DNA from: Apostichopus japonicus
Lineage: Eukaryota; Echinodermata; Holothuroidea; Aspidochirotida; Stichopodidae
DNA length: 64,000 nucleotides
Assembly (NCBI RefSeq): GCF_037975245.1
Contig: NC_092574.1
Coordinates: 17,890,713-17,954,712 of the forward strand
Direction: 5' to 3'
The translations under genes were made by a program, and so were the position numbers. This document shows positions 1 to 64,000 of this stretch, in pieces. Numbering within the stretch: position 1 is the first letter of the stretch; every line of letters begins with the position of its first letter. The notes under the pieces are model-generated. The model was not told the DNA's origin. It did not search any database and worked only from the letters and a program-made list of their open reading frames with translations.

Positions 1-2056
1 CAGTCTCATAATAATTTCTTATTTTGTTAAGTTTAGAGACCCAGGGATCAGGAAGCCTTACAGTAGCATATTTGAGACCCTATGTGTGTCAAATAATTCA
101 CAATGTCTCAAAATACAAAATTGATGTCTCCTTGTTCCACTGTGGTGAATTTTGGCCATTTTGATTAAGGCTTTGTAGATTAAAGTTTCAATGGAAAAAC
201 TAAGTTTTAATTTGACTAATGAACACACTAGCTAGTGTCAATCAGTGCAGCTAGGCCTATATAAGTATAACACAGTTGCCATTATCGTATACTATCATAA
301 ATGTGGCAAATAGAACAATTTTAAAAGTAATTTCTACAACTTTGAAGTATTAATATTTAGTTTTTACACAACATGGAGACAAATGAAATGTTTCACTATA
401 TTTTCACCGTTGTCAACCTAATAATTAGTTGTAAACTTGTATTAATTATCCAATTGTAAACTTGATGCCAATTTATTAAAAGGTATAGTCCTAATTATAA
501 CATCCTGGGTATGAGAAAGACTTGATTCTATGCATACCTTTTGTCATATTTCAGTGACATTTTGACAAACCAAGAATTTCATGTTTGGCGTTCTCAGGCT
601 AGCCGAGACTAGGTCTAACTGTTAGTGTTAGCCCCTATCTTAGTTAGGCATATCTTGACTAAAATTTACCAAGACTAGTACAGCGGTGATCATCAAACAT
701 CCCGCATATAATAAGAGCGTCACGTCAGGGAACATCTTGTCCCATATATTTTGCCTTCTTTCTTGGAGAATTCCAATACCCTTGAGTATATTTCAGTGCA
801 CTCTGTCGGTCTGTTCGTCTCGCCTTCTGCTACCAATATCACTATCACAAATGGAATATTTTACTTGGTGCCACTGGTAATACTATACCAATCGTTAGTA
901 TGTATTCAGCGAGACTTTTTAATAGTGTACGCATCGCATCATGTCAACGTGGAGTAAACACTGAGTACGACTATGAATACAATGCACGGAGGTGAACTTC
1001 AAGACCTTACGTTTCGTACGACAAATGTATCCCTATCTACTCTGACATTGCGTGGCCTGTAATAAATCATACTATTGCATCATACCGGTTACCCTTTCAG
1101 TGGGCTTGGTCTCAGTGAAATTTTCTATTCTTTCAACCTCAGAATTCATTACATTCCCATGATATTATGGAAATAGGAGTCTGAAGGCAGAAACAAGCAA
1201 GATTGCTCTGCAGTTCTTCATTGTCTATTAGTACTTTTTAAGAAAAAGTCGCCCAGGAAAGAACCTGGGCACGAAAACCAAACTACCGAACGACTGATCC
1301 GCTCTCAACCCAGTCCCCTTGCATCGGGACTGTGACTGTGTGTTCATCGTCGGGTGTCCATCACCATTGCCCTTAAAAGGGAACAGATACTACACAGATC
1401 TATTAGTCTATTAGTTGTATACAGAATGTAATCCCGAGTCACGTAAAAACTCCTTAGTGAAATAACTGGAATGAATTTCGGCATCGAATAAATCGTAACT
1501 CCAATGCCTCGCATTGAATAGATTAGGACCAGGTGGCAGAAGCTCCCACCAATTTTTAGTTACGAATATTTCAATTAAAAGGGCGCGTATGATTAAATGG
1601 TAATAAATGTACTCATTTGGAATCTTAAATACAATAGGGAGCTGTTGCGGCTGCTCTCTCCACCCCTATCGTGGAATAAGTAGTCTTGTTTATGACATGT
1701 ATTTTGTAAAGGGTGATGATTTTTATTCGATGTCCTGCTGAAGGGATTGTGGTCCTAGTTCTGCAGAGACCATAAAGACAGTATACTGAAAAGACTGCAC
1801 CGGAAAAAATTTGAGGGCAAAGCCATAGTGGGCATCAAAGGGGGGTGTGGTAATGACAATGGCTTTTATTTTCACATCGGTCACTTTAAGATTTTTGAAT
1901 ACTCATTAAGGGTCACCAATATGGGCCCAAAATTGTTCCACTAAAAGTTTTCAAGAGGCTTTGCTCTTCTGTATTATATATTTGGGTTCATTAAACATCT
2001 AAATGTCTTAGTAAAGTGACCATTTATTTGACTTTCTAGAATATTTGGGGACAAAA
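1..2056. other. Intergenic sequence, no gene recognised
   Basis: AT-rich sequence without a recognisable conserved exon on either strand. The short open frames near 686-957 overlap each other in two frames, match no family I know, and lack splice or homology support. Nothing else is visible except scattered 'ctaggcctata'-like runs near 250. Confidence 0.5.
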
Positions 2057-2285
2057 CAGGCGCGGATCCAGAGGTGGGGTCCGGACCCCCCTGCTCTTGG
2101 CCAAGAAAAAAAAAAGAGAAAAAAAAAGAGAGAGGTGCTTTGCATAGCTAAATTGAAGGGGGTTCCCTGTTGTACTTAAATATCCAAGAATTTCACAATG
2201 GATAGAGGGAAACCCACTCCCATTAGACCCTAGGATCACTGGAGGCCAAACCCCTCACCCTTCCAGAATCCTGGATCCGGCCCTG
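2057..2285. mobile_element. Degenerate MITE-like inverted-repeat element
   Basis: The left end reads CAGGCGCGGATCCAGA. The reverse complement of the right end reads CAGGGCCGGATCCAGG, so about 13 of 16 terminal bases match in inverted orientation. The interior has no coding capacity. The CAGGG-CGGATCCAG terminus resembles ends of hAT-type non-autonomous elements (family knowledge). The flanking 8 bases (GGACAAAA and CATCAAGC) do not match, so no target duplication supports the boundaries and the element is probably old. Confidence 0.5.
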
Positions 2286-2568
2286 CATCAAGCAGTGGTG
2301 ACAGAACGGGAGGGGGATTGGGGGCTAAAGGCATTATGATTTTTGTATCATCTCAACTCATCTGATATGTATTACCATATTTCATAGATTGTTTTTTTCT
2401 CATCAATTGAGAAATTGCAGACATGAGATCCATATTTTCAGGCTAGGTACATGCAGCTTAGAATACTCGGGAAGTGCTGTTTCCGGCCATCTGGGGGGTT
2501 TGTAAAGCCAAAAATTTACTGGTACGCTCCGCGCCAACCGATAGTGGCGCTCCGCTTAGTCTTACGTT

Positions 2569-2624
2569 CAGGCGCGGCTGGACGAGTCAGACCCCCCCTG
2601 TCACAAATCCTGCATCCGCCCCTG
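2569..2624. mobile_element. Short fragment related to the preceding element
   Basis: It starts CAGGCGCGGCTGGACG and ends so that the reverse complement reads CAGGGGCGGATGCAGG, the same terminal theme as the element at 2057-2285 but only about 56 bp long. It may be a deletion derivative or the residual end of a larger element. No matching flanking duplication is seen. Confidence 0.35.
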
Positions 2625-5600
2625 CAAAACTGATGACCATTACCACAGAACATGGCAATTCTTTCCCAGTTAAACAAATAAAGCAATGAGGAAACTACAC
2701 AAATGTATTAATATCTTCATTCTTTCAGTTTATTTTATGCTTCTACGGAACTCCCAAATTCCAGTTCCGCAGTAACATACTTCACTTCTGTGACAATCGC
2801 CACTTGAAACGAATGATCTCTAAAATTAAACACCGATATCATGCCCTTCACAGAGACTACTTATGGTAAAGGTATTTGAATAATTTAAGACCACAATAAT
2901 CTAGAATTATAACTCATTAAAAATTTAACTTTTGTTTTATGTTCTTTCCTTTTGAAAGAAAGTGTGAGCATTTCAGATCAAGAAATGGTATATTATCTGA
3001 TCTCTGAATGTCGAATTTCAATTTAATTCTAAATGTAACTGAAAACGAGGGAGAGAGAAAAAACAAAAAAGACACATTTGGCCCACTGGCATTTGTCCTC
3101 CATAACTGGACTGCAACACATGCATGACCATATACCACATTAGTATTACATCACTTCTTAACATGAAAATTTTCAACTCAGGTAATGAAAAGTTTCTTGA
3201 TTCATTTGCAAGGCCATCAAAATAACTTATATGTATTTTTCTTCTTTCAATTTCTAACACCACAAAAAGCCTTTTGTGAATAACTTACTTTGGATTTGTA
3301 GGCTCCTTTACACAAGTCAAATGCTTTCTTAGCAACCAAAACCAGAATCAAAATCAGAATCTAAACACACATTGTTTATTCTGTGGTTATTTTTTGTGAA
3401 AGCAAGCAACAAAAAGAAACAGAGTTAGACAAATGTTCAGAAACATTAACATTCTATCATATATGGCCGGTTAGTGTCGATCAACATTAGACAGGCCAGG
3501 CTATGAGCTACTGTGCTGTTGTAGTCAATAATAGTATGCAGGACTTTAAACAAGAACAAGAGAACCGTGTCCTTTTAAATTGCAGATATCGTCACAGAAG
3601 ATATGAAGGTGGCATTTTATTGTATGAGGAAGAGTATGTATACGGTACCACATAAAGCACAAATTATTCGGCCAATAATAAATAATACAGTAATCCAAAT
3701 TGTGCTCGTTTATCTCCAGTCCGTTACAGGATTGAAAATTCTTTCATACTTTCTCCGAGTTTTCACATCAACGTAAAATTGCCAACACGACAATTCGTGG
3801 CTGCAATGTTGTGATCGTTGATTGTGAAAGACTCCGAGAAGGTTTGGAAGGTTTCCCAACCCTGGGATTAATGAAACGGTATCTTTTACGTCTACTACTA
3901 AAATTCTACCTCTGTCCAAAAAACAACAAAAAATAGTATTGAGACTGGCTGTAATTGCTCAACAATCTTAAGCCACAAACTTTCCCAAACACACAAAAAC
4001 AAAACGATACTTTGCATAATATGAACAGTGTGTCCAAGAACATGAAAGAAGAAGGGAAAAGAAATCCCCACAAAGTTACAATTAATTATACACATAAAAC
4101 CATGCACTAATAACAAAAATACAACATATAGTTTGAAAACCGATAGTCAATAAATACGTTTTTACAGTTTTATAACAATTTTACAAGTTTTTTTGAGTTC
4201 TTTTTACAAGTCTTTTCTTCTTTTTTTTTTACACGACTGCTATGAAAAGAGCTATCTACACTCTACAAGACCTTTTTCAAACTTTTCATATCAGAGAACA
4301 GTAAGTCCCATAAAACAGGAATTGACAAAGAAAGCACCATTAAGACTAAGATTACATAATAATAATAATTTAATAATAGTAATAACAAATTCAAATGATT
4401 AATTTAATAAATCATTGATTTCACTTCTCTTAATTAGCCTTAACCGCTATCTTTTAAAACATTTTAAAGTTAAACAATAACTGCTTTTTACAGAGCAGTG
4501 AACGGGTAAGAATATTTCATTTGAAGTTACCAAGAGCAAAACGACCACAAAAGTGATAGCAAAAGATTATAATAATATAAGATAACAGGTGGCTACATAT
4601 TTGCCATCTTGAAAAATGCTACTAGGCTACAGTGGTTGGATAGAAACATCACCAAAAAGAAATGACAAAGATATTATGACAATATTTCTGTGGAAAGTTA
4701 GCATATTTTCTGATTATTATCATGGATTTTGCAGATAGTAAAATGGTCACACTAAATCATACGCATCTACACAGGGTGGAGAACTGCTTTGCTTATTGAG
4801 TTATAGTTTGCTAGATTCCTCTTACTAGATTTTTATCAAAAATGTATTAGATGTTTTCCATAACTACTCCTTGGTTGAACTCATCCAGCAACTGTATGTG
4901 ACTGAATATGACATAATGTAAACCCTCTGTTCCTTTCCAACTCTGTTTTCCTTAACAGAACATGATAAACAGTCCCAGTAAGGTACCTGTTGGAACGAAC
5001 TACAGAGACCTTGCTCTGTGAAGTCCATTTCTATTTAGACAAGTCAGCTTTAAGTAATGGATATTACAATTTACAAAATACTGACTTGACAAGTACAATG
5101 TGAGTATATGTATCTTTTTAATTTTCAGACAGCAGCTTGTGAAATGAAACACATCAACCAAATCAATGCATATGTATATAAATATGCACAGTTTGTATGT
5201 ATGCATACCTATGCACCTGCAATACAGGTAGTAGGTCTGTATGCATATATAAAGTATGTATTTTTTGTGGGTGGTACCTCTCAGAGCACACCCTCATTAT
5301 GTACTACAGATTGATTTAACAAGTGGTGATCAAAAGTAATCAACGGGTAAATGCATCGTGACATAAAAAAGTTATTTTAATACAAATTGATAAAACTTGT
5401 GAATCTGACAAAGACTCACGATAACATTTTCACAATAAGGTCAAACTTACAAGAAGTGATTTAATAAATAGATACTTTAAACTGTCCTTTGAGGTACTCA
5501 ATTTCACACCATTTGGCTTGTTGCCAAGAGAGTGTAGAAACACAAAGGATGAAATCATGAAACATTACAATTTGGTAGGTAAAATCCTTCCAATGTTCGT

Positions 5601-7001
5601 TTACATTTGACAGTATAGTTAAAATCAAACTAAATACTAAATCTATAAACTTTTAAACATATTTGACTCAAAACTAACAAGTCAGATGTCTAAGCATCCA
5701 ATGGATATAACTTGTGATTATAGACTACTCTGATCAACTTCCAGGTATTTATACTTAACAAGTCATGCGATAAAGTAAACAATACATTGAAATAAAAGAA
5801 TTTAAAAAAAAAGAAGAAAAAAAACATGTATTGGATAACCTGTAATCAGCTAACAGTTTTAGTGATGACATTTAACACAAACTGCTGCCCATGAAGTGTA
5901 GCAAATAAGAAATAAAAAACAACAGCTGCTTTTGGTTTCCCCACCTGTTGTTCTTATCTCCTGCCTGCTGGTGCAACAAAGCCCTCTGACCATTTCCCTG
6001 AGAAAACACATCAGTACCCCACCCCCCATCTTAAGAGGTGGGAAGGGGGCTACAAATATATATGTTTGGTTGCTGAGAACATTCTGTACCCACTGCACTT
6101 CTTGTTTTCAAGGATAAGCTTACTGCCCTTCTGCATGTTAGGGGTTGCAAAGTTGAACGGAAACTAAATTGAGCACAGATACTTAAATGTAAATCCCTAC
6201 TATAGCTAAGACACAGCCATGTCAGAAGACCTTACTACAGGTTATTTACTTATTTATTAAACTGAGAGAGAAAAGAGTAGCCGATTTAGTTCCAAAGAAA
6301 CACATTGACGATCGTTGTATTACTTAAAGGATGGTTGCAACTTGTCATCAATAAGAGAGATATTGGAAGTACAATTAACTTACTTAGAAATGATACATTA
6401 AATAATTGGTCAAACTAAATTGTCCTTGGTTTATATTTCCCTTAAAACAAAAGTCAAAACCATGTGCCTAGATTGCCTTCTTTTCCATGAATGCATAGCA
6501 CAAAGAAAGGAAGCATAACAAAACCTTAAAATAATAACAGAATATCTGTTACTCTATTTCCTTACATTTAATCAAGTAAAAATCTTAACAACATTTCCTC
6601 TTTGAACCAGACTCTCTATACACCAATCGAAATGACTTCAGAACAGTGTTTTAAAATTTTCTCTATTTACAATTTTTTTTTATAAACTTTCTTTCTATAC
6701 AACAAAATACATTTGAATGAAGTTTTTTCATTTCTTTAAAAACAAATCACATAAGACTAAGATGGCACAAAGATTAAATTAAAAAAAAGAAAAAAAAAAA
6801 AAAAAAGCTAGCATTATTAAGCAGCAAACAAGACGAAATAACAACAGTCAACGACAGAGCAGTAGTTGCAGACTTATCTATTTTGTGTCACCAGATGCTC
6901 TAGGTTTAACATGCCAGTCTCTTTTTAATGATTGTTTACTAATGGGTGCACCGGCTAAATGCACCTTTTATCTAATTAATTTGGGATCAAGGTGAAATTA
7001 C
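2625..7001 (-). other. Probable 3' UTR and downstream region of cyclin I
   Basis: No conserved coding sequence is visible. On the minus strand this lies downstream of the cyclin I stop at 7002. A TTTATT at 6253-6258 (AATAAA on the minus strand) is a possible poly(A) signal; others occur near 3375 and 3616, so the transcript end is not fixed. Homopolymer runs of A or T occur near 4205, 5805 and 6780. Confidence 0.35.
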
Positions 7002-10000
7002 TTAGCTTACCCTAAGAGAAGCAAAAGGGTTGCAAGCAGGCAAGCTTTCCTCCAATGTCTTGTTTTCGGTTCTGCAAGACATTAGGGAAGGAGGCATGAT
7101 TTTTCTTGGAGTAGTCTCCCCGTAGTTATCTTCATTGTAAAGACGCTTTATACTGTCGTAGATGTCGTCCTCCATCTCCATATCGATCTTCCGCTTGGCT
7201 GATTTAGCGAGGACTTTGCTGACAGGAGTCTCGTGAGCTTTACACTTTGGCGATGACATCTTGGACGATTCTAGAGGGTGGTACCTCTGGCCATACAGAG
7301 TGGAAGCGATCAACTCCCGACAACGAATCAACTGTTGGCTGTCGATCTGGGAAGGAATTAAAGTGATGTGGGACGGTTATCTCCGACTGAATCATCACAG
7401 AAAACATACACCCACCCATGATCTTGACATTATGGCAGAGACTCATACCAAACATGGTGTATTTTACAGTCCGACAGTTTGACTTGAAATAAACTATGAC
7501 TTCTGAAAAACATAGGATGATAATAAAGTTAATATTAATCAAGTATCTGCTCTCTTTGTTTTTCAGTTGAAGAAGAACCACTTTCTCCAAACAATACTTC
7601 CTAGCAAGACTTCTAAATTACTCACAGACAACTTCTTAATTTCCAAGTGATCCACAAGATAAAAAATTATTTTTGGGATGTGTGACCAACAATTAATGTT
7701 TCGGTAGTTACACCTACCACTTCCATAGAGAAAAGATGACAATGGCTCTAATTTCTAGCAAGTTACACCTGATGGATACTAATCAACATGATAAAAGCTT
7801 GTGAGTTAAACCATCTTCAAGTCAATTATCTCATAAACATAGAAAGATAATGTATATGGCAATACACACTGAACTCATCTCTTACTGTGTAGGTTACACT
7901 TTTAATCGATGTTGAACATTTGCACACTACACAGTCAGTCCTTCCTCTACCCTGTCCTCAGAGTCAAGATTAACATCATCAAACATAAGATTATCCTGAG
8001 ACTTCATAGCAATGAAGTCCATCAAACAGACTTCTTTAAGCATATATATATTTGAATCTTTCCCCGCTCTGTCAGTAGCCATTTACATGTGCTAGCACAC
8101 ATCAGACAAACTTGGACAATTAAAGTCAAACCCCAAACATCCACCTACCCCGATGAGTTGCTGCATGACAATGGTGACAGCGAGCCAATCTTTGGTAAGA
8201 ACCTCTAAATCCAAGCTCAGTAAACTGGCTGCGATGGTTGATCCACGGAATCCACTTAACTTATGATCGGTCAAAATCTTGCACAGTTGACTGGTCAAGA
8301 GAGCCAGGTGACGAGATGGTGTCATGTATGGCAGGTCATCCAGAAGCCACGGTCTCTGGGAGAGAAGCATTGCCTGGAACTGCAAGAGAAAAATGAAAAT
8401 GGGTGTTTAATTTCATACAATATCTGCAGAGCTATGAATATTTATGAGCACCAAATAATATTTGTCAGTTTGTTGTATAATTATGACAACAGATCTACAA
8501 ATACAGTACCTCCCAATGGGTTGCCTTTTTTATAAACACATAGTGGAGGTGTACCACAATTTTCATAGCAGAAGTGCGAACATTACCTTTAATATCGGAT
8601 TTGTGTGTCAACTACATCACTTTTGGGTGAAAATGAAACATCTTTCAGCGTTTGTTACGTACCAGTGGTATTAGTTATGTCAGTGAATATGGTAGGAAGT
8701 GGAAAAACAGTTAATGCAAATTAAACAAATGTGTGCAAAGTTAACTTACAATCTGCAGGAAGTCAAGTCCTGTTACATGGTTGATATCCCATTTCAATTT
8801 GTCCAGAATAACCCTCTCCATGCGAAGAACCTCAGCTACCGAGCATCCACATTTGCTCCATCTGACCAAATCTTGAGTGGCAGGAACATCCTGGTAGAAG
8901 ATTTAATTCAATATGATTAATGATGACTTAGTTGTCCAAAGTTGAATGACATCAACTTTGGACTAGATAGTTCTACTGTATAGACTATAGCTGAATTTCA
9001 TTCTTCTTCATACTTAGCAATGCCTTGTTATTACAGGTGACAGGTTTGTATTTCTTTTGGAACATTAATCTTATCCATAAAAAAGCCCTGGGAAACTAAC
9101 TAAACAAATAAAGCATATGTACCTCATCTTCTTCTTTCATCTTGGCCGCTAAGAAGAAACAGCTGATGGCTATACACCTCATGTACTTTGGTCTTGCCTG
9201 GAAAAAAAAAATTGGGAAAAAAACATCTTTACAATTCTGCACCTGCAGTAAAAGTGCAAACACAGACAATATATATTAGGAACCCCATCAGCAAAAGAAT
9301 GGTAATAGTTAGTGAGTGGGCAGAAATTACAACCACCTTGTTCACTGCATGGCGACCTGGTTTTAAAATTGCTCCAGGCACCCCATTTAAAATAGTTTAT
9401 GAAGTGTATCCTTTGTAAGATTAAAATCTGAATTATCACAAAGCATTTACATTATCCTGCAGCCTGAACCTGTTTGCAACTACTGTATTGATCGGATGGC
9501 CCAAAAATTTCTACCTGATACTTGATTGCTATCTTTGATCAATTCTCAGGGTACCTGTTCAGTAAGCATTACGGTATCTATGTAGAAGGACACAAGGAAA
9601 CATATATCCAAAACCAAACGATGAATATTGGAAGAATATTGGACATTCCTCTGTTTCATTGTTTCAAGATAAAAGATGTTACTGAAACTGGAGGACAATG
9701 TTTGGTGATTATAATCATTTATTGGTGATGGTATGGACCAGGTTAGAATATTTTTTTTCAGGGTATCTCCTGGATTCCAGTTCCTCTATTTATAACACTA
9801 CACACTGCCATTACTACAATGCATAATTCCAGGTACTTCCCCCTTTTGATGAAATGCATCCATGCATGTAAGAACAAACACAATACACTCACAGCCTGAA
9901 GCAACCCACATAGGCAGCACAATATATCAACATGTACGTCACATGATATGCCCATAGTCAGCAAACTATAATTCGTGGCTTCGTGCTCAGAGACACAATT

Positions 10001-11667
10001 TCAAGGAAGGGGATTCACCACAATGGAAAGTGCAAGAGGAAATGGAAATACTGCAACGCAAACAAAATACCAGCTCTGAGTCACAAACAACCAGAGTACT
10101 TTGGTGACCCTATATATGGAATTTACCTCATGTATCAATCAGTGTGTTCTTACTCTTAGTAAATTCCATTCTTTTGACTAGATTTTAGCATAAAAGACAA
10201 ATATAAAGCAAAAACTTGTGTATTCCATTAGGCAAGTATTAAAAGGAAAAAAACTTATGTTCTTGAAAGTGATCTTACCTTGACAACATTCAAGAATTGG
10301 TCAAGAAGTACAACACTAAGCGTGTAAGTTTCAGGACTGAAACCGAAGTGGGAAGTCATTTCTAGAAGCCATTTTGTCTCATCATTTCGCTGAGATGGTT
10401 TTATGTCCAGATTCTGCACAGGAGAGAGAATCACAGAGTTTGACATGAAGAGAAGGAAAGGTTTGCTTTCTTAATTCAGCGGTGACCATTTTCACAGGCA
10501 ATTACGGTATAGAGGGTGAAAGAAAATGGTACATCGGGGGGGGGGGGGGAGGGATTTATCCAGTATCAGCGTGGCAGAATGATTTGCACAATGGTCATAT
10601 TGCTATGAAAGTGCCAAAGATGATCAGTTTCTTTACAGAGGAGAGAGTCAGAATGGTGCGTATGTGCTGAGTTTAGTCATGGATTTTCTGATTCTGTGTT
10701 TTCACTTTGGAAATGCCTGCCATAATATGGATATCAATGCAACTAAAACTAATTATTGGATGTATACAGCTGTTACCTTGTAGCATCAGGATAAGGTCAT
10801 GACATTTGAAAATATATTGTTCAAATTCAATGATACAATTCCATGGCGCCCATCCCTTAGGACAGTACACAAACCCAGTTATAACAACCTACAGTAGTAC
10901 TGATAAACCTTTCATATCTTTTCTAGCACCTACTTTCATGAAGAAGGTCTAACTTTTGCAATATTTTTACATAACAAATTGCATAGATTTTGACTGTCCA
11001 ATTAAAAGAAGAATGCTAAACATGCAGTACATTTAGGCATCTTCAAAGCACCAACACATATTTGAGTTTCTACTCACTTGAAAACCCTATAAAAAATGTT
11101 GACTAGACACCTTTAAACTGCCCTAAACCAGTTGCAACATACAGACTTCATTAAAACCACATTTTTTCCTTTCTTTTATTTATTTTGCTTCTTTTAATTG
11201 TACAATGGATCTAAAAAAAAATTGGACTATTGACACACCGACATGTTTTAAGTGATTCTTCCTGAGTAATTGCCAAGAAAAGGGTACGATTCTTTATATT
11301 GTACAATGGATCTCAATAAAATAGACTGACACACCAACATTTTTTTAACTGATTCTTCCTGAGGTACTTGCAAAATATTAGGTACAATTCTTTATGATGT
11401 ACAATGGCCCTCAAAGAAATGGACTAATGACACACCAATATTTTCACCTAATTCTTAACCGAGTACTTGCAAAAAACTTAGGTAGGATTCATAGCACTAA
11501 GTATGCATCAAGTACAGAAATCATCATTTATAACTTACCTTCTCTGGAGAGGTCTTCACTTTCAGGGGAGCAGGTATGGCCAATTTTCTTTCCTTGACTA
11601 AGGTTTTGCACAACATGGCATTCAACTCCCCTGCCTTCAAGCTATTATTGCCAGGAATTGCTAACAT
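7002..11667 (-). CDS. CCNI: Cyclin I, six coding exons
   Basis: Atypical cyclin with a single conserved cyclin box and a divergent C-terminal tail. Exons in transcription order: 11667-11539, 10413-10279, 9197-9123, 8890-8750, 8379-8149, 7346-7002. All are joined in phase 0 by GT-AG introns and give 351 aa, close to vertebrate cyclin I (about 377). The cyclin box runs from about residue 50 (KPSQRNDETKWLLEM) through PETYTLSVVLLDQFL, CIAISCFFLAAK and VLRMERVILDKLKWD. The helices after it contain PWLLDDLPYMTPSRHLALL. What separates cyclin I from cyclin G is the C-terminal block DDIYDSIKRLYNEDN (about residues 297-311), near-identical to the vertebrate cyclin I tail. The start is the first ATG of the exon whose acceptor lies at 11708-11709. 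The last exon ends NPFASLRVS-stop, overlapping a donor-like AGG|GTAAGC, so an alternative downstream exon is possible. Cyclin I has been linked to CDK5 and survival signalling in vertebrates; its role here is inferred. Confidence 0.9.
11199..11490. repeat. Three-copy tandem repeat, about 100 bp per unit
   Basis: Three successive units begin TGTACAATGG at 11199, 11300 and 11398. Each continues with a diverged version of 'ggactattgacacacc', then 'tgattcttcctgag' and 'ttgcaaaa'. The period is 98-101 bp. It lies in the cyclin I intron just downstream (on the minus strand) of the first coding exon. Confidence 0.8.
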
Positions 11668-13560
11668 GATGGTTGTTGGTAGCTTCACTCACAATAAAGG
11701 CAGAGACCTGTGAGAAAGTAGTACAAAGGATTATACATCAATATTGATATTTTCATGCCCAAGACACCAAACAATGTAATGTAATAAACTGTATATAGTG
11801 TATACTACACAACCACCATAAAGTTTGGCCCTAAAAAGACTTATTTTGTATTCAGACACTTTGGGTAGTGCAATGAGGAAAGGAGGGCCTTCATTGCCTG
11901 ATCACTGAGGCCAAACAGTGCTAACAAGTTAACAGATCATTCTAAGCAAAGAAAATAAAATTTATCATATCGCTAGTAACTTGACTGACTGTTATGGTGA
12001 ATCTTGCAATAGATTGTGTATTGTTGCAACAGTTGTCCTATGATGCAAGCATACATTAGATTGCAGCAATGTTGGTTTCAGCACTTCAATGCATTTGTTC
12101 AATCTTTTCAATAAGCCTTTATAATTACTCAAAATAATTGCAGCTACTGTATTAGTTAGTTACCTAAACAAACCAAAGAACAAAGGATTATCACAGGTTG
12201 AAAGTCACAAATTTTAATCCACGTAAATGAAAACGATTGAAAACTGCGCTCCTACATAAAGCAAGAAAAACTAACTTGTGCCGCAAATTTTTGAAATTGC
12301 AAAGCCAGTAACACACAAAGAATAAGATAACAAAAGATAAAGTCAATTAGAAGTTGTTGAGTTCTAGAAACTGATGAGTTTTCAGAGTTGATTTGAAGGA
12401 CACAAAAGGAGACAGCTTGATGAATTTACTAAATTTTTTCCAAAGACGCTTATTCGGAGAGTGCAATTCACAAGGTGTATTATAAGGCTGTAATTGCTCT
12501 GATAACATTGGTGATAAACTGGCATATGAATGGTAAACATATATAATCTTGGAAAGGATTCTGAGTGATACTTGTAGCTATTGTAATCCTCTTCTTAATA
12601 CAGGAGTTATATGTTCACTAAACTTATAATGTGTTACAATCCTTGCAACAATATTCTAAGGCCAGTTAACCTAAACAAAAAATCTTATTATTTGACAGGC
12701 CATAGAACAGATGAACACTAACAGGCATCATCTATTTTGTTTGGTGATAAGGATAACTATTTTGTCGCCTGATTCCCTGAGAGTTTGGCCGAATATGAAT
12801 TTGACATTCATCAATACTGCGTCTTTGCTTTAGCTATTCTGTTACTGTGTTAGTGTTTTACTTTTAGGCTAACTTTAGTTTAGACCTAACGTAGGCTACA
12901 GTGTAACATCTCTAGGACTCAGGTATCAAACCTCAATTTCTACTTCCAGTTCATTGCTAGACTGTCATATAAACTCAAGTTTGGTTTTGGGACTTATTTA
13001 TGAGAAATTTGGAGTCACAGATGTGTAGTTATTAAATTGAATCCGTCCGGGGAAAGATGAACCCTTTACTAAAAGCAGTCACCCTGATACTGATAGTCCT
13101 TTTAGTAGTCTATCATTACCGAATTTTGTAACGTTCGACCAACGGACCATTCCAGCCTAACTTTAGACTTGGGAACGCCCAGCATTGCTTGTCATTTGCA
13201 TCAGAAATATATCAATATTTGTACTTTCTGTTAGTCCAACAATGTGAAATAACGAAATCTAAATCATCATTTACCATTTTCAACCAAAATCTTGCTCGTT
13301 AAAGCCAATCCAAGCTAAAGATACGATCATTATACTTTGCAAAATTGAGACCGGCACAACAAACAATCATTAATCAGCTGATTGCATACATTGTACTAGG
13401 TTAGTAATACTAGACTACAGTAAAATAAAGCCCTAGTTAATAAACGTCTTAGCTCTGACCTTCTTCCCAAAACAGCGGCTCAAGACACTCCTGAAAACTC
13501 CACAGCGATCCATAAAGCGTCAAAACGATGAAGATAACAATATTTAACACATGGTGATTG
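11538..13560 (-). other. Cyclin I 5' region with possible non-coding first exon
   Basis: The first coding exon has a good acceptor (pyrimidine tract, then CAG at 11710-11708 on the minus strand) about 40 bases before the ATG, so at least one upstream non-coding exon exists. A candidate donor (GAAGAAG|GTCAGA on the minus strand) lies at about 13459, which would put the first exon and promoter around 13460-13600. The exon is a guess; the acceptor is seen directly. Most of the rest is intron without recognised content. Confidence 0.3.
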
Positions 13561-13599
13561 CCATTTTGAAGCAAATATTTAGGAATAAACGATTCCGGG

Positions 13600-16500
13600 T
13601 TCGTTATGAAAGAGGAATGGAGTCCTTCCCGGTTGGTATTTTCTACGTTAGTTACTATTACTAATACCGATAGCTTCCTGTTGTTTACGTATTTAGGATG
13701 TCAAAGACCGGCAGGGGCATTACCAATCCGCATAAAAATCTAGTTCATATAAACACAAATAAATGTTGCTCCAAGGCTGCATTTGGTCATTCTGGAATAT
13801 AATATGTTATTTTATAGTTCTCAATAAAGATATATTACTCCTTAAAATAAATTAAAATACGCTGCATCGACGAATTATATTTGGACATTCTAGAATTATC
13901 GCAAGTCATTTGCATAAATACAATTCATCCGCATGCAAGTACTGACAGGTACAGCTGGCTACAGCTGACGACCGTTGTGAAAATAGCGCAATAACGACAG
14001 GGACAATAGGGTCATTGGAAAGCTTGTCATTGCGGTTGTTTACGTCATTTTTACCCTCCTGACAACATAGGGGGAATACTAAACAGGCCAAACGATAACC
14101 TATTGTGTCCATATTGCTGCCTATACTTATGGCCAAGAATGAAAATCAACAATGGATAGGCTAGCCCTAGATGGATCATCGCAATATAGGCCTACAAAAG
14201 ATTAATACGTAAACGTCGATCACAGAAATCACTGTGACGTCAATGCCCTGGATCGAGAGCCGGTGTCATCAAAAATGATAAGATGATCGGGAAACTGCAG
14301 CAAACTTTTTGAAAATCTTTCTTCAGTTGAAGCATATTTAGCCTACCTATTCTAATACACAAGAAAGGGGTGAAGGTGGGAACAGTTAACTTTCATCACC
14401 CACCAAGGCGCAAATACACAACCCGTTTATACCTGTGGCTGGGCATAATGATGACAGCTTAGAAAAGTTATCTAATAAGCCTTTTGTGTACTATGTGCGA
14501 GATGGTACCCGCTTACAAGGAGCATAACATGGAAGTGGGTAATATACCGTATATAGTCCCGAGATAGATCAGTCCAACTGAAGTTTCTCGTGTGATATCG
14601 ATTTTAATAGTATTTTGGTGGTGCTTATAGTCATTGCATTTGCGTGTAAGAATGTACATCTATAAGGTTAAAAAGTACAAACGTAAGACGCCTGGATTAT
14701 TCATTGGATCATGCATGCCTTTGTCAAACGTGTACCAGCACTCTCCGGGATAATTATTTTCAGAATTCGAATTTTCATACCACTTGTGAATTCAATCCAG
14801 TACTCCTCCCCGTCCCCTCCACGATCCTTCAACGTCTTATGCACTGTATAGTTCAAATATGAGCTTGAATTTGGCCAAAAGAGATATATGAACAGACGCT
14901 GCCTCGGTTTGCTCAGAAACCACTGGATTAATTCGGGTCAATAATGGGCAGTATACATGTAATCATAATGATGTGTAAAACTTGATTGTAGCCAGGGCGC
15001 TATCTTTAATCCCCCTCCTCCCCACCCCCTCCCCGTCAGAAATATCAGGGGAGCTTTCCGATACCACATGTACTGGGCAGAAAAGGTATCACAAACTTCC
15101 TAGTGTATAGTACATATTTAAGCATATAACAAGTATATGTGGTATAAGCCGTCAAAAATTCTTTAACTAAGTTCACAAGTTGGAAACTATAGCTACATTT
15201 TGCATCTAAGCACCCTCCGGCCGTTTTACCAAACTTGCTCAAACTGGGGAGGGAAACCCGTTCCCTTACACCCCTCCCTGGCCGACGACTTGACATCCTA
15301 GTTCCCCAATCTCCCCCCCCCCTCCCAGTTGAAATAAAAGTGGTTGCTGTCTGAATAGCTACATTCATGTTAGTTCAAAATGTGAAAACTCCTTTCTGGG
15401 GAATACTGTTATTTTTTTTTTATCGCTATCATGAATCATCTATTTTTGTTAAATCACGGGACAGTATTTATGGACAGTCATGCGTAATTGACAACAAGAG
15501 GTAACACTTTCTTTGTCAGCAGCGTTAAAATGCTCTCATTCGCTCATGAAATGAACATTATTGTTGGAAGTGCATGTGTAGGTTCCGAAAGGGGCTTTTC
15601 TGAACTGAGGTGTATCCGGCATTTTCAAGGTCATACATCTGAGTCTGTCAATTACAAAGGCAGTTTTGAAATTCACAGCAAAAAAAAAGGAATAAATGAA
15701 CAGTCGTTACTCCTTTCTCAATACCTTGATAAATGTTCCCCAATTTGAGCATATACTGCATTGGATCTATAAATATGGACGAGTAAAAGTTGCTCAGGGA
15801 TTTTGGAAGGTTTTGTTTTTTTCTTTCGCAAAGTTTTCAATGAGTGACCAAAGAGCCAGATTACAGAACCAGATTCCAGAAGCTACGAAGAAGCCCCGCT
15901 CCGCTGTTTTATTGAAGACTCGCCCCAAACCGCGTGCCGCGCTCTGAAAAAGTTAACCCTCCGTTGCTTGCAAGTGAAGTTTTCTGCTTGTCGCTACAAA
16001 ATGCAGACAGTAATGAAACGTGATACCTTGTTATCCATAGCTGGACCTGAGATGTCCATCGCTGTATCGTTTGTACTGTGCTGTGGGTATTGACCGCAGC
16101 TGTATGTACTGACTGTACACTATTGTCCAATTACCGAAGGTAGCAAGCTGTGTGCGTATTTTCTGGGATCGATGGTGGTGTCTAACACTTCTGTTACACC
16201 TCATTCGAAACTAGGTCAGATTACCGGCATTAGACGTTTCTTTTTGCGAGAGTCTTCACACCCTTTAAGTTACTCTCACAATTTTTTCTTTATAGCTATT
16301 TTATTATGTCATTCAATTTGGTATTCCACTATTATATTTGGGTGGGTTGTGCGCGGGGGAATGTTTTTTCCCCTTTTGTCATGCGTTTTGAATTTTTCAG
16401 CATCGATGGAAGACGTAATCCTTTTGCTTAGCACTCGGAACTGCTGATTTAAACCTTCGATTTAACCCCCCCCCCCCTCCACAAAAAAAAACTTGTTATT

Positions 16501-18300
16501 ATAACAGCATACAAATAAACTGTTGTGTTGATGCATGTGAACTTATAGCCTATAGTAATTGGTGATCTACAGTTTTCTTATATCAGCGACCAAGCCATAG
16601 AAGACTTATATCAGTGTCCTTCACCTCTAGCCTACCTTTTCCAATCATACGTAAATCAAATAACTGACCAAATGATAAACCCAGACGTTTCACCTTCGAC
16701 GTGTTGACGTTACCTTGGATGTCACGTGACAAGTGACAGCAACGTCATCATACGTGGCCGTGCGTTAATCTGATAAAGCTGTATTTTTAATTTACTTACT
16801 CTCTGTTATTCTGACTTAGCAATAGTCATACCAGGGAGCTGTTAGAGTAGCAGCTCCCTGCTCATATATCGTAATATTCACGGATAGATACATCTCCATT
16901 TTGATCAATGTCACTTTCAGCCTATATACAACCATGCGTTAGAGAGCTATAGGGTGGCATACTCTATTAGCGTTTATATCAATCCGCCCGAATGTTCTCC
17001 TATCTCAGGAAAAGTGCCATAAAGCAACAGGAGAACAACTTTTTTGATATGTTACTAATCAGAATCTGTTTTATTTGTTGTTGCTTGGATGTTGAAGAGT
17101 ATGAATGGAAGTACATGTGGTAAAACAATTAGGTGAATTGAGGCAATTTTAGACCACTTTAGCCTGCCCGGGAGCAGCGTTAGGAAAATTGTTTACTACT
17201 GAGTAAAGAGGTTTGTTTACAAGTGACGAAAATTTCAGGCTCACATATCAAAAAATCTTCACGGTCATGATACGGAAAATTAATGGTGCCATGAAAAGCC
17301 AACTTGCCAGCTATTCAGTGATGGGTAGCGTTTAGCTAGTGAGAAGTTCTATACCGGGACTTAGATGCCGATATTACTGTTGTGATTTCGTGTGTAAGTC
17401 AATGGAGCATTTAATGGGCGTATGCTACCATATATGTCCCTGCATTGGTCATCATTATTGCCCCTAGATATGCTTGAGAATAGGATAATGGTCATTCATG
17501 TTCAAACTTCAAAATATGCATATTCATATTTCACGACTCTACAAAGCAGGTGCCCATGCACTGCATGCACACTGAAATACTGAATTGTCTATTTTGACAA
17601 TCCTCGTTGGTTGAAAATGGCAATTACTTTCTGAAACTTCTAGCAATTGTTTCGGGCTACAATTTGGGGTTAATATACGAATGACCTTTAAATGTAATAG
17701 ATTCATAGTTTCATGTGTTAATCTGCCGTCATTACATGGCATGCAGGTATGTGATTTTGATCGAAAAGTAAAGATAATGTTTCGCGCTCCTTGTCTTCTC
17801 TTTGCTCTCGTGGCAGATACAGCACAAATTAATACAGCGTCTTCAAATGTCATCAGTCTCGACCCAAAATGGAATAATGCTAGAAGGTGAAATAAATGTC
17901 GCTTAACAACAATTGTTACTACCACCCTCATTATATAGCATTCTTCCACACTCGGGCATTTTTAAAATACTGTGTTAATTTGGACAGGCACTCATTCGGA
18001 GTAATAGAGGGCGTTCTTGAAATTCACGCAAACAAATCACAGAATTTTATACAAATTTCTGTGAAACAAATGCTTCTGGTAGCATACTCCATATACATGC
18101 CCCATTGACTTATATGTACACTAAATCGTGGTCCCTAAGTCCTTTTAGAAAATTTAGAAGCTTTCACTAGCTTAACCTTAATCTTAATAGTATAGTTGAT
18201 ACGTTGGCCATTCAAGGCACCTTCATTTTTTCGTATCATTACTTGTAAACAAGCTCCTTTACGTCGTCACCAGTAAACGATAAAATATGTGCGCTGCTCT
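13600..18300. other. Intergenic region between cyclin I and ABCE1
   Basis: No conserved exon is recognisable. The 136-codon minus-strand frame at 17539-17949 and the shorter frames at 15045-16447 lack splice or family support. Features seen are a consensus CRE palindrome TGACGTCA at 14235-14242, the palindromic E-box GTCACGTGAC at 16721-16730, and C-runs near 15310 and 16465. Whether the two sites act on either gene is unknown. Confidence 0.4.
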
Positions 18301-18324
18301 CGGAAGGCTATTGGTGGGGTTACA

Positions 18325-18371
18325 TCTCTATATTCCGACGTCTCTATGTTCCGACGCCTCTATGTTCCGAC
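18325..18371. repeat. 16-bp tandem repeat, three copies
   Basis: Three copies of CTCTATGTTCCGACGY in direct succession, the first with an A-for-G change, ending at the degenerate A/T-homopolymer array that follows. Confidence 0.8.
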
Positions 18372-18404
18372 AAAGAGAAATAATTAGGGGCAATTTTTTT
18401 TTTT

Positions 18405-18665
18405 ATCCAAAAAATCGTTTGTACCAAGAAAAAAAGTTTTCAGACCCCAATATTTTTGGACTCCAAAATTTTGGACCAACATTTTTTTCGGACCAAATTT
18501 TTTGGCACCAAAATCCCCCCCCCCCTCCCAAAAAAAAATTGTGACCCAAAATTTGTTGTGACCCAAACAGTGCTTGTGACCAAAAATTGCGTGTGAACCG
18601 AAATTTTTTGGTACTCCAATTTTTTTGAAACAAAAGTTCTTTGGACCAAACTTTGGGACCAAAAA
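18405..18665. repeat. Degenerate array built on GACCAAAATTTTTTGG
   Basis: About a dozen irregular units of the form 'gacc(c)aaaattttttgg', spaced roughly 18-25 bp and interrupted by a C-run near 18518. All minus-strand frames stay open and encode repetitive Phe/Gly/Pro/Lys peptides (for example FGPKNF), which comes from the repeat and is not evidence of a protein. Confidence 0.7.
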
Positions 18666-18802
18666 AGAATACTGCAAGCGGCGCGGTGCAATAGAATTTT
18701 TGTTGGTGCCCCGCGATGCTTTGTATCCACGATGCAGGCGACTTTTTTTCATGCTCAAGCGATATCTTTAGTTTTCACGTTTACCCGCCCGATAGTTATG
18801 TC

Positions 18803-19175
18803 AAGGGCGTAGGAACCGGGGGGTGCTGGGGGGGGGGGGGCGCCAGCCCCCAGTGAAAAATATGGAGGGGCGGAAGTATCATTCCGCCCCCCCCCCGCTT
18901 CGCAAGTCAGAAAACCCCTTTTTCATTTCCAAATGAGAAAAAAATCTCATTTGGAGCACCAAATTGCATCTAAGGCCAGGTGAAAATGCAAAATTACATA
19001 CAAAGTGGAGTGGGTGGGTTGAAGTGTGCTATATTGCACCAAATTGCATCTGAGGCCACCTGGAAATGCAAAAAATATCCAAAGGGGAGGGGGACCCCCC
19101 ATCCCCTTAGACCCCTCCCCAGGCCGGCCATCAGTCTTCAGCCGCCCCACTCAAAAGTACCTTCCTACGCCACTG
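18803..19175. mobile_element. hAT-type MITE, copy 1, with 8-bp target duplication
   Basis: 373-bp element. The left end is CAAGGGCGTAGGAA and the reverse complement of the right end is CAGTGGCGTAGGAA (12 of 14 match). It is flanked by the perfect 8-bp direct repeat AGTTATGT at 18795-18802 and 19176-19183. An 8-bp duplication with CA-G-GGCG termini is the hAT signature (established knowledge). It has no transposase frame, so it is non-autonomous. The interior is nearly identical to the copy at 26752-27115. Confidence 0.9.
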
Positions 19176-19183
19176 AGTTATGT

Positions 19184-19979
19184 AATTTAACAAGGATCAA
19201 TGATTGGTCACACAGCATGCTTAGCGTGCAGTGTGGATGTTTTCAAATTCCCCCGACTGAGCCCCGAGGTTGAACTTTCTGATATCGATGCTGTTATGGT
19301 GCGGGGTGGGCGTGGGTGACATCGTAACTGGTATGGAACCTTACTGAGTGCCAATCCTGGGGGGGGGGGTGTAAGAACGGGCTGTAAAAATGCGGCCTTT
19401 TATAAGTTTCTGCACCCCTGCAACAGGCTTTCAAAGCGCTGTAATGTGTAATTGAAAAATTGCTTAATAGTAGTGTGTGGCCAAACTGAAAAGTACTAGT
19501 GTGCGTTGTAGAGGTAGGGGGAGGGGGAGAAATAGATTACAAAAGGAGGGAAAATGTTCCCTGCCCCTTCCCTTCATATCGACTCGCACGCACAATTCAT
19601 CATATTCCTTTTTGTCATTCTATAGACGAAAAAATGTCACCGCGACACCGCGCATGTCAAAATGTTAAGAAGGATCCCTCGCTTGTGGTGAAGGGAAGGT
19701 GAATAATCTTTAAGTGATAAACGACTCATAACTTTCGGAAGACTATGCTCAAAGTGGTGGCGACATGTATATATATTCTGATGGTTTGTACGCACTGCAT
19801 ACCCACGTGTAGGGAATACACATAAGGTTGTACAAACACATAGTGTAGGCCAACGTATTGCAAAATCTTCCGAATTTGCGATGACCGGTATTCAAGCGTA
19901 CTGACTGTACATTCAATTGCGACAACGAAGTCGCAACATCTGGTAGCAAGCACAACCGACCGAGTGAGACGGGACCAGT
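19184..19979. other. Intergenic sequence upstream of ABCE1
   Basis: No gene recognised. It contains a G-run near 19360 and GA-rich stretches near 19515. The short frames present have no family resemblance. Confidence 0.4.
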
Positions 19980-20009
19980 GACGTTCCTCTCTTTCATTTT
20001 TGTGGGTAG
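19980..20009 (+). promoter_or_regulatory. Possible ABCE1 non-coding first exon end
   Basis: The first coding exon of ABCE1 is preceded by a strong acceptor (TTTTTCTTTCAG at 20748-20759), so a 5' untranslated exon lies upstream. A pyrimidine-rich stretch at about 19982-19998 followed by a consensus donor GGTAG|GTAAAT at 20009/20010 is a candidate. The pyrimidine tract resembles the TOP-type starts of some translation genes. The acceptor is seen; this exon is inferred. Confidence 0.25.
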
Positions 20010-20771
20010 GTAAATAACATATTCATGTCTCACCCAAAGGCTAAGCCGTATATGATGAAATTACAATGTCATTATCAACTAAGAGGAAACAAGGGAAAGT
20101 CCTAACACTATCACTTGTTAGGACCTAACCGTAACGCAAACAGTTCCTAGGCTGTCATTTGTACTAGTAGTAGTACTAGTACCACTACAGTACAAGCCTA
20201 GGTAGGCTAGGCTTAACCTAGTATTTATTAAAGTTGGCAGGCTATAACTAGTAGTAGCCTTAAAGTTAAACTTAAAGTTAGAATGATTAGTTAGAATGAA
20301 AGCTTGAATGAAAAGTTTGGCTAGGCCATGTGACAGTAGGTCTAAGTTAGTGTTACTTACGGCAGCCTAACTTAGGCCTAGTCTAAACCACGGCTGTAGC
20401 CTAGGCTACAGACTGAGTAAGCAATTATTTTGAGAATGACACTATCACATCACTTATTTTTATGAATTTGAAATAAATGTTAGTAAGATAGTTTCACACA
20501 ACAAAAGTACTCAGATGTTTTGTCAAGTGACAAACAATTTGGTTGCTGTAAAATACCCATAATAAATAAATGGAACAATCCAACCAGAGAACTAAGACTA
20601 AGTGTAAGACTAGAGACTTGGTCCTGTTACACTTACAGTTACAGTGTAAGCCACAACGTGCTTCACACCAAACTGTGTAGTATACACAGACATGATTCTT
20701 TTACATTTGTTTGCAATTGTTTTTATCTTTAAAGTGAATAATGGGAATTTTTCTTTCAGTGAACTTCCAAA

Positions 20772-23700
20772 ATGGCTGATAAATTGACCAGGATAGCCAT
20801 TGTCAGTACTGACAAATGCAAGCCCAAACGATGTCGACAGGAGTGCAAGAAATCCTGCCCGGTTGTTAGGATGGGTAAGAATGATGTTCATTGTACTGAA
20901 GAATAAAAGTATAAACCAATAATGACAATTGGTAACACAGACATAACATAGTATGCAACTTATATACCTGTTACTAGGATAGCGGAGGGGGGGGGGGTGT
21001 CGTGGGTGGGGAGAATGAAACCCTTGGTACTGAACAAAAACATGTTACTAATCGACCTATGCTGTGGTATGTTATATGTATAGATTTATATGTGTAACAT
21101 CCATATTATGCATTTATGTTTTTTTGGGGTATAGTTGCAGCACATATGAAAGACATGGTCAGTTTTTGTAATCAGTCACATATGAGACATTCTTTTATCT
21201 GATAAGGGCTGTGAGAACTGGACCAAGCTGTTTAGTTGCAAGATCTTAATTGCATATCTACTCTTATTTAGAAGATAAAGTTTCACCCAAATTCAACTTG
21301 AGGTAGCTATTGAAGGCAAAGGCAAATAAAGTTGTAGAAGAAGCCAGTTGGGTTAACCCCCCTCCCCCAACCCAACTTTGCACCTACAACAATGGGAAGA
21401 TTTTGACTAATTTTATACTGCATTCTCTTATGGTCACACTGCAAAACAGGGAAAGAATGGGAAACAAATGCTAAGGTGTCCCCTCAGAGAGTTTCTTGTT
21501 AGCAAAAAAAAAAAACAAGTCTTCTGCAGTAAATATTTTGGAAGAAAGCATTCCAGAATGTATCAACACACTTTGTGTTTTCATTCATTTTCAGGAAAAC
21601 TGTGTATTGAGGTGACTCCAACTGACAAGTTGGCCTTTATATCTGAGAAACTGTGCATTGGCTGTGGTATATGCATTAAAGTAAGTAATAATTTTATCCA
21701 TTGAGCAGTCAATGCTTTTTCCTTGAGCAGTCAATGCTTTTTCCTTTGAGCAGTAAATGCCTTCCCCTCCAGTAGTCAATGCCTTCCCCTCCAGCAGTCA
21801 ATGCTTTCTCCTTGAGCAGTCACTGCTTTTTCCCTTGAGCAGTTAATTGTTCTTCCCTTGAGCAGTCAATGCTTTTCCTTTGAGCAGTCAATGCCTTCCC
21901 CTCAGGCAGTCAATGCTTTTTCATTTGAGCAGTTAATGCTTTTTCCCTGGAGCAGTCAATGCATTTTCTCTTGAACAGTCGATAATTTCTTCACATGAGC
22001 AGTCCATATATGGCTGTTCCCTTTGGCTGTCAATGATCGAGCAGGTTGTGATATCAGCATTGAACCTCATTTATTTCTTTTGGCAGGTTATCTCAATAAG
22101 TCACTAAATGCGAACACTTTCAAAGGTCATGTTTACATTCTCCATGGCAAAATTTGATGATGTATTACAACCACTCAACCATGCATTGTGATTTTGTTGC
22201 AATTCAATGGTCAAAGCCAAACTTACGTTCAAGAAGATGTTCATTGTGAGATACTAATATTAATCAGTAAACTGATCTCTTTAATTTAAGACAATTTAAT
22301 AAAATTACTGCTGATTATTATTATTATTTAAGAAATAAGTGATGTGTAGGACATTACATTTCCTGTATTGCACTGAATGGTAGTAGAGGGGTAATGGTTT
22401 GAAATTCACATAGATATATACATTTATTACAAATATCAAGATGTATCAAACTGTGTGTGAATATCATATGGCTTGGTCAAAGTGATACAAGGCACAAGGG
22501 ATGTCAATTTCAACTTTTCTGATTACAAAAAGTACCAGAAATCCCATAGTTTTTGCACTCATGTGATTGAATATTTTCTCTTCTGCTCTAGCAAACAGAA
22601 GTTGATAAAAAATTTGCAATTTAAACAAGAAATAAATAAACAAATCACATGCGAGATCCTTGCAATGGTCGCGTACATCATCATCTAATTTGTTCTCCCA
22701 ACAGAAATGCCCGTTTGAAGCAATCTGTATTATCAATCTACCGAAAAATTTGGAGAAGGACACGACGCATCGTTACAATGCCAACTCATTCAAGTTGCAC
22801 AGGTGAGATTAAAGAAGACACACCCTACTATTATTATTGGTCTCTGTGTTAGAGATAACTGCCATGAAGAACTTCCCAGAACATCTAAGAAAAGTCTTAT
22901 TCCACTTATAGACATATCATAGATTCAGTGTTTCTTCACAGACAAGGCTGAAGACTTGATCAAGTCGAAGTATGATCACAGAGCCCTGTGTGCTTCAATT
23001 CTTTATGCCTTTCTTAATTTATTACAAAGGTTATCTTCTGTAATGCAGATGGATTTGAAAAATCGAAGTATGATCACAGAGGCCTGTGTGCTTCAATTCT
23101 TTATGCCTTTCTTAATTTATTACAAAGGTTATCTTCTGTAATGCAGATGGATTTAAAGAGATGCTGAATCTAAAATATAGAACCTCTTTTTCTAAAATTA
23201 TAGCCTCTTAGCATGACCCAATGATGGCATTGGTTTTAATGTCATAATCGTTAACATTCTCCCTCGAAATTATGAAAAAGAAAAATGGAAAGTAGAAGAT
23301 TTTAGATCCTAGTGGCTATATGACATCACAGATTAAAAAAAGAAAAACCAAAAACAGACAGCTCCACTTTTACAATTTTACAATAGCTCCTCCCAAAGTG
23401 TACAAGATTTTTCTCAGAGCTCTGTTAGTGAGAGTTGTTTTTTCCACAAAGATCTCTGTCATATCAGCCAAAGATTATGATTAGATCCACGTCTTCTTTA
23501 ATGTTGCTTTCCTTGACATTTCATCCAAGAAATGCACTGCTAATCCTCATAAACCAAATGATTGTGGAACACTAAACAGTCCTGGAAGGTATAGATGTTT
23601 GCATGGGCAATATCATTTCTGATCATCACTTGACACATCTACATAGACATGGTAGATTATAAACTAAAATGTGGCATGGTTTTCTGTTCAGCAGTATTTT

Positions 23701-26700
23701 GGTTGTATTGTGTCCTTTTCCTTTACATTAGCATTGAGTTTTGTGCCAAAGGTAAAGAAAAGAAGAAAACACACATTTACTATGCATTTTCCAGTTTGAA
23801 ATGAAGAAAAACTTAAGTGGCATCTTTTCGTTTTGGTATTTGAAGGCAAGTACAGTGCAGTGTGTTTGGGTTGCGGTAAAACCGGGATGGCCTTAACACA
23901 ATGTTGATATAACACTCAACTTCTATTGAAATGCATGCAGAAGTCATTATGAGCCAAGTAGACACAATTATAAGTCCTTTTAAATGATTTTTTACCCACT
24001 GGTTCTTACAAATACTCTTTAAATTTCATTATCTACGTTTCTGCTATTTTTCATTTAGGTTACCGACACCGAGACCGGGTGAAGTTTTAGGACTTGTAGG
24101 CACAAACGGAATTGGTAAATCGACTGCCTTGAAAATTTTGGCCGGCAAGCTAAAACCTAACCTCGGTCAATTTAAGGTGAGTTTCAGTATGATGGATGAT
24201 GTCTCAACTGCTGTGTTTATGAATTAATTTCTGATGAGGATTCCACAAATTCCTTTTCCTAAAAACGGACATACTAGTGAAAGGCAAGGTCGTTTGTAAG
24301 TGAAAGAGAAGTTTACTGTTGGTATTAAAATGATGGATTGGTAGTTTGAGAAGCTCCTTTCAAGGTTATCAGCATCACCTGGTAAATATTTTAGAAAAGA
24401 GTCAGACAAATGGTCACATGTTTTTCACTGCCACCTCTGATAGAAACTGTTCTCGTCGAGACAATATCTTTGTGCATTTTAAGGAGCGCTAAATTTTGCA
24501 AATACTCGATTTTGTGTACATTGGGGGTTGAGGGTCGGGCAATCGTCTTTGAAGAAACGATGCCGACGACTTCGAAGGAATGGTTACAAAAAGTGCAGGA
24601 TGGAACGAAGGCTCCGATTACTCTATGCTGAGCAGATTGCAACGATATCACTAATTATTTTGGCGATTTCTAAGTAATGACTAAGTTCTGAAATTATTTT
24701 TTTTCATGCTTCAAGCTTGTCCTCTTTATTTGATTTCTCAGTTGCCTCCCGATTGGGAAAAAATTCTACTCTTCTTCAGGGGTTCCGAACTCCAAAATTA
24801 CTTCACAAAGATCCTGGAGGATGATTTAAAGGCTATCATTAAGCCGCAATATGTTGATCAAATCCCAAAGGCAGTCAAGGTGAGTCCAAATTTGAAATGA
24901 ATGTTGATGAGGGATTGGGTAAGGGGGGGGGGTTGAATGGGATTGAGTGGGGGAGGTGTTACATTTAAATAGTCATTGCTAGTACAGAATAATGTCAATA
25001 TCTGAAAGGAATGTTGATATAGCTTTAAAATTCAAATTTCCTTTGTAAAAGACATTAAAGAAAATACATTTGGGTATCACAAGCAGTTGAAAACACACAT
25101 TCAGTTTGATATATTTTGGACACTAAAAAATATTTTGGACAATAAAAAATGTATATATATTTAACAATAAAATACAAAATTATACAATAAAATATATATA
25201 TATTTTGGACAATAAAAAATTATTCAATAAATGTCAAGACCTTCAAGAGTGCGACAGAAACGAAGGGAAACAGATGCAAAATGTGTAGATGTAGCGGTTG
25301 TAGGTTGCTAGTTTTGACTGTGATAGGCAGGGTTGGAATCGGCGTCACACGGACGGTTTATGAAGTTTTCCGACAAGTTAGACTGTCATTCCTTGTGCTG
25401 CCCCATCGAGGTATCATTATAAAAAATGCACGCTCATTTGTCAATAGTTGTTTCCCCCTGTCCATTTTTTCAGGGCACAGTTCAAGCTATACTGGACAAG
25501 AAGGACGAGACGAATACACAAGAGACAGTCTGCCAAGAATTAGGTAATTTTTTCGTATTCCCTTCTCGATTCGTATTTTTGAGAAATGCAACGGATGTTA
25601 ATTTTTTGGGGATTTTCATCAATTTTTAGCCTATCAGAAATTGTCCTATTTGCCACATGCGATAATGTTCTTACGTCACACGCTGGGGTAGTAATCTCTA
25701 TGCGTTTGTTTAGTGAATCCTCACGTCTGAAGTTTTTTTATGAACAACTTCTTCAGTCCGTGTAAATGATGAGTAAATTTTGCGATCAAAATAATGTTCA
25801 ACACTTCTATCGATGAGTAGACAGATTCAGCGATAGTTTGTTTCTATTTAGCAATAGTGATGACTTTCGTGATCCTTAGAAAGGCCACAGCTACGTCCAC
25901 TGCAAAGACTTTATGAAATAAATTATAATGGATGGTTTGAAGAGAAACTTCAATGAGAAGTCCCAATCGTTCTTTTTGTGGAATTCTTAGTCTATGAAAC
26001 ACAAGTTTAATAAGCCCCTCAACTGCCATACTCTTTGTTTGCATCCTGTGTGCAAAAATTGAGAGTGACTCGGGTAAAGACTAACAAGTTGTTAGGTCGT
26101 GTGTAAAAGTAGGTTGGCCTGACGTTTCGATCCTAGCAGGATCTTCTTCAAAGGCTAAATGACAAGTAACAGTAACAGAAGGGACAAAAACAAGCACAGA
26201 ATACAGACAAGTTAATGAGCATGGTGAACACAAAGAGATAGATGTAAGGGGATTAGTAGACAAGGGATGGAGAGAAGAAAGAAGGAAACCAACAGGGGAA
26301 GAGGAGAGGTAGGAGATAAACAGTGGAGGGACAAAGAGAGGATTAAGGGAAGGGGTAGGGAATAAACTGGTGAAGGAAAAAAGACAGAAAGGTGTGGAGA
26401 AAAAGGGTGGAAGAGAGCTATGAGAAGAGGAGTGAATGGGGGGGGAGGGAACAACAAGGGAACAAGTTGTTAGGTCATCTGTCGTCAGCAGGTCAACATT
26501 GACTGACGATCCTGCATCTCTGCCAGACCCACGGTTAATGCTAATCTGCTTGCCCTAGCATCTATGCATGTTAACATACACTGCAATGGATTGTACATTT
26601 AAAGTTATATATACATGCGATTTTTTTCTTCAGATTTACAGAAAGTCAAAGGAAGAAATGTGGAGGATCTTTCCGGAGGAGAGCTCCAGAGGTTTGCCAT

Positions 26701-29700
26701 TGCTGTCGTCTGTATACAAAAATCAGACATGTAAGTACATTTTGAAAATTGCAAGGGCGTAGGAACCGGGGGGTGCTGGGGGTGCCAGCCCCCCCAGTGA
26801 AAAATGTGGAGGGGCAGAAGTATCATTCTGCCCCCCCGCTTCGCAAGTCAGAAAACCCCTTTGTCATTTCCAAATGAGAAAAAAATCTCATTTGGAGCAC
26901 CAAATTGCATCTAAGGCCAGGTGAAAATGCAAAATTATTTACAAAATGGAGTGGGTGTTGAAGTGTGTTACATTGCACCAAATTGCATCTGAGGCCACCT
27001 GGAAATGCCAAAAAATTCCAAAGGGGAGGGGGACACCCCCTCCCCTTAGACCCCTCCCCCAGGCCGGCCATCAGTCTTCAGCCCCTCCACTCAAAAGTAC
27101 CTTCCTACACCACTGGAAAATTGAGTAACTTGCGATCATCTCAAGGGTAACCATTCTCCCTCCACTGTTGAAGATGCAGTTTGGGTTTAGATTTGCTAAG
27201 ATCTGGTGGTGCTACCTTAGCACCTGAGGTGATTAGCACCTATGGTGGGTGCTACCTTGTCTGGTGGTGCTTCATTGTACAGTTAATTAAGAGAAACACC
27301 AGGGACATGAAGAGGTAATACGTCACAATTTGTGAAACCCCAAACCAGTCTGAACTGGATCAGTAACAATCAGTAACGAGGAGCAACCCATGATCATGCA
27401 ATAGGCGGAGTAGATTCGGGTATGTTTGAGCGTTTCCTGGGCTTTGTCAGAATTTGCACAAAGTTACAATGAATCCAAAACAAAATGCAGTGAATCTCTT
27501 AAGCCTTTAGTCTATCACTATTCGGACATGCAGACCAATCTGGATTTTTTGGAAGATAAAAGATAAATGCTGATATACAGGTTTTCATTTATTCATTCTG
27601 GAGTTTGCATGCATCTGCAGTTCTCAAAATAGTCAGTGACAACCAGACATCTATTGGAAGTAAAGTATTCTGGTGTATTACATCCTCAGACCTACAGCTT
27701 CAGATGATCAATTCTGTGGAATTTTGAAAGCCTTTTAATAGCTTTTCCAAGTGATTGATAAATACTATGGCGAATGTCTCCCTCTCTTTTTTTTCCAGTT
27801 ACATGTTCGATGAGCCCTCCAGTTATTTAGACGTCAAACAAAGGTTAAAGGCCGCCTTGAGCATCAGAAATTTGATAGATTCCGACAAGTGAGTTTGATT
27901 ACAAGAAGTGAATCTGTGATGGTTTTTTTTTTGCAATGTTGTGTAGCAAATTTTTAGCAGGAACTAGTTACTAGATGGATTCAACAATGTATTTAAATAA
28001 AGGGTTAGTCAGAGAGAAATTCATGATTGCAATTGTTATCAGAAGATCATAATTTCACACAAATAAACTTTCCTAACCTGTCAAATAGTGCTTGAAATTG
28101 TGTTGTATAGTTTATGAATTTTAACTTATTTTGGAATTTTTAAACAATCGAGTTCATTTAGCTTGACTAGGCAATTTCATTTCTCCTGATCACGTTTAAT
28201 GAAATGTCCAAAGCTTGAAGCCATGTGATCTGATTCTGTATTGATTAATAGTATTTTCCGAAAGGTGTCTGGACGACAATTTAAACAGAATCTTGAAGAG
28301 TTCAATACTTCATTATTCTTTTGATGGAAATATCTCAGAGTGTCTTAAATTTTGATGATTTGCGATACTCAATAATATTGTAAGTTACTTTGGTGGAATT
28401 GGCAAACAAGTGCAAACAGCTGATTTACTGGAAAGGATTCAGTTCTCTCATGTTTTCGTTGATAGTGGATATAATTGTGGGCTTAGAGTAACTCTTACAA
28501 ACCTCTTCTTCCTTTATACTCTTTTTCTTCGTAACTTACAGATACATCATCGTAGTGGAACATGACCTTAGCGTGTTGGATTATCTGTCAGACTTTATCT
28601 GTTGTTTGTATGGTGAACCTGGTGCCTATGGTGTAGTAACTATGCCCTTCAGTGTCAGAGAAGGTAAGTACATTGGGGGCTTCCCTCCTGGGGGTATCTA
28701 AAATATCATATTATATTGTGACACATTTCATAGTATTTTTGTCAAAAAGTTAAGGGTACGGCTTTCTCTAGATTTCTGGAACAGTGGTAGTGGTGGTTGC
28801 TCAAGATCAAGCGTTTGGTAAGGAAGTATTTCCTGCGATAGCTGCGTGTAGTGTACCCTATGCAAAATCAAGGTGACAGAAGTATATTCGTCCGCCTGAT
28901 TCGACCCTTCTCGTTTTATCCCAGCACATTTAAGGACTTAGTTACAGGGTTGTTACCATAGTGGATAGCCCTGGGAGGACCTGGCCAGCACTGGAATCTA
29001 CTAACAGTCGCTGTTTTCAGTATTTATATTTTCTGTGGCCGCTGAGAGCATTGAAGTATATTTGTCAGAGAATATTTCAGATGCTAACATTATGCACACA
29101 GAAAACCTGATGCACCTGTTTTGCAATAGTGAAGCATACTGGACTGAATTTTGCAATGCTCAAGGGTCACACGGTCATCTCAAATTATGACAAACAGAAA
29201 GCATTGTTATTTGAAAGATACAGCAGTAGGTAATCTTTGGAAGTCAAGCAACAAGCTTCCTTTTTTATGTAATATGCTAAATTATCTTGTGTTATCAAAA
29301 TGATTGAACAAAAAATAAACTGTTATGACAATCGTCTTGCAACAGGAATTAATATATTTCTGGATGGCTACGTCCCAACCGAAAATTTACGATTCCGAGA
29401 AACTTCGTTGGTCTTCAAAGTCTCGGAGACGGCAGAGGAGGAAGAAATCAAGCGGATGGCCCACTACAAGTATCCTGCAATGTCAAAGACGCTAGGTAGG
29501 TTCCTTATAGGACTTCATGATAATTGATCATTTATGAGAGCATGGCGGCCAACTAGCTAAGGCATCGGACTCGTGATCCAAGGATTGCTGGTTCGATTCC
29601 TGCCTAGTTCATTGCGTTGTGTCCTTGGGCAAGATGCTTTATCTCAATTGCTTCTCTCCACCCAGGGGTTAAATGGGTACCTGTGAGGTAACTTGTCATT

Positions 29701-32594
29701 GGGTGCAGTATATAACTGCTGTCGACTGGAGGGATTGTCTCTGGGACAGGTTATCATTGACCAAGGGTATTATAACTTCTGTAAAGCGCTTTGAGACCTA
29801 ATGCTGGTATAAAGCGCTATATAAAAAGCAAGTATTATTGTTATTATCACTTCTTTTCGTTCCAGGAATTTTGCTTTTCGTGAAATTGCTTGCCAAACAG
29901 AGAGAGCTGTGTTTTTAAATATTGTTCATGTTCTTTAAACTAAACCTGAAAAAAAAACAGTTTTCCATCTACTTTAATCACGCTCAATAATGCTGCATGT
30001 ATTTACCTCTATAGCTTTGATTTATAGAAATAAGCACAGTATAGGCCAGTCTTTACTCGTAAAGATGCTTTCAAAGAAAGTGGAACATCTTATCCTCACT
30101 TTGTTTGTTTTCCAGCTTTAGAAACCGACTCTGATTGTCCAATTTGTTTGCGTTTCTTTTTGCAGGTGACTTTCATCTTGACATCAAGGCGGGAGAGTTC
30201 AGTGACTCTGAGATCATCGTCATGCTGGGAGAGAACGGAACGGGGAAGACGACTTTCATCAGGATGTTAGCTGGGCGGCTAGCACCCGACGATGGATCAG
30301 GTAACGTACTAGTACCCCGCTCCCCACGCATCCGCATGGAAATCTCGGAGCTCCTTCCAGCATCACCCAATTTCAAATATTTACTGAAAATTGCAGTTCT
30401 CCCATAATTGCGTATTATTATGATTATTCTTTCATTCATTCCCCACAAGTGAGGTCGTTTCTTTGTTTGAACTTTGCCTCTGTTTAGGGGACGTACCGAT
30501 GCTGAACATCAGTTATAAGCCCCAGAAGATCAGCCCCAAATCTGAGGGAACTGTTCGTCAGCTGCTGCATAACAAGATCAGAGATGCCTACATCCACCCT
30601 CAGTTTATAACGGACGTCATAAAACCTCTGGTTGTCGACGCCGTCATGGACCAAGAGGTACCTAATCACTTTTAATTAATTTCCGGGCATCATGTTTTTA
30701 ATTAATATCGGGGCGTCATGTTTTTAATTAATGTCCGGGCATCATGTTTTTGTTAAGTGATCGGTGTGGTATCATAGGCGTTAGGGACCGATCCCTGCGT
30801 TGGAACGTGGAGTGGGACGGTGGTGTTGAGAGGGTCGGGAAGGCGAGGGGTGGGGGGAGAGTGGGTTCGGGGAGGAATTTTAGAACACTGTTCCATAGAC
30901 CTTGGGAGTTAAGAAAATAGATGAAAGCATTGGCTCTAATATCACCAACACTAAGGAAGTTTCTGCCATAAAACAATTTGGTAGAGCTACTAGCTGTCTA
31001 GACCTTGTAAAATCCTTTCTTTGGCAAGTAAAGAAATCTGTCGGTCACTCTAGGCTAGCGGCACCACCGTCACATGAGCACAGTCTGTTGCATAATAGGT
31101 CACTCAGTAGCTCCTTGGTCAGTGCTGACCCTTAGTAATTGATATTAGCATTCTTTGTTAACTTTCTTTACTAGCTTTGCTTTTCTTTCGATGATCAGCA
31201 TCCACGTAAGGTGATATATGATTGAATCTTAGGCATAGATGCCACTGTGACTGCCTCGTGTTAATAATAATTCACTTCTCGGAAAAACACAGAAATGTAA
31301 GGGCGGGCAGTATCATGGGCTCACTTCACCTTCTTTTCTTCATACTTCATCGTCGTACTTCTGCTGTGTGTTCCTGTTAAACGAATTGATACCCATAAAT
31401 GAGGCCTCTCTCGTAACATCTGATTCGCTGCTCTCTTCACAGGTGCAGAACCTGTCTGGTGGTGAATTGCAGAGAGTGGCGTTGACTCTGTGTCTGGGGA
31501 AGCCAGCGGACGTGTACCTCGTGGACGAACCGTCGGCTTACCTGGATTCCGAGCAGCGTCTGGTGGCAGCCAAGGTCATCAAGAGGTAGATTAGAGAGAT
31601 TGAATTTGTTCAGTTACCTACCGTTTAAGCAGTTTGTTTTGTATTTCCATATTTTGGGGGTTGGAATAGAGGATATGTTCTTGTTAGGTACTATCATCCT
31701 TGTGTTTAAACCTTGATATCTCCTCCATTCCCGCTCTAAGCAATTATGATGTTGTCACCTTTCCAGGTTCATCCTCCACGCTAAGAAGACCGGCTTCGTC
31801 GTGGAGCATGACTTCATCATGGCAACGTACCTGGCTGACCGTGTGATTGTCTTTGAAGGTAACCCGTCAGTGTCTAGTACAGCGAACAGGTGAGTAACCT
31901 TCTGGATGGATCGATACTCTCATTTATTGTTACGTCGATGTTGTCGAGTGGACATTGTAGATGTTATAATATTTACGGTGTTTTTTTCTTCAAATTCCTA
32001 TTTTCTTTCATGATGCATGTCTTAAAATTTGCATGCATGTCTTAAAACCCCATTTTGGTTTGTTATTCGTTATTGCTGGGAAAGAACTTGTTTATGCATA
32101 TCTCACATGACAGATCAGTTTGAAATGGTTATGAAAATAAGCATCTGAGACCAGTGTATATGCTGTCCAAATCCAGAGTGATTCTGCTGTGCGAGAAATA
32201 GCAAGCTCTTCGGCATCCATAAATCCCCACATTACATAAATGATGATTGCCAACTTAAATCTGAAATGTTTCCCCAATAATGGATTGAAGTTCAGTACTG
32301 AAAGTGCTTTGTTAAGTGCGAGTCTCATTGTTGTTCCGCTAATTTTATCTTTTTAAAAATTTGCCAGTTGCAATCGTTTGATGTGTTTGATGACTATTTT
32401 CATCAGCCTTGTTTCGTTCTCGCTCTTCCAATAGGCCTGAAATCCTCCTGAAAGGTATGAACAAGTTCCTGCAGAGCCTGGCCATAACTTTCAGACGTGA
32501 TCCTACCAACTTCAGACCAAGGATTAACAAGCTTCACTCGGTCAAGGACGCGGACCAAAAATTGACCGGTAACTACTTCTTCCTGGAGGATTGA
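20772..32594 (+). CDS. ABCE1: ABCE1 (RLI1), ribosome recycling ATPase, 15 coding exons
   Basis: Cytosolic Fe-S/ABC ATPase that splits terminated or stalled ribosomes into subunits. Coding exons: 20772-20874, 21595-21680, 22705-22802, 24059-24176, 24742-24879, 25474-25543, 26634-26730, 27799-27888, 28542-28663, 29346-29495, 30166-30300, 30488-30657, 31443-31585, 31767-31889, 32435-32594. All introns are GT-AG and the phases join exactly to 600 aa (human: 599). The N-terminal ferredoxin-like domain has cluster cysteines 16, 21, 25, 29, 55, 58, 61 and 65. NBD1 has Walker [10 protein letters not shown] at about 110-118, signature LSGGE at 217-221 and Walker B YMFDE at 238-242. NBD2 has Walker [10 protein letters not shown] at about 379-387, signature LSGGE at 463-467 and Walker B VYLVDE at 483-488. 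Both NBDs keep the VVEHD H-loop. The start matches the family [11 protein letters not shown]. Nothing is broken; this looks like the functional single-copy gene. Confidence 0.98.
20875..21594 (+). other. ABCE1 intron 1
   Basis: Spliced GTAAGA...TTTTCAG. No embedded gene is recognised; there is a G-run near 20987. Confidence 0.8.
21701..22010. repeat. Minisatellite, 22-25-bp unit, about 14 copies, in ABCE1 intron 2
   Basis: Array of a unit with core GAGCAGTCAATGCTTTTTC, with variants such as CAGTAAATGCCTTCCCC. It begins about 20 bases after the exon 2 donor at 21681. The unit is 22-25 bp and no copy is perfectly conserved throughout, so the array is moderately old. Confidence 0.9.
22965..23158. 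repeat. 98-bp tandem duplication in ABCE1 intron 3
   Basis: Two adjacent copies begin TCGAAGTATGATCACAGAG at 22965 and 23063. They differ at only a few positions (for example GAGCC against GAGGC, and ATTTGAAA against ATTTAAAG at the ends). The high identity points to a recent duplication. Confidence 0.92.
24905..24960 (+). other. G-run cluster with quadruplex potential
   Basis: At least five G-runs of three or more within about 50 bases on the coding strand of ABCE1 intron 5, including a run of nine or more. Four closely spaced runs meet the usual G-quadruplex pattern; folding is not shown. Confidence 0.5.
25110..25230. repeat. AT-rich degenerate repeat
   Basis: Repeated TTTTGGACAATAAAAAAT-like units interspersed with (TA)n, in ABCE1 intron 5. 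Low complexity; no gene is seen. Confidence 0.6.
26108..26156. repeat. Dispersed hairpin repeat, copy 1
   Basis: Contains GGCCTGACGTTTCGATC followed by the hairpin GATCCTAGCAGGATC (26129-26143, six-base stem, three-base loop) and CTTCTTCAAAGGCT. The same block occurs in reverse orientation at 53648-53700 and in degraded form at 51635-51680. It lies in ABCE1 intron 6, followed by a purine-rich stretch to about 26460. Confidence 0.75.
26200..26460. repeat. Purine-rich low-complexity tract
   Basis: About 250 bases of almost uninterrupted GA-rich sequence. The antisense frame (proline/leucine/serine-rich) stays open because of composition and is not a gene. 'caagttgttaggtc' occurs on both sides (about 26087 and 26463), hinting that the tract and the hairpin repeat belong to one inserted element. 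Confidence 0.5.
26752..27115. mobile_element. hAT-type MITE, copy 2, with 8-bp target duplication
   Basis: 364-bp element with the same termini as the copy at 18803-19175 (left CAAGGGCGTAGGAA; reverse complement of right CAGTGGTGTAGGAA). It is flanked by the perfect 8-bp direct repeat GAAAATTG at 26744-26751 and 27116-27123. It lies in ABCE1 intron 7, starting only 21 bases after the exon 7 donor. It has no coding capacity and differs from copy 1 by scattered substitutions and homopolymer lengths. Confidence 0.92.
29541..29850 (+). mobile_element. tRNA-derived SINE in ABCE1 intron 10
   Basis: The head resembles a tRNA with pol III promoter boxes: an A-box-like TAGCTAAGGCATCGG near 29555 and B-box GGTTCGATTCC at 29590-29600. 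A central part includes GTGTCCTTGGGCAAGATGC, followed by the tail AAGCGCTTTGAGACC...TAAAGCGCTATATAAAA and an ATTATT simple repeat. This architecture is typical of tRNA SINEs of marine invertebrates (recalled, not searched). No clear target duplication is seen. Confidence 0.82.
30674..30752. repeat. 26-bp tandem repeat, three copies, in ABCE1 intron 12
   Basis: Three units of TTTTTAATTAATNTCCGGGC plus ATCATG, period 26, beginning about 16 bases after the exon 12 donor at 30658. Small changes separate the units (TTCC, ATCG, GTCC). Confidence 0.85.
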
Positions 32595-35500
32595 GGCATA
32601 GCAGACAGACGGAATGAAAGTGTAACCCCCAAAAAGGCTGCAGTCCAGAAGATGTCAGCTCCGTACACAAGACAAAAGACAAACAAGAGCATTGTTTTAA
32701 GAGCTTTAGTTATCAGCTAACTCTCCTGTTGCTCTTACAGTTGAACAGAAAAGGATGTGCATCACATCTTGGGAGTATGACCAGAGGAACTTCTGCCAGC
32801 CATTTTTTTCATTCTTTTTGCTTTCTTTTTTCTGTAATTTTTTGTTTACTCGTTATTGTTTTAGACATAATCATCATGTCGGGTTATGATGCATATATAC
32901 ATATTCTCCCCGTGGATTTTTCTTGTGCTTCTTAAACATAACTCGGTCAAGGGGCTGTCATTTTGCCAATATGTGGTATCATAGTGTCACTCGGAGGTCA
33001 AATCTCCAAGACTTCTTTTCTAACCTATTGGTTACCTTTCATGATGGATGTATGCAGCATTGCTTCTCTCCAACAATACAGTCATTAGTTAAATGTTACA
33101 ATTTATCATCTCTATGAATGAAAATAAGGGAATTCATGCTTTAAAGAGGAACATTGATAAAGTTCAAGCAATTGCTTGAACTGTGATGTTATTTTTAAAC
33201 TTGGTCAAGTCTTTAAAACTTAGAATACAATATGATGGAATGCATAAAATGTGGAATTGAATTGAATTTTCAGGCGGTGGATGTGCATCATAAGCATCCC
33301 TGTCAAAAATTATTTTAGGAGGAAAGATACAGGCAAGGAAGGGTAGTAGTTAGGTTGTGGGTGGGTGTAGGGGGGGGGGTTAGGGTTTTCTTCATGTGTT
33401 ACTTTCCATTTGGGTTTCTTCATTCTGTTCTTGATGGCATTAAATGGTGGTGTGTCCAAGGTTGGATGTTTTGGGTAACAGTTGGGCTCTTGTTTAGAGT
33501 TTCTGTTCTTCTCATTAGCTGATTTTGTCTAGTTGTTCAGTTAATATCAATATTTTCACGTCAGTAGTATAATCAACAGATTCTACATCTTCCAAAAGGG
33601 TGTACTTTCTTTTGGCTAAAATGATAAATTGTTTTCCAGTGTTTGGAAATGAATAATACTTGTATCTGTTGGTAAATACTTTGATATTCTTTGCCTGTGT
33701 CTTACAAAAAGGTGGTTTTTTTTATCCAAGGAGAAAAAAATGGAAAAGACTATCAGACTTCCTCCTGCTCATTCAAATAGTTGATGCTCTAATGCAAGTT
33801 TGGATTGTTGTAAGGCTGCAATCAATATAAGCACTTATTACTATCAGATATCAAAATTTATATTGTTTTATAGTAAAGTTGGCTAAATTCTCTTATTTCA
33901 ATAAATAGAGGGATGTTTAATATTTATTAAGAGAATACTGATCACCTTTATAGGCTTGGTATTACACAAGCATGGGTGTCATTTATTATGTAATCCCCTT
34001 GTTACTGTAATGTAGAAGTTACATTGGGTATATTAGACAAGGTCGTATATTAGTTTTCGGTATGAAATTGTTTTGTATAAATGAAAAGTTCAGGCCTTAA
34101 ATTGTGACTTGCCCGAGTGAACAGAAAGAGTCCCCCCTATTTTGACAGAATATTAAAGCAATTGATTTAAGTATTAAGGTAACGCTATGTCGTAGTCTTC
34201 TGTTGAGTATTAAATATTGTCTCCCGAAATTTTCTGGTTTATTTAAGATGAAGTCGTTAAAGGGACTTCAGAGCGTAGTCTTCTTGACCTAACTGCAAAG
34301 AAGGAAGAAAATCTTTCCTATGGTAGAAATAATGCACAAATTTACCAATTTACTCTTTAAAGGCCGTGTAGAAATCGCAGAGGATTGTAATTCATAGCTA
34401 AGTAGATATATTGTCATTAATTACATTAAAATATTATGGTAGCTATCTGTTTTAAAATTTAACAACTATTTTAAAGTCTGTCAAGTGTGAAGTGTACCGA
34501 AGGACTGTACCTCTAGGGAATCTTTATGAATTAAACATTGATGATAAACGTGTTAAGAACCAACATTGAAATGTCTTAATTTTCATCTTTGTAAATTTGA
34601 ATTAAAAGTGAATTTATGAAAGGAATATGGAGGGGTTGATTGGTGAGGGGGCATGGGGGTGGGAGAGGGAATCCATGATCATAGTTTATATTAGTAAAAT
34701 ATTGGAAGAAGCTACATGCAAACTGTCAGATGAAGTTTCAATGATTAAGAAACTTTCTTTAAAGATATTTGGGTGAATGTGTTTGTGTGCAAAGTGGAAG
34801 CTACTTCAATAACTAATTGGTACTCTAAGACTTACTCATGATCCCTCACTCCCCCCTCACCCTCTCCTTGAGTTAATCTGGGTCACATATAACAGTGGAG
34901 ATAAGGCATGGTATATTGTTAGAGAATGTGGTAGAGAGCTATGTGGCAATTATTTCGAACACATTCCCTGATGAAAATCTATCAGTGGACATCTTGTTTA
35001 AACCTGTTTAGTTTACATTCCAACCCCTTATATCTCTTATTACAAAGCAAAGTTCATATTTCCTTGCTTTCTACACAAAATTCCAGCAGTTCAAAATTCA
35101 ACTGTACAAGCTTCTGCATTTTCCTCTTACATGGTATGATGTCAAGCATGGTTAAGCAAGGTTTTGGCCTTCCTCAAGTGAGTTGATCATCAAATGAGAC
35201 TAGTCCCTGTGTCATTGCCATTGGCAAAACTGTGTAATCTAACTCTTAGCTTTGATTTCAGTTTTCAATTCCTTGAAACATGAGTTAAAATATTGGTCAT
35301 ACAAGTTTCCAGAAGTAGTACCAGTTATTACACCAGTGCTTTGTCAAGATTCATATGTTTTGTTGCTTGCAACAATATGTGGGTCACAATTGTGCTAATA
35401 CCTTCATACACTGGTTGGATTTTGCAAGACACTTGATTTTGATTTAAATTTGGATACAGGACCCTTTAAAAGTGAATGCACCATATCTGCCGGGCTAATC

Positions 35501-37666
35501 CTCGTTGTCGACGGTAACCGTGTTCGGTCACAAACACTGAGAGTAAGATAGGAACCAACAATGGTTTAAGCTTAAAGAAAAATTGTTGATGTAAAATAAA
35601 ATGTTTGAGTGTTAATTTGCATGATAATGGAAGACACAAATAAATGAATTTGACTACTGATTTGTATGCATAAAGGTTTTACTTTGCTCTTTTACATAGA
35701 ACTTTACAGAGTTTTACTCTGCGATAGTTTTATGTTGACTTTGAGACAAAAATGGCATGTGATCATTTGAAGTATTTCATAGCACAAAAATTCCTTACAC
35801 TACAACTAGTGTGCCCCCACCCCCTCCCAAATGACCCTAGATAATGTGTCCAATTTATGTGTTCCATTTATGTACACTGACTGAACGATCAAAATCCTGC
35901 CACAGTAAAATTAACAATGTTTCTTTATGGAGACCGAGTGAAGTAGTATATAACAATAACATAATTAATAAAAAATTCTCTGAAATTTTGGTTTCTTAAA
36001 ACAAAGATTTGGAACTGCCAAGATAGAAGATTTCCCCGGCTGTCCCGAAAAAACTACAGACTGTTATGGCATGTAAATCTTGTTCATGAATATGCAGTTC
36101 TCTGTAGTCTAATATATTCAGGATACTACAATTTCATTCTTAATATAATCATGTGAGCTGATACAATGTTAGGGTAATAATCAGTAACAGTATTAGAAGG
36201 CAATGATTTACATTGACAGGATGGGTATCAGTACATCCTTGTATATTTTGGTAACCAGACTGTTTTTATAATCACACCGAACGTTGAGAAACAGGAAGTT
36301 TGGTTTCATCCATGTTGCCATGTTGTTTATTGCTTTAAGGCTAAAACAATCCAAACAGACAGTGTTAAGTAGAGCCGTTAAGAAAGGATAAAACCAGAAA
36401 GCCAACTGGCTTAATAGTGACAATTTCCTAATGTGAAATTCAACCCAAGATGTACTTTTTGGGTTATCCTGTTTACAAGGTTTATCAGATTTTGACCTCT
36501 GTCGACCTTCGTAGAAAAGAACAAGATTCTCCTAATTAATAACATGGAACCATGTTGTCCTTTTGGAGTTGGTGTTTACAAGGTATCACAGAGACACACA
36601 CACTCCCACCATCGCATCTAGATACCTTTTGCCTTAGGGAAAGAATAACAAAACAGTTACACAGATGTCTTGCAGGGGGCATAGCCAGGGAAATAAAAGT
36701 CATATACATGCTACTAAATAGTGAATACCACTAGAGCTACTAGGACCTAACTCTCCCCACCCTCACACCCCCCTTCCAAAAGAATGACCCTACCAAAAAC
36801 ACAGAATGCTGCGTTCTGTCTTCCCATCGAAATGCCTTTCCATTCATTCACAAATCAGAATAGTAGATTTATTCCATAATGACGAATGACTAGCTGTAGA
36901 GTAAGAGCCCAAGACTAAGATATCAAAGTAATCAAACCCTGTTCTTACTATAAAAAAAGCCTTGGGAATCTGAAATTTTCATTTCATTGAACATATTGTA
37001 AGATTTACACAAGATGTACCATTAAAGTCCCATGAAAAATTTAAATTTACACCCATTGTGCCCCTTCAAATGACTTTCAAAGCTATACAGTATTGAGTCC
37101 TACATTTTCATGGATTGCAAGAAATTTAGTGAGGCACGGGTAATTGTTTCTTGCAATCAATAACTATGATGTCACTCTCATTAATATGCATGTTTGCAGT
37201 CTGGAAATCACCCCGCAGATTTTTATCCTCACACATTCTCCTATCGTTTTCACTAAAATTATTCACACGTATTGTAAAATCAGTAGCTGTTTTGTCATGT
37301 GACTCTTTAATTGAACTCAATATGCAGGTTGAAACCTTATCTGAGGTTTCTTAATCATGGTCAAAATTGCCAAAGAAACTTCCTACATATTTACGTAAAG
37401 GAAGAAAATAAAGAGGAGGTAACATTGTGACATTTACAGAGTTGAAAAAGGGGGGCATATATAGATGAACTAAAATGCAACGAGAATGCTTTTCAGTGTT
37501 TTCAAGCAATGTGTTTTCAAGCAAGACTGCTGACTTCTATGTTTGCTTGAAGTACAGTACGGAGCACTTGAGAAAGTCTGGAAAGAGATTACTTCGAGAC
37601 TCGGTGCTCTCTTGTCGCCACAAGTGATGGTCCTTGCCAAATGCACGTTCCAGCGTCCTCGGTGCA
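32595..37666. other. Convergent 3' ends of ABCE1 (+) and MCTS1 (-)
   Basis: No conserved coding exon is seen. Candidate poly(A) signals for ABCE1 are AATAAA at 33900-33905 and 35595-35600. For MCTS1 a candidate is TTTATT at 36868-36873 (AATAAA on the minus strand). Short frames here (for example 34941-35186) have no family resemblance. Minor G/C-runs occur near 33370 and 34640. Confidence 0.4.
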
Positions 37667-40600
37667 TTATTTGATGTCTGCCAGATGCCATAAGCCGTCG
37701 TTGAGGTAATGGAGTAAATCGATACCGATGTCTTTGTTCACTTTTAGTCTGAAATATAAATGAGAATAGATCGTACAAGGTTTGCATAGGATTGAATTCA
37801 CAAGGTGATAAACAACACTGGAGGACCCCTTGCCCATCCATTTCATTTCATGGTTTTGGTTGGCAGATGTGGTGTCATATTATTATACGATCACCACTGA
37901 CAATCCATTTACCCCTTGCAATAACAGATTCATCGTTTGATTCATGTAACTGACGACATATATGTCGCATTATGAAGGTTTGGTGTGATGATGACAGAGA
38001 GGGGGAGGGGATAGGGGGAGGGGGGAGAAACCTAAAGACATGAAAGGCAACACCAGCTGCAAAGGTGACTGTCCATTTTTGTACGAAAAAAAAAGATCTC
38101 ATACAAACCTTGAAAGGTCAAAGATGTTACAGGACATGGGTCACTTAGGGGGCTCAGGGAAATATGGGGAAATGAATTATGTATTTTCATTTCAAAAGGT
38201 GACATAATTTTCCCTAAGGCCCCTACTTAGCTAGAAGAGACCCTGAGCAAGAATCCTATCAACTTGTTTACTTCAGGCTGAATACTTCTTAGGCATTAAT
38301 GAGAAATACACCAGAAATGTTCACTTTTTATGTGGAACTAGTAGAAAGTTTCATCTTCAAAGTTGAAAAAACATTTTCAACTTACACCTGATATTAATAA
38401 TTTATAATATGCCAAGACCAAGCAAGCCAGTTAACAATTAAAATGTCACATATATATGTCTCTAAGCAGCAGAAATTTATACAATAAATGAAACGCAAAT
38501 AATAGATGATGATGATCTCACATTTCTTCTGATGACATCTTCATTACTCCGATTGCCAACGCGTGCTCCTTCCCCTCTGCCATGACAGCCTGGTGTGGAT
38601 GATGGTTAAGGCGGGAACAATCAAACAGGAAGATCAGCAGATTAGAAGAACATTGCAAGCAGACAATTTCATTATAGTAACTACAGGAAATAAGCTTTCA
38701 TTAGCAGACTTAGAGGGCAGAGAAAGGAATTAAACAGGTATCATAAACACAATCCTCATTCCTAAAACTGTACTTTGATGTCCAAAAATGACCCCAGACA
38801 TTTGACAAATACTATCAAATCAAATCAATGGCCTTAATGTCGGCTCTAACAATGAATGAGAGTCTCTCATGCTGCGACTGACCAAATTTGCTACGAGGAA
38901 GTTTAGTTTGAAGCGACTCTGGGTTGTGTTTTTCTGATGAAATGCCTCTCATGGTAGAGGTAGACCAAACTGTTATCTTGTTGCAATTATATCAAAATGG
39001 ACGGGGGGGGAGGTGTCAAGTTAACAAATCTTAAAACCCAATCTTTTGGATAACTTTATGTGCTGGTTGTCAATACTCTATAAGGATACGACCACGTCTT
39101 CTTTTTCTGCGTGACTTAACGTAGCCCCCGGTGAAGTGAGACCTCTGCACATGATGTTGGCACCACTCAAGATGAAACGAATAGCTCCCTTGTCAACTCT
39201 TTGCTCTGGAAGCAAAATTGGATCTATGAAGGAAAGAAGTATTAAGTTTACAACAATGCTTTTATAACCGAATGCAACAGGGTCCAGTTTGCAAATTGCC
39301 ATAGCAACTATAATCCAAATATTTAGTAAAATTGATAAGAGACGGCTGAGCTGACCTTCCCTGTAGAATCAGCCCTGATGGTCTCTACATTTATGCTCCA
39401 AATATTATAATCTTCCTTTGACATTAATAGATCATAATTTCATTTCACCGTGAGTCTAGGGTCATGAAAGGCCTTATTACAATCATAAAAGTACTATGTA
39501 TAGTTACACTTATGTAGTAGTCTGAGAGATGGGTAGAAGTCGTCCCGTTGTCTGAAAAATATAGGATCTCCATTCACAGCCAAGATTTCTATCCTCTCAT
39601 GGCTGGAAAAAGAAAGAAAGAAAATGGAAAACAGTTTGACTCAAAATCAAGGGACTGTTAGAATAGTTTGTTTTTGTCATTATTAAAGCAAACAAAACTG
39701 TTACTTATGAAACAGTTTCAACATTATTAGTATATTAAACAGTATAACTATACGCCTTTTCTAAAGTTGATGCTAAGTCTGTAGTAATGTTCAACAGTTT
39801 CCAGAAATTTTTCTTGTCAAGTCGTTCTGTACTTGCTAGTGGTTCACTGTTCTTTACAATACTTTCTGTATGAGATGTTCACTGACATATGAACAAAATT
39901 TCTGCTTTTAATACTTAATTCTGGATTTTTCCCAAATTTGGTATCTTGACCCAGGTTAACATAAACTGTATGTTTTCACACACCGTTAATAGGGCAAAGT
40001 CTTAATGGTAGCTCCGGGAGCCCGACACGACCAAATTTTCTGTTCTGACTTGTAACCAACCCAGCTGTAGAGGTTGATGACTACTTGTTTACATTAAATT
40101 CAGATGACATTGTATCTAAACAACCCCTGGCAATATAGGTAAAATAATAAATTGCTATCTACACCAAGGCGGAGTGTATAGCCTAGTGGTTAACGCCGGC
40201 GTCTCCCAGTCATGAGATCCACGGTTTGATTCCCGCCGACAGCAATGTGTGTCGTCTGGCAAGGGTGTTGTTCAATAACAACTTCCCGACATGGACGTTA
40301 AATGGATGTGTGCCGAGAGATTGGCTTCGGTCAGCTTGCGAGTCTATAAGCCTCCATGGCTTCTTTCGCGAGTTCCTGCTTGCGGGAAGATCACATATAC
40401 ATACATACATACAAAGCTGTTGTTCCGTTCACCAAACCTATACATCTCTCCTACTGTGTATATCCGACCGTGACATTATACTGATCATTGTTGTTTTGCT
40501 ACATTTTATATCGGACAACCAAAATTCGCTATTTTGACAACCAAATGTTAAGGCCTGGTTGTCTGAGGGACAACAAAACCCCCCCCAAAATCCTTAAAAA

Positions 40601-42062
40601 GTTGCCCTGAGTTTATAACCATTTAGCACTATGTTTAACTATTAAGCATACTGTAATGCATGGTGTCTATACCATTGAGCAGCTTGAGGATTCAGTATTG
40701 TAACTACTGTTAAGATCTTAATGAACAAAGGACAAAGACCTGGAACCCAAGACCAAGGGTTCAATACTCCACTTCACTAAGGTATGCAAAGCCTATATTC
40801 AGGCTGAATGGTACAAAACCAAACATACTCCAGACCCAAGGATCTGAAACTGTGAATTGAGACGGAAGGGGTCCTATTTGCGAGTTTGAGACTGATGGAT
40901 CCAGAACAGAAGACATAAGGATATGTAACTGGTCAGTCACCTACCACCAAACTTTCACACTACCGGTAGCTTCCATTTGCTATCCTCACTGAAGCATTTT
41001 CCCCTCACTGGAAACTTAAAACTTTTCTTTTCCCATTTGACTCTCCTTCTGTTGATGTAACAATTTTTCGTAAACTATAACATTTGCAATGCAGCTGCAG
41101 TAGTCCTTGCACTTTGGTAAGAAATCCACTGCAGGGCAAAATTTATAAGGACTTTTCCTGGTTGATTTTAGATTTTAGCATAAAAATTGCTCACCATTTC
41201 ACCATCTTGTAGTTTCCCTTTTTCGGCAGGATGACATCGGCGTATTCTTCCAGAGGAGGGTACTTCTTCAGGAGATCTGACCGAATGTTCCTAATAACTG
41301 AAGACTTCACCTGAGTAACTCCAGACACACTTTCATTCTCTGTAAATCTTTAAAAACACAGAATATTTATCAAGTTGGTTTTTTTTCAATCCTCTTGGAA
41401 AACTTTGAATTATTTCAGTAACTTTTATCATTCTCATATTTCATTTGCTCTGAAGTAAGGATTGGTATACATTAAATGCTACTAATTTGTTGATATTTAC
41501 ATCATAAACGTGATCTATTGATTTAAAAGAAGGCAAGAAATTAAATGCCTGTCTATAAATTTCTGTAATTCTCACTTAGGCCTATATCTAGCTTTCAATA
41601 ATTTGCAACATGCACATTTTTTATGTAATTTGAGATAACATTGATGTTTTGCAGTTTTGCTGGTAACCTATTGTGGACAAATCAGTTACATAAGCTATGC
41701 TATGCTTTATTGTCATATGAATATCGCAAGGAAACTACAAGGTCTAAATGCAAATGCTTAACACAGTTGAGCTGATACAAATAAATGCACATGCAAAATG
41801 TAGTTGGATAGGCCCCTGGAAATAGGGATGATTTGGACCTAGCTTAGCAGCTGCTGCACAAGTAGCATCCTCATTTGCCTTCACTTTTGAGACAAACTAG
41901 CATGCATAAATTTGGGTTGAAGTTCCACTGCTATGGTCAAATCATGAAAACTCCAGAAATGTGTCATAAGTTTGTATCGCACCACTGGCACTTGGCTAGG
42001 TGAACTTAGGGCTAGGCTACTAAAAGGTACTCAGTCTCATTAGATACTTACTTCTTAAACAT
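37667..42062 (-). CDS. MCTS1: MCTS1, translation reinitiation/recycling factor, six coding exons
   Basis: MCTS1 partners DENR to release tRNA from 40S subunits after termination and to support reinitiation. Exons in transcription order: 42062-42052, 41347-41195, 39602-39508, 39223-39090, 38589-38522, 37748-37667. The phases join exactly to 180 aa (human: 181). The N-terminal part begins [14 protein letters not shown] and includes [12 protein letters not shown]. The PUA domain (about residues 90-170) carries [42 protein letters not shown] and, near the C-terminus, HYLNDGLWH. The first coding exon holds only 11 nucleotides. Intron 4 (39089-38590) has U12-type signals. The gene is head-to-head with CWF19L2. 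Confidence 0.95.
38145..38230. repeat. Imperfect inverted repeat (foldback)
   Basis: The left arm is TAGGGGGCTCAGGGAAATAT. The reverse complement of the right arm is TAGGGGCCTTAGGGAAAAT. The loop is about 40-50 bases. It lies in the last MCTS1 intron and is possibly a small MITE remnant. Confidence 0.55.
38590..39089 (-). other. Probable U12-type GT-AG intron (MCTS1 intron 4)
   Basis: On the minus strand the donor reads GTC|GTATCCTTA, which matches the U12 donor consensus (RTATCCTTT) at eight of nine bases. CCTTAAC at 38611-38605 matches the U12 branch-point core, with the presumed branch A about 16 bases before the AG|GCTGTCATGGC acceptor. The same intron has no long polypyrimidine tract. 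The exons join in phase 0 with conserved protein on both sides. Confidence 0.85.
40168..40414 (+). mobile_element. tRNA-derived SINE with (ATAC)n tail in MCTS1 intron 2
   Basis: A-box TAGCCTAGTGG at 40179-40189 and B-box GGTTTGATTCC at 40223-40233 sit in a tRNA-like head. An unrelated body of about 150 bases follows, ending in a short ATACATACATAC tail. It is oriented against the host gene. Its body differs from that of the SINE at 29541, so two SINE families are present. No definite target duplication is seen. Confidence 0.75.
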
Positions 42063-42546
42063 TGTTGATCAAGGATATTTGTCACCAGGCTAGAAATGGA
42101 CAAAACTTCAGAAGTGGCTGTGCAGCTAGGCCAAGGTACGGTCTAAGTCAATTTTGGGTCAGTATGAAGACTAACTTGATTTCCACAGCAAATGGATCGT
42201 GAAAGTTGCATGTGGCTTCAAATTCAAGTAGCCTAACGTAGTACAAGTAGGCCTACTATTGAGGAATAAGATTTATGAGTTGGAATTGGGGGCCGACTTT
42301 GGTTTTCCTTGCTTTCAACTGTCACTTCCGATAGGACAAATATACCAACAAGGAGCTGGTAACGTTTTTCATGTAAAGATCGTTCACGAATAGGACATCA
42401 CTATCCCAATGATGAAAAACAACAGGCTGACACAGATGTTAAACTCCGTCTAATTACTCACAATTCATATTGTTTGACAGGCTTTAAGGGTGCATGCATG
42501 TGTTATACTTCGTTCTCTCATAATCATACACTGTTACTTATCGACG
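42063..42546. promoter_or_regulatory. Shared bidirectional promoter region, MCTS1/CWF19L2
   Basis: 484 bases separate the two start codons, which point away from each other. CACTTCCG at 42323-42330 is the reverse of an ETS/GABP core (CGGAAGTG), a motif common in bidirectional promoters of housekeeping genes. No TATA box is obvious at a useful place. The head-to-head layout is seen; co-regulation is inferred. Confidence 0.6.
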
Positions 42547-45500
42547 ATGGACGACAGTACCCCAATTGCGTTCGTTAGTCACAGGAAAATTGAGGAAAAG
42601 AGAGAGAATAAGAAGAGAGCACAACAATATGTACTTGACAAGGTTAATTGCCTCTTTAATATGATCGCCTATGCTATAATTAACGTTGGTATCCAATATA
42701 TCTGTTTCAGTTATTGTGTCGGTTTATGACGATAGACCAAATGAATATGTACATAAGCCGAATGCACGATTTCTTCAGCAAAATTGTTATGATTAGTTAT
42801 TAGTAATTTAGTACGTTATCATTTGATCATGAACTCTTTGCACAAACTGTGCAACGATATGGACTATTGCAGGCACTCAGGCTTCTGTTATCCTGACCAT
42901 GTTGCCTAACTTTCTGCAGAGTCAGATACAATCAATACAGTTTCAGCAACACGAGCCCTGTCTAATACCACTGTCCAGTATGCAGAATTTCTGACACAAA
43001 TTAGGCCTAACATTAAGCTTAATCTGAAAATAAATCAAATCATTTTCCAAAATGAGAGATTAGTGAAGACAAGAGCACACGTTTTGATGGAAAAGCTTTG
43101 TGTGAATTGTAAGTGTTATTTTTCTATGAATATAATTCTGAAATCAACTAAAGTAAGATGTTCAGGCAATGTTAAAATGATTAATTCATCTCTGGTGCTA
43201 GCTTTTATTGATATCTAGACTAGAACCACCCAAAAAACCTCTTGTATTCTTACATTACAGTTAAACTCAAGTACTGACTAAGTATGAATTTCATACCATT
43301 GGAATTCTAGTTCATATTGTGGCATGGTATGTGATCAAGTATCAAAGCGGGTGTTCTCTTATACCATATATGATCTATTCCACTGAAATAGTCCTATCAC
43401 CCTACTCTTTTCTCCCTTTTTCATCGTAGTAGGCCACTTGGAAGTCTCAATTGTATGAGGAATAATCTATAAGTTACTCTTCAGCAGTATTATCATATAA
43501 CAAAAAGTTTTGGGTTTTTGCTTAATTTGTGACCTGTAGGCAAAGCAGAAGTTTGAAAGAGAAGAAAGAAAACAGCAGTTGAGAAAAGAGAGAGGTGATG
43601 ACAAATGGATGTTACCAGCAGTCAGTGATGCCCTAGATGACCAGGTAAACCTTGCTCAAAACGAGGAGGCTTAATCTTGTTATTGAAAGAACCAAATCGT
43701 TACATATATAAATATTTTCTTTAAATTAACTGAAAGTGTTTTGGTAATCATTTAGTCCTCCCCTTTGAATATATGCACAAATATGATACTGCAGAGATTC
43801 TGCCCCACTGCTATGAACTGCCCTATAAATAGCACTATAGGTGTCACAACTAGCAATCCATTGTTGATTCCTGGAATAGATGTATACAGGAGATACATAA
43901 GATAACATTATGACATAAGACTATGTGACTCAATTTTTATCCCCACATTTCACACGAAAATGCACTAAAAAAAGACACCAATTTGTGACATGAAATGACC
44001 ACCAAATTGGACCTATACTACTGCTTTCAGGTTGTCAAAATACAGACCTCTCCTGATTGAAATCTATAGACATGACATGACTCTACCTAATATCAAATGA
44101 TGAGACATGTGAACTTGCAGAGAGGAAAAATATGGACCACCAAATGTGTGATGATGTTTGTAACGGGCGGTGTCTAAATATGTTACGAACATCATATGCC
44201 TCAGAATATCCCTGAGAAAAAGATCATTTCCATTTAAACAGGTATGACTGTATAGCATTCACTCCCAACTACTAAACAGGGGGACAAATATTATTGGGGA
44301 CCGTGCATATTTTGCGTAGCAGTAACTCACTCAATGATGTTCGTAACGGTGTCTAGTCTGTTACGAACATCATCGCTTGTTGCAATGCTATTTAAATTCC
44401 TCCACACAGATACAGAAGGGGTGTATATATTTTTAATATGTACCACCTATTGTGGTCTCCTGAATAACATTGCAAAATTGATACATGAAAGCCATGCATG
44501 TTACATACGAGTGACTTTGGTTGTGGTGTCTAATGACAAACCATGCATTGTGTCTTGTTACGAACATCATCCATTTTGGAATACTGTTGAGAAATTCATC
44601 TCAACTCATTCATTTGGAGGCACCCATTGCTTCCCTCAATATTCTCTATTGGTTCATTCCAATTGCCACCATTTCAGTGCTGCAGAAACAATGTTCACGT
44701 TATGAGTATGATGTTCGTAACGGTGTCATCTTGTCAATGTGATCATAATGTACTATAGATGAATTTTGCAGGTGATTGCCCAAAGTTGATGGACTGTATT
44801 GAGATATTTGACTTTGGTATGACGTCGGAATCATTGCTAAATATAAACTAGATGTTAGGCCCAATCAAAATCCCACAAAACTGGCATTTGGGGGAGAGCA
44901 AACCATGCATGGTGTCTTGTTACGAACATCATCAATGCTGGAATACCGCTGGGAAAAATATCTCAACTCAATGATTTGGCGGCACCATATTGCTTCCCTC
45001 AGTAGGATGAGAGTAATGTGCTCAAAATGGGTTGGTATAATCCCATTGCTACCCCTTCCAGTGCTGCAGAAAAAATGTGCAAGTTATGTGGATGATGTTT
45101 GTAACGGTGTCAACTTGTCACGATGATTGTGATGTACTATAACTGAATCTTGCAGGTGACTTTCTAAAGTTGATGGGGATATTTAAAGTAAGTATGGCTT
45201 CAACATCAAATCCCGAAAACATGGTTATATTCGGACAGGAAACCACACAGTGCGAGCTCCATGAAAGACACCATGTTACAAACATCCATTCACTCAGAGC
45301 AAACCTGGACCATGAATTTCACTTGTAATTTTCTCAACTGTCTGAAGTCCAGTTATCTTCTGCTTTTCAATTTTATGTTCACAAGTTAGTAGAGTTACAA
45401 ATAAACTTGGTAGTTGTAGTATTTGAGTTATTTCATTTTTTAGGTGTAATGTCACAATTCCTGTTGCAGTATCATATTTGTGCTTATATAGCATTTACTA

Positions 45501-48500
45501 TTACTTTATCAAGATAAACCAAAAACTTTTCATCTGCTTGTTTTCCATAGTCACTGTTTGTATTATTTTTCTGCTGTTGCCAGAAATAATTTTAATATTG
45601 CTAAAATTGTACACATTCATAAGTGTCAAGTTCAAAGTAATTCATGCCATCAAAATGCAGATATTCACCTCTGAGTGAAGAACAAATCACTTAAAAATAT
45701 TTTAAACAATTTACCAATTTTGCTATTAGCTGGTCCACCCAAGAGTAAAGCATGTATTTGCATCAGGAACCAGGAGCAAAAGTGAGGACTTTAAAGAAAA
45801 AGTATATTTATAATTAGAAATCACAAAATATTAACTTTTTCTTTTATGTGCAATTTGGGTAGACTCTTGACAGGCAAAATTGACACTGACTTTTAAACTG
45901 CACAATCTTATTTCACAGAAATCAAAGAAAAAGCGAAGAAAGAAAGAAAAGGACAGAAAAAAGCACAAGAAAAGCAAGAAAAGAAGAACAAAAGAAAAGG
46001 AAAAAGATTCAACTTCTGACAGCAGTGATGTTAGTAGCTTCAGATATATTTTATTGTTTCAATTTCTTTGTCATTGTGTTAAGCAAGATTCTATTAATGA
46101 GATGGAAGTATTTTATGCAATTTTTGTTGACATCTGTCATCATAAACAAAGTTTGTGTCTTTCTTTTCACCCTAAGGTATTAACTCAGGAAAACATTAAA
46201 CACTTTAATTTGTTGAAAAGACAAAAGAGTTTGTTTGTGGTGTGTTTCAATTGATATCAAAAGAAAAATGTTAGCACATTCAAGATTGCCACTCATATAC
46301 CCATTTTCCATCTTATCCATACCTATGATCCTATTCTCTTCAGCTATCCTCTTTGCAATTTGCCTTCCTTCCCCCCAACCCCCTCCTCACCCATCCTTTT
46401 TGTTCCTCATATCTTTCCATGTTTTTCGTTACCATCTCCGTCACACTCTACTTTCTCACTTCGTTCCTCCTCTTGTCCATATTCCTTCTTATCCGGATTC
46501 CCTCCGCTGTTGTCATAGTTGACTTGAAATTCAATCTTCATTTTCACATCAAATTTATCTAAAGAGTGCAGGAGAGGAACAATGGGTAGAAGCCGGTACC
46601 ACGACTGGACCAACAGCTGCCTCTGATTCTGGTGCTAGACAAACTCCCCAAAAGGGACATGAGGAAACTCCACCTGCTCTTCAAGAACCTCAAAAGGTAC
46701 CTTTTATTTTTGGCCTTAATATGAGATTTAAAATCTGACCGGATAAACATGGTTAGAAAAGGGGTGGGAGAGGGGGGGGGGGGGGAGTGCATGATTGGGG
46801 ATGTTTATGTTCCATATGAGTAGTCAAAATTGAAAAGCACTACATGTTTTTTGTGTGTACCATACACTAATTAAGTTTGAAGAAGTTTCTATCAGGAAAA
46901 TAAAGATATGGACACTTTCTCCAGCTCATTCCTGATTAATATCCAATGAGCAGTGAAAGTTGATGTCCACCTTTTAATAATGTGAAAACTTCTGCATTTT
47001 ACTTTTAACCCGGAAAAAAAGGCAAAATATTCACTGGTCTTCTGTTTTTTTATTTCAAAGGTCTTATTTGTGATAAAGTCTATGTGGTCTTCACTCATGG
47101 TTTTCTTACAAATTTTGTGTCCAACTCTGGCCATATAACTTCCAATCTGTAAAAGCTTCTATAGATAAAAGAAGGTCATTTTTTCTTTTCTTTTAGAGGG
47201 ACAGTTGGATGGAGAGTCCATTTCTGACAGCAACTTACTCCTCATCTGAAATCAGAAAGCAAAGAGAGGAGAAGAAAAAGGAAGAGATAGAAAAGGAAAG
47301 AAAACTCCACTCCTTGGATAATGTCAGTTTCCATCACCGATTTCATTGTTGTATTTAGGAATCTCTAAACTCGTGAAAATGCATGGATGTAGGTGAAATG
47401 TGATTCAAAGACATTAGTCTTGCCCCAGATATGCTAGAAAGACAAATACTGGTCACTTGTATTCAACTTTAAGGAGCAATCATACACCTCCACCCTCAAT
47501 GCGTTAAAACTTGGGCAGTATTAGTGACCTTTAATAAACAACTGAAGATGTATTAATCCATACCAGTGTGTGAAGCAACTACACATTTGAGTAAGTGTAT
47601 GTATTAGGTATATTACTGTATTTAAATTAATGTAAAGTATGCAGTCAATCCAACCAACTCTGGGTTTTAAGAAATGTGTGGACTTCTATAAATCGGCTAC
47701 TGCACAGATATACACATGTAATGTAAACTATGCAATTAACCAACTCAGGTCTGAGAATTGTGTATATGTGCAAAAGTCATCTACAATTTGTTGTCCACAA
47801 CTGAAAAGTGTGGAAATGTAAAATCAAATTATAAACTGTGCATTGAACTACTCAAGATGTATGAGAAAGTCGTGGACGAGTAAAGTGAGCTATGGTATGT
47901 TCAAGTACGGAGCTAACCAAATGTAGAAGCATGTGGGATGTCCGTTTGAACGCACGCCTTAAAATACAATGTATACCTATATTTATGCAAACAAGTTTAC
48001 AATTTTCTTGTTTTTGAAATAAACTATGTATCTAAGATATTCAAGACTTATGAGAAGGTATGTACAAGTATATCTATGGTGTTTTACTGTGTGCACCTCT
48101 ACACTGTTGCATTCACCTCACATAACAATTTTCTGTCACATACTTCATAGGGTGGCAGGTCAGACCGAGAACTGAATCCATTTTGGAAAGACGGGGGGAC
48201 TGGACTTCCAGAAGAAGATCCAACATTAGATAAGCGTAAACCTCACGTGGGAGTGGGCGACAAAGGGGTAGGATGGCTCAGAAAGTCTTATGAGAGAGTC
48301 AAACAGCAGGCCGCAGAAGAAGGAAGACCATTTGAGGAAGTGGCAGCTGAAAGATGGGGCGTAAGTTCCAAAGGAGGTGTTTGATTTTTAAACGGACTTT
48401 AAAAAAAAAAAATTCTCATGTTTATGACTTTTTTAAGGGAATAAGTCATGGAGTATGGTATATTGCAAATAGCTGCACGTAATAATGAAACAGTTACAGG

Positions 48501-51500
48501 AGTGTCAAGATACTCAGTAGGTTCGCTAATAGAATGTTTTCTTTTCTTGCAAATACTTGCTGTTCAGATCTCAAAGTAAAACCTATACATACGTGTCCTA
48601 AGATCAAAGTATCCGCTGACCTATTCCCAAATTTGTTTACAGACCCTGAACAATTTAGTCTTAAACAAAATGCTTGTTTCTGGAGGATGTAGTACACAAA
48701 AGCAATCAAACACTCGCCTGAAAAATTGGGGTCAACATCAACATCATGTCCCCAGATTAACCGAAAGAAAATATGGTTACTATAGAAATATAGCTTGTTT
48801 TCTAGGATGAATTTTGTCCGAATAACCTTTTATACACTTATACATTATTTGTGTGCCCAGAATGTACCTTAGGTTCATGTATCGCTTTTTGCTTTCTTCC
48901 TATATTTAATTTTGAAGTCTTTGGAGAAGATCCATGCTATGTTGGAGGAGGCAGAAGGTGGACGTCACAGACCCTCGAGGATGTTCAAGAGGGGAGGGCA
49001 AGAAGATGGAAGAGGTTGGAGGAGGGATGATTATGGCAGAGACGGGTACACAAGAAAGAGCAGTGGGGAGGAAAGAGGGGAATCTAGAGATAGATCCAGA
49101 AGGGAGGGTGACTCTGGTAGAAGTGATGGGTCAAAGAGGGAGGCACATAGAGATGGAACAAGAGGAAGGTTTCTAAAACCAGGAGATGGAGACAAAAATG
49201 AGAATGATGAGGAGCGGGGAAGGAGAAAAGATGAGGAGGAGGGTACTAGGAGGTCAAGTGGAAGCTTAGGATCAAGTCGGGGACAATTTAGAAAACCGAA
49301 AGACGATGAGAGTGCTCCATCTGCAAGACGGATGGAATCAAAGAAATTTCCTTCGGGGTTAGGATCTTTGAGAGGACAGTTTAAGAAGCCAGGAGAGGAT
49401 GATGGAAGAAGAACATCAGCTGGGGGTAGCAAAAGTCGAGCAAGTGGGGAAAGTTGGAGGAAAGCTGGATATGAAAAACAGAAGACTGATAGTCCATCTA
49501 GGTCAGAGGAGACGGAAAAGAGAAAAGAATCAGATCAGAATGTTGCTGTCAAGAATAGAATCTCAGAGAACTCCACATCCTCCTCCTCCTCATCATCATC
49601 GGGGGAGGAGGAGGAGGAGGCACCACCAAGAATTCTCAGCAAGGATGAGATGAATCAACTCGGTGCCAAGATAGTACGAGCTGAAATAATGGGCAACCAG
49701 GTGAGATTCCTTGAAATTTGATCGAATGTTATTCTGGTTTGAATATGAAAAGATAGGTGAGATTCGTTGAAGTTTATTAAATATTAAAAGTTCTGTTTTC
49801 TAAATGAATATCATCTAAGAGAAGATTTATTGTCAATGAGAATTTTTGTCCGAGACTGACGTTTAATTTTTGGACTCCTCATAGCTTATAATTGCAGATT
49901 TAGAGCAAGTTTTGGAGACGGGTCTCAGTTTTGACCGAAATAATTATGAAGACATTTGATTGACCATTCATCATAAATCTGTATTTCTCTGTGAAGTTAT
50001 TTCAGTTTATTATTTTGCCAGTTTTAAGTCACCTCAGCTTCCATCGGGAAAACTCAACATGTAGCAATTTCCAGATTTTCGGTCAGCAGTGTGCGGTGGT
50101 TCGTGACTTAAACTTGTGACCGTAATGAGGGCAAGTGGTTAACAGAAAACATCATTGTGTGTACTCATCAGGTACTTCAGCTAGCCAGAGTCAGTCGTAA
50201 GACCATGGGTTGCCAAGACTACTGTACTGTAAACTACTGTACGTCAGGTCATGTTGGTCAGGTTCATTCGGGTTGTCACCCTAATTCAGGTCATCACGTT
50301 AATTAGGGTCAGTGTGCAGCCATCTTTACTCTTTATTATGGTTAAAAAATATGATTACAACATATTTTTGAAACTTTATTTTTCATTTTCTTTACAATTT
50401 TTAATCATCTTTTAGAAATTGGTGGATGACCTCAAGAAACAGTTAGAGGCAGCGAGACAAGTCGCCGCTGCCGGACCAAAGGCAGGTGAAAGGAGAAGTG
50501 CTATCTCTAAAGATACCCAGCAGGGTAAGGAGAGACAGAGCAAGGAAGAGGAGACGGTGATCTTGAGCCGGACGAATCGGATGGGCCAGAGCTATCCTCT
50601 ACCGGAGGAAGCGGGCTACGTGGAGAAAGGAGGCAAGAAGAGAAGAAAGAACAAAGGGGTAAGACAAAGGTCAAGGGTGACTTTATTGAGAATAACTCAG
50701 CCAGATGGGAAACGGTGTCTGCACCATTTTCTCGTAAATGAAAGTCGGAATCTTCGTTCGTTTGAAATTTGAATTTCCGTCCGTCGACAGGTGGAGACGC
50801 ATGGCAAGGACGGAGAGAGGGAACGTTACTTTGGCAATGACGATAATGTGGACCTCAAGACCATGGTCCAGCAGGAGAAGATGGGCCTAGCAGAGGACCA
50901 GAATCGTATGTTCGCTAAGGCCCAAGCTAGGGTGAGTTAAAAATGATCTTGGTAGGATGACTTTTGTCAGAGGTTTAGTCTTGACATGTCATAGTCCAAG
51001 GAGAAAGAAGACTCGATTGAACAGTAACGATGCTATTTCTGTTCCAGTGTTTTAAGATATTCAGCTTTAAGATGCTTAAGATGCTTCCTGTATGGAATGC
51101 TCCTTTAAGGCCCAAACTAGTGATGATGTCAGTTTCTCAGTGTAGGATCAGATGTTGTTGTTGATTCATTGTTCTATGAAGTCTAACAACTGAACCCAAA
51201 TATATTATGATAGTAGTGTTTCTTAATGTCGTACAAAATATGAAAAGTTAAATTTGTGCCTCAAGTCATCCGTTAAAGGTAGTCTGTATAGGCCCCAAAT
51301 TATAGCATGCTATAATTGCTAGAAGTTTTCAAAAAGTACTTTCTAGTTGGTCTTTACTCTCCAAATTGTTCTTAGACAATTTTAAGGAACACACAAGATT
51401 ACTGAATGTCTAAGTGAGGAAAATTTCCCACGAAGGTTGTAATATAAACAGTTTAAGAATGTTGACCAAAGGTGACCATATTTGAATATGTAGCATATTT

Positions 51501-54500
51501 GGGGCCAATACAGCATACATTAAAGGAAATAACATAACCCTGGTGTGCGAAGGAAAATCAAGCCAAATATATTGAAATATTGAGATGTTTGGTAGAGTTG
51601 TTCAAACTAATAATATGTATAGAAGAGTCCGGGGGGCCAGATGTTCCAATCACTGGCAGGATCATCTTCACAGGCAAAATAAAAACGAAACTTGAAAAAC
51701 AGGTCAATTTGACAGCTCTAGGACATATATTTACGATCGGTCTTTTCATTTATAGTCTGCCTCTATATAAAATACTGCTGAAGATTGAAAGGTCAGGCAA
51801 TCTAACTGTTGGTCATTTTAACTATTCAGGCTCTTTTCAGTGGATTTAAAGGTTTTTGGTTATCTTTCTCCGAAATTAATATTACCATTCAGGGAACATT
51901 AGAAAGAAAAACCGACTTGTAAATGTAATAAAGATAATGAACCTCTATAAGTACACTAGTACAGTCTTGTATCTAATATTTATTTCTTATACTACAGATC
52001 CCATTTATGAAGTTTAAATATTGTTAAAACCAGTATGTAACAAGTGCCGCCAGAGAATTAGTTATTGTACCCACAATTCTGGTTTTGTCTTTAATATTTA
52101 GAAATTCCCTTTCCTCAATTTTCAGGCCTTGAAATCGTTAAATGAAGAGTACACGCTCGACGACATGTTCGTCTCCACCGCCAACACACAATCAGATAGA
52201 GATGAAATGCAGAGACAGAGAGAAAACGCTATCAAAGAACACAGGAAAATGGAGGCTGCCCTCTCTCGATGTCCCTTCTGCATCGACAGTCCAGAGATGC
52301 AGAAACATCTAATTATTGCCTTAGGGATAAAGGTACCCTCTAGTTGTGACTTTTATCATAAATATCAGAAACATGAACCTGTTGTTGCTTTTTTATTGTT
52401 TTGCCAAATACAAAACATGATATGCTATAGTTTTTGGTATAATCTTTAAAAATTACATCGGTATGACAGTTGTGTTATGTTTCTCTTGCAGCATAGAATA
52501 CTCTTGATGTCAGGTAAAGTGTCGTACTGCACAGTTCTACTGACCAGTTGGAAATAAGAAATTTTAAGAGGTTCTTGTAACCTTGTCGTGAACACTCTTT
52601 AATTTAATTTAATAGTGCAACTGTATACTAGTGAGTTTAATGTCACAATTATTCCCTGATAGAAAATATGTTGTTCTGCAAGAAGAAATTGCAGTTACCT
52701 CGAACAAGAGTTTACATGTTTTTGTAACCTTGTTCATATAATATTACAACTACTTGCCCCCTTACTTCCTCCCTGCCAATGTGCACGAATAACGGTTGTT
52801 GAATCGACACAATTATATCAGGTTATGTTATATCACATTGGTAAGAATTCATGAAGTTAACTTCCTTTTTTTTCAAAATTATAATTTATGATTTGGTATT
52901 TGAGGTGATTATAGCTCTCATAATTCATATGTTAGTTTTTATCTCAAAACCAAGCAAGAAGCAGTGAAATTAATTCCTTTGAAATTTGACAACTTCCCAA
53001 AATGCATCGTCTGTTTGTTTGCTTGAGGTACGGCCACTCATCGTCTGATGTAAGCCATTGACCTAACCTACAGAAGTACAAATTTTACCATCTCATTTTG
53101 ACAAAAATATTCTTCATGTGTTTATTCTGTGGTTGTTATTATTATACCTTTTTTTTCGGTACATGCAACGATGTTGAATATCATTACACACATTTTCCTG
53201 ATTGACAACTTGTTTTCCTTTAGTTTCTGTTGCACACAAATAGCAACATTAAGGTAATAAAAAGCATAACACTAATCCTTACCTTGAGTAAGTTTGTGAG
53301 CTTCTCTTTGTATGAATATCACAATGGCTTTTGATGGCTGCCTAGGAATATAAAGACAAAACAAGCGTCGGATTGATTTCGTTGTCACCAACCAGTGATG
53401 CAAGAAACAAGCCAAAACTTGGTAGATTTAACTGATCAGGTATTGACTTGTAACTGTTTCTTATCTTGATGTAGGTTTATCTGTGTCTACCAAGAACCAA
53501 ATCCCTGACTGCAGGCCACTGTTTAATTGTCCCCATGCAACATAGCTCAGCTTGCACTGCTGTGGACGAGGACGTGTGGAATGAAATACAGGTTAGATCA
53601 TGAATATTCATCAGTTGCTATAATCGTTCTCTATCTCGGTACCCTTCAGCCTATGAAGAAGATCCTGCTAGGATTGAAAACGTCAGGCCCACTTTTACAC
53701 ATTCTCTTACACAGGCTCTAAGTGGATAAGCAGTTTGCTTACAGCTTTTGTTTAGTTTTGATTTTGATTTTATCTTGGTACTTTGTCTGAGCAGTCTGAA
53801 AGCTGAAATTTTCAGACCCAACCCCAGTCATGGTGTGACAGGTTGATTATTGAGTAACAATTCTTGCTTTCATTTACCATAAGGAAGATCTTAAGACTAG
53901 AATTCAGAGAACCCCAGTCTTTTAATTTTTTCTTCTCCTCATAATCTAAGGCGACCTTTGACATCTATATTTGTTTGATTTCAGCTAACACATTGACTGG
54001 TTTTATGATTTCTTGTTTCATTTTGAATCTTTGATAGATTTTTCGTAAAGGTCTGACAAAGATGTTTGAGGACCAGGGTAAAGATGCTGTGTTCATCGAG
54101 TACAGCTCCAGTGGCAAGACACAGAGACATATGTGTCTGGAATGTATCCCCGTACCTAACGAGTTAGGTGAAATGGGTCCAATTTTCTTCAAGGTTAGCA
54201 AGCGATCTCCCTTCGGCATCTACTCAGTTGTTTTATTGACGTACTTTAATATCGTTAATTATCATCCAAACTATTTGATAAAAAAATCATGGGAAAAAAA
54301 TTGGACTTTATATATCACCTTTATTTTATAGAAAGCCTGCAATGAGATTAAGGAAACTGGTTGTGTTTTATACTCTTACTTCAAATTTCACTCAGATTGT
54401 CAGTGTTATGTTTGTGTGCTCAGGTGCTTAGAATATGGTTGTCTGGTGTCGTTATAAACATTATATATGTCCCTGATTATGTGGTCCTTGGTGCTGAATT

Positions 54501-55559
54501 AAACATTACAACTTTAAAGTAAGGTAATAGATGTCAATTTCCGGGAGTGTCCCCAGATTTTGTATACAGTTCCCAGGGGAAAAGTGTCCCTGGAAATGTC
54601 CATGTATTTTATGTACTGTCTCAGGAATATCCCTTTCTTTGAGAAAAGGCCTTTCATTTCTACCACATTTGCCTCTTGTTTGTCGATTCAGCTTGAACGT
54701 AAGCTGTTTTTGTTCATGTTAATAACAGGACAAGCGTAAAGTTCATTCATGTCTCAAAGATTAAGGCAAAGCAGATCTTTAAGTTGTTTTGTAGCCTATT
54801 ATTCAGATGAAAAACATCATCTTGTCCTTAATGATGAAAAATAAGATATTTCTATATTGGATGAAATATTTAGAAAATGTACAACTGGACAGCCCAGTTT
54901 TCGAGCACAGGACAGTCCAGTTTTTGAGCACAGGACAGCCCAGTTTACGAGCACAGGACATGTTATTATAAAAGTTACCTGTTTGAAGTCCTGTTTAAAC
55001 CAATTAACTCTCCTTTTTTTGGAAGTTTGTTGATAATTCCCACATCCCGTCTTTTCAGTTTGGAATTGGGTTCATGCAGATTTTTTAAGAGCCTTTTCAT
55101 TTCATTGAACAGGATGGGTCTTTTCTATAGTAAAGTTGGTTATCTTTGGTTAAAATTTTAACGTGTATTACAAAGCAAACACATTTAAGTTTATTTCCTT
55201 TTACCCATTTTACCTTTGAACAGAAAGCCATCCAAGAGTCAGAGACAGAATGGTCACAGAACAAAAAATTGATAGACACCAGGAAGAAAGATATCCGACA
55301 TTCTGTCCCAAAGGGCTTCCCTTACTTCAGTGTGGACTTTGGCCTGGATGGTGGATTTGCCCATGTGATTGAAGATAACCAGCTGTTTCCGCATTATTTC
55401 GGTAAAGAGGTCTTAGGAGGAATGATGGACCTGGAGCCGAGATTGTGGCGGAATCCACCAAAGGAGAACTTTGATTCTCAGAGGCAAAAGGTCATCGAAT
55501 TTGGCTCCTGGTGGAAACCCTTCGATTGGACTCAGAAAATTGACAGAGAGAAAACATGA
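42547..55559 (+). CDS. CWF19L2: CWF19L2, spliceosome-associated CwfJ-family protein, 13 coding exons
   Basis: Nuclear protein related to yeast Cwf19/Drn1, tied to late spliceosomes and lariat turnover. Exons: 42547-42642, 43540-43644, 45919-46029, 46565-46696, 47197-47322, 48151-48360, 48918-49700, 50416-50658, 50791-50931, 52126-52332, 53475-53591, 54038-54193, 55224-55559. All junctions are phase 0, giving 920 aa (human: about 894). The N-terminus is charged, with a Lys-rich block in exon 3. Exon 6 carries [14 protein letters not shown] and [10 protein letters not shown]. Exon 7 is a low-complexity Arg/Glu/Ser/Gly region. The C-terminal CwfJ domains contain [13 protein letters not shown] (Cys698, Cys701), the HIT-like [10 protein letters not shown] (732-741) and [19 protein letters not shown]. 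Two donors are weak (GTTAAT after exon 1, GTTAGT after exon 3); exon 4 has a CTAAAG acceptor. These choices rest on protein alignment. Confidence 0.95.
44150..45287. repeat. Array of nine inverted/direct 14-15-bp motifs in CWF19L2 intron 2
   Basis: The motif (G)ATGATGTTYGTAAC occurs forward at 44150-44164, 44334-44347, 44708-44721 and 45091-45105. It occurs as its reverse complement at 44182-44195, 44360-44373, 44557-44571, 44919-44933 and, with changes, 45275-45287. The pair at 44334/44360 has perfect 14-base arms around 12 bases. GGTGTC or GTGTCT commonly accompanies the motif. A 362-bp tandem duplication carries two of the pairs (44557 and 44919). Confidence 0.88.
51273..51523. mobile_element. 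TTAA-bounded inverted-repeat element, copy 1
   Basis: Starts TTAAAGGTAGTCTGTATAGG then CCCCAAATTATAGC, and ends ATTTGGGGCCAATACAGC then ATACATTAA. The termini are inverted repeats of about 25-28 bases with TTAA at both outer ends. The element is 251 bp, non-coding, and lies in CWF19L2 intron 9. It is related to the copy at 56438-56678 in the opposite orientation. Confidence 0.82.
51635..51800. repeat. Degraded hairpin repeat, copy 3, with inverted second arm
   Basis: 51635-51680 (GCCAGATGTTCCAATCACTG then GCAGGATCATCTTCACAGGC) aligns with the block at 26108-26156 with one indel and several substitutions. About 100 bases on, AAGATTGAAAGGTCAGGC (51781-51798) matches the reverse complement of the same block, so the two form a weak inverted pair. 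The overlapping 89-codon frame at 51580-51849 is unlikely to be real. Confidence 0.5.
53648..53700. repeat. Dispersed hairpin repeat, copy 2 (reverse orientation)
   Basis: AGCCTATGAAGAAGATCCTG then CTAGGATTGAAAACGTCAGG then CCCACTTTTACACA. It matches the reverse complement of 26108-26156 over roughly 48 bases with few changes, and has the hairpin GATCCTGCTAGGATT at 53661-53675. It lies in CWF19L2 intron 11, about 57 bases after the exon 11 donor. Confidence 0.75.
54887..54955. repeat. 23-bp tandem repeat, three copies
   Basis: Units GGACAGYCCAGTTTT-CGAG plus CACA at 54887, 54910 and 54933, exact period 23 with one to three changes per unit, in the last CWF19L2 intron. Confidence 0.9.
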
Positions 55560-56437
55560 GATGATATATAGTTTTGTGAACGTTGAAAGACATTTACATA
55601 TAACAGCGGGGATGATTTGTGATGTCAGTGTCAGTCAATAAGATGGTGATTTATTGATTGATATGTCTCATATAATGCAGAAATGAGAAAGTCATATTTT
55701 GTGTGACAATTTCAGTTGTACAATACTTGTATGCATAATGCAACCATCCTGCAAGATTGATGATAATGCATTATATCTGTATGATGGCAAGAATGGATGG
55801 CGTGTGGGGGGAGGGGCAGAAGGGGGGCTACTTCCCCCTACTTTTCACAGTGGCTAGAACCATAGCAGCATTTCTCTGCATCCCCCTCCCTCATTTTGAA
55901 GTAGGGATGCAATCCATGTCATTGCTGGATCATGTAGACTGCCAAAGAGACTGCCTGGCAATCAATGTTTTGTTTCACGTACCTCGTGATCCTTCAGCTA
56001 TTCAGCTTCATCTCGTAATTTTGAAAGTAACATTTTATGTGGAAATTTTGTCATAAAAAGTCACCATTTATATAAAAAGCCAAAATGACATTTCCATGTG
56101 AGGCATGTTGTGACTAGGGCTAAAAATATTTACATAAACTTTTTGTCTCAGAATATCTTACTGGCCCTTGAACAGATATGTTACTAATTAGTTTGTAGGG
56201 CTACTGGAAGGTGCAAGTGCGTTGTTTAGGGGGGAGGGGGGTGGGGGTGGGATCTAAATCATATGACAATGTTCAAACTTTGATACTAGGTCATTTGAGA
56301 GCATTGCTTTTGGCTCAATCAGACACCCCCAACCCATCACCACCTCCCAACATTTCTTTAGTTATTTCATTACCCTTGTAAAACGATCAACACTCAATGT
56401 ATTAGTAGTGTTATTCTGCAGAATACTGGTGGTGATC
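55560..56437 (+). other. CWF19L2 3' UTR and downstream sequence
   Basis: No conserved exon is visible. No canonical AATAAA stands out close to the stop, so the transcript end is undefined. G-runs occur near 55805 and 56228. Confidence 0.4.
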
Positions 56438-56678
56438 TTAAAGGTATGCTGTATTGGCCCCAAATATGCTAGATTTTCAAATATGGTCAACTGTGGTCAA
56501 ACTTCTTAAATACTTTTAAACTGCCCTTTTCCTCACCGGGACATTCAAACACCTTGTGTATTCTTTCAGAATATCTGAGAACAATTGGAGAGTATCGACC
56601 TCCAGGGTAGTACTTTCTGAAAAATTCTAGCAATTCTAGCATATGCTATAATTTGGGGCCAATAGAGGTTACCTTTAA
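56438..56678. mobile_element. TTAA-bounded inverted-repeat element, copy 2
   Basis: Starts TTAAAGGTATGCTGTATTGG then CCCCAAATATG. It ends so that the reverse complement reads TTAAAGGTAACCTCTATTGG then CCCCAAATTATAGC. It is 241 bp and non-coding. Its right half matches the left half of the copy at 51273, so the two are inserted in opposite orientations. Confidence 0.85.
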
Positions 56679-57079
56679 GATTTCAGAAGGCTTTAAACTT
56701 GGTAGTTGTGAGTGACTATGATGAATAAGTTGAAAATATAATCGATTCATTCCACTGAAGATAATTCTTGACAATTCTTGTCGTGTAATCGAAGGTATCT
56801 TTATTTTCTCATGTTTTTCTCAGGCTTGCAATTTGAACTTTAATACATTTAACATGATAAGGCAAATATATTTAACCTTTTAATTATAACTTCACAGTTT
56901 CAATTTTGGTGCCACAACAACTATGTGGAGACAAAGGAAATCAGGAACCGTCCATGGAAAATTAATTTTAATCAGTGACAACCCCCTTGTATCTCCCTTG
57001 TTCATTTCCTCTAGAACTTACATTAATAAATGTGCAAAATATGGCTTGCTATATTCAAACACATTTTCTAGTATCTTCC

Positions 57080-57210
57080 ACCCCCTCTCCCTTGCCCCTC
57101 TCCCTTGTCCACCTCTCCCTTGTCCCCCTCTCCCCTCTCCCCCTCTCCCTCTCCCTTCCCCCTTTTCCCTTGTCCTTCCCCTCCCCCTTTTCCTTTTCCA
57201 CCTTTTATCA
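57080..57210. repeat. Polypyrimidine (C/T) tract
   Basis: About 130 bases of almost pure C/T with recurring CCCTCTCCCTTG-like units. The proline/leucine/serine frames here are compositional artefacts. Confidence 0.85.
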
Positions 57211-59049
57211 GGCCGTTCATTCAGCGATGTTCATATAATAAGTGAGGGCTCACTTCCAATTGGACCGAAACGTGATCTCACGTGTTCCTGTACAAATACA
57301 GCGCAAGTATGTTATCTTCACTGGACTGAACCTGGCAGGCAGAGCTAGCAAACAGCAAATTATACTCAAAAGTAGGTATAATGCGGTCACTTGCGAGTTA
57401 ACGAGAGTGCGGGGTGACGAGAGTGCGACAATTGCTACCCCGCGTAGTTTTTTTCAAGACTCGTATTTCATGATTTTCAGCACTTGGATTTTCACGCCTA
57501 GTATTGCACTTTGTCATTGATTCGATTTTGCCGCTGCCGGAATACGCCTTCCTGCTGCTTTGTAGAACCACTTCGATAATCACCAAAAGGAGACAACAGC
57601 ATCAAAGGAGACAACAATATTCAAGGAGACAACAACATTGAAGGAGACAACAACATAAAATGAGACAACAAGTTGACAACAACATAATTACAGACAGCAT
57701 AGAAGTTAACAACATAATACATTGCCCTTTCGGCGTTCCATACTTCTGTCTTTGGTCTATCTCATCAATACGATTTCAGTAATCGGGAGCACCTGAGACG
57801 GACGTGACCTCGCTAACATTAATAAGTAAGGTTAAAATTTTGGAAACGATTGAGCACGGTAACTGACATTTAATTTGAGGTTGATGCTGATCACTACTAA
57901 TAATCAAAGATAGCGAACCGTTTTCCGCACTTCATAAAAGTTGCATAGTATTTTTGTACCACCTTCCTGTTTTTTAACGTAGGCTAATGTTTTTCTTATA
58001 TGTTATTATACTGTTATGTTGGTACCTAATACGCGAACTTCCTGGATTCAGTGAAAACAGGCCTAGCCTATCTCCCTCATGTATCAAATACACAAGACAG
58101 GCGTACGTTTGCGCACATGTCATACATCCCGTGTATAGTGTAGGCACAGTCACGTATAGACCCAGACTCCAGGATATTATCGGTGCGTGAGGGTTCAATT
58201 TGGGTATACATTTCACTGGAAGCCCTTTCATACTCATACTATGGTTAGGTGATAGCATGACTGTGAGTTTCTTATGTTATACATTGCAAGTTTTTGCTAC
58301 TGACAAAGTTGATATTTATATTACCAGTGGCCTATGGAAGAGGGGGAGGGAAGGGACCATGTCCCCACCCCTGAATCAGATGGTCACTCGTGGGGCATGG
58401 TTTAGTTGGGGAAAATAGTTCAATCGGGGGACTATAGTTCAGTCAGGGGTTTTACACTGTCACTAGTATGATGGGTGCCCCCTCCCTCCTATTTACAGCC
58501 TCCCACAAAGTATTTATTAGCAAAACCTTGCATTTAAGACTACTTATGTATAACTAAATCATAGTCCAAATATGCTTCAGAGGGCACTATATGACTTCTA
58601 AAGTTTTAATTTGATTTTGCTAGGGGAGGACCCATACACCCCTAAAGAGGAGATTGCTTCAGTGACTCCAGTGCAGGCTTGCTCCTTTCTAAAAGCCCCT
58701 CCCCACATTTGAAATCCTGTGCACGCCGTTGGCCTAGACTGTAATTGTAAACAGATAAATCATCATTAATGTGCATTTGGATCTCTTCCATTCTACATGT
58801 GCCTATTAACCATACCTTGTGGCACTCACAACATTCTAAATCTTCATGAAGGTACAGTGCTGTAGTTACTAGCATGAGTAGCTGTGGCATATCAGGAAAG
58901 GCCTGTTTGCTGTGAGATAAGAAACCCTAGATAATAGTAGCAGGCTAACTGTTATTTAAGCAAAATATACAAAATCATCTTTCATTTTTAGCACTTGTAT
59001 TTCCCCTCCTCCCTTCCCCTTCAAGTTTTCTTTCTTCTTTTCTTTTTAG
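57211..59049. other. Region upstream of the unidentified coiled-coil gene
   Basis: No conserved exon is recognised. The first identified coding exon begins directly at an acceptor, so a 5' exon should lie here. A donor-like ATAA|GTAAGG near 57826 is one candidate, and the CG-containing stretch 57400-57560 is a candidate promoter. Both are guesses. Confidence 0.3.
57585..57690. repeat. Tandem repeat of AAGGAGACAACAACAT
   Basis: About five diverged units of 18-20 bp (AAAGGAGACAACAGCATC, AAGGAGACAACAACATTG and so on). The array lies upstream of the coiled-coil gene. Confidence 0.85.
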
Positions 59050-62000
59050 ATGGAAGAATCACCAACCTGCAGTACTTCAGTTCTAGAAGGAGAACTATGC
59101 CCAAAGTGTTGTGAATTACAAAAGGTAGGTCTTAGGAAGTAGTCCTGTTAGACCCTAGTTATAAAACTGAAGATTAGAATGAAAATGACTAAACATAGAT
59201 CAGCGATCAAAACAAAAAAAGATCAACCAACCTGTTGCAAATCACTTGCTTGCCAGTGACCAAAATGATTCTTGGGCAGATAAATCTAGATAAGGAAAAG
59301 AAAATTTCTGGGAACTTAACCTAAAGACCATGGCACCATTCGGCTTAAACATCAGAAATGACCTGACGTCCAAGATAAACCAAAACAATGCCTTTGAAAT
59401 TACGACGGAATCGGATTAAAATAAGCTGACACGGATTAAAAATAATCCAATTCTCCAAAACTTCTGCTAATCCAGCAGTCGCATTGACTTCACTGCCATG
59501 CCGACATTCAAATGTTTCAATTCCTGCTATGCACTGAAGAAGAGCTAGTTTAACTCTAAATCTCTGCGAAAAACAAACATTGGCTGATTCACCTCCAATC
59601 ATTTACTGAATTAATTTTTTATCTCACTTGAGATCCAGCCTTTCTCTAAATGCAGCATAGTTGTTTAACAGTTTTTTCCCTAATTATAAAAATTTTCTAA
59701 ATTATGTAAAACAGATCTAGGTAAAATAAAGCTACAAGCAAAAAACAAAACAGTCTAAAAGTACAGTAGTTTCACGATTGCAGTTTTTCCATACACTTCA
59801 CTGTTTAGTTCTACCATGGAATTCCCACCCTCATGACTAACACAGTGTGTATGCCTATTATTTGCATAGGAGCTGTTTACAGTATGGGAGTTCTTTTGTT
59901 CAGTATATGTGTACATTGAACAATGCCTACATGATATTTCCCTTGATACCACTATACCAGTTATGCGTCAGCTCTCTTTTAACACAAGCAAGTGTGTCAG
60001 CAGGGGTTATTATTAGCACATTCTTGTCCAAGGGAGTGGAGGGGAGAGTAGAGGACTTAAAAATATGTTCTTAACATCGACTACAGGGAGACATGTTTTT
60101 GCTGAAGGGACAATGCCCGACACAAATATTTTTGGGATTTTGTGTCCTTGGGATACAAGTTTCAATATATTCTCATGATTAATACTACTGATCCATGTCA
60201 CTGCTTTTATCCAATGGACCATATCACTGGTTGTACTCTTAGGAATACAAGAACATTATTAGTTACTGACCCAGCTGCAGAAAAGGCCAAAAACCTCTTG
60301 TGCTGTCATTAGTTATTGTACCACTCGGAACCCTGTACAGGTCAAACAGAGGACGGTAACAGAAATTGACTTATTACATTAGCAGAAAAAAAAATTCCTC
60401 AACATCGAGAGTTGCTTGAACAGAAAGTGGTTTTTGATATAAGTGTCTTGTATTAAGGTCACAACAATGTTTAAGAAGACAGTTGCTTTTCAAAAGAAAA
60501 CTCGTTCATTATAACTGTACCTCCCATTTAATCGGGGATCAATTCGTCCATTTTTTTTGGCATCAAAAATATATTCCCCACTGACAAATGGAATTGTCTA
60601 AATTTTCTGTTCAGGTCTTTGTGGCGTTAAAAAATATCACTGTTTTTAGATATATATGTATACACAAACTAAAACAGTACAAGTGGAGTTTGCATCACTA
60701 TACATGATTGTTTGAGAAGCATGATGATAATCAATTCTGACACATTTAAGCATTATTGATGGCGGCATATTACCTCCTTAAGCTTGGCAGGAATGGCTGT
60801 GTAACATGGGCTGCCTAGTTGCAACAAGTACAGTGCTAACACTTAATGTAGTTATTTTGCAATATCAGTACTTGAGTAATGTTCTAGGTTTAATGTTGTT
60901 TAAATGGCTACACTAAATTACTTGTTAGTCATATGCTATCTGCAGTTACCACCGAGCGTTCCACTCCTCAACCAAAGAAATATATATTGTCAACCCTACG
61001 TAAGAGGCATTTAGATATAATGAAAGACAACAAGCCACTGAAGTACAATAACTTCCATTGTTTGATGCAATGTTTTCAAGTTTATTGGTTAAATATATTC
61101 ATTATTTGCAGGAGGTGGATACTCTGAAGAAACAGGAGACATTTTTTCTTGCCCTGAAAACCAAAATCATCAAAACTGAGTAAGTCAAACGAAACAAATC
61201 TTGCTTTTGGAGGCTGGGGACAGTGGCATGGGATGGTGGCACAGGAAGGTAAATTCCTTCTTTATCCCTGGTTGCCTGCATAAGAAAGAACAGGTCGAAG
61301 AAACAAAGCTTGTTTGCAAAGTAGAGTGCATGTGTTCATTTGTTGAACAGCTTCTCTTCTGTGTGTATACAATATGGTTATAAGATATATCAAAGATTGC
61401 CCATTTGGAGTAGTCATTTCTTGGTGGTTTTGTTATGATTTCTAGATTATTGACTATATAGTACACACACACCTTGGTAAAAGCGGCAAGATGAACTGAT
61501 GAATTTTCTTGCCTCCTCTAATACTTGTGTCTAGCCTACTTATGACACATTTTCCTGATCTCCCTAACCTACTAACTGATAACACTTTAGCACTGCGACC
61601 CCACTCCCACCCCACCCCTACCCCTTCCTCCCAATCCCATATCTGAGACATTGCCTCATTCAGAGTCTACCATTTCGAAACTGGCGAACACTTTTTCTGC
61701 TGAGTTCTTGTTACAATTTTCAGTAGAAAGTTTTGAAGATGAACTGATAAGTTTTCACTTACATTCTCAGTAAATATAATGATTGTATTTGTGAATTGTA
61801 ACTTGCTTTGTCATCTTCTAACATACCTTTAATTTGTTTTCTTTCTCCTTTCTTTTCTTCTTTTTCCCTCGCAGTGCTCTTATCAAGAAGTACATGTCCA
61901 AATGTCAAGATATCCTTTACAGTTCTTAATGTATACGAATAATGTCATGGTTACCATTTTAAGTCGGCCAGACCCCCAGGATTAGGTCGGATAGTTCGGC

Positions 62001-63752
62001 AATTCCGTGCACTGTCCTCCATCCCGCATTACCTCTTGTCTGATGCATGAATGTCTGGCATTTTTAATGAAAAGATTTGAAGCAAAACATAAAGAATCAA
62101 TGTTCATTAGTTACAGAACCCGTACCGCTTTGTATTCTTAAAGCTCCAATTGTACCTGTACTGTATTGGCATCATATTGCATTTCCTAGTGTTGAAAAAT
62201 AAGTACAATTTCATTTACAATTTTACTATGATCTGATTTAACTGTATTGAATTTGTTAAATAGTTTTCGTGTACATTTAGTCATATTTTCATCGTGTAGT
62301 ATGTAAGATGCAGGGTTTCCAGAATCTTTGCAATATGATTCCTGACTAGCAGCACATGTCATCTCCTAGATTCCTATGATACATGTCCTCCATTTTGATG
62401 TCATGTCAGGGGCCACCCTATTACCATAGTATAGTATAATATTAATGTTTAGTACAGCAATATATTTTATTTTTTCTCAAGAAAATGAAAATACTTTGGT
62501 TGAGTGGTTTACTACAGAACTTCTACATATCTTTGCATTTGCATAGTGACCTACTTCTATATATATATATACTGGCCAAGAATTATAAAATTTTATCTAC
62601 TTGCTACAAAATTGCCAGTATTTAAGAAAATCTACAGGCTGATATCAAATTCCCACTTGCAGGTACCTTTAATTAAGACAAAAGCAACATCAAATTTTTG
62701 CAATGGCAGAAAAGTGCTAGTACCCTTTATTTCTACTGGCAAGTCCAAAATCGACTGGCACTTAGCCAAGTAATTAGCCTGAGTTTTGAGGAAGAATTTA
62801 TCATTTGAGTTTTGCATTGCAATTACACGACTTAATATAAATGTTGATCTATAAGTAGTGAGAATTCGTAATGTTCCTTGAAACAATACTTTGTACAGAA
62901 ATGCATCTGCCTGTTTGTGTAGCAACTAGTCATCTTGTATATATTGTTTTGCTATGCTATCAATAGAAACTAAAAATAGCTAAGTTCTGAATTATCCGTG
63001 ACATCACCATGGCAACCATTCATGATCTTCCGTCGTTGACAATTAAAATGCTGACTAATTACTTTCCATGTACTATGTTGAAGTTTTACAAGCAACAGTC
63101 TATCTTAAATTATTTAATAATTTTATGTGGTGATATTAAACATGAATAGGAGTCCTGTCAATACCTCGTAGCATTTTAAAATGCATGCACAGAATGTACA
63201 TAGATGAAACATGGTTTGTTTCAGATCTGACTGCAGGAAACACATACTGTACAGTAGTTATGTGGAACTATTCTTGTGTAAAAGAATCTATTTCAGACAT
63301 CACATTTGAGACTTAATGACTGTGAAGGGTGAGGGGGGATGTGTGTGGGGAGGGATCAGTCGGAAGAAATGGGCTGTCCCAAAGTTTTCATTGACTACCT
63401 TCACTTATAAAAAGTTAGTTCTACAAATGTACGACTTGTTCTTTTGAGATCTAATGAAATGCCAAAAAAATCTTATGAGTTAGCGGGTGGGTGGGGGGGG
63501 GGAGGAGGGGTGTGGGAGTTGGAAGGGATGGTCCCTCTGGAAATTTAGTAATAGCTTTCCTTGATTTATACCAAGGAAGTACCCAAGAACTGTTATATTT
63601 TGCTTGTTGAAATCAACTTACCCATTTGAGGTTATAACATGTTAGTGTTTCTGTGATTAAACAATAAAAACTTCCTTAATTTGTACAATACAGGCCGAAG
63701 AACAGGAGAAAAAGCTTGAACTTCTTGCTTGTGAGAATGCTGTCTTAACTCA
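59050..63752 (+). CDS. Unidentified coiled-coil protein, 5' part (runs off the window)
   Basis: Four exons join in frame: 59050-59124, 61112-61179, 61875-61909 and 63692-63752. They give about 79 residues starting MEESPTCSTSVLEGELCPKC. The acceptor TTTCTTTTTAG abuts the ATG, so the start may be this ATG or lie in an upstream exon. The peptide contains a CPKCC motif, then heptad-like charged sequence (ELQKEVDTLKKQ, LALKTKIIKTDALIKKYMSK, AEEQEKKLELLACENAVL) typical of a coiled coil. Phases: 0, 2, 1 (the AT-AC intron), then 2 at the final donor CA|GTGAGT. If the third intron is not removed by the minor spliceosome, the frame meets TAA at about 61928. I do not recognise the family; Golgi or centrosomal coiled-coil proteins are possible, but nothing visible decides it. 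Confidence 0.65.
61910..63691 (+). other. Probable U12-type AT-AC intron
   Basis: The donor TGTCAAG|ATATCCTTT at 61909/61910 is a perfect match to the U12 AT-AC donor consensus. TTCCTTAAT at 63672-63680 matches the U12 branch-point consensus (TTCCTTRAY). The intron ends ...CAATAC|AGGCCGAAG, with AC at 63690-63691, about 12 bases after the branch A, inside the normal 10-16 window. Removal joins G|AG (Glu) and continues an uninterrupted coiled-coil frame. No GT donor near 61909 gives a phase-compatible alternative. Confidence 0.9.
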
Positions 63753-64000
63753 GTGAGTTATCTTTGCTTTATAGTTGTATCTGTTACTCAGTCGCTTTCA
63801 GCTATTTATTATTTGTAGTTGCACTGTACCACACAAGTTAGTTAAATATCTATATAAATCCGGCTTTTAGGACTTTATTCTTACAAAATTTGGGTTGCAA
63901 ATGGTGCTTTTGCATATTCTTATGTAATTTTCAAAATAGCAGATCGGTTTAAATATAAATAAGCCGTAAACCTTTGAGATGGATACTAAAATTGGGCGGA
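63753..64000 (+). other. Intron of the coiled-coil gene, cut by the window end
   Basis: Begins with the donor GTGAGT at 63753. No further exon is visible before the right edge. Confidence 0.6.

Follow-up and report, generated by a model that had tools for sequence, protein, structure and literature searches.

A predicted U12-type AT-AC intron in the putative ICE1 gene of the sea cucumber Apostichopus japonicus

Gene structure and identity at the locus

The window analyzed in the present study is a 64,000-nucleotide stretch of the A. japonicus genome (contig NC_092574.1, positions 17,890,713–17,954,712), and its sequence, together with the DNA downstream of it, supports the assignment of a previously unnamed coiled-coil gene near the window end to ICE1 (KIAA0947), which codes for little elongation complex subunit 1. 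ICE1, a protein needed for the production of spliceosomal RNAs, serves as the scaffold of this complex. Four N-terminal coding exons with compatible phases were recognized (Table 1), and their joint translation is MEESPTCSTSVLEGELCPKCCELQKEVDTLKKQETFFLALKTKIIKTDALIKKYMSKCQEAEEQEKKLELLACENAVLT. The start codon immediately follows an AG that resembles a good acceptor, and the 5′ UTR is therefore likely to contain an intron whose end coincides with the ATG; exon 3 is likewise preceded by a good polypyrimidine-AG acceptor. All introns of the gene model other than the one between exons 3 and 4 are of the GT-AG type. Further coil-like exons, a 1,173-codon open frame with a high content of acidic and polar residues, and additional exons follow downstream on the same strand. 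The N- and C-terminal parts of the model were connected through their position and strand and through predicted exons that form an in-frame chain, some of the middle exons being uncertain.

The next gene upstream contains an exon matching Pfam CwfJ_C_2 and, together with the charged open frame located before it, looks like the spliceosome-associated CWF19L2. The only Rfam match in the window was a marginal tRNA-like one.

Table 1 Features of the putative ICE1 locus and its surroundings (window coordinates unless indicated)
Feature	Position	Strand	Remarks
tRNA-like match	29538–29611	+	30.7 bits, cut-off 29
Open frame upstream of ICE1	48912–49721	+	Charged
Exon of the next upstream gene	55146–55559	+	Pfam CwfJ_C_2, 125 bits
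Acceptor-like TTTTTAG	59030–59050	+	Immediately before the ICE1 ATG
ICE1 coding exon 1	59050–59124	+	MEESPTCSTSVLEGELCPKCCELQK; donor score 6.1; N-terminal similarity to the human ICE1 sequence assumed here
ICE1 coding exon 2	61112–61179	+	EVDTLKKQETFFLALKTKIIKT + GA; ends in phase 2; GT-AG introns on either side
ICE1 coding exon 3	61875–61909	+	35 nt; (GA)T ALIKKYMSKCQ G; ends in phase 1 at the AT-AC donor
Predicted U12-type AT-AC intron	61910–63691	+	1,782 nt, phase 1; third intron of the ICE1 coding region
5′ splice site ATATCCTTT	61910–61918	+	Directly after base 61909; full U12 donor consensus
Branch-point sequence TTCCTTAAT	63672–63680	+	Fits TTCCTTRAY; near the 3′ end
3′ splice site AC	63690–63691	+	12–13 nt past the branch adenosine
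ICE1 coding exon 4	63692–63752	+	61 nt; (G)AG AEEQEKKLELLACENAVLT CA; ends in phase 2 ahead of GTGAGT
Repeat with SGRWFGLCYGWPFM-like units	79400–80100 (joined-region coordinates)		~15.4–16.1 kb past the window end; units in several frames

The earlier note had placed both exons flanking the AT-AC intron in one coiled-coil gene, and this placement was supported and made specific as ICE1 by an alignment with the human protein and by a Pfam match. The human ICE1 N-terminus is taken here to read CQGCASLQQNLNEYVEALITLKQKIINTDNLLTEYQKKCDE, with a C-x-x-C/coiled-coil region CQGCASLQQ...LKQKIINTDNLLTEYQKKCDE. Exons 1–3 aligned with residues 20–62 of this assumed sequence with 17/44 identities (E 2e-05 in a two-sequence comparison) and an alignment score of 76, while 1000 shuffles gave scores averaging 31 and reaching 61 at most; exon 3 resembles the segment LLTEYQKKCDE of the assumed human sequence. 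When the assumed sequence was compared with single exons by tblastn, mostly noise was obtained, and the signal came from the spliced peptide only. The joined 54-residue peptide gave nothing useful in a Pfam scan and a PDB sequence search.

Since the human sequence was an assumed one, independent support was sought in the downstream exons. The joined C-terminal exons matched Pfam ICE1_C (PF25817) with 29.3 bits (cut-off 27, E 8.9e-07) over model positions 1–81 of 193. An exon with part of this match is present in a single copy in the genome and is located on the same strand, 12 kb beyond the window end. With PF25817 as the query, a six-frame genome search provided no match, probably due to the splitting of the domain over several exons. 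The finding of such a domain near the C-terminus of a long protein agrees with the literature on ICE1, in which the conserved domain has been termed a putative MIF4G domain (PMC5896957). The last ~110 residues of ICE1_C could not be recovered from the downstream DNA that was searched, which leaves the 3′ end of the gene model incomplete. The repeat with SGRWFGLCYGWPFM-like units listed in Table 1 is located between this missing 3′ end and the last of the ICE1 exons that were identified.

Sites, phase and frame of the AT-AC intron

Direct reading of the sequence from 61860 to 63760 confirmed the coordinates, donor, branch motif, AC end and spacing of ~12 claimed in the earlier note, as well as its claim that the G|AG join restores the frame. 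The intron opens with ATATCCTTTACAGTT and closes with ACTTCCTTAATTTGTACAATAC, and the intron end is 13 nt away from the first and 12 nt away from the second branch adenosine. The features that mark the U12-type AT-AC class, namely, the donor ATATCCTT(T), the branch TTCCTTRAY, the AC terminus and a restored frame, were all found. The intron is like other animal U12-type AT-AC introns in its donor ATATCCTTT, branch TTCCTTAAT, 12–13-nt spacing, AC end and non-zero phase; nothing is unusual here beyond the last letters of the branch, which are AAT, one base off the AAC that ends the commonest minor-intron branch consensus.

The junction 61909/63692 reads CAA G|AG GCC, and the peptide across it is DALIKKYMSKCQ-E-AEEQEKKLELLACENAVLT. 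Retention of the intron would yield ...KCQDILYSS-stop, i.e., a stop six codons further on (read-through peptide DALIKKYMSKCQDILYSS-stop), in agreement with the early stop that had been claimed for read-through. Leaving out exon 3 breaks the frame and leads to stops with either acceptor. According to the computed frames, ICE1 would be truncated within its first ~80 codons in both cases. Minor introns are known to be biased against phase 0, and the phase 1 seen here is in line with this (PMC10639083).

The chance occurrence of the motifs was estimated in 24 kb around the gene (56001–80000, the last 16 kb lying beyond the window end), with dinucleotide shuffles as the background. The combination of TTCCTTRAY with an AC after 7–13 bases occurred once in this region, exactly at the ICE1 intron (shuffle mean 0.2), and ATATCCTT occurred twice (shuffle mean 0.6). 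Three [AG]TATCCTT sites were present on the plus strand in 104 kb, and only the one discussed here lies at the end of an ICE1 coding exon in the model. Single motifs proved to be common when the whole genome was searched with a loose donor pattern, so the case depends on the combination of motifs plus the frame. Seven AT-AC junctions between the exon 3 and exon 4 regions keep exon 4 in frame, and both U12 motifs are found at 61909/63692 only.

The assembly containing the window (671.6 Mb, 35 contigs) was also searched for the minor-spliceosome snRNAs at Rfam cut-offs, and one above-threshold match each was obtained for U12 (116 bits), U6atac (104 bits), U11 (89 bits) and U4atac (72 bits); the RNAs required for removing the ICE1 intron are therefore encoded in this genome. 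Positions 19–25 of the U12 gene (TAAGGAA) are antisense to the branch-site TTCCTTA over 7 consecutive nt, and near the 5′ ends of U6atac and U11, AAAGGA of U6atac is antisense to TCCTTT of the donor (6 nt) and AAAGG of U11 to CCTTT (5 nt). With these pairings, U11 and then U6atac would base-pair with the donor, and U12 with the branch. Recognition of both elements by U11/U12 would be followed by the replacement of U11 by U6atac and by removal of the intron with its AT-AC ends, these recognition and exchange steps being established for the minor spliceosome, and the joining of 61909 to 63692 would restore the N-terminal coiled-coil frame.

Alternative explanations of the junction

The feature is very probably a genuine AT-AC intron of the U12 type, the third in the ICE1 coding region, and would presumably be spliced at its AT-AC ends in cells. 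This is also how it had been read originally, and the donor, branch, spacing, phase, frame, four snRNA genes and lack of a credible GT-AG option all argue for that reading. Ordinary GT-AG splicing, perhaps with a cassette exon inside 61910–63691 or with exon 3 skipped, would require the U12-like motifs to be coincidental and is considered highly unlikely. GT dinucleotides do occur within exon 3, and an AG (63692–63693) stands right after the AC, but only one GT-AG junction between the same two exons keeps the frame, and its donor (−8.9 bits) and acceptor (−6.7 bits) both score far below background. This very low-scoring sole option, along with the stops that follow exon skipping, makes the major-spliceosome reading not credible on sequence. 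Moreover, the resemblance of exon 3 to ICE1 speaks against its omission, and the joint probability of finding both U12 motifs by chance at this fixed pair of positions is ~2e-10.

More improbable still is a U2-type AT-AC intron removed by the major spliceosome. Although the two spliceosomes can each handle non-standard termini under some circumstances (PMC10639083), the donor carries the full U12 consensus, the branch carries the U12 consensus at tight spacing, and the 3′ end is devoid of a strong polypyrimidine tract. The least probable explanation is that the two exons derive from different genes or from a pseudogene fragment; against it stand the fitting phases of the four N-terminal exons, the frame running via predicted exons into the 1,173-codon frame and the same-strand ICE1_C exons, and the single-copy state of the tested ICE1_C exon.

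Relation to known minor introns and possible significance

In the mouse, Ice1 is named among the minor-intron-containing genes (PMC8034651), so the existence of a minor intron in ICE1 is already known. A literature search for a stated position of this intron provided only that gene-level statement. The two animals share the gene family and a minor intron within it, and the sea cucumber intron may be orthologous to that of mouse Ice1. AT-AC introns account for ~26% of human minor introns (PMC10639083). Minor introns also occur in the snRNA-biogenesis genes INTS4, INTS7 and INTS8 (PMC9881141). In these genes, as in ICE1, a minor intron is located in a gene aiding spliceosomal snRNA production, which makes a circular dependence possible; however, they belong to Integrator, whereas ICE1 is a little elongation complex subunit.

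Because the little elongation complex acts at Pol II snRNA genes, whose transcription ICE1 stimulates, and because ICE1 would itself carry a minor intron, coupling between the supply of the minor spliceosome and the production of its snRNAs is possible, and because ICE1 would need the minor spliceosome and retention would lead to a premature stop, the intron could be thought of as a switch. In human cells, ICE1 knockdown led to moderately lower Pol II occupancy at snRNA genes and to lower INTS9 recruitment (PMC7044329), and in the fly, the little elongation complex is reported to have U12 among its snRNA targets (PMC6199344). Nonsense-mediated decay is promoted by ICE1 (PMC5896957); at the same time, inhibition of the minor spliceosome in the mouse is reported to have had no visible effect on this decay (PMC8034651). 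In view of the latter observation, an ancient regulatory switch coupling minor-spliceosome supply to its own snRNA production and conserved to vertebrates is regarded as unlikely.

The ICE1 intron appears to be an ordinary, good and well-supported example of a rare intron class. Gene predictors limited to GT-AG and GC-AG introns would split or truncate the ICE1 N-terminus in this genome. The occurrence of a minor intron in the snRNA-biogenesis gene ICE1 would now be extended beyond the mouse, and a specific feedback hypothesis is made testable by it.
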